In this document: positions 1 through 64,000 of the stretch, piece by piece
How the letters are laid out: every line of letters begins with the position of its first letter
Numbering within the stretch: the first letter of the stretch is position 1
Assembly: GCF_021462225.1 (NCBI RefSeq)
Contig: NC_061802.1
Span: forward strand, 9,753,859-9,817,858
From: Girardinichthys multiradiatus
Taxonomy: Eukaryota > Chordata > Actinopteri > Cyprinodontiformes > Goodeidae
Reading direction: 5' to 3'
Length of the DNA stretch: 64,000 nt
The notes under the pieces: generated by a model
What the model was told of the DNA's origin: nothing
The model's database searches: none
Seen by the model: the letters and a program-made list of their open reading frames with translations, nothing else
Translations under genes and position numbers: made by a program

Positions 1-285
1 AATGTGTTTGCAGGTGTATAGTGGGATCTTTGTTCACCACTTACTCAAAAGCCAAAAACAAATCCAACCCGAACGGAATCAACACGTTAAAAGTGGAACA
101 TCTTGTCTGCAAAACATGTCTATTTTTGGAGTTCAGCAGCAAGAATAGCAAAGAAGGGTGTTTTTAGTAGAGGTAATTCTAACACAACACTTTTTCCTTA
201 GAATTATGCAACAATACTGTAGCTTACTTCTCATGACTGGAATATACAGTGCCTGGCAAGTGTCAGCGAGTAAAAAAAAACAGTC

Positions 286-475
286 AGTGGAAACACATAC
301 TCATGCTTTACTAAACTGCGCTCTCGGTTTTGCAATCTGTGTGCACGCATTACTAAACTGTGCTTTCGCTTTCTGTAATCCGTCTACACGGTTTGATAAA
401 GTGTGCGCTCTGTTTTGCAATCTAAGTTATTCAATACAACTGTATGCTTGTGGCTGTGCAATAAAAGGAAAAAAT
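286..475. repeat. Degenerate ~45-bp tandem repeat, three copies
   Basis: Three successive units share a core of the form TTACTAAACTG, GCTTTCG/GCTCTCGG, then TGCAATCTGTG. Units begin near 308, 348 and 392. The third unit has diverged (TTGATAAAGTG). This accounts for the internally repetitive 107-residue open frame over the same bases, which starts at GTG and is unlikely to be a gene. Confidence 0.45.
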
Positions 476-530
476 GCATGATATCCCCTGCCTGTACTGA
501 CAGGATGGTAATAAAGTTAGAATATTAAAC

Positions 531-563
531 AATAATAATAATAATAATAAATAATAATAATAT
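531..563. repeat. AAT trinucleotide microsatellite
   Basis: A run of AAT units with one phase slip. Confidence 0.9.
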
Positions 564-1025
564 TAAAATACTCCAAACAGCTATTATTTCACCTTCACCT
601 TTAAGTTTTGAGATGCTGTAGTAGGCTTAATCTAAACTAGCTATTATACCTGTGGTTTCTGTGTCAGTATTTGAGGGTCGGTGTCTTGAAGATCTTAGAT
701 GTTTACTTGGTTCAACATAACTGATTTAAATTAACGAGTCATTACCAGGACCCAGTCAATAAAATCAAGGCCTGAGGAACTTGACAGCATGGTGATAAAC
801 AGGAAACACAATGTTTTCCATCAGAATTCAATAAATCTGAGCAACATGTTTTTTCAAACTTGTACTGGATTTATCTCCCACAAGATGTGCAGTGTTATCT
901 TGCTGAAAAAAAGAACACAAGACCTTCTTGTTTGGACACAGTGACATTAGAGCCAAAGAGCCCATTCAATTTCCTGTGATGGTTAAAATGTCAGATGATT
1001 GCTATAAAGAGGAGGCAGGAAATTC

Positions 1026-1043
1026 TGTGTGTGTGTGTGTGTG
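1026..1043. repeat. TG dinucleotide microsatellite
   Basis: Nine TG units. Confidence 0.85.
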
Positions 1044-2524
1044 GCTGTTGGATGTTATTCTGTGTTTGAATCTCATCCAATAAATATTTAAATACCTTCT
1101 TATATGTGTAGTTTAGTTCTTGAGTTTTGTTTTAGACCGACGCTTTAGATTTACTGACACGTTTTCAATATATCTTGAATGACTTCTTCACAGAGGAGAA
1201 ATATAATCCAGAAATCCACCCAATCATCATTACTCAGTTGATTGATTTCAAAAAGCACACACAGGAGACATACGATTGCTTAGGTCTTATTTTTTTTATG
1301 TTAAATAAAATCTCTGCAATACATTTTAATGTTCAGTTTTGGTCTCATTTGATTTTTGTTTCATCCTTCTTGTTTATTAAGTGCTGAATTAATGACTAAT
1401 CACAATAAGACAACAAAAGGCAAACCCACATTCAAAGTATTAAAACTTAAAACAAAACAGGCTCCATAAAAACACAGAGGGTATTTTCTCTCAATAGCAC
1501 CAGCTTGAGCATACAGATGCACCAATCAATGACCCAGAATGGAATAGACCAATTTTTCCATAATCAGCTCTGATCAGGCATGTGAAATGTTAAACAGGCT
1601 AATTTTTGTATTTAAAAAGTTTATAAGACTTAAGAACTTCCACTGTATTAAAAATTGTTCGTTGACATGTTCTACAAGCCCTTCAATGAACAATGCATTT
1701 TGATGCACCTTTTAAGTTTAATAAAAAAATATTGTATGGACACATGCTTTGATGCATGAATTAGGATTAGAATTTTGTGGGATTCAAAATCTCTACCTCT
1801 ATAAAAGGAACCTCTAGTACATTTCTTCCTCTTTTATTTTAATTGTACGTTAAAAAAGATTGGTCCATCTCTAAAGGCTTTCAAAAAAATCATGTTTGAT
1901 TTGTTCAATATTTCCCGTTGTGATAAAGGCATGGCTGCAGCTCTTCCCTACTGCGTGAACTTAACTTTATCAAATGGCAAATCCTGTTATACAACTAATG
2001 CTTTAAGTATTTTTTTCTATTCATAAATACTTTCATAAATTTGAGAATTAGATCAGTGAACGGCTGACTGATAAACTCATCTTCATTCTCCTAAATTTAC
2101 ACAGAAAAAAGCTGCAGATTTGTTTACCATGTATTTTAATACCATTTTTTGTTTAATATTTAAAAGGGCAGCTGCAACACAGCGAAAATGTCCTTTAAGT
2201 TGTTTTTTTTTAGATATTTTTAATCTGATTATGTTTCAATTCTTTTGTGTTGTTTTTTGCTTACTGTGTTGATCAATTATTAGAAAATTGTTTCTTTTTG
2301 ATCTATTCACTAATGTATTCAAATGAGCACACGTTGTTACTGCAGCACTGTTACTGTTATTTCTAGATCCAGTGTGGATGACAGTTTGTAAAGTGAGGTC
2401 TCAAATCTGGACTATGCACCTCAAGTTAAAAATTTAAAACACATATAGGTCACAACTGTTAAACATTTGTCTCATTCTTGTGAACTCTGTATAGTCTACC
2501 ATCTTGTGGCGTGTATTGTTCAGA

Positions 2525-2620
2525 GATGTTCACAAGTCATGCTTTTTCAAGTCTAAGTCAAGTCTCAACTCTTATCCCCCAATTCAGAGTCGAGCCTCAA
2601 TTCTTAGCTACTAAAAACCA
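2525..2620. repeat. Dispersed CAAGTC-rich repeat fragment
   Basis: The segment contains repeated CAAGTC, AAGTCTAAGTCAAGTCTC and AGAGTCGAG motifs. A related stretch with CAAGTCCGAGTCAAGTCT occurs at about 48215-48240. Two dispersed copies of this idiosyncratic low-complexity sequence suggest a repeat family; its class is unknown. Confidence 0.4.
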
Positions 2621-3084
2621 TTTTCTCATCAAATCCATGACAACGTAGTGCACCACTAATCCTCTATAACTGTAGGTTACGATTCCAAACCTGTATGGTT
2701 TGTCCCTAGGCCTAAACTACCACATGAACATTTAATAATAATCTTTCAATTTTATTATCTTTATTATATTGGTATCTTTTAATCTCTCTCTCTCTCTTTC
2801 CACTCAAAGCCTTCAGCTTCTGAGAACCTTCCACCTAAAGGAGAATCTTCAATGCTACTTCTGACCTCCTGCCTTTTGCCTCCCAGCCTGTCCACCCTCC
2901 AACCTTGCATGCCACCCACTCAGCACAACCACCTCTTCTGTCGACCCTTAGTCTCCATGGCATTACTTACCTCCTCCGGACAAACCACTCCTTCATCCCA
3001 CAGTTAGAAACTTCTTCAACTAATCCTATTAACCCGTACGCTCCCATCATCCCTACTCATTTACTTTTTCCTCCGTAGTGCCCC

Positions 3085-3207
3085 GACCCGGAAGAACCAG
3101 ACTCCTGGACCACACCTTGAAGTTTACCTGTGTTTCAATAAACCTGTTTAACCTTCATCCTGTCTCTGTAATTGTTGCTTGCTCTAGAGTCTTCTGTTCA
3201 GTAATCA
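3085..3207 (+). repeat. LTR-like 3' end fragment
   Basis: The segment has a poly(A) signal context (CAATAAACCTG near 3137) and ends in ATCATGACA. This matches the 3' ends of the better defined LTRs at 7611-8223 and 49673-50344, which also have AATAAA followed by a C/T-rich tail and a terminal CA. The 5' boundary cannot be seen. It is best read as a degraded LTR copy. Confidence 0.35.
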
Positions 3208-3755
3208 TGACAGATTTTTATTATTCTGAAAATTAGTTAAAATGTAATCTTTACCCATTTTAGAAATGTATACATAAATATACTGAGAAAAAGATTAAAA
3301 TCTGTTAATGTTGAATTTCTGAATTAACAAAACTAAGTCCTTTGTAATGAATAACCTCTGTTAATCCCTGTCTTCATATTGTCCAAGTCTCTTTGGAGGG
3401 TTTTCTTCTCCTCACTCTGAGAAGGAGATTTTTTTTTTTTTACCGTTGAGTGAAAACACTTAAAATTTGACCTCAGTTTTAAATAGGAAATATGTTCAAA
3501 TTTAAGATATAAATTCCATTAAAATGAATGATTACAAATGTAAGTAAATGAATCCTGAACTTGTAAATGAAGGGAACAGGAAGTGCTATTTCTTTTCTAT
3601 TTATAGATTGAAATGTTCCTGTCATGTTTAACAGCAAGAGAATATCGGAGGTCAGTTAAGTTTATTCTGAAATGATCCTAAATCTTTTAATATAGCATTC
3701 AGTTAGAGAGACATTCATGCAGTCATTATTGTGAAGCTACAGCTAACAGAATGTT

Positions 3756-4130
3756 ATTAGGGATGCACCAATATGAAATTATGGTCTGATATTGATGCAC
3801 AATAATGTTGTTATGGCCAAAAAAGATATATATTTCCTTAACCTTTTCCTACAGTGAAAATTACATTGCTGACATTGCTTATCTGCTGGGGTTAAACAGC
3901 CCACAATCCTGTGTTGCATCACTATCCCCGTCACATATGCCTGTCACTGTCACATTTAATCATGTGCAGCAGCAGTCTGTAGCTCACATACCGGCTTTAT
4001 TTTGCTTTTCATTACATGAGATAAAAACCAGTTGTGTTTTATTAAAAAAAAAACAATTGCTGGACTTTCTGTACCTTTGTTTTTAAAGAAAAATTCTTCA
4101 AATTGACAATTAAAAAGCAGTAAATAAAAC
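3756..4130. repeat. Probable dispersed DNA-element fragment
   Basis: The segment opens with TTAGGGATGCACCAATATGA, a phrase typical of non-autonomous repeats (often hAT-related) in fish and other animals. No transposase or second terminus is visible. The short open frame at 3805 is GTG/TTG-led and not credible. Confidence 0.35.
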
Positions 4131-7100
4131 CTAATTAGAGGTAAATTATTTGTAGCATAAGCAAAGAAGTAACTAAGGACAAAAATTCGTTAAATTTACG
4201 TTTGACTTGAAGACTCTGGTTTTATATGGAGTTATAAATCTTACCCATGCAATCTGTTGAAAATCTGTGCAACATCAACTGGAAACTGAATGATACAACA
4301 CCTGACAACCTGTTATCATGGCACATCACCTGCTAACCTTCATCCTTCTCAATGATCATGTCACACACACACATAAGGAGGCTAGACCCCATGGTTACTT
4401 ATCCTTTCGTTACCATGACGACTAAGCAGCTGTCTCCGTGGACAGAATCATTAAAAAAACAAAAAACTGGCAGCCCAACCTCTCCTGGCATTTCATCGCC
4501 GTAGAAACACACGCAACTCTCTAGGTCTGTCGTCAAGGCAAACACGCAACAGTCAGAGTTCTTTCTTCACAAACACACATAAAAAGTGATGCCATTCAGT
4601 GATCATTTCCCCCCGGGGGCCAGAAGGTCACGAGGATGACTGTGACCAGGCTGAAAAGCATCAGTCCTCTCTTCTTCACCACCAGACTGCTTGGTGCCCA
4701 CAAATCACTCCAACCTGTCACACTGGCAGACATAGGAGTGTGTGTGTGGGGTGGGGTGGAGAGAGGTCGTGGGGTGGGTGGGGGGTTGGAGGGGGGATAG
4801 TATGTGATAGTATTACTATTATTTTTAGGAACTTCGGCACAAAAAACTTCATGACAAGATTTGATCACAGCCAGATGATATCAGAACTGTGCACCTGTAA
4901 CAAAATATTTAGACACAATAGGTGACCCACACATATTTTCCAAGCAAACAACAATATACCTGGACTGTGTGAGTCAGTATAGTAGTATTAGTTGATAATT
5001 CCATAGCATTCCAATTCTTTTGACTATACGTTTAACTATATTTTTTACTATATTATTTTCACTCTACAAGTCACACTTGCCCCATTAACACAGAATCTAG
5101 TCTACTTTCTTGAATCTCCCAAAGTTTACTCTCAACCTTTCTTTATCATACACATAGTCCCTCTGAGTAAATTATGTTAGACCTGAGAATATGACCTGAG
5201 GAGATTAAACCACTAACCTTCAATTTACAACCACCCACTATGTTACTGCTGCTACTCCAAATGTATGTGTGTGCATGGAAGCCTGATTATGTTGGGGAAA
5301 GAAATTTGGGAAAATGCAAAGGATCAACCACTCCTGACCCCCCACCATTCCTAAACACTTCAGGCAGTTCTGTTACAGATCAGTTACAGGTCTGAACTAC
5401 TTGTAGCCTCCACCTGCAATAACATGAGAAGTTTTGAGAAGGATTTTAGCAGATTTATGGTGAGTTAGAGAGAAGCAGCACTGTTTGAACAGTAATTGAG
5501 ATTCAGTTCATTATACATTTCCTGTCCTGTCTGAAGAGACCAAGTTAAGATGAATTGACTTTTATATGACGAGTTGGATCCAACCAACTCCAAGCTGAAG
5601 AAGGGTGGAACTAAAATCTAACAAGTATTTCTAATATTTATTTTTTGTTCATTTGTCTGATTGCAAGGAAAGATAAGTATCTTTGGGTCAAAAAATGTGG
5701 AAGCAAAAACTAAAGTTTGCATCCCCATTAAAAATGATGACAAATAATGCCTGACTTGAACTACAGGTTTATCAATATATAGAGGAAGAGAAGAACCCAC
5801 GAAGGAGACAAGAAAAACATCCTGAACCAAAACCTCCATTACAAGTCCAGTAATTTTAGTTATAGCCTCTGTGAACTGTAACTGCTAGTTTAGGTAACAG
5901 ATATTAGCTGCCCTGTGATAAAAGTGGAAGTATACTGTTCCTTTTAGATTTATGTAAATGCCTCTTAAATACTTTGACACATGTCTTTGAAAAAGCTACT
6001 GTCAAACCTCCAAACAAACGAGTAAGTAGTGATATAATTATGAAAGTTGAATAATAAACAATATCCATAGTGGTATGACTCAGTAGCAGTTTTTTATTAT
6101 TTTCCCCTCACTTTTTTACAAACATGAGAGAAAGTATTAAAATGGCTTGTAGTTCATAAAACAACTCATCATTTATTGAGTCATTAAATTAAGCTACAAG
6201 ACAAAAGCATATCAACTCATAACAAGTGAATGGCTGCAGCATTATAACCTCTAGGCCACATTGTTAATCCAACCTATAATATTAAATATTTTGTACATAT
6301 CTAGTGTTTTTCCCCTTTTTCTGGATTTACTCCTAAATTCCTCCTAAAGTTGATTTTATCTTTGTTTTATTAATTCTGATATGGTGGAATATGTGGTGTG
6401 AGGTGTTGTAGACATAACCATACATTTAAGTAACCTGGTAAAGACCATAATATTTATAGACTGAAACTCTACAACTGGCAAAGGGTGTACTTTCTTTTGA
6501 TTAAATCTGTGTCCACACTCTTTTGCAACTTATTTAACTGTCATCTCAGCATAATTCTATCTCAGCTTTTCTTAAATCATATTCAAATTACATCCTGCAT
6601 TATTTCTGTTAGAGGATGTAAGCTCTTATAAAAAGTGGAAAAAAACACAGCCATTACCTGTTGTCTCAGATAATCAGCCTCAATCTATTTTTCTGTAAAA
6701 TGGTTAAAGGAGCTACAGAACATCCAGTGCTGTTTTGTCAAATATAATAAAAGCACACAGCATATAAATCATTTAATCCCTGACATAACCAGATTTCTAA
6801 TAAAACATTGATCTGTCTAACTTGTAGTGATTATGTAAACAGGAAACTTAATACTCAGCAAATAATAAATGCCTCTTGCATATGAAATCTAATTGTACAG
6901 CAGGAAAATTGTTTATTAAAAGTTAGGAGACAAGTAGTAATTTACAGAATGTAACTCAGCAGTTTGATTCTTCTTTACTGCAAAAGGTTATATTTCAGCA
7001 TGTGTAACAACAATAAAACTCGTTTTATTCTGATGGCACACCGCCTCTCAGCTTACGCTGCAAGCTCTCTTCACTTAAAGCAGCATTTGCATTAAGTATT

Positions 7101-7605
7101 GGCTTTTAGAAATCCCCCACTGTTATGCTGACAGCCATGCCAAGGCTGATGTAAAAATGAATACTAAAAAAAGGGATGCAAATTATAAGGTGTGAACCAG
7201 AGGAAAAGAGCAACAATTATTACAAACTGTTTGAAACTTTACGGTTGTTCAATATCAGTGGATATAACATGGTGATTTTAATCAACAAAGAAAAGTGCGA
7301 GTGCGATTTTAGTTAGTATGCCATTTTTTAACTGGGGGTTAAGACTAGTATTTTTCACATTTTTGTAACCATTATTAATTTTCCATTCAGTACAAAAACA
7401 TAACCGCTATATCCCGGAGCGAAGATCCCATTTCACATTTAGGGGGGACATAAAAAAAAAGCTCTTTATCAAAATGCCCATCAACACACCTACTACAACA
7501 CAAAAAAACCTAATATGCATAATTAATAATAATAAATGAAAACAAGCAGAACATTGTTTTGTATCAAGTGTTTATCAAAAGTGAACAATCTTTAAAAGAT
7601 ATAAG
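4131..7605. other. Gene-free stretch
   Basis: No gene or complete mobile element was recognised. It has a purine/G-rich run at about 4737-4798 and is otherwise AT-rich single-copy-looking DNA. Open frames here are short and without family resemblance. Confidence 0.55.
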
Positions 7606-7610
7606 ATATC

Positions 7611-8223
7611 TGTCTTGGAGTGACATTTTGGACTTTGTGGGTTCTTGTGATGGTTTATTTTGTAATTTAGATTCTCCTTATGGCTCTTTGTTTATTTCTT
7701 AGGTTGTTGTTTCTATGTTCTCCTCTAGTTTCTTTGTTTACTTTAGTTCATAGTTATTCTAGTTCTTTATTTCCTCCTCTGATTTATTCTCTTGCTTAGT
7801 TTGTGTTTTCTGTTGTTTGTTTAGTCCTTTCACTCTTCTTCAGCCTTTGTATTTGTTTCACCTGTTCCTTGTCACACCTGTTCCCTGTTTCTTTGATTAC
7901 CTGCCTTTTGTTCCCTTCTATGTGCTCTGTGTATATTAGTTGTTCTGTGTGCTTAGTTCCTCGCTGGTTCCTTCTGTTACTACCCCGTTCCTTACCACGT
8001 CTATGTTTTGTTTATGCTTCACTTTGTAATACTATGCTTCGACTATGCTACGCCTTGCCATGAGTACCTGCAGGTTTGCGCAAGCTTTTGATCTTGTCTT
8101 TGTTTCATCCCTGCAGTGTTTTTGTTACGTTTCTGGACTTTGTGAATAAACAAGGAAGTTACTAAGATGCGCTTACCGAGCTCTTGTCTGCACTTTGGTT
8201 CGACCCAAAATCCTCCCGCGACA
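7611..8223 (+). mobile_element. Solo LTR, 613 bp
   Basis: The unit begins TGTCTTGGAG and ends CCCGCGACA, giving the TG...CA and TGTC/GACA termini expected of an LTR. The 5-bp sequence ATATC flanks it on both sides (7606-7610 and 8224-8228) as a target site duplication. Inside it is T/C-rich and carries an AATAAAC poly(A) signal at about 8146 near the 3' end. No gag or pol sequence adjoins either side, so it is a solo LTR left by recombination. The retrotransposon superfamily cannot be told from the LTR alone. Confidence 0.75.
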
Positions 8224-8228
8224 ATATC

Positions 8229-8937
8229 TGTCAAACTGAACATCCCAGTCATGTGATAACTACTAGCATTCAAAAAAATAATCAAAACTTAGACCTCAAA
8301 CCTATCTTAAAAATACTTATTTGCATTTCAGTGTCTACACACCTCCTCAGGAACAAATCTAAAATCTCAGTAAAATATGAATTAGGCTTATGTCTGACAT
8401 TAACATCCTGATAGACATTTTTGAAAAATCTGTTCTCTTTATTTCCTCCCCACTTTTCACTCATCTGTTTTTCCTCTCAATCCTAAATGATCTCTTTCTT
8501 TTTTCTCTTGTCTTCCTCTCTTTTCCGTCCTCACTCTCCTCCCTCCAGTCTGCCCTCTTTTCTCTTCTTCTTCTCCCCCTTCTTCTTGTGTCCTCCTACT
8601 CTTGTTTGAGCATCATAAGCTAGGCTATTTGCTTAACTAGCGAGCTGATAAAAAAAGAGAGGCTAATTTTGGACAATGCGGGAGAAATGTTACTTTTTAT
8701 GTTCCAACCTTGTGCTCTTAGGCTTTTACACTTGGTGCATGTTCCTCATCAGGTGAGCCTGTCACTCACTCCTGGAACATGGAGCTGAGAGGAGCTGCCA
8801 TAGCCCCCACCCATAGGAAATGCGACCCAGACCACCTTGTGGAATTGTGGGGAGGTCATGACCTTTTAGTAATTCAGTAATTAAGAAACCCATTTTACAT
8901 TTATAACTTAAATCGCTTGAGTTGAGTTTTAGTCCGT
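8229..8937. other. Gene-free stretch with polypyrimidine tract
   Basis: Positions about 8440-8600 form an almost pure C/T tract on the plus strand, dense in CTCTT and TCCTCC. Nothing else is recognised. Confidence 0.55.
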
Positions 8938-9746
8938 GAGGCAGACATCCTGTCTACTTTTAAGGCAAGGCTTAAAACTTTCCTTTTTGATAAAGCTTAT
9001 AGTTAGAGTGGCTTAGGCTATCTTCCTTATTTTTTACCTCCGTCTTCTTCCCTCCCTGTTGGATGGAGTAAAGGGGAGTCAAGTTTGGCCTAAACCGGCT
9101 CAGTTATGATTGAGGTGCAAACACACCCTCCATTTCTGCTACCTGTATGACCCCTTTTCCAATGGTTATAATCAGTCTGACAGAGGGAGGTACCCCCAAT
9201 CCTTGTGGTTTTTAGTATAACAATGACCATCAGTGGGTTCTAGATGGACAAACTGTCTACTTTTAAGGCTAGGCTTAAAACTTTCATTTTTGATAAAGCT
9301 TATAGTTAGAGTGGCTTAGGTTATCCTGAGCTATCTGTGTAGTTATGCTGCTATAGGCTTTGGCTGCTGGAGGACATAATGACCACTTTAATCCTATTCG
9401 CTACATTCTCACACTACTCTCCAATTCTGCATTATTTGCTGTTATTTCAGGTTTTAACCTTGTTCTCTCTTTTCTCTTCCTAGAAACTACACCTGGCCTG
9501 GCTCTGTGACATCGTTCTGGAGAGGGGCATCGTCCAAGCTTCTGCTGGCAACAATTTAATGCTCACCTTCTACAGATGATCCACATGGCACTGTCTTTTA
9601 GTGTTTAACCATTTCTCTCTCCTAGAGATGGCAATTGACTGAGCTTAACTGTAACTAATTATATGTGCTCTCTTTCAGACTCTAACCTTGAAAACTGGCT
9701 CAGAGTTCATCTGTTCTTTCTTTCTAGGTGAAACGACTAAAGGAGC
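8938..9746 (+). mobile_element. L2-type LINE 3' debris, partly duplicated
   Basis: Two copies of a roughly 75-bp phrase occur about 300 bp apart (8955-9022 and 9255-9322). Each reads, in one frame, as STFKARLKTF(I/L)FDKAYS followed by a stop. That is the C-terminal signature of L2/CR1-group reverse transcriptase ORFs. The second copy continues into a 3'UTR-like region (GGCTGCTGGAGGACATAATG at 9362) resembling fish L2 tails. No catalytic domain is present. The DD34E Tc1 element was inserted at its right edge. Confidence 0.55.
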
Positions 9747-10001
9747 TACAGGTCCTTCTCAAAATATTAGCATATTGTGATAAAGTTCATTATTTTCCAT
9801 AATGTCATGATGAAAATTTAACATTCATATATTTTAGATTCATTGCACACTAACTGAAATATTTCAGGTCTTTTATTGTCTTAATACGGATGATTTTGGC
9901 ATACAGCTCATGAAAACCCAAAATTCCTATCTCACAAAATTAGCATATTTCATCCGACCAATAAAAGAAAAGTATTTTTAATACAAAAAACGTCAACCTT
10001 C

Positions 10002-12544
10002 AGAATCAGAATCAGAATCAGAATCAGAAAAGCTTTATTGCCAAGTACGTTTTTGGACATACAAGGAATTTGTTTTGGCGTAGTCGGTGCAATACAGTAC
10101 AAATTAAACAGTACAAACATATCTACAATATAATATAAATATAAGTGCACAGTTTTAAGTGAGTGAGAGTAAATATAGAGCAGTATAAGATGCAAGAGCA
10201 ATACAACAGTGCAGATGATCATTGTGCAAGTAAAGCAGGAGTCCAAGCTGAGCGTTAATGTAACGCATAGAGTTACAGGTTACAGGTGTCCTGTCAGCAA
10301 AAAAAGGGGGGGTGTGGGGGAAAGGGGGAATGTCAGGGTGGTTTCCGGGCTTTGTTAACCAGGCTGGTGGCAGATGGGAAAAAACTGTTCTTGTGGCGTG
10401 AGGTTTTGGTCCGGATGGACCGCAGCCTCCTGCCAGAGGGGAGAGTCTCAAAGAGTCTGTGACCGGGGTGGGAGGGATCAGCCAGAATCTTCCCTGCCCG
10501 CTTCAGGGTCCTGGAGGTGTACAGTTCCTGGAGCGACAGTAGACTGCAGCCAATCACCTTCTCAGCAGACCGAATGACACGCTGCAGCCTGCCCTTATCC
10601 TTGGCTGTAGCAGCGGCGTACCAGATGGTGATGGAGGAGGTGAGGATGGACTCAATGATGGCTGTGTAGAAGTGCACCATCATAGTCTTTGGCAGGTTGA
10701 ATTTCTTCAGCTGCCGCAGGAAGAACATCCTCTGCTGGGCTTTCTTGATGAGGGAGCTGATGTTTGGCTCCCACTTGAGATCCTGGGAGATGATAGTTCC
10801 CAGGAAGCGGAAAGATTCCACAGTGTCAATTGTGGAGTCACAGAGGGTGATGGGGGCAGGTGGGGCTGGGTTCTGCCTGAAGTTCACAACCATCTCCACT
10901 GTCTTTAGAGCGTTGAGCTCAAGGCTGTTCTGGCTGCACCAGTCCAACAGATGGTCCACCTCCCATCTGTACGCGGACTCGTCACCATCAGAGATGAGTC
11001 CGATCAGGGTGGTGTCGTCCGCAAACTTCAGAAGCTTGACAGACTGGTGACTGGAGGTGCAGCTGTTGGTGTACAGGGAGAAGAGCAGAGGAGAGAGAAC
11101 ACAGCCTTGGGGGGAACCGGTGCTGATGGTCAGGGAGTCAGAGACGTGCTTCCCCAGCCTCACGCGCTGCTTCCTGTCAGACAGGAAGTCAGTGATCCAC
11201 CTGCAGGTGGAGTCGGGCACACTCAGCTGGGAGAGCTTCTCCTGTAGCAGAACTGGGACGATGGTGTTGAAGGCAGAGCTGAAATCCACAAACAGGATCC
11301 TGGCATAGGTTCCTGTGGAGTCCAGGTGCCGGAGGATGAAGTGAAGGGCTAGGTTGACTGCATCATCTACAGACCTGTTGGCTCTGTAGGCAAACTGCAG
11401 GGGGTCAAGGAGGGGGTCGGTGATGTCTTTGAGGTGTGAGAGCACAAGGCGCTCAAAGGACTTCATCACCACAGAGGTCAGGGCGACGGGTCTGAAGTCA
11501 TTAAGCCCTGTGGTCCTTGGCTTCTTGGGAACAGGGACGATGGTGGAGGACTTGAAGCAGGCTGGCACATGACATGTCTCCAGTGAGGTGTTAAAAATGT
11601 CTGTGAAGACTGGAGACAGCTGATCAGCGCAGTGCTTCAGGCTGGCTGGTGAGACAGAATCCGGACCAGCAGCTTTCCGGGGGTTCTGTCTCCTGAAGAG
11701 TTTGTTGACGTCCCTCTCCTGGATGGAAAGAGCCGTCCTCGGCGTGGGTAGGGGGCTGGTGGGGGTTGGAGGTGCCAAGGCCCCTCTTGAGGTTGGGGAG
11801 GTGGGGGTGGTGGATTGTGGCTGCAGCTGTTGGGGGGCGTCGTGGGAGATGGTTGCAGGACTGTCCCTTTGTCTATCAAAGCGGCAGTAGAACTCGTTCA
11901 GGTCGTTGGCGAGGCGTCGGTCGTTGATGGAGTGGGGGGCTTTCGGCTTGTAGTTGGTGATTTGCTTGAGCCCTTTCCAGACAGACGCAGAGTCGTTGGC
12001 TGAGAACTGGATTTGGAGCTTCTCAGAGTACAGTCGTTTGGCCTCTTTCACTGCCTTGCCAAACTTGTACTTAGCCTCTCTGTATATGTCTTTGTCCCCA
12101 CTCCTGAAGGCCTCTTCCTTATCCAGTCTTAACCTTCTGAGTTTAGCTGTGAACCAGGGTTTGTCGTTGTTGTAACTCACCCTGGTGCATGATGGTACAC
12201 AGCTGTCCTCACAGAAGCTGATGTAGGAAGTCACAGCCTCTGTGTACTCGTCCAGACTGTTGGTAGTAGTCCTGAACACATCCCAGTCTGTACAGCCTAA
12301 ACACGCCTGGAGATTCTCCACAGCCTCACTGCTCCACTTCCTTGTCGTCCTCACAACAGGTTTGCAGAGCTTTAGTTTCTGCCTGTATGCAGGAATCAGG
12401 TGGACCATGATGTGGTCGGATTGGCCCAGTGCAGCACGTGGGACGGCATGATAAGCGTCTCTGATGGTGGTGTAACAGTGATCCAGAATGTTGTCCTCTC
12501 TAGTCGGACATTTTATAAACTGTCTGTATTTGGGAAGTTCGTGT
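10002..12544 (-). mobile_element. Rex1-like LINE, 5' truncated, (TTCTGA)n tail
   Basis: On the minus strand the element ends in a (TTCTGA)n tail (plus-strand CAGAATCAGAAT repeats at 10001-10028) and has its 5' end at 12544, part-way through the endonuclease domain. Flanking Tc1 sequence resumes directly on both sides with no clear target duplication. Phrases around the FSSAFNTI box and the FFLRQLKKF region correspond to the sites of the standard Rex1 primers. Rex1 assignment is from motif resemblance; the wider Jockey/CR1/L2 group is certain. A short copy of the same tail occurs at 24152-24240. Confidence 0.85.
10333..12544 (-). CDS. Rex1-like LINE endonuclease (C-term) and reverse transcriptase, partial
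   Basis: The open frame runs without a stop from the 5' truncation to 10333. It continues upstream into Tc1 sequence, but that part is chance. It starts inside the apurinic endonuclease domain ([24 protein letters not shown]). It then carries the linker with a YNNDKPWFT motif and a full reverse transcriptase: [61 protein letters not shown] and the catalytic [10 protein letters not shown]. The thumb region follows and the stop is at 10333-10335. A proline/threonine-rich stretch lies between endonuclease and RT. The protein lacks its N-terminal endonuclease half, so it could not complete target-primed insertion by itself. Confidence 0.88.
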
Positions 12545-12568
12545 AAATAATCATGTACAGTTATGCAC

Positions 12569-13573
12569 TCAATACTTGGTCGGGAATCCTTTTGCAGAAA
12601 TGACTGCTTCAATGCGGCGTGGCATGGAGGCAATCAGCCTGTGGCACTGCTGAGGTCTTATGGAGGCCCAGGATGCTTCGATAGCGGCCTTTAGCTCATC
12701 CAGAGTGTTGGGTCTTGAGTCTCTCAACGTTCTCTTCACAATATCCCACAGATTCTCTATGGGGTTCAGGTCAGGAGAGTTGGCAGGCCAATTGAGCACA
12801 GTGATACCATGGTCAGTAAACCATTTACCAGTGGTTTTGGCACTGTGAGCAGGTGCCAGGTCGTGCTGAAAAATGAAATCTTCATCTCCATAAAGCTTTT
12901 CAGCAGATGGAAGCATGAAGTGCTCCAAAATCTCCTGATAGCTAGCTGCATTGACCCTGCCCTTGATAAAACACAGTGGACCAACACCAGCAGCTGACAC
13001 GGCACCCCAGACCATCACTGACTGTAGGTACTTGACACTGGACTTCTGGCATTTTGGCATTTCCTTCTCCCCAGTCTTCCTCCAGACTCTGGCACCTTGA
13101 TTTCCGAATGACATGCAGAATTTGCTTTCATCCGAAAAAAGTACTTTGGACCACTGAGCAACAGTCCAGTGCTGCTTCTCTGTAGCCCAGGTCAGGCGCT
13201 TCTGCCGCTGTTTCTGGTTCAAAAGTGGCCTGACCTGGGGAATGCGGCACCTGTAGCCCATTTCCTGCACACGCCTGTGCACGGTGGCTCTGGATGTTTC
13301 TACTCCAGACTCAGTCCACTGCTTCCGCACGTCCCCCAAGGTCTGGAATCGGCCCTTCTCCACAATCTTCCTCAGGGTCCGGTCACCTCTTCTCGTTGTG
13401 CAGCGTTTTCTGCCACACCTTTTCCTTCCCACAGACTTCCCACTGAGGTGCCTTGATACAGCACTCTGGGAACAGCCTATTCGTTCCGAAATTTCTTTCT
13501 GTGTCTTACCCTCTTGCTTGAGGGTGTCAATAGTGGCCTTCTGGACAGCAGTCAGGTCGGCAGTCTTACCCAT
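12569..13573 (-). CDS. Tc1/mariner transposase, DD34E, intact
   Basis: This 334-residue protein is a full-length Tc1-family transposase, a nuclear enzyme that cuts and pastes its own element at TA sites. The ATG at 13573 sits just inside the right arm. Residues about 8-48 form the first helix-turn-helix (QKEISERIGCSQSAVSRHL). A basic linker with RKRCGRKRC follows, then a second DNA-binding helix set up to about residue 110. The catalytic triad is D148 (LFSDESKF), D238 (FQHDLAPAH) and E273 (NPIENLW), with 34 residues between the last two. No stop or frameshift is present. The stop codon is at 12569-12571, about 25 bp from the LINE insertion. Whether it is transcribed cannot be told. Confidence 0.93.
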   Translation of the reverse strand: MGKTADLTAVQKATIDTLKQEGKTQKEISERIGCSQSAVSRHLSGKSVGRKRCGRKRCTTRRGDRTLRKIVEKGRFQTLGDVRKQWTESGVETSRATVHRRVQEMGYRCRIPQVRPLLNQKQRQKRLTWATEKQHWTVAQWSKVLFSDESKFCMSFGNQGARVWRKTGEKEMPKCQKSSVKYLQSVMVWGAVSAAGVGPLCFIKGRVNAASYQEILEHFMLPSAEKLYGDEDFIFQHDLAPAHSAKTTGKWFTDHGITVLNWPANSPDLNPIENLWDIVKRTLRDSRPNTLDELKAAIEASWASIRPQQCHRLIASMPRRIEAVISAKGFPTKY

Positions 13574-13780
13574 GATTGGGGTTTTGAGTGATGAACCAGG
13601 CTGGGAGTTTTAAAGGCCTCAGGAATCTTTTGCAGGTGTTTAGAGTTAACTCGTTGATTCAGATGATTAGGTTCATAGCTCGTTTAGAAACCCTTTTAAT
13701 GATATGCTAATTTTGTGAGATAGGAATTTTGGGTTTTCATGAGCTGTATGCCAAAATCATCCGTATTAAGACAATAAAGA

Positions 13781-14905
13781 GAAATCCTCCCGGGGTGTTG
13801 ATGTGTCGATTGCAGAGATCAGCTGGTAAAACGGTGGTTTAGCCACAACCAGCTGATCGCCCCAAATCTCGAACAAAGAGTCATAAAACTCTGAGGTGGG
13901 AACTCAGTGGAAAAACTCCAGTAATATAACTGGAACAAAGGAATGGTCAGGCGAAGCCCAGAGCGCAGTTGCTTTGAATGAAAAACCTTTTAGTAGTCCA
14001 ACGTCTAACTCCTGGCTGATTTGGGATCAGCCGGACAAAAAAATGAACACACATGATTCAGCAGCGCTTGCACAGCAAATCAAAACATAGCTCAGCATAA
14101 AACACTTCAATCAGTATTGCATGCAACAAGTCGATACCTTGGATTAACTACTGGTGATTCTAAATCACCTTAACTATGCCTCATCCTGCCCAGACTTCTA
14201 AATGTACCTATCCAACTTAATATAAAAAGAACAAAATTACTTTGACATTGATTTCTTCTTACCACCAGTTGAGGATGGGTCAGGTCTGAAGAAAAACGAG
14301 GGAGGGGGATCACACGTCCGTGATCAACTCAAGAAAAAAAAACAGTAAACTTCTCATCCGTCCAAGAGGGGAAAATATGAAGAACCGTTTAGTTGACTGA
14401 ATCAACAAGGAGGAAACTCATCTCCTTGGAAATAAAACCTCTGTGGGTTTTCACCTGCGCCGGGTGTCGGCGTGGTCTTCGATCGGTATATGAATCTTAG
14501 GACCTTCTTGTATCAGACAGATTTCCAGCTTTCAAGCTCTTCCAGGAATGGCCTTGTGGAGCAAAAGTTCGCCTGCGAGATTTTGTCTCTCCAGATATGT
14601 GCCTCCGTTGCGTCGTCCCGTGAGACACGTGGGAAATGGCAATGAAACCTTTTTTTTCCCGACGGATTCATAGTCCCGGTGACGTCAGAGCTGCGATGTC
14701 TGTTGAGCTGCGCACTGTGTGACCAAAATGGATGACTCCAACAGTGAAAACACAATACTTAAAGTGTACCAAGCTGGACCTCATTTGGTTGTTAGCTCAT
14801 CCTAATGCCTGATACAGTTTTACACTCAATAACAATGCAATTTAAATAAACAAAGTGTTATTTTTAAGCTTAAGTGTATTTTGTGTTCATCATTATATGT
14901 TTATT
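13781..14905. other. Unassigned block truncating the Tc1 right arm
   Basis: The Tc1 inverted repeat stops at about 13780. It is replaced by roughly 1 kb with several GC-richer patches (for example CACCTGCGCCGGGTGTCGG near 14453 and CCCGGTGACGTCAGAG near 14674) unlike the surrounding AT-rich DNA. No open frame of known type, terminal repeat or LTR end could be identified. It may be another degraded element. Confidence 0.4.
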
Positions 14906-15263
14906 GTCAGTCAGTCATTTTCTACCGCTTATTCCATAGTGGGTCACGGGGGAGCTGGTTCCTATTTCCAGCAGTCTATGGGCAAGAGGCAGGGTACACC
15001 CTGGACAGGTCGCCAGTCCATCGCAGGGCAACACACAAACAACCAAGCACACACTCATTCATACACCTAAGGGTAATTTAGAGTGACCAATTAACCTAAC
15101 AGGCATGTCTTTGGACTGTGGGAGGAAGCTGGAGTACCCAGTGAGAACCCACACATGCACGGGGAGAACATGCAAACTCCATGCAGAAAGACCCCTGGCC
15201 GAGAATCGAACCCAGGACCTTCTTGCTGCAAGGCAACAGTGCTGCCAACTACGCCACTGTGCC
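14906..15263 (-). mobile_element. V-SINE/DANA-type tRNA-derived SINE
   Basis: Read on the minus strand, the head begins GGCACAGTGGCG. It has a tRNA-type A box (TGGCGTAGTTGG, 15245-15256) and B box (GGTTCGATTC, 15203-15212). Next comes the conserved central region with GGAGTTTGCATGTTCTCCCC. The 3' end closes with a (TGAC)n tail at 14906-14916. This is the plan of the fish V-SINE group that includes DANA. It is a retroposon moved by LINE machinery, not a tRNA gene. Truncated tails of the same family lie at 16573-16655 and 21715-21806. Confidence 0.8.
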
Positions 15264-15368
15264 ATGTGTCTTTCTTTTGGTTTGTCAGATCCTTAAAACT
15301 GTATGAAGACCCACAACACAAATTTTGAAGGTACTGTTTACCATTCAAGCAATCTGAAAAAAAGCTTA

Positions 15369-15960
15369 ACAGTGCCTTGCAAAAGTATTCATATCCCACA
15401 TTTTTTCAGTTTAGCACCATGCACAACCAACACAAAGTAGAGCATAATTGTGATATGCATGACACATAGTTGGAAGAAAGTGCTCTTTTCAGGTGAAACC
15501 AGATTTGAACTCTTTGGCCCACAAGCTTAACACGTCATATTACCTTGATCACAGCAGGAGTGTTGTGAAACATCACGGTGGAAGGATCTTGCTGTGCTGA
15601 TGTGTTTCTCCAGCAGTGATAAGGAAGATAGAGTTAATAAAAAGATGGTTAGAGCTAAATGCAGGGCAATTCTAAAAAAAATTAAAAACACCTATCAGAG
15701 GTTACAAAAAGCTTCAGACCAAGCTGAATGTTTACCTTCCAGCAAAACTACTCTTAACATACAGCCAGAGGTTCTATGGCATGGTTTAGAGGAAAGCATG
15801 CAGGTGCTAGATTTGCTTGGTCAAAGTCCTGACCTAATTTTTAATTGAGAAGATGTGCAAAGCTGGTAACATACCACAAAATACTTGCAATTGTAACCGC
15901 AGCAAAAGACAGTTTTACAAAGTATTACCACAGGGGGCCAAATATAAATCAATGTGTTAG
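15369..15960 (+). mobile_element. Degenerate Tc1 remnant
   Basis: It starts with a Tc1-type terminal repeat (ACAGTGCCTTGCAAAAGTAT). It then retains a phrase equivalent to GETRFELFG near 15490 and a small frame (15594-15848) ending HGLEESMQVLDLLGQSPDLIFN. That matches the transposase stretch leading to the missing catalytic glutamate motif. Coding sequence between these parts is scrambled and the right end is not clear. Confidence 0.6.
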
Positions 15961-16094
15961 CACTGCTGACTTGTAGGAGTTCATTTGTTCTGACAATAAT
16001 TTTTCAGTAGGAACACCATTGGAAGGCCAAGCCATCATACCTATAAGTAAGGTCTCTGTTCCAGAGATGGTCATGCTTTTGGTGCAAAATGTGC

Positions 16095-16572
16095 ATATTA
16101 ACCCCCAAATAAAAGCAAACATTTTGTGAGGATTCTGGCTGAAGCTGGTAAGAGACTGTTATTTTCACTAAAATTGAAGTGTTTGGAATTAATGACCATT
16201 ATAACATTTGGGTGTAAAAAGCGTATACTTGCAAGTCTGAGAACACCATCGAAACTGTGAAGCACGGAGGTGGCAGTATCATTTTGTGTGGGTTTTTGCT
16301 GGAGGAGAGACTGGTGTACTTCACAACATAGATAGCATAATGAAGAAAGAACATTATTTGGACATATTGAAGCAGCATCTCAAGACATCAGTGAGGAAGT
16401 TAAAGTTTGGTCACAAATGGGACAACGTCCAAAACAGACAATGACCAAAAGGATACCACCAAATTTCTTAAGGACAACAAAGTTTTTGCATCTTTTGAAG
16501 TGGCCATCATAAATGTCTGATTTAAGTCCCACAGAACATTTTAGGGCAGAGCTAAAAAGGTTTGTGAGGAAT
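16095..16572 (+). mobile_element. Second degenerate Tc1 remnant
   Basis: A translated phrase ETVKHGGGSIILCGFLLEE (from about 16243) is the Tc1 transposase VKHGGGS box. Downstream sequence still aligns by eye with a transposase C-terminal half but has many stops (for example GTGACCAAAAGG-type fragments and TCCCACAGAACATTTTAGG where the NPIE motif should be). No termini were identified. Confidence 0.55.
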
Positions 16573-16672
16573 ATAGTCAGTCAGTCAGTCAGTCATTTTC
16601 TACCGCTTATTCCATAGTGGGTCGCGGGGGAGCTGGTGCCTATCTCCAGCAGTCTATATATATATATATATA
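16573..16672 (-). mobile_element. V-SINE 3' fragment with expanded tail and TA microsatellite
   Basis: A (TCAG)n run begins at 16573 and is followed by the same TTTTCTACCGCTTATTCCAT phrase as the SINE at 14906. The SINE sequence stops after CCAGCAGTCTA, giving way to a TA run (about 16656-16672). Only the 3' ~70 bases of the SINE survive. Confidence 0.7.
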
Positions 16673-16819
16673 TACATTTTTCTAAATATATGTCTTGAAT
16701 GTTGTCTTCAAGGTTATGCTGTGGTTTTGTTAGATTACTTATGTTTTATTAAAAATAAATCTGTTGAAAGTCTGTTCCTCCAACATATGATTGTTAAAGG
16801 AAAGAAATGGTTATATATA

Positions 16820-17766
16820 TCACGGTCTGAGGTTGTTTTGGACAAAAATACAAACAGTCGCTTGGGCTCAGCATACTGAAAACAGATCTTCTTTAATTAA
16901 GGCTCGGAGATCAGCACTTACAAGGTTGTAGGAGATTCACAGAAGAGAATTCAAAAGAAGCATAATTAAAGAGCTCAGGGAAAGACGTGACAAACTTGGT
17001 ATACATGAAATGAGGAACCAGCGAAGAATAATTAGAGGACCCGGGTATATAAGCAGGAAGAGAAGGAGAGTGGACCAATGAGGGAGAAGCTAGGTTAATC
17101 AGAAGAGAAGTGGAAGCAGGTGTGGGAACTGGCTATGGAGACTGAGGGAATGAATGGTTACTAGGGCGACAAGAACTTGGAAACTCAGGGACATGAGGGA
17201 ACTAAACTATTAAGAAAACCAAAGGGAAACTAGAATCTAAGGATAACATTACCTGATAAGGATGAGCTGGGAAGCGAAGACCTAGAATTACTATAAACTA
17301 TTAGGTAAACAATAAGTGGAACTAAGCCTAGTGAGGAAACAAATAACTATAATAAACTATAACCTGTTGGAAGGAACTTAAACAGTAGAGACTAATATGG
17401 AGAACTACACTAGAAATAAGGCTGGGGAGAATTACAAATATAAAAGGGAAATGGACACTGAGTAAATAATAACTAAAGGGGATCTAAGGACAAGAGGAGG
17501 AACTACTAGGGGAACAGCAAAGAGGAAAGGCAGAACAAAGTAAACAGAAGGAATCAATAAACACAGCTATTAAACCAATAGAAACATTAAACATGAGCTA
17601 AACATAAATAGTAACTCTAGCGAGAACTAAATCTAAGGACATGTAAACAAGCACAAGAATCTAAGCAAATATAAACTAAACCAAGCAAACAACTAATCAA
17701 AGGAACAGGGAAAATCTTTAACAGCAAAGTAAACAAAAACAAAAAACAAAATGGCACATCCCGACA
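16820..17766 (-). mobile_element. Solo LTR, ~947 bp
   Basis: On the minus strand it begins TGTCGGGATG at 17766 and ends CAGACCGTGA at 16820. TATAT abuts both ends, though low complexity weakens that as a target duplication. It holds a TATA-like box (GCTTATATACCCGGG, about 17035-17050) and a late AATTAAAG poly(A)-type signal at about 16895. The body is strongly T/C-rich on this strand, like the other solo LTRs here. The usual final CA is missing. No internal retroelement genes adjoin it. Confidence 0.6.
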
Positions 17767-18229
17767 ATATAGTTAAAGCAAAAACCGTTAAAATAAACAA
17801 AGATAAGTTTCATGGGGCCATAATGAGGTTTATTTCACATAATCACTGATCAAAGTTCAAATAATCTTCTCCAATCGAAATGTTGTTTTAGACATGTTTA
17901 ACGCCTGCATCTATCAGGCAGTCATATTGAAGTAAGGCACACTTTACTTTACTAAAAGAGATGCTACAGAGTATTCTTTTTGGAGCTTCAGCTAAAGAAA
18001 GTGCTATAAACCGATGGGGCTTGATGGTGTCCTGGCAGTCCAGATGACTCAGGCACAGATTGTGTACCCGCCAATCTGGCATGCAGCCTTTGTCCCATGC
18101 CATCCCGCCTCTCTTCCATCTTTCCTGTCTGTCTCTTCTGTCAAATACCAAACACAACAGAAGTACTTGATAGAAAAAACAAAACATCCACAAATAAGCC
18201 TGAAACTAGATAGTAATCAGTCTCGCTGC

Positions 18230-18498
18230 TTTGAACTATGCCATGCTCGACATATACCCCTCTGCACTGTTTACTCCTCGCTGGAGTATAATGTTTGCCA
18301 TGCAGTGTCAAGCCAAGCCAAGCCTGTACTCGACTGTTTTGCTCATGCCATGTTCATCCTATGTATTTGGCTGCATCTGCTACCTTCTGCCTGCTGTGAG
18401 TTTTCATATTTTTATTAATTATTAAACCTTTTATACTTGCCACGCTGCTTCTGTCTGCCTGTCTACACTTGGGTCCGCTCCAAAAACCTCATCTTGAC
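18230..18498 (+). repeat. LTR-like 3' fragment
   Basis: It ends with an ATTAAACC poly(A) context, then CTACACTTGGGTCC and a terminal CTTGACA at 18498. The same order (poly(A) signal, CTTGGGTCC, CA) closes the LTR at 49673-50344. The 5' boundary is not visible. Confidence 0.4.
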
Positions 18499-19107
18499 AG
18501 AGACAGGCGCTTAAAGACAGAGGAGCAGGAGGCCACCGCCACCAGTTCCCCTTGGTCAAAATCAATGTTATATCCCTCCATTGATTTCAATTAAGATAAC
18601 AGTTATTAGACAGCGTGCATGACACAAAGTCGAAGAGAATATATTGTGCTGATAGATTGCACGAAAGGTTTGGGCTCATTGTTGCTGAGATTCTTAGAGG
18701 TGAAAATACAGAAGATAAAGAGAGAGTGGGATATCGCATATGAAATCCTGCTTTATCAGAAAAGTAGCTGCGTAGAATGTAGCTGGGAGCTACTTTAACT
18801 TTACAGTAAAGTCATAGAGCTCATTGGTTGCAACCTTTAGGGTTATTCTTTCGAACTGGGAAGGATTTTTTTTGTTTATCCTTTTTGTATTTTTCAAACT
18901 GCTTGAAGATTTTCCTTAAGAGAAATTTATTGAGAAAGTTGTTCTTTCACGTTGTTTCTTTTACATCACATTTCCATGAAGCCAAAGGTCGCACTTTCTT
19001 TACATCATTATTCTTGTTTTTGAGTGCATACAAACAATTGATCCATGATTAATCACAGAGGAGAAACAGTCATGGTTAACTTTAACGATATATGCCATGC
19101 CTAGTTT
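18499..19107. other. Gene-free stretch
   Basis: Nothing recognisable was found. Confidence 0.5.
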
Positions 19108-19588
19108 TTGTGGTATTTACTTTTCCTTCCCATAGAAAGTACTCCTGGATCAGTGCTTCTTTGTTCTCTTTGTGTCTCTGATCTGTTCTCTCAAACCCCC
19201 AGTCGGTCGTGGCAGATGGCCGCTCACACTGAGCCTGGTTCTGCTGGAGCTTACTTCCTGTTAATAGGGAGTTTTTCCTCTCCACTGTCGCTACATGCAT
19301 GCTCAGTTCGAGGAATTGCTGCAAAGTCAACGCCAGCGACTGTCCACTGTCTCTACATGATCATCCAGGAGGAGGGAATGCTGCAAGTCACTGACTGGAT
19401 GCAATCTGCTGGGTTTCCTTAGACAGAAAAACGTTTTATCCAATTTGAATAAATAACTGAATCTGACTGCACTTTTTAATGGTTAGGATTAATTGGAATG
19501 TATGTACCTGACTGTTGTGAAGTGCTTTGAGACAACATGTGTTGTGAATTGGCGCTATATAAATAAAACTGAATTGAATTGAATTGGT
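19108..19588 (+). mobile_element. L2 (Maui-like) LINE 3' end
   Basis: The segment carries the familiar fish L2 3'UTR phrases: GTCGTGGCAGATGGCCGCTC, GGGAGTTTTTCCTCTCCACT, GTTGTGAATTGGCGCTATAT. It then ends in a (TTGAA)n tail, ACTGAATTGAATTGAATTGG. It is 5' truncated to the 3'UTR, the usual outcome of L2 insertion, and has no coding capacity. Confidence 0.8.
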
Positions 19589-21714
19589 ATAAGAGTAGCT
19601 GAGGAAAAAAAATAAGTCAACTATTAGAATCTGGGGTGAGGTGAAAAGAGAGCAAAGGATATAATGAGAAGAGACAAGAGCGGAGGAGGTGTTCCAACAA
19701 AGAAGAAGAAAAGAGATAAAACGAGGACGATTTAATTACCTCAGTCAGTTGGAAGAGTAAACACACCACAATGGTCTAGAGAAGTGAACAGATCAAGGCC
19801 AAATCAGATACATATACACAAGAAGTGACATGTTAATAAACATGGTTCACTGCTTTTCTGAGTCTCTTGTGAGGTGCATAAATAAGTGCACTGTCATTCA
19901 TCTCAATAGAATGGATTCTAGGTCTTTGCCAAGTTGTCTTGTTCAATTATTGCAAATTTAAATGCGTACATTCAAAAATGGTTTTGGGCGGTATATTTTA
20001 ATGATGCCTTGTAGCTGTCTTCAAAGATTGGTGTTTTAGGCATGCCCTTCGCAAGGAGGCATCGGGCAGAGCTGAATTGGAAACAAATCAGTCCCCGGAA
20101 GCGCTGAAAGAGGTCAGTGAGGAAACGGATAGGAACCCACACTCCTTTCGATAGAACTTGGCCCCTTATTTCTCTGTGTCTTTGTGTTAAGCTACTGTAA
20201 ACAGGTGTCGCATCATTTTTTATCAAAGGTATCTCTCTCAGGTTTTTCCTATTTTCACATTTAGAATTAAAAGTGTTAGTAGTGAAGTAAGACAGTATTA
20301 CCCCGCAGAGTAAGTTGCATCCAATGGCAGAGTGAACCAAATACAGTACAATATTGGAATAACAACTGTTAGAAGTCTGAAAAAGCCTGAGCTATGGGTG
20401 GAAGCTTACTTTAAGTGTCAATTACAGCAAAAGGTTCATGAAAATGTTCACTCGTGTGGGTGAGGTCATTAGAGAACATCGCACCTTCAAGTATGATAAA
20501 ATTTTGAAAATCGATCAAAAGAAAAGGCTCAAACTAAACCATTTGTTAGTTTGATCGATTTAATCGTTGTCCTCATAGCAGGAGCTGCCTTTATTTAATT
20601 ATTCAGAACAGCCTGGAGAACAAATAGGAAATGAGGGGATGTTGCAGGATGACAGAAAAGTGAAAGAAAGTAAAAGCTCCCCTGCTGTAGGTGTTGTGTC
20701 AAAATTATGGCATGCCTCTCAAATAACCTCCTCCTCCTCCAGGTCTATCGACCTGTTTTTGCCACGTTCTTCCCATGCTTGAGCCTACAATAAACAACAG
20801 AGACGCCAACAGACTCCGCGGGCTTTCAATGACTCTGAAGAACACAAAAACGCAGCAGATGAAGTGGCAACATAAACAATATTGACAGCAGAAGATTATT
20901 GCCATTTGGGGAGCATTCCTCTTAGATGGAAGTTGTTATTACTGTAAATACTGTGTGGTTGGTGGGGGTGGACTTTTTTTTCCAGAGGGCAGACCGATAC
21001 AGTACCTACGTACATACAAACAATACTGTAATTCAGTAAACTGAAGTCGTCTAATCTTCCAGAATATTTCCTATTTTGATTTTTCAGGCTTTCAGGCTAT
21101 AGGTAGCGGACTTATTTCTAATGGGAAACACTAACTGGGATAAAACAAGGCTGACACTCACTCTGCTTATATTTAGCAAGTCTACATGAGATATTACATG
21201 TTCAGCAACCCTTCATCTAATAAATTCTTAAAACACCAGTCCAAGAAGGAGTTTCAGGCATTTTCAAGAAAACACGACCATGAAGGTAGCATCTGGCTGT
21301 CAAATAAGAAGCTATAAATTGTGTCCCCACTTTGCTCATGAGAACAACACCAGCCACTTTCTGATGCTATTTTGAAAATATCAAATATTAGTATTCAACC
21401 TCAGACACCTTCCACAATATTAAGAAACTCTGAAAAGAAATGCAAAAAGTAAATTGACACAAACATGTATTTAGCTATTTATCAACTGACTGCTGCACCT
21501 CAGTAGGGAAATTCATTTATCGCAAATTTAATAGACAGCAGTAGGAAGTAAGCAGTTTGAATTCTCAAATAGGATTTTATCAAAATGTACTTTTAATAAG
21601 CTTAAATATGCAAATACAGATATGCGGAATATCTAAATGTTTATACCCCCCTAATTAACTCTTAACCTGTTGTTTTTTTTTCATCTCATATGGGGGTCCA
21701 AAACTTAGATCTGG
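19589..21714. other. Gene-free stretch
   Basis: No gene or repeat family was recognised. The open frames at 19972-20340 and 20705-20905 (minus) show no domain and are probably chance. Confidence 0.5.
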
Positions 21715-21806
21715 GCCTCCAGTCCATAGACTGCTGGAGATAGGCACCAGCTTCCCCGTGACCCGCTGTGGAAGCAGCAGTAGAAAATGACTGACTGACT
21801 GACTGT
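21715..21806 (+). mobile_element. V-SINE 3' fragment
   Basis: CATAGACTGCTGGAGATAGG through GTAGAAAATGACTGACTGAC corresponds to the 3' end and (TGAC)n tail of the SINE at 14906-15263, here on the plus strand. Confidence 0.7.
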
Positions 21807-24151
21807 ATTTCTACCTGGATTAAATAGACAAAGAAAATAGCCAATTCAGGTACTTCACTGCTTTAATGTCAATAAGCTCTGAAGTCTGATCATTGGCTCC
21901 ACTGTGGTTTGTGCAACTGACCTTCAATTGCCAGGCTTGTTGAGTCAAAGCACGGATCCTCCCGAAAGATACCCAACAACCTCCACATGAGAAAACCAGG
22001 AAAAAAAAACAGGAGGATTCGTAAAAGTTTTGCAGTCAATGAGCTGATGGGGAGTGAAACAAGATCACAAAGAAAGAAGATAAAAAGAAGAATATATTAC
22101 CAGGTGCACAGAAAAAAGAGAGGCAGAAATAAAATCCATAAGAGGGTAATATTTAGATTCCTACAATCCACCTTAACTTTGCTTCCCTTAAAGTATTTTA
22201 TGTCTACAGTGCAGAAGCTAATAGGCTTGAACACAACAGGGCTTCACTCTCATTGTAATACCCCCAAGTTCTCTGATATGGGATGTATAAAGAATCTAGT
22301 GTAGGTAAATATGAGGAAAAATTAATAAGCTATTTCACATTAACATTAGTTTCAAAAATTATTGTCAAGCTGTACACGAATGACAGGAAAAAGATTTTTG
22401 GAAATACACCAGCTAGCAGTATACCCCATCACCTCCACAGTCCCTTACTTCCTTAAAAACCAAATGCAACATTCAAATAGTTGTCTGTTCCTTGCGAACT
22501 GAAATGAATGTTAACCGTTCATTTATATCTCAAGCTGCGATCAAGAAAATTAACTAGGCTAGACTGATTGGTATCAGTGTGACATCTGCCTCAGTAAACA
22601 TTCTTTGGAAAGGGAAGATGCATGTGAGAACGGATAGGGAAATATGTAAATATAAAGGTGTGTATCTGCAGGGGGTCTTCCCATTCAGCCTACAGCGCCA
22701 GTCCTTTTCAGATGCAAAAACTTCTATTTGATCTAAATCCTGCTAGATATGCCAATCATGATGCATATTTTTCAACAAATATATTAAGAAATGTTTTAAA
22801 TAGACAGTATGGTACTGTAATTTTTTTTTATTTTTGACTGGTACTGTATGTTTGCTGTCATGTTAGTCTTGCCTGGCATGCATGCAATATAAACAAGCTT
22901 TCAGTGGATTCCTATGTGTGAGCTTCTCTTCTTCCCTCCAAATCCAGAAAAAAGGAGGTCATGTTTCTCACCTGGATCCAGAAGCCACATCTTGTGAAAT
23001 ATTATTCCAACCAGCCATTTGTCATACCAATTATATAATGGTCATGTGTGAGCATGTTTGTGGGTCTGTGTGCATTTTCAGTGCTGAGCTGGAATGCTCT
23101 CCCCATTAACTTTCCTATGAAGTGCCAAATATAGTTTCCTAATCTATATATTTTCCAGAAAACCATCAGCCTTGTGTTCTTCTCAGTGCATAGTATGCCC
23201 CTGTATTGGGTGTGTTTATCTGCTTGTTGGACCATATCTGTGTGCATTTGCACTCTGGCTGGAAAGTTTTCCGAAATGACTTCTCTCCCACATGTTTATG
23301 ATGTTTTTATTAGGTTTAAAATTGCATTTAGTTCAAAAATGAAGCAAAACATTTTGTTTAAGGTTTTATAAGGATGGATATAGTTTAGATCTGGGCCTTT
23401 TTATGTCCTACAATTAGGTACATAGAAGAGTGAACTATGTTTTTAGGAAGTTTTAAATCTTGATGAGGACCACAAGATTATTTTATCTCATATCCTTGTA
23501 CCTGAAATACTTAATTTGAGAAAAACTATGCCTAGTTTTTACTATAGTGGTGGACTAAAATAAAATGTTAACACAAAGCAAGCCGTGGAGCGGTTTCTTT
23601 AACAAATTTCCAGTCCTACTTTGACATGTGGCAGCCATATCTTGTTGATCATGTGGAAAAAAAAAACTCCAGATTTGGAAAATGTTTCCCTACATGTTTC
23701 AAAAACTGATCTCACACACACATTTACACAAGTGCTGCCTTTAGAGCTAAAGGGTCATTAGGACAATGTGTGCAGTGTATGAAAAAGCCCTCGCACATTT
23801 TGTGTGTGTGTAAATCAATGTGACACTAACTAAACAGACACTGCTGGAGACCGGGGATAATGAACAGAAAAGGACTGAAGGCAAACCGAGTCTTAATCAT
23901 GAGAAAGATGTGATGGAGCAAAGAGAAAAAGTGAGAAGGCAGGTGGAAAATTGGTTTAAAAAGAAGCAGAAGAGGAAGTAAAAAATATTACACACGTCAA
24001 AAAATAACTCTTCAAGTTGAATTAAACGTTCTTTCACAGTTCAGGTAGTTTAAACGGTTAGAATTTTAGTCTGTTTCAGCAGCAGTTACACAATGGGACA
24101 CTGGTTTTCATCTCAATCTGTTTGTCCTCTGGATGCTGTAAAAAGACACTT
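21807..24151. other. Gene-free stretch
   Basis: It contains an A-rich segment (about 21990-22140) that opens a lysine/arginine-rich frame of no known family. No other feature was found. Confidence 0.5.
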
Positions 24152-24240
24152 CAGAATCAGAATCGGCTTTATTGCCAAGCTTGTACAGAAAAACAAGGAA
24201 TTTGACTCCAGTACACTTTGCTCTCAATAATTGGACCTCA
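24152..24240 (-). mobile_element. Rex1-like LINE tail fragment
   Basis: CAGAATCAGAATCGGCTTTATTGCCAAG and the following ACAAGGAATTTG phrase match the 3' end of the LINE at 10002-12544. Only about 90 bases are present, so this is a severely 5'-truncated insertion. Confidence 0.65.
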
Positions 24241-24929
24241 GTATTAAAGTTGGCAGAACTCAAACATGAATAACAGCTAAACCTGTTGCCTCTGAAGACA
24301 CCACAGGTTTGGACGGGTCAAAACTGAAGTGGGACAATTGCAAATTTGAGAGTAGCCACAAGTGATCTGACCAAGATAACAGACCCAGGGATAAACGTTC
24401 AGTCACAATGTGAAATTTGTCTCCAAATGAAGACTGAAGAGACATTGGAGAGAGGATGGCTGCCATTTAAATGCAGGTTTGGAGCCAACATTTCTCAGCC
24501 AACATCCCAGCATGGATAAACACTGACCAAATGGGTCTGTGTGACCCTCAGGGCTGTTATAAAGGACAAACTCAAAAAGCAGCAAAAAGAGCAATCAGTT
24601 ACAAATTATTTCATGCTCTTAACTGATACAATTTGGAGTTAACAGGTTGATAACCACATAGCTATCAGAAATGTTCTGAAATAACTGCATCCTGTTTGCA
24701 GTCTTTTAAAAACACTGGATTTTTGCTAACAGCAAACAAACTGAACAAACATCAGCCTAGCAAGGTAAAGTTTGCAGGCTGGATGAATATTTGTTTCAGC
24801 AGTTTGTTCAATGAAATCTTTCTAGGAGCAGTTTTCTGCTGCAGTGAGATTGGAGAAGGGTCTAGGGTTGAGGAACAAAAATACATTCACTAAAGGCCTG
24901 CTTGAAGGTTTACAGAGTTTGTTTCTATA

Positions 24930-26556
24930 CAGTACAGACCGAAAGTTTGGACACACCTTCTCATTTAAAGAGTTTTCCTTATTTTCATGACTATGAATAT
25001 TGTAGCTTCACACTGAAGGCATCAAAACTATGAATTAACACATGTGGAATTATATACTGAACAAAAAAGTGTGAAACAACTGAAAATATGTCTTATATTC
25101 TAGGTTCTTCAAAGTAGCCACCTTTTGCTTTGATTACTGCTCCGCACACTCTTGGCATTCTGTTGATGAGCTTCAAGAGGTAGTCACCTGAAATGGTTTT
25201 CACTTCACAGGTGTGCCCTGTCAGGTTTAATAAGTGGGATTTCAAGCCTTATAAATGGGGTTGGGACCATCAGTTGTGTTGTGAAGGAGGTGGATACAGT
25301 ACACAGCTGATAGTCCTACTGAATAGACTGTTAGAATTTGTATTATGGCAAGAAAAAAGCATCTAAGTAAAGAAAAACGAGTGGCCATCATTACTTTAAG
25401 AAATGAAGGTCAGTCAGTCCGAACAATTGGGAAAACTTTGAAAGTGTCCCCAAGTGCAGTCGCAAAAACCATCAAGCGCTACAAAGAAACTGGCTCACAT
25501 GAGGACCGCCCCAGGAAAAGAAGACCAAGAGTCACCTCTGCTGCAGATGATAAGTTCATCCGAGTCACCAGACTCAGAAATCGCAGGTTAACAGCAGCTC
25601 AGATTAGAGAACAGGTCAATGCCACACAGAGTTCTAGCAGCAGACACATCTCTAGAACAACTGTTAAGAGGAGACTGTGTGAATCAGGCCTTCATGGTAA
25701 AATAGCTGCTAGAAAACCACTGCTGAGGACAGGCAACAAGCAGAAGAGACTTGTTTGGGCTAAAGAACACAAGGAATGGACATTAGACCAGTGGAAATCT
25801 TTGCTTTGGTCTGATGAGTCCAAGTTTGAGATCTTTGGTTCCAACCACCGTGTCTTTGTGCGGCGCAGAAGAGGTAAACAGATGGACTCTACATGCCTGG
25901 TTCCCACCGTGAAGCATGGAGGAGGAGGTATGATGGTGTGGGGTTGCTTTGCTGGTGACACTGTTGGGGATTTATTCAAAAGTGAAGACATACTGAACCA
26001 GCTTGGCTACCACAGCATCTTGCAGCGGCATGCTATTCCATCCAGTTTGCGTTTAGTTGGACCATCATTTATTTTTCAACAGGACAATGACCCCAAACAC
26101 ACCTCCAGGCTCTGTAAGGGCTATTTGACCAAGAAGGAGAGTGATGGGGTGCTGCGCCAGATGACCTGGCCTCCACAGTCAACGGACCCTGAACCCAATC
26201 GAGATGGTTTGGGGTGAGCTGAACCACAGAGTGAAGGCAAAAGGGCCAACAAGTGCTAAGCATCTCACTCCTTCAAGACTGTTGGAAAACCATTTCAGGT
26301 GACTACCTCTTGAAGCTCATCAACAGAATGCCAAGAGTGTGCGGAGCAGTAATCAAAGCAAAAGGTGGCTACTTTGAAGAACCTAGAATATAAGACATAT
26401 TTTCAGTTGTTTCACATTTTTTTGTTCTTTATATAATTCCACATGTGTTAATTCATAGTTTTGATGCCTTCAGTGTGAAGCTACAATATTCATAGTCATG
26501 AAAATAAAGAAAACTCTTTGAATGAGAAGGTATGTCCAAACCTTTGGTCTGTACTG
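24930..26556 (+). mobile_element. Tc1-like transposon with 272-bp inverted repeats
   Basis: Terminal CAGTACAGACC at 24930 and its complement ending at 26556 are each flanked by TA (24928-24929 and 26557-26558). The two inverted repeats, 24930-25201 and 26285-26556, are both 272 bases and nearly identical. The right one covers the last ~36 codons of the transposase gene, so the left arm holds an antisense copy of that coding end. The transposase (25345-26393) is frameshifted. Both ends are intact, so the copy could still move if transposase came from elsewhere. Confidence 0.92.
25345..26393 (+). pseudogene. Tc1 transposase, frameshifted near the C-terminus
   Basis: The ATG at 25345 opens a 290-residue frame. 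Its parts are an N-terminal helix-turn-helix (TIGKTLKVSPSAVAKTIKRY), a GRPR-like basic hinge (EDRPRKRRPR), the second DNA-binding domain, and catalytic D's in LLWSDESKFEIF and FIFQQDNDPKHTS. After QSTDPEPNR the frame ends at 26217. The expected NPIE motif, carrying the third acidic residue, lies in another frame (about 26187-26200). A second shift follows around 26270, and the true C-terminus ending in EEPRI with its stop is at 26391-26393. The catalytic glutamate is thus lost from the main frame. Confidence 0.88.
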
Positions 26557-26558
26557 TA

Positions 26559-29500
26559 TATGTAAGCCAAAGAAAAGTCTAAACATATAGTAGAATAAAT
26601 TAAACCAAGATAATAAAACAAGTGAAATGTCTCACAGCTTGTGTTTTTATCCCTTTTAACTAAGCAGGCACAGCTTTTGTGGGCTGAAAGAATAAGAGCA
26701 AAGGACAAATTGCAGTAACTGCGTGTGACTGTACTTATACTTATGTTCTTCATTGAAGTGCAGCTTAAAGATAATATCAAATAGTGTAAATTTTCACTAA
26801 CAAATGTTAGAAATCGACATTGTTTGTATTTAGGTTGATAAGATCATAATAGGTACAATTCAGCTGAACAGCTGGCATTGATAAATATTTTTCCATACGA
26901 GTGACTTTCGTAGATGAAGCATTCATGTTCCATTCCAGTCTGTCCCAGTCCTTTTGCTGCAGCTCTACAGGATACAGGTAAAATACCTTTCAAGTATGAG
27001 TTAATAAAAATACATGAATAAAGAAAATACAAATGGATGTATTTAAAAGAATAAGGACCAGTTGCCATAAGAATTATGCTCTGTCTTTATGTCATGGATG
27101 TGTGAAAGATTGTTTTGGGAGGATACATTTTATCTTGACTAAATACCAATTTACAAAAAAAAAAGCAAAAGAAATAGAAAAGCTTAGCAAGAAATATTGT
27201 TTTTATATTTACCTATTTATCTAAAGGGAGTTTGACTGATTTTACTGAAAAGTCTGGCTATTAGGGTTAAGAGAGTTTTGTACTGATATTCTACTGAATT
27301 ATATAACAACCAGAGTCACTGTAATGATGTGATGGCTTGAATTTTTATTCTGAATTTCTGTATCAGCTCTGTGGGAAACCTTCAGATTAATAAAGGTCAT
27401 CTTCAATGGCCACCTGGCATCTTTTTTATATTGTTTATGTACATTTACAATGTTTAGGTGAAACAAAATGGAAATAAATAAGACTGCACAATAAAAGGAA
27501 AACACTAATGTGTGATATTATTTTTAAAATACTGTTATGACAATATGGCATGCAATTATTGTTCATTTTCCTCACTGTTCTTTCTCTTTTCCATAATCAC
27601 AGTGACCCCAGCCCTCTCCTTGAGCTTTGGCATCTTAGACACTAAGACATATACAGTATAGCGTTTAGGCATAAAAGACCAAAGACAAAGCATATCCAAC
27701 TGGCCAAATATATTAAAGATAAGCAGAGTTGGAATGAGTGGCACCTAAGGTGTTATGACTAAACTTAAAAGTTGCAACGGTCACTGAACAATTTTTTCAT
27801 CACACTAAAGAACTGGCAATGACTCAGGAAAGGACTAAAAACCGGGAGGCAGACGTTCACAAACGGGAACCAATGAAAAGGTCACCAGCTTATTATTAAT
27901 GACAGGATTTCCTGATGCCCTGTTTGTGGCCCTGTTTCAGGACTCGGAGACACAAACCCAATCTTATAATGCCATACATGTATATATGTGACACACTCAC
28001 ATTTATACATACCCACACAGCATTCTCTCAATGTATGTAAATCAAACCAACATTTTAAAATAACACAAAAAGCTCTACATTTTCCTAAAATACCCAAAAT
28101 GACAACAGGAAGTATGCACATGAAATTAGCTTAATCCAGGGAACAAACCCAAAACCATTCAGCCCTTTTGTATTACACTTTTATTCATATCACTGCAGAT
28201 ATACTCAGGCATGCAGATGGACATTCGATTACTTCAGAAGAGATTAATGTCTTGGATGGCCTAGTTTTCCAAACCCCTCCTGATCTTAAATCAACCTTTG
28301 TGTTAAAGTTCAACAGTTAACGCTACTGTGATCTTACGTTTTGTTCCTAATGAGACACGTACTCCACATTCTGGCTCGAAGCCAAGGTTTGTGATTTGAA
28401 ATGAAAGGTAGGTCTCAAGTTAAGCTACAAGTGTGGTAAGATATATTGATCATGGTAATGGCATATTATTAGTGTAATGTTTCAACTCTGTCAGAAAATA
28501 GTCAAATAATGTTTACTGTTTTCTCAGCTGATTCAGTGAGTCTCTTGATTACGATGCATAGCAGAACATTGATTTATTTCATTTACAAATTTCGCAGCAT
28601 AATGCCAAGAAAAGTGAGGCCATGAAAGCATAAATATATCATGTGTTTTTGTTTAAATTTTAAAAATAAATTTGACAATGGATGCCTTTTTTGGCTTCAA
28701 CACCTGCAACCAAAATCTCTATGCATTGTCTGACCAGCACCAGCTTTTTCAAAATAAAGACAACATTTTGAGATTTTGAGATGTGTAGGTTTTAATTTAC
28801 TGCCATACAATATCAATACGATACCACAACAACCCGCCCAAAGCTATTTTTTTTTCAACCCAACGTATTCAAAAGAAGCCCAACTGGCAGTAAAACCAGT
28901 CCAGTCTGGCAAATTGCACAGCACTACACAGTTTACCCCAATCCCATAAAGAAAACACTAATCAACAACAACAATAAACATGCCGGAGCATAATGTGCAC
29001 GCATGAGGATGCCCCCTTCACATTTCTGCCTGCCCCCTCATATATGCATTTCTATAACTGACCCTGTTCTGGTCCTGTAAACACACTTATCTCTCACAAC
29101 ATGAAGCTAATACAAGACACATATTTTTAAACACTGTACTTCTGAGTGTGTAGGCGATTGTTCCCTGTAACAGTGACTATGATTCCAGCAGACAGGGGAT
29201 GTGCACATTTAAACAGAATTATGTGCTAGGATGGACATGCATATAGCACATTCTTATAGTGCCTGTGTGATGCTAATCTCCACAGTCTGGAAGGCGCATT
29301 GTGATAATAACTATGGCAAACAAGCAGCATAAACATAGCAGTGAAAACGAGGCAATGTACAAGTGTGTTGTACAAGTCATGCTTATCTGAGAGTTGCAGT
29401 GAACATCTTAGCGTCCCAGAAGATGATGATTCAGACTGGCTGCCTTTGAGCCAGAAAGACTGACAAAGTCCTTTGCCAAAGTATGAAAAAAACCGAAACA

Positions 29501-32500
29501 TTGTCAGATTTACTTTTATCCAAATCATTTCAGCTGTATTTGCCACTTTAAGGTGTTACAGTCACAAAAAAAAAAAAAAAAAAAGCTTAGCCTGACTGAG
29601 GCTATTTCTTTATTTATCATATCTTTGTTTTATTATATCGGTTACAAAACCTTTGACTTAAGCTTTGACGAACTTCATCTGTAGGATGCATTCAATAGCA
29701 TGTCAATGAAAAGATTTTAACCAACTCAGTTTAGCCATTATATAAATATTGCCTATATTTTGAATAGCTGAAATTGTGTTACATGATTAAATAAAAGAAG
29801 GTATATTTAAAATTTAAGCATTTTATCTCTAATTAGCCTCATTAAATAATACAAAAGCTATGACATAAGACAATTTATCTGAAATTTAACTATCCTACAA
29901 AAGACAATTAAAGCTATATGTATCCATGTATAACATACTGTACAGATTTTTTATTATTTTATTTCTGCCTAATAATGCAATAATGACAGTTGCTTAGTAA
30001 TTGGTGCACAGATTTTGGCAAACTCGGCTGACAAATGGCTTCTTGACAAAGACAAGACAGTTAAAGAGTCCTGGAAAATCAAAATATATCAATATGAGCA
30101 TTTATATGGAAATTTGTCAGATTTTGATGAGGACAGGATGAAGAAACAGCTATAAATGTATGAGCCCCAGATGTAGTAAGATGACTCACCTGCTGAGCTG
30201 TGGACGGGCCAGCAAGATTGCTATGTGTCATTTATTGCAATCTCAATTAATTATTGTAATGCTGAAAATACTGAGCCATGAAATGTATTGTATGTGATAT
30301 TTGACAGATTTTGTTTGAAATCCTATAGATCGTATATTTTTAATCAACACCTTCGAAGGTGTAGGGAAAATGACAGATATCGAGCATTAGCCACATGGCC
30401 AGAGACTACCAGGTAGCCAAGTGACTGAGTGTGGAGGCACATTAAGAGATGTGGTTGGAGATAGAAGAAGCTAGCGAGGCCCAGCCTAAAGCATTAAACA
30501 ACCAAGTCACTGCTGCTTTCTTTCTATTTCTGTAAAACATGGTGATGGTTTTCTTGTTGACTGACTACAAAACAACTCTGACTCTGGAATTCAGTCATAT
30601 AATACTGTTGCAGTTTTGGTTATTTTGTTCCCATAATTTTTAGGCAGAAACTCAGCTGTCTGCCAAAGAGTACTTCACCCTGACCATTTGTTATTTCAGT
30701 TTGATCAGGGGTCATAATCTGTGATATTTCATAAGTCTTTAACTGGCCATACTGGCATCAAATACCAAAATAAATGAAAGACAGAGTGTGATACCAAGAC
30801 TTCAGAAAATAATATACAACTCAATACCTCTATATGTGAAATTTGAGCATTCTTAAGACTTTCACTCTATAATAAAATGCTTAATTTCAAGAAATATAAA
30901 CTGATACCCAAAGGCCTGAAGTATGAAAGTACAAACTGGTTTGTTTACAAGTACGAAATGGAAATAGAAGAGACCAAAAGCTAAATATGTTTAAGCAACA
31001 TGGAGATATAAATGATCAAAAAGGATAATTAAACTGAAGTTTGATGTGAACAGTGGTTTATTATCAGATAGTATTACAAGGTTAATCACAAGGTTAATCA
31101 TGAGTGAAACCTCAGTGCAGGGTCAAGAAAAAAAGGTTATTTTCCAAGTTCAAGTGGGTTTAAATTGTCAATACTTCTTAAATCATGCTCAAATTAACTA
31201 ATTTCTAAATAATTTTACTTCTTCAGATTCCAAAAGCCCATGTTCATTTGATGAGATAGAGCCTAATGCATCTGTGCCTCCCATTATGCATGGATGCACA
31301 CTGTCACCTGCTGAGCAGAAAAAAATAGGATGCTGCCATCATTCTTTTCAGTCGCCGTGATAGGCAGCAATCAAGTGTTGAATAATTCCTGTTCCTTTCT
31401 TAGAGCAGAGAGGTGACGAAGCAGAAAAGAAATGTGCTTTTGTGTTCTTCAGACAGTCCAAATGGAGGTTAGGAGCAGCTGGTACTAAAGATCATCCCTT
31501 ATATTTCCACACAAGCACACCATCTTTAGCAATGGGTTTATGCCACAGCTATATTTTGAAGCACTTTGACCAAAAGTAATGGATGTCTAACATCCACATG
31601 CAAGCCCAGACATTACATAGTAATATGATAATGGCAAAGGTCATAGTTGTACTTTCACTAATAATCAATGTTGCACCTTTTTGACAACACCCAAATATCA
31701 TTTCTTGTTTAGAACTAAAATCTTAAGTTATAATTTTTGACATCTTCCTCTGTAGCCTCCCTGTGTTTCTTTCTTCTAAGCCACACAGGGAATATTATTT
31801 CTTCTGAAACCTAGCAGCAAACCATTTCAAAGGCAAAACAGACAAAAATAAAACAAAAAATTGTACAATACTGCGATTCTATGCAGTTGCAGTGTCTTGG
31901 CCTCAGCTGACAATAATTGTAACTGACAAATCTGACAATGTCAAATTTGAGTGTGTCTCATTTGAATTATTATATTATATATTTTATTGCAAATGCCACT
32001 TCAGTATGTAGGCTACATGGCAAGGCAGATGAAGGAAAAGCAGTCGCAAAACAAAATGAGGACATTGAATAAACATGGCATTTAATGAAGACAAATAGGT
32101 TTTTACGGGTTTTTAGAAACCCTGCACAAAAAGCCACATGTTTTCCAGGAACTGAAAGTCACTGATAGTTCTGAATGCTGTACAAAGTTTTTACATGGTT
32201 TGAAGTATTTAAGGAACCAAAAAAGCCTACTGGTTAAATATTTCTGTTGAAATAATTATATTGAACCAGGAACAAAAATACATTTAACATGTTTTTTATT
32301 GTTGTTGTCATTGGTAGTGATTTGCAGGCATTAAAGATATCAATAACACGATATATGTGTACAGGCAAGTGAACCGATACTTTGTCAAAATATTGTATGT
32401 TGATGATTTAAAAACACATTATACTTGGGTCCACACTAATACATGAGGTGGAGTTGGTGAAATTTCAAGTCCCATCACGCACATAAAGTGTGATTTCAGT

Positions 32501-32689
32501 TATGCTGCTCCTCCAACACGTAAAATGTCTGCGTACTGAAATGGATTAAAAGTTACAATGTTCTACTGTGTAAGGATGGAGTGAGTTGTTTATGTTTGCT
32601 GCTGTGCCATGTTCTTTTTCCATATTCAGTGATCAACTGCCCATCTTAAGCTGAAGGTATATTCCTCTTACACACTTCAAATTAATGCC
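26559..32689. other. Long gene-free stretch
   Basis: About 6 kb of AT-rich DNA without recognised gene, LTR, SINE or transposon ends. A poly(A) run lies at 29566-29584. The minus-strand frame 29226-29546 has no family resemblance. It is consistent with intron or intergenic DNA. Confidence 0.55.
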
Positions 32690-33352
32690 CCTATGGGAAG
32701 AAACCTGTGCCATCAGAAACTGAATTTGAATTGCTCTGACTGAATTTGTATTTGTGTAATTTTAAATTAATGCATTGGTTTGAAAATTAATTTCACTAAA
32801 CTGAAACTGAATTTTATGGTTTGAAACTGAATTCATTTGCTTTTAAAATGTATTTCGTTGTATTAAAAAGTTTGACTACTTTCACTTTCAGATCTGGAAT
32901 TCAATTTCAGTTCCAAAATTCAGTTTTTTCTGTCACACATGTGGGTCCTTGAGGATAGCCACAGATTAATCAAACACAGATTCATCGATTTACGTTTCAC
33001 ATCAGGTTAAACTTCCTTTACGGCATGTTGAGCTGGAGCAGTGCAGCATACATGAGTTTGGTGGATTTCAATCACCTAGTCAAATGAACATCTACAAGAA
33101 GCGTCATGTAAACAAATGATGGTCAAACAGTAACACTTATGCTACATGTAGCTATTAGCTAAACATGCCAGATTAGCATAGTGTGCCGCCAGTGTTACGT
33201 CAGTCTGCGTTTCTCTGAACAAAGTTTAAATCAGTTTATTTGCAGAGCATAATAATAATAATTATTATTATTATTATAAATAAACCAAACATTAATATTA
33301 GTTTAATGTTATTAGATTTCATCTGACTGAATTCTATCCGATCGAATCCCTC

Positions 33353-34360
33353 ATGAGGACAAAAATATGGAGGCACGTGATGTCGCCCGGTACGGCAGAG
33401 CCGGGGTCCCACCCTGGAGCCAGGCCTGGGGTCGGGACTCGCTGGAGAGCGCCTGGTGGCCGGGTCGCTCCTCGAGGGACCCGGCCGGGCCAAGCCCGAA
33501 CGAGAGACGCGAGGCCATCCCCCAGTGGGCCCATCATCTGCAGGGAGAACCGTGAGGGACCGGTGCAAAGAGGATTGGGCGGCGGACAAAGGTGGAGACC
33601 TCAGCGGCCCGATCCCCGGATGCTTAGGTTGGCTCTAGGGACGTGGAATGTCACCTCGCTGGGGGGGAAGGAGCCTGAGCTTGTGCGGGAGGTCGAGAGA
33701 TATCGACTAGAAATAGTCGGGCTCGCCTCCCTGCACAGCGTGGGTTCTGGAACCCATTACCTTGAGAGGGGCTGGACTCTCTTCTACTCTGGAGTGGCCC
33801 ACGGGGAGAGGCGGCGGGCTGGTGTGGGTTTGCTTGTTGCCCCCCAGCTCAGCCGTCTCATGTTGGGGTTTACCCCAGTGGATGAGAGGGTCGTATCCCT
33901 GCGCCTTTGGGTTGGGGATAGGTCTCTGACTGTCGTCTCGGCCTACAGGCCGAGTGGTAGTGCGGAGTACCCGGCCTTCTTGGCGTCCCTGTCGGGGGTG
34001 CTGGATAGTGCCCCTCCTGGGGACTCCATTATTCTGCTGGGGGACTTCAACGCCCACGTGGGAAACGACAGTGACACCTGGAGAGGCGTGATTGGGAGGA
34101 ATGGCCTCCCCGATCTGAATCCGAGTGGTGTTTTGTTATTGGACTTCTGTGCTAGTCACGGATTGTCCATAATGAACACCAAGTTCAAACATAAGGGTGT
34201 CCATCAGTGCACTTGGCACCAGGACACCCTAGGCAGAAGGTCGATGATCGACTTTGTTGTCGTATCATCAGACCTTCGGCCGCATGTTTTGGACAATCAG
34301 GTGAAGAGAGGGGCTGAGCTGTCCACTGATCACCACCTGGTGGTGAGTTGGATCCGCTAG
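33353..34360 (+). CDS. Rex3 N-terminal region and apurinic endonuclease, prematurely stopped
   Basis: The ATG at 33353 opens a 335-residue frame. The first ~90 residues are arginine/glycine/proline-rich, a reading of the GC-rich 5' region that may not be protein in the active element. From about residue 95 the endonuclease fold is visible: [39 protein letters not shown] (metal-binding and catalytic D/N), [14 protein letters not shown] and the closing [14 protein letters not shown] at 34358-34360 ends the frame, but homology continues directly (RRKPDRLGRPKH, then VFNSHLRESFDQIP and GNPRTRWWTP) to the LTR insertion at 34641. The enzyme would nick target DNA to prime reverse transcription; this copy is dead. 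Confidence 0.85.
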
Positions 34361-34641
34361 AGGAGGAGAAAGCCGGACAGACTTGGCAGGCCCAAGCACA
34401 TAGTGAGGGTCTGCTGGGAACACCTGGCGGAGCCCTCGGCCAGGGATGTATTCAACTCCCACCTCCGGGAGAGCTTTGACCAGATCCCGGGGGATGTTGG
34501 AGACATAGAGTCCGAGTGGACCAAGTTCTCCACATCTATTGTTGATGCTGCTGCCCGTAGCTGCGGCCATAAGGTTTGCAGTGCCTGTCGCGGCGGCAAT
34601 CCCAGAACCCGGTGGTGGACACCGGCAGTAAGGGATGCTGT

Positions 34642-35068
34642 TGTGATGGAAATTCTTGCAGTAGGCATTCCACAATGTATGACCTTTGGTTTACCTCACT
34701 CCAGTGAACATCTGTGTTAGAGGAGGAAGCTGTAAAAGCCATTATCAGAAGTTTAATGGTTAAGGGCATTTGTTAGGGTGATGCCTCGGGGAGAGTAGAT
34801 GGTTGTTCCTAGGTAACCTTCTCACCTATGAACCCGAGAAGGGTCTGGGGTCATAAAACACAGACTCTTTGAAGTTGAGATAACACCGTCATGTTCTGGT
34901 ATAAATATTGTGTGTAAATGTTGTTCGGGGCTCTGTTTCACTGACTAACCTCAGTGTCAGGGTCTTCAAACGCTGAATGCCTTTGAATAAAACTTATAAA
35001 GACAAAGTCCGGATTTTCTCTTGTTATGAGTCACCTTCTACCCACTTTGATAAGAAAATTCCACAACA
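34642..35068 (+). mobile_element. Solo LTR, 427 bp, inside Rex3
   Basis: It interrupts the Rex3 ORF between WTPAVRDAV and KLKKESYQ. It begins TGTGATGGAA, ends TTCCACAACA, and is flanked by a 4-bp duplication CTGT (34638-34641 and 35069-35072). It carries a TATA-like TATAAATATTG at about 34901 and a poly(A) signal AATAAAACTT at about 34986. A 4-bp duplication and these signals fit an LTR of an endogenous retrovirus-like or related element. No internal genes remain. Confidence 0.8.
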
Positions 35069-36953
35069 CTGTCAAGCTGAAGAAGGAGTCCTATCAGCTG
35101 TGGTTGGCTTGTGGGACTCCTGAGGCGGCTGACTGGTACCGTGAGGCCAAGCATGCTGCGGCCTGGGCTGTGGCAGAGGCAAAAACTCAGACCTGGGAGG
35201 AGTTCGGTGAGGCCATGGAGAAGGACTACCGGTTGGCCTCGAAGCGATTCTGGCAAACCGTCTGGCACCTCAGGAGGGGGAAGCAGTGCTTCGCCAACAC
35301 TGTTTACAGTGGGGGTGGGAGGCTGCTGACCTCAACTGAGGACATTATCGGGCGGTGGAAGGAGTACTTCGAGGATCTTCTCAATCCTGCCATCACGCAT
35401 TCCGTGGTGGAAACAGAGGCTGGGGACTCGGGGCTGGACTCTTTCATCACCCAGGCTGAAGTCACCGAGGTGGTTAAAAAGCTCCACGGTGGCAAGGCTT
35501 TGGGGGTGGATGAGATCCGCCCTGAGTACCTCAAGTCTGTGGATGTTGTTGGGCTGTCATGGTTGACACGCCTCTTCAACATTGCGTGGCGGATGGGGAC
35601 AGTGCCTCTGGACTGGCAGACTGGGGTGGTGGTCCCCATTCATAAGAAGGGGGACCGGAGGGTGTGTTCCAACTACAGGGTTACACTCCTCAGCCTCCCT
35701 GGTAAGGCCTACACCAGGGTATTGGAGAGGAGAGTCTGGCCAATAGTCGAACCTCGACTTCAGGAGGAGCAGTGTGATTTTTGTCCCGGCCGTGGAACAC
35801 TGGGCCAGCTCTATACCCTCTACAGGGTGCTCGAGGGTCCATGGGAGTTTGCCCTACCGGTTCACATGTGTTTTGTGGACCTGGAGAAGGCATTCGACTG
35901 TGTCCTTCGTGATGCCCAGTGAGGGGTGCTCCAGGAGTATGGAATCGGGGTCCCTTTATTAGGGGCCATCCGGTCCCTGTACAAGCGGAGCAGGAGTTTG
36001 GTCCGCATTGCCGGCACTAAGTCGGACCTGTTTCCGGTGCATGTTGGACTCCGGCAGGGCTGCCCTTTGTCACCGGTCCTGTTCATAACTTTTATGGACA
36101 GGATTTCTAGACGCAGCGAAGGGCTGGAGGGGTCTGGTTTGGGGACCAGTGGATTTCGTCTCTTCTTTTTGCAGATGACGTGGTCCTGCTGGCCCCCTCT
36201 AGCCAAGACCTACAGCATGCGCTGGGGAAGTTCGCAGCTGAGTGTGAAGCGGCTGGGATGAAGATCAGCTCCTCCAAGTCCGAGGCCATGGTTCTCGACC
36301 GGAAAAGGGTGGCTTGTCCTCTTCAGGTTGGAGGGGAGTTCCTGCCTCAAGTGGAGGAGTTTAAGTATCTCGGGGTCTTGTTCACGAGTGGGGGAAAAAT
36401 GGAGCGGGAGATCGACAGACGGATCGGTGCGGCTGCCACAGTAATGGGGGCGCTGTGCCGGTCCATTGTGGTGAAGAGAGAGATGAGCCGAAAAGCAAAG
36501 CTCTCAATTTACCGGTCGGTCTACGTTCCTACCCTCACCTATGGCCATGAACTTTGGGTCATGACCGAAAGAACGAGATCCCAGATAAAAGCGGCTGAAA
36601 TGAGCTTCCTCCGTAGGGCGGCCGGGCACTCCCTTAGAGATAGGGTGAGGAGCTCGGCCATCCGGGAGGGGCTTGGATTAGAGCCGCTGCTCCTCCACAT
36701 CGAGAGGAGCCAGTTGAGGTGGCTCGGACATCTATACCGGATGCCTCCTGGACGCCTTCCTCGGGAGGTGTTCCAGGCACGTCCCACCGGGAGGAGGCCC
36801 AGGGGACGGCCCAGGACACGCTGGAGGGACTATGTCTCTCGTCTGGCCTGGGAACGCCTTGGGCTCCACCCTGAGGAGCTGGAGGAGGTGTCTGGGGAGA
36901 GGGACGTCTGGGCGTCTCTGCTGAGTCTGCTGCCCCCGCGACCCGGTCCCTGA
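35069..36953 (+). pseudogene. Rex3 reverse transcriptase, stop and frameshift
   Basis: After the LTR insertion the Rex3 frame resumes at VKLKKESYQLWLACGTPEAA (35072 on). The RT domain contains GGKALGVDEIRPEYLK, WQTGVVVPIHKKGD and SNYRVTLLSLPGKAYTRVLE, then EEQCDFCPGRGTLGQLYTL and CFVDLEKAFDCV (first catalytic aspartate). A TGA at 35920-35922 interrupts the latter region. The frame continues through GLRQGCPLSPVLF. The FADD box has been shifted: around 36160-36180 it reads FFLQMTW in one frame, and the third frame resumes at VVLLAPSSQDLQHALG. The C-terminal part (FKYLGVLFTSGG to WASLLSLLPPRPGP, stop at 36951-36953) is intact. Confidence 0.88.
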
Positions 36954-37798
36954 TAAGAGGAAGACGACAAGTACGAATACGAATTCTATCTGTTTAACTT
37001 CCACCTATTGGGGAAATCCAGCAGAAGTTTGAAAACAATGTGCCGGGAGTCAGCTGTTCTCTCGGGGTTCAGCGCACCTCAACCACCCGGTCAGCTGACA
37101 GCTGGCAAGCCGGCTGCTGGGGCAATGGACGAACACATCGGCGCATTTGTGCAATTAAGCAATATCTTGATACACTGATCAAATATTTAAGGTTTACACA
37201 ACTACATTCTCGTTTAAAAACATTGTAAAAGTTCAGTTGTTTCACAGAATGTGCAATATATCCAATTTTATTCTGAATGTTTCTCTCTCCTCCGGCCTTT
37301 GCTACTTCCATTTAAACAATCTACTTCGATCCGCAATGAATCATGGGATAGGGTGGGACACAGAGGATACACCGGACCCATCCTTCAAATCTGGGGATAA
37401 GAAGGATGCATTTGTTGGAACCTTGGAGATTGGACAGCATGCGTCGCCTCATCCAGGACGTTATCGGCCTACAAATGCGTCCTTCAAAAGAATGCAGTAC
37501 TAAATTTGGACACAGCAATAATGAATGACATCCGTGAATCAGTAAATCTGTGTTTGATTAATCTCTGTCTTCAAGAACCCAGATGTGTGACACAAAAAAC
37601 GGAATTTTGGAACTGAAATTGAATTTCAAACCTGAAAGTAGTCAAACTGAATTTTCAATACAAAGCAAAGCAATTTTCAAAGCAAACAAGTTAAGTTTTA
37701 AACCATTACATTCAGTTTCAGTTTAGTGAAAATAATTTTCAAACCAATGCATTTAATTTAAAATTACACAAATACAGATTCAGTCTGCTTCCCATAGG

Positions 37799-40700
37799 AA
37801 GGATTTATCTTTCAAAGACAAATGATTAGCTCAAAGTATAACTACAATCTCTATTTATTCTACCATTTTCATTTTGGTCATTTTTCTGCTCTTTACTGGA
37901 GTTAAAAACATCAAAATGTGGCCACCAAGGTTGCTTGGTCAGCAAACAAAATCCTGTGCTAATTAATAAGTCACCAACACATGGTGACAGTATGAAATCA
38001 AGGGGGGTTATTAATGAGACATCCTCATGTATTTTCTGGTCGTAAATGTAAATTTATACCTGGAAACAATATAATAATTGCTGCAGAAATGGGAAATAAA
38101 AATTAGCAACCTGAAAGCAAAAACAATCCTGTTTTATCTCAACTGGAGAAACCCATCACCCATGATGTGCTACAAATATTCAGCTTGTGAACCCTAGTCT
38201 TTGTTACGACGATAGCAAAGATGTTAACATGCACAGGGACAGTCACACATGCACAATCCTGAATGTTCAACCTCCGTCACCCATCCGGAATAGCTAACTT
38301 TCTGCTTGGCTGGTTCGGTTCAGGGAGACAAGAGAGAGAGATGGGGGGTGCTGGACCGAGTCATGCAGCATGAGCAAATAAGGCGGAGGAGGAGGAGGAG
38401 AAAGAACTGGAGGAAGACTGTTTCCAGACCTCTGAATCACCGCCAACATCACCAGATACATCTCTGACTCAAAAAGGACTGAAGTGCCTGCATCACTCTT
38501 ACATGCAAGAAACCAATCACAATACTTGGTAGGTAGTACAAATGTAGATCACAACACCAGTTTAAGGTACTAGTAGTATAATTATTTAGTCATTTCATCT
38601 TTTCCAAGATATGTTTTTCTCAAGCTGCCAAGAGAAAAAAAGGTGAAGCTTTTTAGACTTGAACATTCAAATTACACACTGCATCCTGACGTCTACATAC
38701 TAAATGCCAGCCTTTAGCCTCTTAAAGTTTTTATATTTTTCCTTTTGACTTTAGGAAAACAGGTTCAATAACACTTTCAGCAAAATTAATCAACAACTAA
38801 GTTATCTGAAAGGTCAGGAGGGTATACTGATGCAACACTGTGACAACTCTAATAAAGAGCCTGGATTTTGATATCCTTGAGGGATTTTAAACCAGTTGTT
38901 ATACTGTGAAATATCACAGACAGAATATTTTAATTGACACTCCTGAAGTTGTTTGGATGGAGGAAAGTTGATTTAAATGTGCTTCAAATAATTTGATAGT
39001 TGGAGTTAAATGGGCTAATGAGTAAGTGGCATTTTAAATGTATCTGGGTCAATATTAGTCCATAAATGAATTTACCGAGGCAAGGCCGTATCTGTGTTGC
39101 TATGTTTCAGGACATCATGTTCTTAAAAAGAGACACTAAGGAGCAAGACTGAACAACAATCATTTCAGCCAAAGGAACCAATTGACAGAGGCCTAAAATT
39201 AGCCTTCTTAGCATGCAGGTCAGCTGTTAAAAAAAACATAGACAAACAGAAATACTAACATAATTAATATAACATAACCAGCTTTTTTAAAAACCTCAAC
39301 ATGTTGTCACAAACGCTCTCATATCTAAAAAACCCACTATCATTACTGTTTTTTCACACCGAGTGCTTGGGTTAAAGAGGTCATTTCTTATACTTCAAAT
39401 CAGGCTGAAATAAACCCACCAGCAGCATCAAGCAGGCACCATCTACCCTTCAAGCCTTGGCAAACACATGGGCAACCAGAGCAAATCCCCGGGAACCCGT
39501 TGCTTAAAAACAGCCTTTGTGATATAGACATTTTTTTTTTCAAGATCAGAGTAACTACTTAATGAGAATCATATAAAATTGGTTTCCAGTATGGGTTTCT
39601 GAATGAAGGTGATTTGGACTTTATATTAGCTAACAAAATTTAGAGTAGTCATCAAAGACAGTAACCCGTATTGACCTGAACTGCTGAAGTAAATCCTTTG
39701 CAAAGATTCTTCTATCCAAGAAACAAAGGGTTACTCTATTATTAAGGCTCACAATGACCAAAAAATTGCAGTCAAAAATAAATACATGTTTATTTTATAC
39801 AGAGACATTAGCTAGCTTGCAGCAAGTATGCTCCATTACCCAGCCAGAGGAGTCAAAGAAAGAGGATCTAGGGACAGATCCAGGGCTAAAGAACAACAAA
39901 TAAAGCAAAAACAAGTTTTGAAAATAAGAAGTATAGTAGTGCTTTTAGTGTAATCACTCCAGTGAGTATGATGATATCAGGCTTATATAAACTCACCCAT
40001 ATTTGAACTCTGTTTACAAAGAGATTAAAATGTAATTTTTTCCTACTCACACCCTCTAATTGGAGATCTAATGTCTAAATGTTTTCATAAAGCATAAATA
40101 TAACCAGAGGGGAACAACAAGCTGACCAAATCATTCCTCTAGGTGGACAGGCTTTGTAATCATAACATTTATGAAAAGTTCTGCCCACCATAGGACGGAT
40201 CAACCAGAGCTTGGCCTGTATGTTTTTATTGTAAAGTTAACAGACTTCACCTAGAAGTTGAGAGGTGGGTTTGGAAATGTTGGCTACAGTAAAAAAAATC
40301 TCATCTTTCTATTCTTAGTAATACATTTCAACTTAAATTTGGATTATATTATATGCTGTGGACACCCTGTTTGGTTTTAGTCCATCATCTGTGGATTGCT
40401 GGACATCTAAAGACCAAAAGGCTAATCCCCCCTCCACCAAGCAGCAAAACTGCAAATGAGCAAACGTTTCTGTGTTTTGTACAAAAAGTCAGCAGATTTG
40501 TTCTTTGCTCTTGAGCTGTGCAGCCTGCGGACGAGCTTGTTGGTCAGGGTGGATTTTTACACACTTGTGCAGTGACACAGTTTCAGGTGGTCAGGTATGA
40601 AGTTGTTCGAATCAATGATTACTGGTTTTGTGGTATTCATTGTTTTAAAATAAAAGCATAAAAGTAATAAGTGATAAAACTTTGCGATTGCCTTCTTTCT

Positions 40701-43700
40701 CCACTATGGGATTTATTGGTTCATGTCACACATTTTCTTTTTATGGCAGCATTAAAAAGATTTGTTATAATGATACATTTTGAGCTATAATAGTTAAAGT
40801 AGCATTTTATAAAGTAGCATTTGCTTCCATTTGTCCATCTCACAAAACAAAACAAAACAAAACAAAACAAAACAAAACAACAAAGAAGTCTTGGACCCTT
40901 TATTTGTCATCTTTTAGTTCACACAAAGTCTTTGGAGATGTTTAAATCTGTTTCCAAGGTGGATATTTTAAAAAACTGTAATTGTGGTGTAGAGGTGCGG
41001 ACTGGATATCCAGAGATTATCAAGAACTATGACAAAAAGGTTCGCTTTGGTTAAGCTCACTCTGGCTCTCAGCACTAAATAGCCCAACAAATAATTTGTT
41101 TCATACGTTTTTTTAAACTTAAAATGTAAGATAAAGACGTTATTGACTAAGAGTACCCAAGATTTTCAAAATGACACAATATTATAAATTCCAGTACAGA
41201 CTACTGTTCAGAACATAACAGGGTAAGTGGTCTTACTAATATTACAAAGTGGGGCCACATGTTTAGCACAATAATAACCCTTAATTAAATCATATTTTAA
41301 TTTAATTTTAGAGCCATTCGCTCTGCAATTGAGTGGTTTTTGTTTCGTTTCTCCATCTGTCTCCCTATTTGTGAGCAGTTGGCATAAACACACTGGCAGC
41401 AGCGGCAACAAAAATCACGTCAATTCTTTCCTGACGCTCATGCAAAGATGATTTCACGAAGGCCAGAAGAGAAGGAAACAAATCAATACCAGACGGAGTA
41501 CTGGATGGAATGGTGATGAAAGATGGATATTTAGACTGACATTTAAGCTGAGGTAAATAACCCTCTGTGTAGAGCCAAAGCTGAAACCGCTGCGTTTAAT
41601 GGAGTCTGTTTTTCTGTTTACGTGACTGTCTCTTTACATATGCACACACAGCACCTGACATTTTCTTACCTCTTCTTGTTTATAAGTCTCTTATGTTCTC
41701 TCCAGAGCCTCTTCACCCCACTAAAAGCATCTGATGGTCATCACTCAGAGGGAGGGCAGGCTCAGCATAAACACTCTTTCTTCTTCCTCAGATAAAATCT
41801 GTAATATCTGCAGTCACGCACTGCTTTGAAGAAACTACAGTAGATAAAGGTTTAAAAGAGAAAATGACTTGAAGATTGGAAAAATATACTTCAGTTTATA
41901 TTGTCATCAGATAAGTGTTCGTGAGGAAAGCAGCCTGTTTCTATATTTGTTCATATTTTTCCATCCTCTCCGGTCCTATTCTTACCTTCCTTCTGTCTCT
42001 CTCTCTCCTTAATGCACTTTTTGTGTGAGTTGGAAAAGAGGCCGATGTACCCCTCGGCCAACCATCAAACATTTACATCCTGTGGTGCTGTGAAGTGCAA
42101 AAAAACAGAGAACGACAGAATGGCAGACAGGAAAAGGGAAGAAGAGCCCACAAATTACACAAGGAGGGATGTAGAGACGGCAAGAAAACAGAGCAGGGCA
42201 AGGGACCGACAGCGCCAAAGTTAGATAAAGAAAGACCAGATGGAAAGCAGGAAATTTAGAAGGGAGTCGGAGCAAAACAAAGACAGAGAGAGACATAGAA
42301 AGGAGACAGGGGAAAAGCTGAGCAGTCCTAACAGAAGGGTCGTTGTCTGAGAGCTCCAAGGGTCAGGAGGTCACGAGACACTTGTCCAAAGCAAAGGCAG
42401 AGTTGGTCACAATGTGATATTATCAACTATTTTTTTATAATAATCAGAATTACTAGACCGCACTTAGCAAAATCATCATTAAGACAATGAACAGAAAGGA
42501 AAAAGTAAACAGAAAATTTTTAAAACATGTTCTATGCTTTAAACATTTGTACAAAACTCCAGTCTCTGCACGTTCTTCAGTATTACATTAAAAGGATTTT
42601 AATCCATAAGACATTTGTAGCCTTTTTGAAACTAACTTTTATAACTGCCCCACTATTAAATGTTACCAGCCCAAAAAAACAAAAAGAAGCATGAGATGGC
42701 TTGGCTGATTAAAACCTAGTTTCATATTATCTCCTCATTTATCTGCACAAAATATCAATTTCCAGATGTAATCTCTTTCCAGAGATTTTACTTCTGGTTG
42801 GTAACATTTAGAGAAGCATCATGCAATACTGTTATCATCTGTGTATTATGAATACATCATCAATTACTGTTGATTTGCAACCTGCAACATCTGTAAACAA
42901 ATCAACAGGCATTTACAATGCATCATTGTGTAAAAGTGCATCAAGTGCAAAATATTTTAGTATTAGACATCTATAAAGGTAATAGTATGACTCTTTAGAT
43001 AATATGATTAAGCAGCTAGTTACTAAATGCTGATTGGTGTTGGGCAGGTACTGGACCTGGAAAACAACAAAAAGCTTCCTGATGAGTTATACTGAGCTAA
43101 GCAGCCGCCAAACCATTTCACATCCTCTGGCAATAAACAATGTGATTCAAATATAACTTGTTTGTTATAAGCTTATTCTTCAAAGAAAACCAACTCAACG
43201 ATATGTGGAAGTTGTTTTTTTGTCTCAGTTTGTATATTTTGTGACAATTATTGCAGTGCCAACTCTGATAAATATACAGAATCACATCTATATCATAACT
43301 TTTCATTTTATTCATTCAACAGTAGAAAGGTAATGGAGAAAACCTTTCAATTAATGTGCCGTTTTTTTTTTTTATTTCCTCTACAACGTCTGGAACAGGT
43401 GGGCAGATAATTAGGCCAGACAGAGTGCACAGCCTGTAATACCCAGAGGGATTTCCAGGTGGGGGATTTCTTTTCTCTATAGGTGAATTAATACTGACAA
43501 TCTATGGTTGTGCAAGTTTTTTTAAGACATGGGATAAACACAGTGGTGTAGTCATTTCTCTTATAATCTTGCTGCTTATTATTTTCTCCGAAATGTGGCT
43601 GAATTAACAAAGGAAGAAGATCAAATGAAGTTTAAAGCATCTGGTCTTGGCTGTCAGTATCAGTTATCTTGAACCTCCCCTTAGCTTTCTCTCATTCTAC

Positions 43701-44640
43701 TTTTGTTTTTTGTTTTTTAAATCCAAGTTACTTTTATTTTTCCAACATTTCTAAATTTAACTTTATGTCAGAGCATCAGACTAAGTGAGCAAAAAGACCT
43801 GAGTGTCTCGCTCAATGATAATTTATCATGAACTTGGCTGGTAATGGGCTTGCCTGGTGTTTAATGGCTGTAATGGGTGTAATAGGCCTTTGCCTGGTCG
43901 CTGGATAGAGCCTATATGCGGCAGATTTATGGGAACAAACAAAGAAAAGAACATTTTAATGATTCCTAAATAAAACCATTATCCTTGTTTTTCTTCTTCC
44001 CTCTCTCCCTCGTACCCACCCAACCCCCACCAAGCTCTGACGGCTCAGACATAGCCTTTACAATGAAACGGAGAAGACACCAATGGAGGTGGTTGCTGGA
44101 AAGGAAGAAGAGGGAATAAACAAGCATTACATTACAAATATGTGTGGTCCAAATCGCTGATGTGACCACACATGGTTGAGAATATTATAGAAAAGCTCAG
44201 CAGAAGTCTAATAATGTTTAATATGCAGAATTTGAGATAATCTTTTTATTCTACTTATTTAAAGAAACACAAATACCAAGCTGATATTATTCAAGCAAAC
44301 CATTTTACGTAGAGCCTGCAGTCTTAATGAGAGTAATGGGTAGCGCTCTTTTAGTTTCTATGCTATGACTGTCTGCGTTTTTTGTGACTAGGAATATTTC
44401 TAACCAGCTGAATTTATCTTTTTACAGTGTTCAGCAACAGGTAGGGGAGGGGCAGTGCTGCATTACTGTATGCTCCTTATAACCAGCCAAATCTCTGGTC
44501 ACACCAATCATTTCTGTGCCATCTCATAATGACTAAAATCTAGAAAAGGTATGATGATTTTTTTTCTGGTTTTAAAATCATAACTTTTAATAACCTTGGT
44601 ATACCTTACTATCAGTACCTGGCCAATACCTACTTAAGAA
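37799..44640. other. Long gene-free stretch
   Basis: No gene or element was recognised over nearly 7 kb apart from the AAAAC microsatellite. A GA-rich patch (38325-38410, with a GGAGGAGGAGG run) stands out from its AT-rich surroundings but carries no open frame. Given the pde4b exon downstream on the plus coordinate, this is likely pde4b intron. Confidence 0.5.
40843..40880. repeat. AAAAC pentanucleotide microsatellite
   Basis: Seven or more AAAAC units in tandem. Confidence 0.9.
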
Positions 44641-44649
44641 GGTCAGAAA

Positions 44650-44952
44650 TTAATCAGAGCATCTTAGAATCTCATCTAGACAAATTGCATCATTGTCGGT
44701 GACATCAAAATCCGAACAATTCTGGTAACATTGCAATATATCTGTCATTACAGCTTGTGTTGAGTCATATAGACTTTCATTTGCTGCCTGGGGTTGTGAA
44801 CCAAAACAGACCACCAGGTTGTGTAATGCATTAACAATCCGTGCACAGCTCAGCAGTCTTCCAAAGCACGGTTTGATCAGTTCATCCAAAAATGCATTAA
44901 GGTACAAGGCTGAGATGTAGCACAGGAGAGGGCAAACTTGGCTGAATGTCAT
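44650..44952 (-). CDS. Uncharacterised 100-residue Cys-containing open frame
   Basis: A true ATG (44952) opens a 100-residue frame ending at 44650. It has a hydrophobic N-terminal third (CPLLCYISALYLNAFLDELI), nine cysteines in total and an acidic C-terminus (CSDFDVTDNDAICLDEILRC). The bases before the ATG (TGCATTAAAG) could act as a weak splice acceptor. No family was recognised. It lies 400 bp beyond the pde4b exon donor on the same strand. It could be an exon fragment, a relic or chance; chance is the most likely. Confidence 0.2.
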   Translation of the reverse strand: MTFSQVCPLLCYISALYLNAFLDELIKPCFGRLLSCARIVNALHNLVVCFGSQPQAANESLYDSTQAVMTDILQCYQNCSDFDVTDNDAICLDEILRCSD

Positions 44953-45354
44953 CTTTAATGCATTATGTAATTCTATAACTCACAGACAAATCATAACACA
45001 TCAGATCTCAGATAATCTTACAACCAAATTTTTAAGAAAGCCCAAGAGGTTATTTATTCTCCTTTGCCTGCTATTTGTGTATTTTCATCTCTTCCTCTCA
45101 TTTACTAATTTTTCCCCAACATTGTGTTGTACTCTTAAATCAATTCCAGTCGTAGTACTATAGCTCTCATTCTTTTTCCCTTCTATTGTCTTTAGAGATT
45201 CCTCCTTAAAATCTTTCCCATCACTTCTCTCCTAATTCTCCAACAATTTGACCTAAGTCCACCAATATGTGGCTTGTTATATCTGTTCATGCACACTTGC
45301 TACAGTTTAAATTGCCTTCCTTATTTCTTTTCACTGACCATCCAAAGGCCTTAC

Positions 45355-45580
45355 CAGGTGTGAGCCACGGTGAAGCGCCGCCTCTGTCGAATGCTCTTGT
45401 TCACCATCAGCTTGCGAAACAGCCGCGGGGAGCTTCTCGGGGACAGTTTGGGAGACGTTGCTCCCCTCTTGCATCCCACCACACCCGGCATCTTCGGGGG
45501 TTCCAGCTCAAGGTGCATGTGCTCCTTGAACGTCCGGATGCATGAGTCCATTTCCACGCTCAGCTCGTTGGATGACATAC
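45355..45580 (-). CDS. pde4b: cAMP phosphodiesterase 4B, isoform-specific N-terminal exon (PDE4B3 type)
   Basis: The exon encodes the N-terminus of a long PDE4B isoform, a cytosolic enzyme that hydrolyses cAMP. The first ATG is at 45578 and gives 74 residues plus two bases of a split codon, closed by a donor GTAAGG (45354-45349). Diagnostic phrases are CIRTFKEHMHLELE, TSPKLSPRSSPRLFRKLM and NKSIRQRRRFTVAHT. The last is the shared PDE4 sequence preceding the UCR1 module; the first is specific to the PDE4B3 start. The next residue should be the Cys of the common CFDVENG exon, which is not in this window. The upstream edge is TCCTGCAG, an acceptor that abuts GTATG. Which pde4b paralogue (a or b) cannot be told. 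The remaining catalytic exons would lie beyond the left edge. Confidence 0.88.
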
Positions 45581-46206
45581 CTGCAGGATTGTGTTGGCTC
45601 CCGTCTGGCAAACTGCAATTCCTCTGTCAAATTCTGACCAACCTGCCTTTCATGTAAACTTGATTCCTTGTGTATTGTGAAGAATTATACAAGTTTTCAT
45701 GTGTTGAAGTGTTGCTAGAAAAACACAGACTTTCACCCAGGGATGGGATCCTCCCTCCTTACCCTGTTTTTTCACAGGTTTAAGGATTAGCCAGCCAGCA
45801 GTTGAGCCCTCTGTCTTTCTCTTTGCTTTTGGTTCATCCCCGGTGCCTTCCTGCAGATCTTTTCTTTTATCTGAGGCTGTACAGAAGGGTCATACACGAA
45901 AAATTCCTCTTCTCAACTGCACCGCTTTCCCATTCCCCCCCGGTCCTGGTGGCAGCTAAATGCACACCTTACTACCAACTCTTTCTCTCAGTCCATCCAG
46001 GTAGCCTGACGTTGGAGGATCTCCCTTATGAAATATTCAAAAGGGCTGAAAACTGCTCTCTGCCTCCTCCATCAACCACTGCTTGACTCTTTCTGCAAAC
46101 AACCCCCCACCTCTCTCACTCACTCGCTCTCCTTCTCACTCTCCTAAAGGCACTCCCGGTGTGGCACAGAGTGCTGAGTCTCTAGTCTGATTTCCCTTCC
46201 ACTCAC

Positions 46207-46250
46207 CCAGTTAGAGCAGCGAGAGGAGCAGAATGCAGCATGCAAGCAAA
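46207..46250 (-). other. pde4b: Candidate 5'UTR exon of pde4b
   Basis: On the minus strand CTCTAACTGG is followed by a good splice donor GTGAGTGG (46206 down). If used, it would join to the acceptor at 45581-45582, two bases before the start codon. The 5' limit is a guess from a TATA-like CATATATTC at about 46275-46283. This is inference from motifs only. Confidence 0.35.
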
Positions 46251-46269
46251 TACTTCCCTCTCTGTTTCA

Positions 46270-46362
46270 TTCAGAATATATGCAAGTAACCCAGAGCAGG
46301 CACATAGCAGGCACAGGCCACGCCTCCTCAGATGAGGATTGGCCAGTGAACACTGTGACGAC
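46270..46362 (-). promoter_or_regulatory. Putative promoter for the pde4b isoform
   Basis: Read on the minus strand, 46362 to 46270 contains a CRE half-site CGTCA (46356-46360), a CCAAT box (46338-46342), a GC/CACC-type box GGAGGCGTGGCC (46317-46328) and a TATA-like CATATATTC (about 46275-46283). The order and spacing fit a polymerase II promoter reading toward the pde4b exon about 700 bp downstream. A CRE half-site would fit the known cAMP induction of some PDE4 promoters. Individual motifs are short and could be chance. Confidence 0.4.
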
Positions 46363-47512
46363 AAGTGGGCAAGCCCCGGTAACAGGTTATCAGATTTATT
46401 ATTTATTTTCTGTTTATCTGAGATTTGCAAAATATTTGTAGTGATGATGTGATGAAATTTGGTGAAGTTGATGAGCCAAGAAGGAAAGATAAACTAGGAG
46501 CCCTTTCCCAGCAAGAAGAGAACCATGTATGTAATGTAATTGCATCATAAAAAGCATTTAGTCTGGTTGTAAACAGTCAAACCACACCACTGCCTCAGTA
46601 TGTAGAAAGAAACAAGACAATGTGGTATGAACACATTGGATTGTTCAGATTGGTGAAAAGAAAGACAAATGGGTGCAATGCCCTGAAGGTAGAAAGGCCG
46701 TGACGATGAGAGAGCAAACAAAAATCCAAAAAGAACATCAGAGGAGGCAGAATGGCAGTGTGACGAGTGACGGAAATGTGAGCACTAGCTTGTCTGCAAT
46801 TGGACCGATTTGTTTTGGTGGTGAGTCACCAATGAATTTGAGCCATGAAAGCTTGCAAGAGCTTTCTCACTAGATGCTCACCAAGAAACCCCTTTGAAAA
46901 TGGTTTTCCAAGCCTGTATCTAATTAAAAAAAAGACAAAAACACTTGTAGTAACGTGAGCCATCAAAGAATACAGCAGATTAGTGAGTATTTTTAGTCAA
47001 TGATTTAAATTTAAGGGATTGAGGTGTTGCTGGCAGAACAAATAGCCAAGCCTAAAAAAGAAAAAAAAAAACAAGCAAGCAAAAACGATGAAATATTGTA
47101 TTTGACAAAATACAAAAAACATCAATCCAATCAATGCAACAAAATAACAGCAGCTTCGCTCGAAACTCCAGAAGCAACAAGTGCAATGAACTGTTTATCT
47201 TATTCTTCTGCTGAATTTTACTTTTGTCCAGGCATGGTTTCTTCTGTGCCCTCTTCTACAAACCCAACCAACAATATTTAAGACGAAGAAAATTCCCTTG
47301 TTATCTTTTTCACAAAATGAGTAATAGTTTAACAAAGCACACAAAATGTGCAGTAAATAATCTATTTCAGGAGGGACAATTCAGTTTCCTGAAAGGGCCA
47401 CACAAGTAACTATGATTGTTGGTTGGGGCCATATCATTGGCGGAATTAAAATATTTGAAAATTTGTTTTGATAATAAACTCTAAACATATTTTTATCGGA
47501 TGCTTGATACAG
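46363..47512. other. Gene-free stretch
   Basis: Nothing recognised; an A-rich segment at about 47055-47110. It may be the intron of a longer pde4b isoform or upstream flank. Confidence 0.5.
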
Positions 47513-47686
47513 TTTTTTTTTTTTTTTTGTGGCACTTTATTGTTTTGAGTTTTTTTGACAGTAAGCTGACAGGAAAGGGATGGAGAGAGGGGGAAGACAT
47601 GCAGCAAAGGTCACCTGGGCCAGGAGTCAAACCCATGATGGCTGCTTCAAGCTGAAGACTCTGAATACGGGTCAGGTGCCCCACAG
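47513..47686 (-). mobile_element. tRNA-derived SINE with poly(A) tail
   Basis: On the minus strand it reads from a tRNA-like head with a B-box-like GGTTTGACTCC (47623-47633). The phrase TTTGCTGCATGTCTTCCCCC follows, then CTGTCAGCTTACTGTC and AATAAAGTGCCAC, ending in an A run (47513-47528). This plan is a common teleost tRNA-SINE, distinct from the V-SINE at 14906. The A box is weak. Confidence 0.65.
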
Positions 47687-49240
47687 TTTGTTATTCCGAA
47701 TTAACATTAAAATATTATATTAATATTATATTATTGCAATTAACTGTAACAAACAAATGAAAGTTCATGTATTTCACTGTTTGCTTAGTCTAATCATGTT
47801 AATTTAAGCTGTGATCCTTGAGAACAGATGTCTGTTCTGCGTAAACAGAGCCACTTCAGTAAATATATGCTTAAGAGTAGGGCTGCATGGTAGTAAGAAA
47901 GTAAACTGCAACACTCTGTGATCTTTAGCATTTTGGGTACCATCATCTGTGTCAGTTGTGAGCATCTACCACAGTACTGAATATCAGTCCAGCAGCAATG
48001 TAATGTTATAGGAACATGGGATGGCATATATTTCATGACAAAATGTTAATTTCAATCATTCAGGATTTGAAAAGTGACTGACTCGAGAAAAATGACCTGT
48101 GTACAAATATTCTTGCTAATAATCCAAACCCAATCTTTTATAGTAAAATATTCGCCTTTTTGACCTCATTACGTGGTCAAAAATGTTCTATGGAGGACTC
48201 AAGCCTCAGACCACAAGTCCGAGTCAAGTCTAAAGTTGTCAGGGGTTCAGGTTTAGAGGCAAAAAGACAAAATTGTTACAATTCTACCAGATACTTTTAC
48301 AAGTTTCTGACAAAAACCATGTTGTTAAGTTTGTTAGTATCAAGAGCCAATATCACAAATTAGGTAAGATGGGACAGAGATTTAGATTAACATTAATAAA
48401 ATGTTGATTTTAAAAGGGGCACAATCCCTTTTCCCAATTAAAACTTTAAATTGAGCAGAAACAACCTCCCTAACATTTAAAGTGGATTCAAGCCTCAATG
48501 GAAAACCATGTGCAGCACAACTGTTGAGGAGCTCAAGCTTAGATAGGCAAGAAAACACATTTGAAGGCTTTTCCCAAACACACAGGAGATGATAAAAACT
48601 GCGTCAGATTAGGAGCAGAAAACAGAGGAAAAGATTTACATTTAAGAGAATACGTTATATGATGCGAGAGGAACATTATTAATGCCATGTGTGTCAGTGA
48701 AGCCTTTAGCCAATCAGAGCAGAGTTGTGTCTACACAGAAAATAATCCTAGCTTTTGCAGCCAGACAGGAGAAACGGTGGCGTCTGACGTAATCTGGCTG
48801 CTGCAGTGTTGCTCCAGCAACCCCTTAATGTCGCATGACACGGTGACGTTCTGCAGTGCTAGAAAAATAAAGACAACATTCTTAACCAGCATGCATTGCT
48901 TTATGACTCTATAAAGACTCATTGAATCAATTATTACAATGATGTTTTTTATTCGTTTTTTTTTTTTTACTTGAGATGATTTAAAAACAATAGCAAAAAT
49001 ATATTCATTTTTACTGGCTTTGCTGGGTAATAAAATGTCAGGAGAAGAAAAGGAGAATCACAGAAGATGGATGTAATAGCAAAAAAAAAATGCAAGACAG
49101 AAATTTAAGCCTGTATAGTCAGAAATAAATTGCACACATTTTTACAAGGAGGACATTTTGCTATCCAAAAAAAAAATAAATGAAGGCCAGGCTAGGTTTT
49201 CCAGAGAGAGCTCAGATAAAGACAGGACATGACATATTTG
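47687..49240. other. Gene-free stretch with one CAAGTC repeat copy
   Basis: About 48170-48255 holds the second copy of the CAAGTC/GAGTC-rich repeat seen at 2525-2620. Otherwise nothing was recognised. Confidence 0.45.
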
Positions 49241-49620
49241 GCATAAACCAAATACAGCATTTAATGGCACGAACCTAATAACTGTAGCATGGTGGTGGCA
49301 ATGTCATACTTTGGGGATGCTATACTGCAGCATTACCATGCCAGCTCAACAATTTCAATGCTCTAATCCACAATGTATTCTACCATGTATAAAAGGGTGC
49401 ATGAGGAAAATGTGCGACTATCTATGAAAAAAAATTAAGATTAAGCAAAACTGGACTCTACAACATGACATCGACACAAAAAACATAAAACTTGCTGCAC
49501 ATGCAACAAACCCCTCAGACCTCATTATCAGATTCCAGAAACTAGTTTTAAATAAACATGTGCATTATCCAGCTTGAATTACCCATTAGAAAAAAATGCA
49601 TGTTGTGATTATAAAGGTAT
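49241..49620 (+). mobile_element. Degenerate Tc1 remnant
   Basis: Translated fragments include KPNTAFNGTNLIT and, after a stop, HGGGNVILWGC (from about 49290). These equal the Tc1 transposase box around the HGGGNVM motif. Stops and frame breaks are frequent and no termini were found. A TGCATTATCCAGCTTGAATT phrase near the end falls where a terminal repeat could be, but is unpaired. Confidence 0.55.
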
Positions 49621-49672
49621 GGGCATGTTTAGCAACAATATCCAGGTAGGCTGTGGCACATAAACAATGTTC

Positions 49673-50344
49673 TGTTATGATTCTGGCACGTCTGCTCTAC
49701 CCTGTCTCCCTGGCTGCAATCAGCAGATTAGACGCACCTGGTGGCTGCTGCTGTGCAGTGCAATCTGTGGAATGCCATACACCTGTGTCTTCCCTGATAT
49801 ATATTGACTTTGACAAGCATACAATGCCAGATTTTTGAAAGCCATTCGTGTGAGTAGATATCCAGCATTCCTTCCTGTCTGATCATTGTTCTTGACCTTG
49901 CCTTGCCTTTTGGATTTATGCCTCTGCCTGCTCCCTGTCGGACTATTTGGATTTTGGTTGTCGACCTTGTTTCTTGCATCTGGTTTTTACCTCTGCCTGC
50001 CCCTTGCCTGACGCCTGTTGTTCCGATCGCCTAGCCTAGCCCTCGGATTATTCAGCCTGGAGTCACTTCTTACCTGTGCTGTGGAGATCACCACCTGCCG
50101 CCCCCTGAGGTTTCCCCTCTGGGTTTCAAGTTCCACTCAAGACAAAAGTAGGTTAGTGGCTTTTCTGATCCCTGCAAAATCTGGAGAGACTACAAGTTAC
50201 TAATCCTTCTTTCTGCCTCAGTGATTCCTGGAAGCTGTGAGGAGTGTTACCTGTGTGACGTTTTCCTGTGGCTGAATAAACCTTTTAAACTTTCAGTACT
50301 GTGTCTGGCTGAATCTTGGGTCCACCTTTTTCTGATTCATAGCA
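49673..50344 (+). mobile_element. Solo LTR, 672 bp
   Basis: It begins TGTTATGATT and ends TGATTCATAGCA, with imperfectly complementary termini (TGTTATGA/TCATAGCA). TGTTC flanks it on both sides (49668-49672 and 50345-50349) as a 5-bp target duplication. An AATAAACC poly(A) signal lies at about 50275, followed by CTTGGGTCCACC near the end. No coding sequence of a retrotransposon adjoins it. Confidence 0.75.
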
Positions 50345-50740
50345 TGTTCAATTGATGCTAAGGGGCCCAAAGTGCAAAAAACACCTAGCATACCATTACC
50401 TCGCAAGCTTAATCCCTTGAAAGAAGACATCAACAGTTTAGGCTAAACTAATTCAAGCGAACTACCAAAATGTCACAGTTAAAATCAAGACTCCTTAAAG
50501 CAGGCAGTCTGTTGTCCAAATAAAGTTGGTTTTTGTGAATTGCAGCCTTAGTTTTCCTGTTCTTAGAAGACCCCTGCCTATTAGCAAGTAGGAACCCCCC
50601 ATGTGGTCTTCTGACGCTGTAGCCAGTCTGCTTCAAGAGTCATCATGGAAATGGTATTCTACATACCTGGGCTTGTAACTCAATTCAATTCAAAAATACT
50701 TTATTAATCCCAAAGGGAAATTAAATGTTGTTGTAGCTCA

Positions 50741-52701
50741 TTATGAGGGTTTCCTCAAAGAGCCGTTGTAGATGCTGATGGCTGTGGGCAGGAAGGGTCT
50801 CCTGTAGCGCTCAGTCTTACAGCAGATCTGAAGAAGCCTCTGACTGAAGACACTCTGTTGTTGTAGGACAGTCTCATGAAGAGGATGCTCAGGGTTCTCC
50901 ATAATGTTCTTCATTTTATGAAGAATCCTTCTTTCCACAATGATCTCCAGAGGTTTCAGAAGAGTCCCCAGAACAGAACCAGCCTTTTTTATCTGCTTGT
51001 TGAGCTTTTTTAAGTCCCTGGCTCTGATGCTGCTTCCCCAGCAGATGATGACAGAAGAGATCATACTCTCCACAACAGACTTATAGAAAATATGCAGCAT
51101 CTTGCTGCAAACACCAAAGGACCTAAGCTTCCTCAAGAAGTACAGTCTGCTCTGTCCCTTCTTGTAGATGGCTTCACAGTTGCATCTCCACTCTAGTCTG
51201 TTGTCCAGGTGAACACCGAGGTATTTATACTCCTCCACCACCTCCACTTCTTCTCCCATGATAGAAATAGTTTTTGACTTATTCCTGTTTCTCTTAAAAT
51301 CTACAATCATCTCCTTTGTTTTAGTCACGTTCAAAATGAGATGATTGTTTCCACACCATGCCACAAAGTGGTCCACCACCTTCCTGTACTCAGCTTCTTG
51401 TCCATCTCTGATCCACCCCACGACTGCAGAATCATCCGAGTATTTCTGCAGATGACAGGAGTCTGTCTTGTACTGGAAGTCTGAGGTGTACAGAGTGAAA
51501 AGGAATGGTGAGAGTACAGTCACCTGTGGTGCTCCTGTGCTGCTGACTACCTGGTTAGACTCACAACCTGTGGTCTGTTTGTCAGGTAGTCTTTGATCCA
51601 GGAGATGGTTGAGGCCTCCACCTGAGTCTTCTGGAGTTTCTGACAAAGCAAATCAGGTTGGATTTTATTAAATGCACTGGAGAAATCAAAGAACATGATC
51701 CTCACAGGGCTGCTGGCTTTGTCCAGATGACAGTGGGTTTGTTGAAGCAGGTGTATGATGGCATCTTCAACTCCAACTCCACAGCGATAAGCAAACTGAA
51801 GGGGATCCTGATGGTTTACTGTTTGCTTACTCAGGTGGGCCAACAGGAGTCTCTCTAGGACCTTCATGATGTGAGATGTCAGGGCAACAGGTCTATAGTC
51901 ATTGAGGACTGATGGGTGAGTTTTCTTTGGTACCAGAATAAGACAGGAGGTCTTCCACAACACCGGAACCTTCTTCTGGGCCAGGCTAAGGTTGAAGAGG
52001 TGCTGCAGAATGCCACAGAGCTGCTCTGCACAGCCCTTCAGGACTCTAGGGCCGACATGATCTGGACCTGCAGCCTTATTCCGATTCAGTCTCTCCAGTT
52101 GCATCTTCACTTGACTTCTTGAGACACACAGGTGGAAGGGGGAAGCAAAGGAAGCATCAGCATCTTCTGATATGGTTGAAGGCAAACATGTAGAAGCAGA
52201 ATGGTCTAGGTCTGAGGTGGAAGATAAAACATATGAGGTGTTACTGGACAGCTGTGGGTCCTGTGGGCCAAAGGAAGGTGGAATGTCTGTTTGGCTGTGA
52301 GCAGGAGAGGAGGATGCGAAGCTTGTTTCTGAACTGAACCTATTGAAGAATGTGTTCATTTCATTGGCTCTGTCCAAACATCCATTGGTCTGATCATCCT
52401 TCTGCTTGAAGCTTGTGATCTTCTTCATCCCTGTCCACACATCCAGTCATATCAGTCGCAATGCTCGATGGGATATGTAGGAGCGGGCTGTCCTGGGTAC
52501 AAAATGGCCGATGCCATTGGAGGGGCACAGTGACGTCCAACAACGGGCAGATAATCCAATACTCAGCAAACAAGTGGTCCAACAAGTTGCTTCTGTATAC
52601 TCCTCAATAATTCTCTGTCTCCCTCCCTGAAGGCTCTTTTTTTCTTGTTAAGCAGGTCCTTCAGGTCACTGGTGATCCAAGGTTTGTTATTGGGGAAGCA
52701 T
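50741..52701 (-). pseudogene. Rex1-like LINE reverse transcriptase half
   Basis: The frame continues from the copia junction with NNKPWITSDLKDLLNKKKRA, passes an unrelated-looking block and reaches VWTGMKKITSFKQKDD. The RT has NKAAGPDHVGPRVLKGC, NDYRPVALTSHIM, LQFAYRCGVGVEDA and MFFDFSSAFNKIQP up to about 51565. A frame change there puts the rest in the frame ending at 50741: TGAPQVTVLSPFLFTLY, KYSDDSAVVGW (YSDD where FADD is usual), VTKTKEMIVDF, YKYLGVHLDNRLEW, then RRPFLPTAISIYN. The replacement of FA by YS before the DD pair and APQVTV for APQGCV suggest decay of the active site. Confidence 0.83.
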
Positions 52702-52706
52702 CTCAC

Positions 52707-52884
52707 TGTTAGTCAAAGAAAACAACTTGTTTATCCTTTCGTAACTTTATTCCGCCATGAGCATTCCTCCAGAACAACTCCGACACCGCTACCTCCAGTA
52801 GCTCCACCTTCACACCCTCCCCACAACCCCCCACAGTGCCCCTAGCGGATGAACATGTAATATGAACCAAACAAAGGATTAACA
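52707..52884 (-). repeat. Copia 3' LTR, 178 bp
   Basis: It is identical to the LTR at 57232-57409 at 177 of 178 positions by eye. The near identity of LTRs, which are copies of one another at insertion, points to recent integration. Confidence 0.95.
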
Positions 52885-52900
52885 ATCTCCCACCTTTTCT
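52885..52900 (-). other. Copia polypurine tract
   Basis: The minus strand reads AGAAAAGGTGGGAGAT immediately before the 3' LTR. It is purine-rich apart from two T's and ideally placed to prime second-strand synthesis. Confidence 0.75.
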
Positions 52901-53031
52901 AAAAAAAAAAAACAAACAAAACAAAAACAAAGATACATAAATTTTTAAGACTCATGAGAAAACACAGCCGTTAAAGATCTTTGTTAGAACAGTTTCAACC
53001 TGATAGAATGTGAAACATCTTGTGAATGAAT

Positions 53032-53760
53032 TTATTGAATTTTCCAAAGGCCTTCATAAAGAGCCTTAAGAAGTGAGGTTGTGGATGCTCCCTTCTTTGT
53101 TAAGCAGTCTGCAAGTTGGTCTTTTGTTTGAGACCACAACACTTGATGAACTCTCTTAGTTTGAATCAGCTCTTTAATTGAACTGATTTCCAGCCGTAAC
53201 CTTTTCTCTGCAACAGACTTAGTTGACTTAAGTGCATCAACAAGAGAGAAATTATCAGTCACACAGATTATAGGTGGAGGACATGCAGTACTACCAGTAC
53301 TGAGTTCAGAAAAGAGTGTGGAAAGAAAAATGGCATTATCAATCCCCTCAGACATAGCAAGTGTTTCACCTGCCAGAGTGCTTCTGACAATTCTCTTAAT
53401 TCTCTTTGACTGCCATGAAATGGGAGAGAACTGCCCATTGTCACCCATCAAAACAATGAAGTGCCTGCCTTGAGTGCCCCCATCTGAAAGATTTCCAAAA
53501 GATGCATCAGTAAATGTAACCATCTTTAAGTTACTGTCTTCCCCAATATGTTGAAAATTCAATTCAACTGACTTGGCCTTGAGCTTACACACAACTCTGT
53601 TTGCTTCATTAATGGTCTGTACTGTAGCATGTTTGAGACGAGATGCTAAATTACTAGCATCAAACATGACATCAGGCCTGCTCTGTCTCGCCACCCACAG
53701 AAGTTGGACTATCTTAGATCTGAGCTGCTCTGTCTTCTTTTCGGTGAGAGGTGAAGCTGA
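53032..53760 (-). CDS. Copia RNase H and C-terminus
   Basis: The third frame begins meaningfully at ASPLTEKKTEQLRSKI and carries LLWVARQSRPDVMFDASNLA, the connection region. RNase H follows with VTFTDASFGN (D125), STLAGETLAMSEG (E172) and ICVTDNFSLV (D209), numbered in the 282-residue frame, and then QVLWSQTKDQLADCLTKKGA, the standard C-terminal copia motif. The stop is at 53032-53034. The upstream part of this open frame (to 53880) is out-of-frame reading. Confidence 0.9.
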   Translation of the reverse strand, partial: SASPLTEKKTEQLRSKIVQLLWVARQSRPDVMFDASNLASRLKHATVQTINEANRVVCKLKAKSVELNFQHIGEDSNLKMVTFTDASFGNLSDGGTQGRHFIVLMGDNGQFSPISWQSKRIKRIVRSTLAGETLAMSEGIDNAIFLSTLFSELSTGSTACPPPIICVTDNFSLVDALKSTKSVAEKRLRLEISSIKELIQTKRVHQVLWSQTKDQLADCLTKKGASTTSLLKALYEGLWKIQ

Positions 53761-55290
53761 CTCGTGAGGGTGAGAGGTGTATGGACTCCAAGTGCTGAAT
53801 GTATGTTTCTTGGTGTATTTGTACCTTCTTACCTTCAGTGACAAGATAGGAAAAGTTATTATGTACTTCACGACCGACATTAAACTTTGACCTCAGGTGA
53901 GGTATGACTGACTCTGAAAACATGTGTGATCCACCCCATATAAAATCATCAACATGACAAGCAAGTACACCAGTTACATTTTTTAGCTCATCCAGCCAAT
54001 AGAAAACTGCAGGATCAACCTTAGACATAATGCCTCCTGCTTCAATCATGATGCTTTTTACCCTGTAATACCAATACAGTGAAGCCACAGCTAAACCATA
54101 CACACATTTCTTTAGTTTCCAAAGCACACCTGTGCTCTTGGCCTCTGGAGGAGGTTTGATAAAAATGTCTCTGGACAGTTGCATTCCTTGTAAAAAGGCA
54201 GATTTAATGTCCATAGAGTGAAGTTCCCAATGTTTTTGACATATAACTGCCACTAGGAGTCTCAGTGACTCTGAGGCACAGGTTGGAGAGTCCTTTTGTA
54301 TGTCAGAAACTTGTAGCTCCTCAAATCCTCGTGCAACAAGTCTTGTTTTAGGTATTATACCATTTTCAGTTTCTTTCAGAGTGCACACCCAACGAGTGGA
54401 GACACACTTTTGTCCTTTGTCCTTAATTTCTTCAAACACTTGGTTTTGTTTCCAGCTTATTATTTCATTTTTCTTTGCTTCATCAAACGACATGTCGTTA
54501 CTCACAAAAACATCCTCGTGTGTATCCATATCCTCAGCATCTGCCTGGACTTGAAAATCCTCCAACTGTGACATATCAGCTGATTCACTGTTGCCAGCCA
54601 CTTCTGCCGGCTCCAACAGCTCCAAGTTAAACCAGTTCTTGTATTTCCCAGTTGCTTTGCCGGCACGCCCCAACACTTTAGCTTTTGGTGAGACACCCTC
54701 TGCATTTCTGAATGTCACAATTTGACCTGTCTTTATGATGGTGTTCCCAGTGTGCTGTCTCTCTGCCTCTGCATTTACAGGAGCAGGCAAAGGATGATTC
54801 TCAGGATTTACTGCAATAGTCTCTTCTCCTACATTCTCTTGAATGATGTCCACTGTATGTTGTCCTTGAATGTTCTCCTCATTGCAGGCAATTTGAGGTT
54901 CTTCATTCTCGTGAGTAACTTTTCTCAATCTGAGTTGATGCACTCTGACACAGGTGCCTCCGTGTCTAACAAAAACGACTGCACCATCTTGACCAATCAC
55001 CACTCCTGGTCCTTTCCATTCAGGACAATCCACTCTTTTGTAAAAGACTTTGTCTCCAGTTTCATATCGCTCGTCTATGGGTCGCAGCTGCTTCTTTAGT
55101 GCTCTGCGTATCCTTTCTGAACATTCCGCTTCTGTAAAAGCCTTTCTTGCAGCATGCAGGGCTGAAATATGCTTGGCAATCCACTCGCTCTTGGTGGTGC
55201 CCTCTAGAGCTGGAGCTTTGTCTATTAATACAGAGGGTAGGTTGGGATTCTGCCCGAACAACAGCTGATGTGGGCTGTATCCATGAACAC
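53760..55290 (-). CDS. Copia integrase C-terminus and reverse transcriptase
   Basis: The second frame picks up the integrase at VHGYSPHQLLFGQNPNLPS, continues with the C-terminal nucleic-acid-binding part (YETGDKVFYKRVDCPEWKGP) and an acidic linker. The reverse transcriptase follows: QVFEEIKDKGQKCVSTRWV, KTRLVARGFEE, the first catalytic aspartate in SMDIKSAFLQG (residue 378 of the 542-residue frame), WKLKKCVYGLAVASLYWY and the catalytic HVDDFIWGG (D465, D466). The frame reads to LSPSR near 53760, where another shift occurs. All RT catalytic residues are present. Confidence 0.92.
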
Positions 55291-57218
55291 TGCATAGAGT
55301 TCTTTGCCATAAGGGCCCAGTCCATGGCAATGCTCCAGTCACATCCAGTACTTGCTTTGACTTTCCGTAGGATCTCTGTCAGAGTTTGATTATGGCGCTC
55401 CAACAGTCCATTGCTCCACGGACTGTAAGCAGGTGTTGTCTTAACTTCAATATTAAAGTTCTCGGCCATGTCTCTCACTTCCTCGTTATTAAATTCACCA
55501 CCATTGTCACTGAACAACTTTTGTGGTGGGCCATGTACACTGATCCAATCATGGATAAAACATTTGACTATTTCTGAAGACTTTTTTGTGGTTAAGACAC
55601 TACCAGCACTGAAACGGGTGAACTGGTCAATAATGTGTAGGTACCAAACCCCAGGTTCAAGTTCGTGCAGATCTACAGCAACTGTTTCATTGTATGTAGA
55701 TGCCAACGGTAAGCCGACAGCAGGTTTTGGTTTGGTCTTACAATATCTTTGACACACATCACACTGGTTCACAACCTTTTTCAGTAGGCTGTTGTATTCT
55801 GTGTCCTTGTTACCAGAACCAGTCAAAAGTCTCTGTATTTTATCAGCAGAGACATGTCCAAACTGTTTATGAAGTTTCTCCAGAACTTTCATCTTTTTAT
55901 TTGTGTTCATCTTGTCTGTTATAGTCAGTATTTCTTCCTCAGTAGCTTCTAATAGCTTATCAGAGTGAATAACATTTCTATTTTCACTGTCCACAATGTT
56001 CAGGCAGTAATGACCTGAGCTAGTAAAGTCCAGTTTGACAGGCTGGTTGAACATCACTGCACTGTCCCTTTCCATGTCCAAAACGGTCCCTGCCCTTTTT
56101 AATGAGGTTTTACTCAGAAGCAGCGGGATGTCAGCCGGTACTACTTCAGTTTCTATATTACACTTTGTGTTGCCAATTTTAGCAGGTATCTTTACCTTTT
56201 TTATGGAGTAGACGATTTTTCCATCTCCAAACTTGAAGGGCCTGTGACTCTGTATTTCTGTCTCTTTCATACTCTTCACACTTTTCTTTTGTAATACAGT
56301 ACTGTAGTTGTCCAGCCACTCTTGTCCACAAACTGTCCTAGTGCAAGCAGTGTCAATTATTGCCGAGCCAAAACATTCTGTCATGAATATTTCGGCATCT
56401 GTTGGTGATTCTTTGGTGTACAGAGTTAAATTGCACTCTTCCACGTCTTTTGTATCATCAGCAATTTTAACACTATCAGCTTTGTGCGGACAGTTTTTAA
56501 CCCAGTGAAAAGTACTTTGGCACACTGCACATTTCGACCGTCGTCCGTACTTATCCAGCGGGTTTGTACCGGGCTGCGGTGTGTTGGGCTGTGGAGTTTT
56601 CTGATGGGGACTTTGCCGCCAGTACTTGCCTTTTTGCCGCCATTGCTCCGTTGCAAACACGGACTCCTGTCTAATGCCTTCTCCTGCCGCTCTCTGCTCT
56701 CTTTTTTTGCCAAATATTCTCTTCAAAGCGGACTTCATAGAAGCAAATGTTACATCTGAGCATGCCGTTAAAGCCAGCTGTCTGTCCATCATATCCAAAC
56801 ATGCAGTGTCCAAAAGCGTAAAAGCCAAAACTCCGTCAGGTAGCTCCATGTTGTATTTTTTCATGCGCGAGTAATGCTGCTCGAAATCAATAATATAGTC
56901 CGCCATCGACATGTTAACTTCTTTTATGATTCGATCAAAATCCGAGTACGCCTCATAGATCCTGTCCTTTTCCTCTTTCAGGAACAAGTCATCTAGTTTG
57001 GCGAACAATATAATCATTCCAGTGTCTTTATTTAGGTCGTCTACCAGAATTTCCATCGCCGTGTTCCGCGCTCTTCCAGACAGCGCCAGGGCGACTGCAA
57101 GCGCTTGTTTCTTTTTTTCCAAATCCGTAACTCTCGTCCAAATATTGACTTCATTCTTCCAGCTTTCGTAAGGCTTTCCTTCTTCAAACGTTGGCGGAAC
57201 TCTGTAGTTACTAACCAT
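55290..57218 (-). CDS. Copia gag, protease and integrase
   Basis: The ATG at 57218 opens a single frame. Residues 1-200 form the gag capsid region (SWKNEVNIW, LSGRARNTAMEIL). A CCHC zinc knuckle follows (C230, C233, H238, C243). The protease active site is IIDTACTRTVCG (D289), with DTA in place of the usual DSG/DTG. The integrase zinc-binding domain uses H450, H455, C486 and C489. Its catalytic core has D516, D571 (SDNGGEF) and E607 (GLLERHN), with 35 residues between the last two. The frame is lost near 55290, at MQC, by a one-base change. The stop of the shifted read-through at 55062 is not meaningful. Gag and pol share a frame, as in copia. Confidence 0.93.
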
Positions 57219-57231
57219 CCTCTGCTACCAA
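57216..57231 (-). other. Copia primer binding site, initiator tRNA-Met
   Basis: Directly inside the 5' LTR the minus strand reads TGGTAGCAGAGGATGG, the complement of the 3' end of vertebrate initiator tRNA-Met including CCA. The ATG inside GAGGATGG is the gag start codon, so primer site and first codon overlap. Priming from the tRNA 3' end differs from elements that use an internal tRNA fragment. Confidence 0.85.
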
Positions 57232-57409
57232 TGTTAGTCAAAGAAAACAACTTGTTTATCCTTTCGTAACTTTATTCCGCCATGAGCATTCCTCCAGAAC
57301 AACTCCGACACCGCTACCTCCAGTAGCTCCACTTTCACACCCTCCCCACAACCCCCCACAGTGCCCCTAGCGGATGAACATGTAATATGAACCAAACAAA
57401 GGATTAACA
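57232..57409 (-). repeat. Copia 5' LTR, 178 bp
   Basis: Read on the minus strand it starts TGTTAATCC and ends TTTGACTAACA. It differs from the other LTR at one base (a C/T change in the CTCCAC(C/T)TTCACA phrase). Confidence 0.95.
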
Positions 57410-57414
57410 CTCAC

Positions 57415-58431
57415 GGTTCTGGTGGGGATGATGTTATCCACACAGACGTTTATATAGTCAGTTACACACTCAGTCATGGCATTGATGTCTTCTCCATGTG
57501 GCTGGCACAGTGCGTCCCAGTCTGTAGCCTCAAAGCAACCTTGCAAAGCTTCTTCAGCTTCCTGTGACCATTTTCTCACAGTCCTCTTTATTACAGGTTG
57601 CCTCTGAACAAGGGGCTTATATTTCGAGCAGAGAAAAACAAGATTGTGATCTGATTTGCCTAGAGGAGGTCTTGCTGTAGAGATGTATGAGTCCTTGACA
57701 TTTGCATAAAACAAATCCAATGTTTTGTTTTCTCTGGTAGAGTAGCTAACAAACTGTTGAAATGTTGGAAGTGTAGCAGAGAGTGAAGCATGGTTAAAAT
57801 CACCAGAAATTTCCACAAAAGCATTGGGGTTTTGTGTCTGTAGCTTAGCAACAACTGAGCTGATGGCATCACATGCAGTGTCGGCAACAGCGGAAGGTGG
57901 AACGTCAACTGTTGCCAAAATAACACTGGTGAACTCTCTGGGTAAATAATATGGACGAAAACTTACTGCCAACAGTTCAATATCTGGACTGCAGAGATGA
58001 CACTTCACAGTTACATGTCCTGGATTACACCATCTGTTGTTCACAAGTACTGCCAGTCCACCTCCTTTACATTTGCCGCTCCTCTTTAAATCTCTGTCTG
58101 CTCGTATGGTTAAAAAGCGCGGCACAGAGACGCTGGAGTCTGGGATATGATCCTGCAGCCATGTCTCAGTAAAACACATAGGTACTCTGGCTGGGTCCTT
58201 TGTAGGGCTTGGAGTTCATCCAACTTGTTTCCCAACGATCTCACATTGCCCATCATAATCGACGGAAGACGTTTGAACTTCCTCCTTAGCTCCTGCTCTG
58301 CATCCACGGCGTCTCCTTTTCAACTCATCAGGAATTTGGGGTTGTAGTTGAAGTATTATTTGAGCTTTTGAGATATTAATCAGCTGCTCCCGGTTGTAAG
58401 AAACAACCCCGTTGCCATGGCAATGCATCAT
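57415..58431 (-). pseudogene. Rex1-like LINE endonuclease half
   Basis: The ATG at 58431 opens MMHCHGNGVVSYNREQLINI and reaches IPDELKRRRRGCRAGAK before a frame change. A second frame carries LPSIMMGNVRSLGNKLDELQ, where the endonuclease begins. A further shift near 58180 leads to the main frame, which runs CFTETWLQDHIPDSSV, RADRDLKRSGKCKGGGLAVL, AVSFRPYYLPREF, EISGDFNHASL (catalytic D/N), STRENKTLDLFY and PPLGKSDHNLVFL (closing D-H). It ends at the copia insertion right after DNIIPTRTV. It resumes on the other side at RCFPNNKPWITSDLKDLLN. It is the target-nicking domain of the element and is not translatable as one protein here. Confidence 0.82.
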
Positions 58432-58622
58432 AACAAATGTCCAAAAATATTAAGTATTAAGAAAAATCCTCCAAGCTGCACAGCATCCGACACCGGAGTG
58501 GAGAGTCGTCCAAATAAAATCAACTGTATCCACCACAAGAGGAATAGTTCCCAAAAAAGAATAAATCAGGATCAAAAGTAACAGAGCTACTCCAACTTGC
58601 TGCCACCTTGAGCGGCTCAATT

Positions 58623-60330
58623 CTAGAATAAAAATAAAATAAAATAAAAATTAAATTGAATTAAATTAAAAGTGATTATTTGGCATACCATTGTCCTGCT
58701 CAAACCCGTCTGCCCATTCACGTCTGATATCATATTTTTCTTTCACACATCTGCCACTCTCTGTAAACCTGAAAGATTACTGAAAAAGAAAAATAGATCA
58801 GCAGTTTCTGTACAGCCTGTCTGGCATCAATGACCATGTTGCTTTCAAAGTCACTTAAATCCCCTTCCTTGCCCCTTTTTTTAATGTAAGCCAATTTAAA
58901 AATCCCTTCTGTATCTGAGAAACAGTGACATCAGATTTTAGTCATCTGCTTTAAATAATTAATTGAATGAAATACAAAAATAGTCACAGTGCTTCTGCGT
59001 TGCTGACATGTGCGCCTTACAATAAATTGTGGTGCTCCAGTTCCAGCTTCAAACTGATTCATGCTGAACTTGCTTATGTGACACTTTATTACTGCCATTC
59101 TAATGTTATTGGCAGCATGCTAATTTAAACTTCAGTTTTTGAAGTAAAAGATTACACTGATAAATTTACATCTTAACATATTTCTGCGTGTTCATTTTGA
59201 AAACAAGAATATCAAGTAAACATTTTATAAGCACCCTGCCTCACCAATAAACAGCTGTCAGGTTCCATGGCATCCCAGGAAGAAAGAAAGCAATGCTCCC
59301 TTATTACCCAGCCTTTTACAAAGAAACCTGAGCCAGGCAGCAAGACCATCCTTAGGACCTGAGTGTGTGTTGGAAAGAAAGGGGATCTCGGTTGTCACGT
59401 TGAGAGTGTGGGTCACATGGAGGTAATAGGGAGAGCAAGGAATGAATTTAGGTCCTGATATAAGAGCCCTTAATGTAGTATCTCTGGTTACATAAAACTC
59501 ACTTCTCCTTATTGCTCCTGTCACACTCTATCTCTCTCTGATAACAGAACCCAAGTCTGCATTGTGGCCTAGATTACCAGACCTGGGCTGTTTTAGAAAT
59601 CTCATTTGGGGGTTAAAAAAAAAAAAAAGACAAAGCAGATAACTTATAGTAAAGAGGACGCAGATTTAAAAAAAGTCTCCAAATTTTCTAACATTATTCT
59701 AACAAAGAGTATTCTGGTTTTAAAGAGACGTTAAATGTGTACAGGCTAAAAAAGAAAATGTGAGTATTTGTAGACAATAAAAACTCTCAGTTCAAATCTT
59801 CACAGACTAAAGTCTCAGATAATTTCACATTAACACTAATAAATGAGAAGATTTTCAAGGATTTACCAGAAGAATGGATCAGGCCAAAGTGAATGTTTAG
59901 TCATTTATATTTATATTCATTGGGCCAACAATTAAACATGTTAAAATACAAAATTTATTTTTACTCCCGGTGTTTTTCTAAAGTTTGCATTAGCTTGGTT
60001 ACCCTCCTCACAGTTTTAAAGCAGAGTCTCACTTCTTCCACACACCACACAGCAGTGAATTATTGACTGAGGATTCACAACAGCGCAAGCGGCCAATGTG
60101 CGTAATTCTTCTGCCTTTGTCTCTGTGCTTGCTAAAAAGAAAAGTGTAAGAACCATCATCCTCCTGTTGGATGTGTGGATTACGGACACCCACACGAAAG
60201 CTGTCTGGAACACCAAGGAAATGGAGGGTAGTGCTCAAAAACACACTGACAGTACAGGGAGAGCAAAGTTATTATCTGACCCGTGTCACTGATTTGGGAA
60301 GATAAAAAGTCACGGATGTCTAGCTTTAAA
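58623..60330. other. Gene-free stretch
   Basis: It begins with an A/T-rich simple run (about 58623-58672, AAAAT and AAATTAAATTG units). The rest is AT-rich without recognised gene or element. Confidence 0.5.
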
Positions 60331-60332
60331 TA

Positions 60333-61602
60333 CAGGGATTGGAAAATGAAACTGAAACACCTGGTTTTAGACCACAATAATTTATTAGTATGGTGTAGGG
60401 CCTCCTTTTGCGGCCAATACATCGTCAATTCGTCTTGGGTATGACATATACAAGTCCTGCACAGTGGTCAGAGGGATTTTAAGCCATTCTTCTTGCAGGA
60501 TAGTGGCCCGGTCACTACGTGATACTGGTGGAGGAAAACGATTCCTGACTCGCTCCTCCAAAACACCCCAAAATCGCTCAATAATATTTGCTTCTGGTGA
60601 CTGTGCAGGCCATAGGAGATGTTCAACTTCACTTTCATGTTCATCAAACCAATCTTTCACCAGTCTTGCTGTGTGTATTGGTGCGTTGTCATCCTGATAC
60701 ATGGCACCGCCTTCAGGATACAATGTTTGAACCATTGGATGTACATGGTCCTCAAGAATGGTTCGGTAGTCCTTGGCAGTGACGCGCCCGTCTAGCACAA
60801 GTATTGGGCCAAGGGAATGCCATGATATGGCAGCCCAAACCATCACTGATCCACCCCCATTCTTCACTCTGGGCATGCAACAGTCTGGGTGGTATGCTTC
60901 TTTGGGGCTTCTCCACAACGTAACTCTCCCAGATGTGGGGAAAACAGTAAAGGTGGACTCATCAGAGAACAATACATGTTTCACATTGTCCACAGCCCAA
61001 GATTTGCGCTCCTTGCACCATTGAAACCAACGTTTCGCATTGGCATGAGTGACCAAAGGTTTGGCTATACCAGCCCGGCCGTGTATATTGACCCTGTGGA
61101 GCTCCCGACGGACAGTTCTGGTGGAAACAGGAGAGTTGAGGTGCACATTTAATTCTGCTGTGATTTGGGCAGCTGTGGTTTTATGTTTTTTGGATACAAT
61201 CCGGGTTAGCACCCGAACATCCCTTTCAGACAGCTTCCTCTTGCGTCCACAGTTAATCCTGTTGGATGTGGTTCGTCCTTCTTGGTGGTATGCTGACATT
61301 ACCCTGGATACCGTGGCTCTTGATACATCACAAAGACTTGCTGTCTTGGTCACAGATGCGCCAGCAAGACGTGCACCAACAATTTGTCCTCTTTTGAACT
61401 CTGGTATGTCACCCATAATGTTGTGTGCATTTCAATATTTTGAGCAAAACTGTGCTCTTACCCTGCTAATTGAACCTTCACACTCTGCTCTTACTGGTGC
61501 AATGTGCAATCAATGAAGACTGGCTACCAGGCTGGTCCAATTTAGCCATGAAACCTCCCACACTAAAATGACAGGTGTTTCAGTTTCATTGTCCAACCCC
61601 TG
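60333..61602 (-). mobile_element. Tc1/mariner-type transposon, DD36E, intact
   Basis: The 1270-bp unit is flanked by TA (60331-60332 and 61603-61604). The left end starts CAGGGATTGGAAAATGAAAC and the right end, reverse-complemented, CAGGGGTTGGACAATGAAAC; both continue TGAAACACCTG. This gives short inverted repeats of about 31 bases with two mismatches. A single uninterrupted transposase gene fills the interior. Short repeats, an intact gene and intact TA duplication make it the best preserved cut-and-paste element in the window. Confidence 0.93.
60385..61416 (-). CDS. Tc1/mariner transposase, DD36E
   Basis: The 343-residue protein starts at the ATG at 61416 and stops at 60385. Residues 8-45 form a helix-turn-helix (LAGASVTKTASLCDVSRATV), followed by a basic GRKRKLSERD linker. 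A second DNA-binding domain is at residues 66-115 (KTTAAQITAELN, STRTVRREL). The catalytic acids are D152 (VLFSDESTF), D243 (QDDNAPIHT) and E280 (EANIIERFW), with 36 residues between the last two. The glycine box VKNGGGSVMVWAA is complete. DD36E spacing, with EANIIERF instead of the DLNPIEHL of ordinary Tc1, fits the DD36E (Incomer-type) family of animals; that family name is an inference from spacing. The protein looks functional. Confidence 0.92.
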   Translation of the reverse strand: MGDIPEFKRGQIVGARLAGASVTKTASLCDVSRATVSRVMSAYHQEGRTTSNRINCGRKRKLSERDVRVLTRIVSKKHKTTAAQITAELNVHLNSPVSTRTVRRELHRVNIHGRAGIAKPLVTHANAKRWFQWCKERKSWAVDNVKHVLFSDESTFTVFPTSGRVTLWRSPKEAYHPDCCMPRVKNGGGSVMVWAAISWHSLGPILVLDGRVTAKDYRTILEDHVHPMVQTLYPEGGAMYQDDNAPIHTARLVKDWFDEHESEVEHLLWPAQSPEANIIERFWGVLEERVRNRFPPPVSRSDRATILQEEWLKIPLTTVQDLYMSYPRRIDDVLAAKGGPTPY

Positions 61603-61604
61603 TA

Positions 61605-62470
61605 CTTTGTGTGTAGGAACATTTGAAAACACAATATTTATCCATGTTGACCATTGTAATCACTACAAGGTGGGTTTTCAGCATTATTGTTTAAATGCAA
61701 ACTGTACCTGTCAGGCAAAGAAATCCTGGAATCATATGAGGGTGATGAGGAGAACATAGGAGGAAGATGAAAAAAAACATAACTAGGCTTTGTAGGGTTA
61801 GGGGTATGCTAGTACAGATACGGTGTGTCTGGGAGCAGCATTGCGGCAGGATGGCTAATTAACAGTACACAACTTATATTTAAAGCGCTGTAGCACCATG
61901 ATTGCCCTCACAATGAAATGATGTTTTCCAGGTTTGTCATGAGGTCCTGGAGACCATGGGATGGTCTTAATCCATCTTAAAGGGGGCTTTAAAAAAGTAA
62001 AAGATTAGGCAAATTGTATAATTGTAAATATATTTATTGAGCATGCTTCTCCTTAAGTAAAAAAGATTTTAAACATAACCCTTTTCTTTGTCTACGCTTA
62101 GTCAACATCACAGATAATCAACGTGTGCTGAAAACACACCGCGTTTTTCAAATTAAAACGAGGACAGACGACAGCAGTGCAAAGAGCGGCAATATTTAAA
62201 TGTGTTGAATGGTAACACAGTGTGGCCATGAATTTATAAAGTAATTAAATATAATGATAGAAATGTTGACTTTACCTCAAGCAATATTTCCTCTAAAGTA
62301 CTCAACATGACATTTCTAGATTTGTCTATTATCTGTTTAATTTTTCTAAAAGAAATTCAGATTTTAATTGTTTTCTCATTTAATCCCTCACTTCTGACTC
62401 AGCTCAAAGACTCAGTTCTTCAACCTCATTATTTACAAGTGAACAACTAATGCATTTTTTATATCATATA
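61605..62470. other. Gene-free stretch
   Basis: Nothing recognised. Confidence 0.5.
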
Positions 62471-62471
62471 T

Positions 62472-62854
62472 CTCCAGCAGAGGATATGCACAGATCCTCT
62501 GCTAGATATAGTCATATTTAATAAATTAGACTATAATTGAAAAGTTCATTTATTCCAATAACTCAGTTTACTAAGTGAAACATTTTTTTTACCCACAGAC
62601 TGATGTCACACATTTATTTCAGTTAATTACAATGATTTTCCACTTACAGCTAATGAAAACGCAACATTTAAGATTAGAATATTACACCAGACCAATAAAA
62701 AACATTGTTAATAAAGAAATTTGGCCTTAATAAAAAGCATATTTAATATCTGCTTAAAGGTTGTCATTTTAAAAATAGCACTTTTAATCTGACAGTTGTG
62801 CCTCATTGGACATGCATATTCTAATTTATTGAATATGACTATCTCCAGCAGAGG
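62472..62854. mobile_element. Small MITE-like element with hairpin end
   Basis: CCTCTGCTAGATATAGTCAT (from 62496) through TAATAAATTAGACTAT is an inverted copy of ATTCTAATTTATTGAATATG-ACTATCTCCAGCAGAGG ending at 62854. The left tip also folds on itself: CAGCAGAGGAT at 62477 pairs with ATCCTCTGCT at 62494. There is no coding capacity. A target duplication was not found, so exact ends are provisional. Confidence 0.5.
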
Positions 62855-63030
62855 TGACATTACGACTATTGCAGAATGATTTTGTATATCTGCATATCTC
62901 TTTAAACAAATATTTTAAGGCTGCAATGACAAACTGGCAATACATCCTAAAAGGGCAACTTTTTTTTTTGTCTTTTTTTTTTACCATGTCCTGTCTGCCA
63001 GAGTAGCGCTCAGAATTGTTGTCCGAATGG

Positions 63031-63930
63031 TTGGGCAGGCTTGGCGGTGTGCTGCTCTGCTGGCTGTTGTGTCTGGGGGGGGAATTGAGGCGGTGGGCTA
63101 GAGGTTGGGGTGGGTTGCTGTAGCATGTGGGGTGGCGGGGTTGTGTCCTCTTTTTGGATGTGGGGTCACTGGCATCTGGAACGGCTGAGCGGCGGTGGTA
63201 GAGCTGAGCTGAGCTGATAATGTTTCTACCAGTGCTTTAGTTTAGTTACATTGGCAGTGATGTGGTGTGTCTGTTGGGTTGCAGGGGGTGGTGGGGGCTA
63301 CCGGCCCCAAGTGCTTGCCGCTGGCCGGGGACCCCTTGCCAGTTGAGTTTGTCCTGTCTTGGTGTGGGGTTGGGGGTTCCGTTGTGAGCTTGGTGCTGAA
63401 TGGTGTCTGCCCTGTTGCACCTGTGGGCGTGGGCTGGGGTAGTGTTGCGCAGGGACCTTACCTTGCCGTCGCGGGGCGCTGTGTGGTGGGGTGGGATACG
63501 GCAGGGGTGCTTGGAGCGGGGATGTGTGTGGAGCTTGAGCTGTGTGGGTGTTGCTCTAATCGGCATTTAAGGGATGAAGCTCACCTGTGGGGTTGTGCCC
63601 ATGTGCCTTGGGGAGGGGGTTCATGGCGTTTGGGTTCAGGGGCATGTGTTCGATATGTGTTCGGAAATTCATGGTGAGGTTCATTGGGGGTGGAGGGCTC
63701 ATGAGGATGGGATTGGAATTCTTGTGTACATGGCCACCAGGTTCAGGTGCTGGGACGGGCTGCCTGTCTCCACCCCCGGAAGGAAGGAGACCACCTCTTG
63801 GGTCCGGGGGCTGATTGTCCCTATGGGGTATCGGCACCTGGACCTGAGAGTATAGAGTATGTATGGGGAGTGTGAGTGAGTGTACGATGTCCATTGTTGT
63901 TTGTCTTTACATTGGGTGCGTGGGTGTTTA
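63031..63930. repeat. GC-rich, strongly G/T-biased block
   Basis: About 900 bases on the plus strand are dense in G and T with few A, for example GGGTTGGGGGTTCCG and GGGGAGGGGGTTCATGG. The change from flanking AT-rich DNA is abrupt at about 63030. Overlapping open frames on both strands (63246-63677 and others) result from low stop-codon density and match nothing known. Similar blocks are common fish interspersed repeats; class unknown. Confidence 0.5.
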
Positions 63931-64000
63931 GATTCTGGTGTTAACAGATACACAAATGTTCAACAATGAGCCTTATTTACCACTAAATACATCTTGCATT

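What the first reader, a model, noticed from the sequence alone, without database searches (positions are those of the whole stretch)
52707..57409. Near-complete Ty1/copia retrotransposon in a vertebrate genome
The sequence shows two 178-bp LTRs with one difference, a 5-bp CTCAC target duplication, primer site, polypurine tract, and PR-IN-RT-RH in copia order with every catalytic residue visible. Copia elements are rare in vertebrates. A copy this young is a good reference for defining a fish lineage and testing whether it is still moving.
Basis: partly seen in the sequence, partly recalled or inferred. Interest (0 to 1): 0.75.

Follow-up and report, generated by a model that had tools for sequence, protein, structure and literature searches.

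The report
Broken fish copia retrotransposon copy
This is a fairly recent but already broken copy of a known kind of jumping gene (a copia LTR retrotransposon of a sort found in fishes) that landed inside another jumping gene in a fish genome; it is mostly ordinary, though its sister copies show odd signs of having swapped or shared sequence.

Summary
On the minus strand, 52707-57409 is a 4.7-kb Ty1/copia element: 178-bp TG...CA LTRs with one difference, perfect CTCAC duplication, tRNA-Met-type primer site, polypurine tract, gag-PR-IN-RT-RH order. It interrupts a LINE whose frame reads through the joined empty site. The host is a jawed vertebrate (RAG1 97% to the livebearer Xiphophorus). The family is native: about 21 loci on 15 contigs (lower bound); 12 LTR-bounded copies were examined. 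Integrase and RT trees group it with every named fish row they hold. GalEa/Zeco1-like is the best label, inferred: no named reference element could be placed.

Corrections. The copy is broken by two private frame changes (integrase, end of RT); 0 of 12 copies keeps the whole frame open. Copia is not scarce here: 149 RVT_2 match pieces, including a second, deeply different clade. "Young" is soft: one LTR difference fits roughly 0.01-6 My under assumed rates, and the variant recurs in other copies.

Unexpected: frameshifts shared among separate insertions, four copies with mismatched LTR pairs, and two copies with unrelated flanks sharing the same 5'/3' LTR differences. Exchange among copies is suggested; trans-mobilisation of broken copies is not excluded.

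The parts
52702..52706 (.). target-site duplication CTCAC (left copy)
52707..52884 (-). 3' LTR, 178 bp, TG...CA
   Evidence: query
52885..52904 (-). polypurine tract next to the 3' LTR
   Evidence: sequence
53032..53880 (-). ORF with end of RT and RNase H (SRPDV, TDASF, AGET, VTDNF, DCLTK)
   Evidence: no Pfam hit but 72.5% over 251 aa to a Coilia fish protein
53714..55342 (-). ORF with end of integrase and reverse transcriptase (RVT_2, HVDD)
55062..57218 (-). ORF with gag (zinc knuckle), protease DTAC, integrase core; its start codon overlaps the primer site
57215..57231 (-). primer binding site, tRNA-Met type
   Evidence: compared with the GalEa primer site printed in PMC3587641; host tRNA not confirmed
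57232..57409 (-). 5' LTR, 178 bp, one difference from the 3' LTR
57410..57414 (.). target-site duplication CTCAC (right copy)
50741..52701 (-). host LINE, reverse-transcriptase side of the interrupted ORF
57415..58179 (-). host LINE, upstream side of the interrupted ORF
   Evidence: frame reads through the joined site and matches the LINE at 10333-12633; no Pfam hit on its own

Best explanation
It is one insertion of a low-copy Ty1/copia LTR retrotransposon family, most likely GalEa/Zeco1-like, in a teleost genome. An RNA made from an LTR promoter was primed by tRNA-Met, copied to DNA and inserted by integrase with a 5-bp stagger into the ORF of a LINE. Shown: end structure, duplication, empty site, domains, copies. 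Inferred from established LTR-retrotransposon biology: transcription, priming, enzyme action. The copy now has two frame changes and cannot make a complete gag-pol. It belongs to a star-like group of about 21 loci, of which the 12 LTR-bounded ones examined are all broken. Some copies appear to have exchanged sequence, most simply by gene conversion.
For: Ends, duplication, primer site, PPT. Domains and motifs. LINE frame reads through the joined flanks. About 21 loci at >=83% protein identity in the same genome (80 of 257 candidates scored); 31 of 41 LTR matches at >=88%. Internal regions of 10 main copies 0.5-1.9% apart. Host RAG1 97% over 97% of the query to Xiphophorus couchianus. IN tree: a clade of the window, 14 named fish rows and 10 unnamed rows, SH-aLRT 99; RT tree: the window, 9 named fish and 17 unnamed, SH-aLRT 98 (quick trees, no bootstrap). 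Careful RT tree: 15-row fish and own-genome clade, 98/94. Bivalve relatives among the hits, while no Hydra-clade element was found in 18 bivalve species (PMC6238403, passages).
Against: No GalEa1, Zeco1 or Hydra1-2 sequence was available, so the clade label is inferred; a hydrozoan and a cephalopod row also fall among the wider relatives, so the trees have no certain Hydra-clade row. LTR ends differ from those printed for two crustacean GalEa elements. The tRNA partner was not confirmed in this genome (pattern search did not complete). The four-gamete test found 42% incompatible site pairs but no clustering by distance (P=0.99), so it does not itself show recombination.
Confidence: 0.88

Rival explanations
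1. The family is Hydra-clade copia or a separate unnamed fish copia lineage rather than GalEa/Zeco1-like.
For: No reference element was in the trees; fish carry both GalEa and Hydra elements (PMC5941688, passages).
Against: A second copia clade in the same genome is only 27-35% identical in RT to its best matches among the retrieved relatives of this family and scores up to 272 bits against RVT_2, against about 107 at most for this family. Bivalve relatives and the GalEa-type primer site point to GalEa.
Confidence: 0.1
2. Broken copies of this family were multiplied in trans by proteins from intact relatives, and copies with two different LTRs were made during reverse transcription.
For: A gag frameshift is shared by 6 of 16 readable copies and an RT frameshift by 4 of 18. 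Four of the six (L011, L012, L013, L015) have intact ends and their own duplications. L012 and L013 share eight indels and the same LTR differences but have unrelated 500-bp flanks.
Against: Normal reverse transcription makes the two LTRs identical (established knowledge), so inherited LTR differences fit DNA-level gene conversion better. The copies sharing the gag frameshift are not clearly a clade by distance. Some shared changes lie in short repeats and could recur.
Confidence: 0.25
3. Contamination or misassembly.
For: None found.
Against: Copies on 15 contigs, with different target duplications; nested in a LINE; nearest named relatives are fish.
Confidence: 0.01

Closest known systems
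GalEa clade, Zeco1-like subclade (Zeco1 of zebrafish, Olco1 of medaka; CoNotoA of Antarctic fish)
   Same: Fish elements forming one group; and, as printed for the crustacean GalEa members CoRex1/CoRex2, short LTRs starting TGTTA, total length under 5 kb, primer site sharing 11 of 12 bases, CX2CX4HX4C gag finger (PMC3587641 and PMC5941688, passages). Structures of Zeco1 itself were not seen.
   Different: LTR ends CTAACA rather than TATCA of CoRex1/2; no sequence comparison to a named member was possible; CoRex1 is printed as two ORFs, while here gag to IN runs in one frame.
Unnamed protein of Knipowitschia caucasica (goby), P0038
   Same: 81% identity over 90% of the gag-to-IN piece; nearest named row in the IN tree. 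An unnamed metagenome protein, P0121, is 84%.
Hydra clade of copia (Hydra1-2 of zebrafish, CoNotoB)
   Same: Also present in fish.
   Different: Not found in 18 bivalve species (PMC6238403, passages), whereas this family has bivalve relatives; the second, very different copia clade of this genome may be it (not tested).

Membership tests
Ty1/copia superfamily | Integrase upstream of RT in pol, RVT_2-type RT | tested here: met
Ty1/copia superfamily | LTRs with TG...CA, tRNA primer site, PPT, short target duplication | tested here: met
GalEa clade (Zeco1-like) | RT/RH phylogeny with GalEa1 and Zeco1 (the criterion used in PMC3587641) | not testable with these tools
GalEa clade (Zeco1-like) | Fish elements monophyletic | tested here: met
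   all 14 named fish rows in the IN tree and all 9 in the RT tree lie in one clade with the window; named fish hits with too little of the domain (such as P0020, P0024, P0156, P0224 for IN; P0038, P0048 for RT) were left out of the respective tree
GalEa clade (Zeco1-like) | Primer site TGGTAGCAGAGC against the tRNA-Met 3' end | tested here: inconclusive
   first 11 of 12 bases shared; host tRNA search not answered
GalEa clade (Zeco1-like) | LTR termini TGTTA...TATCA (printed for CoRex1 and CoRex2; the passages seen do not call it defining for the clade) | tested here: not met
   TGTTA shared, but this LTR ends CTAACA
Hydra clade | RT phylogeny with Hydra1-1/1-2 | not testable with these tools

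The most novel reading that the evidence does not exclude
In this fish, a copia family kept spreading after its copies had lost gag or RT: broken RNAs were packaged and inserted by proteins supplied in trans, and strand transfer between different molecules made insertions whose two LTRs differ from birth, so LTR dating fails for this family.
Probability: 0.17. Interest if true: 0.45.

Novelty: new member of a known kind. Interest (0 to 1): 0.24.

Why it matters
As a copia family it adds one well-delimited member to a fish lineage already described. More useful are the sister copies: a small family whose shared frameshifts, mismatched LTR pairs and mixed 4- and 5-bp duplications can be read copy by copy, suggesting that an age from a single LTR pair can mislead here.

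Tried and rejected
Contamination or misassembly: rejected. 'Copia is scarce here': rejected. Recombination by four-gamete clustering: incompatibility is high (42%) but not structured by distance (P=0.99), so not used as evidence (L013 and L019 left out). LTR clock: observed against expected LTR differences in 9 copies is only weakly over-dispersed (p=0.048; L012, L013 and L019 left out). COX1 gave only one short, stop-bearing fragment on C10, so the host was read from RAG1. tRNA search of the window: none. PDB searches gave mainly retroviral integrases for the first piece, weak unrelated hits for the second and none for the third. No structure was predicted.
Full report
What is there. The feature is real and its limits are exact. 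Read on the minus strand, a 178-bp 5' LTR (57409-57232) is followed by a primer site (TTGGTAGCAGAGGATGG), three ORFs in different frames, a polypurine tract and a 178-bp 3' LTR (52884-52707); both flanks carry CTCAC. The LTRs differ at one base. Pfam finds the integrase core and RVT_2; DTAC, HHCC and D-x54-D-x35-E, HVDD and RNase H residues are visible. Among the 232 proteins retrieved the patterns used matched DTAC in 94 and HVDD in 84 (many rows are fragments), so these spellings are normal for the relatives.

Insertion site. With the two flanks joined and one CTCAC kept, a LINE reading frame runs through the junction and matches a second LINE of the window at 10333-12633 across it (RVT_1 downstream). 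The copia element therefore went into a pre-existing LINE, which itself has stops and frame changes further on. The LINE clade was not determined.

Host. The window lies in a 1.15-Gb genome of 72 contigs. RAG1 is present at 1,278 bits; it rang in none of the 14 control genomes, but the eight of them that are named in the COX1 run are prokaryotes, so this is a weak control for vertebrates. The RAG1 core is 97% identical over 97% of the query to Xiphophorus couchianus, a cyprinodontiform. The 'vertebrate genome' claim is confirmed; the species was not identified.

The family. The LTR matches 41 places, 31 at >=88% identity, one of them a 52-bp piece (40 of 44 candidates scored). The RT piece gives 92 matches; those at >=83% identity fall at about 21 loci on 15 contigs, counting two C18 fragments as one element; 80 of 257 candidates were scored, so this is a lower bound. 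Twelve LTR-bounded copies were examined (window and L009-L019, of which L017 and L018 have a truncated 3' LTR); L020, L021/L022, L026, L027 and L028 were incomplete at an end and left out of the twelve. Internal regions of ten main copies are 0.5-1.9% apart, L015 is 2.7-3.1% from them, and L019, with a divergent LTR, 4.9-5.4%. Stop-free stretches reach 1,091 aa at most, against about 1,395 codons between the first ATG and the last stop of the window copy, so 0 of 12 has the whole frame open. The window copy's two frame changes, near 55.3 kb and 53.8 kb, are private: none of the other 11 copies shares them.

Target duplications, read by eye from the flanks printed: 5 bp in 9, 4 bp in 6 and none in 1 of 16 (the 12 copies, 3 solo LTRs, and L026, whose 5' LTR is cut to 18 bp); L020, L021/L022, L027 and L028 were not counted. 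In the 4-bp cases the repeats are offset in a way that one substitution in a 5-bp repeat would not give, though L026 lies in ATAC-rich sequence and may be chance. The stagger may therefore vary between 4 and 5 bp.

Age. One LTR difference gives 0.3-1.1 My for assumed (not measured) rates of 1e-8 to 2.5e-9 per site and year, with Poisson limits of about 0.01-6 My; 27 private changes in 4,347 bases give 0.6-2.5 My at the same rates, an upper bound since some may predate insertion. The letter that distinguishes the window's 5' LTR is also seen in the 3' LTRs of L012, L013 and L016, so it may not be a post-insertion mutation.

Relationships. In quick trees (unnamed rows limited to 45, rows with low domain coverage left out, no bootstrap) the window joins every named fish row in the tree: IN 25 rows, SH-aLRT 99; RT 27 rows, SH-aLRT 98; 10 and 17 of those rows are unnamed. 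Named invertebrate rows (mussels, chiton, nemertean, sea cucumber, abalone, tunicate, hydrozoan and others) fall outside. No named plant or insect row was in the trees. A careful RT tree of 31 rows agrees (15-row clade, 98/94) and shows other own-genome families in the same fish clade. The nearest named relative is a protein of the goby Knipowitschia caucasica, 81% over 90% of the gag-to-IN piece. PMC3587641 (passages) describes fish GalEa elements as one group with Zeco1 and gives, for two crustacean members, LTRs of 133 and 217 bp and the primer site TGGTAGCAGAGC; PMC6238403 (passages) reports GalEa elements widely in molluscs but no Hydra elements in 18 bivalve species. Together these make GalEa/Zeco1-like the best label, inferred rather than tested.

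Second clade. RVT_2 rings at 149 places, several pieces per copy in some cases (150 of 179 candidates scored). The best score up to 272 bits, while this family scores about 107 at most and another family of its lineage 116. Four of the high-scoring places were fetched and are only 27-35% identical to their five best matches among the 232 retrieved relatives. This resembles the two-clade picture (GalEa and Hydra, which could not be reliably aligned) reported for Antarctic fish (PMC5941688, passages), but its clade was not tested.

Anomalies among copies. A gag frameshift is shared by 6 of 16 readable copies, an RT frameshift by 4 of 18, another small gag deletion by 3 of 17. L011, L012, L013 and L016, each with its own 4- or 5-bp duplication, pair a 5' LTR near the main type with a variant 3' LTR (the 5' LTRs of L012 and L013 carry small variants of their own). 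L012 and L013, 745 kb apart with unrelated 500-bp flanks and different duplications, share eight indels relative to the window, differ by 0.5%, and all of L012's 5'-to-3' LTR differences (four substitutions and one gap) recur in L013. Standard reverse transcription makes both LTRs alike, so this points to DNA-level exchange such as gene conversion, reported for plant LTR elements (PMC7251063, abstract). Mobilisation of broken copies in trans would also spread shared frameshifts. Against strong claims: the incompatibility test shows no distance structure, and several shared indels sit in short repeats where they could recur.

Verdict. It is an ordinary, broken member of a known kind of fish copia element, with modestly interesting behaviour among its sister copies.

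Noticed in passing
L012 and L013 (G000 C11, 33.48 and 32.74 Mb): Two copies with different duplications and unrelated flanks share eight indels and the same 5'/3' LTR differences.
   Followed up: partly
L011, L012, L013, L015, L017, L020: Six of 16 readable copies share one gag frameshift.
   Followed up: partly
L026:400-4942: A copy with its 5' LTR cut to 18 bp (still starting TG) and flanked by ATAC on both sides, as if integrated from an incomplete DNA product.
   Followed up: partly
L019, L020: Subfamily whose LTRs are about 72-73% alike to the window's over most of their length but whose internal regions are 90-94% alike; in L019 the middle of the LTR is what differs most.
   Followed up: partly
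L059-L062 and the list: A second, deeply different copia clade (WVDD, TRPD) with many full-length RT matches in this genome.
   Followed up: partly
G000 contigs C24 and C25: RVT_2 and RT matches recur in seven pairs at corresponding positions on C24 and C25, suggesting homologous chromosomes such as a sex-chromosome pair or a retained haplotype.
   Followed up: no
window 12569-13573, 25345-26217, 60385-61416: Tc1/mariner-type transposase ORFs.
   Followed up: no
window 10333-12633 and 33353-36953: Two more LINEs with RT or endonuclease domains.
   Followed up: partly
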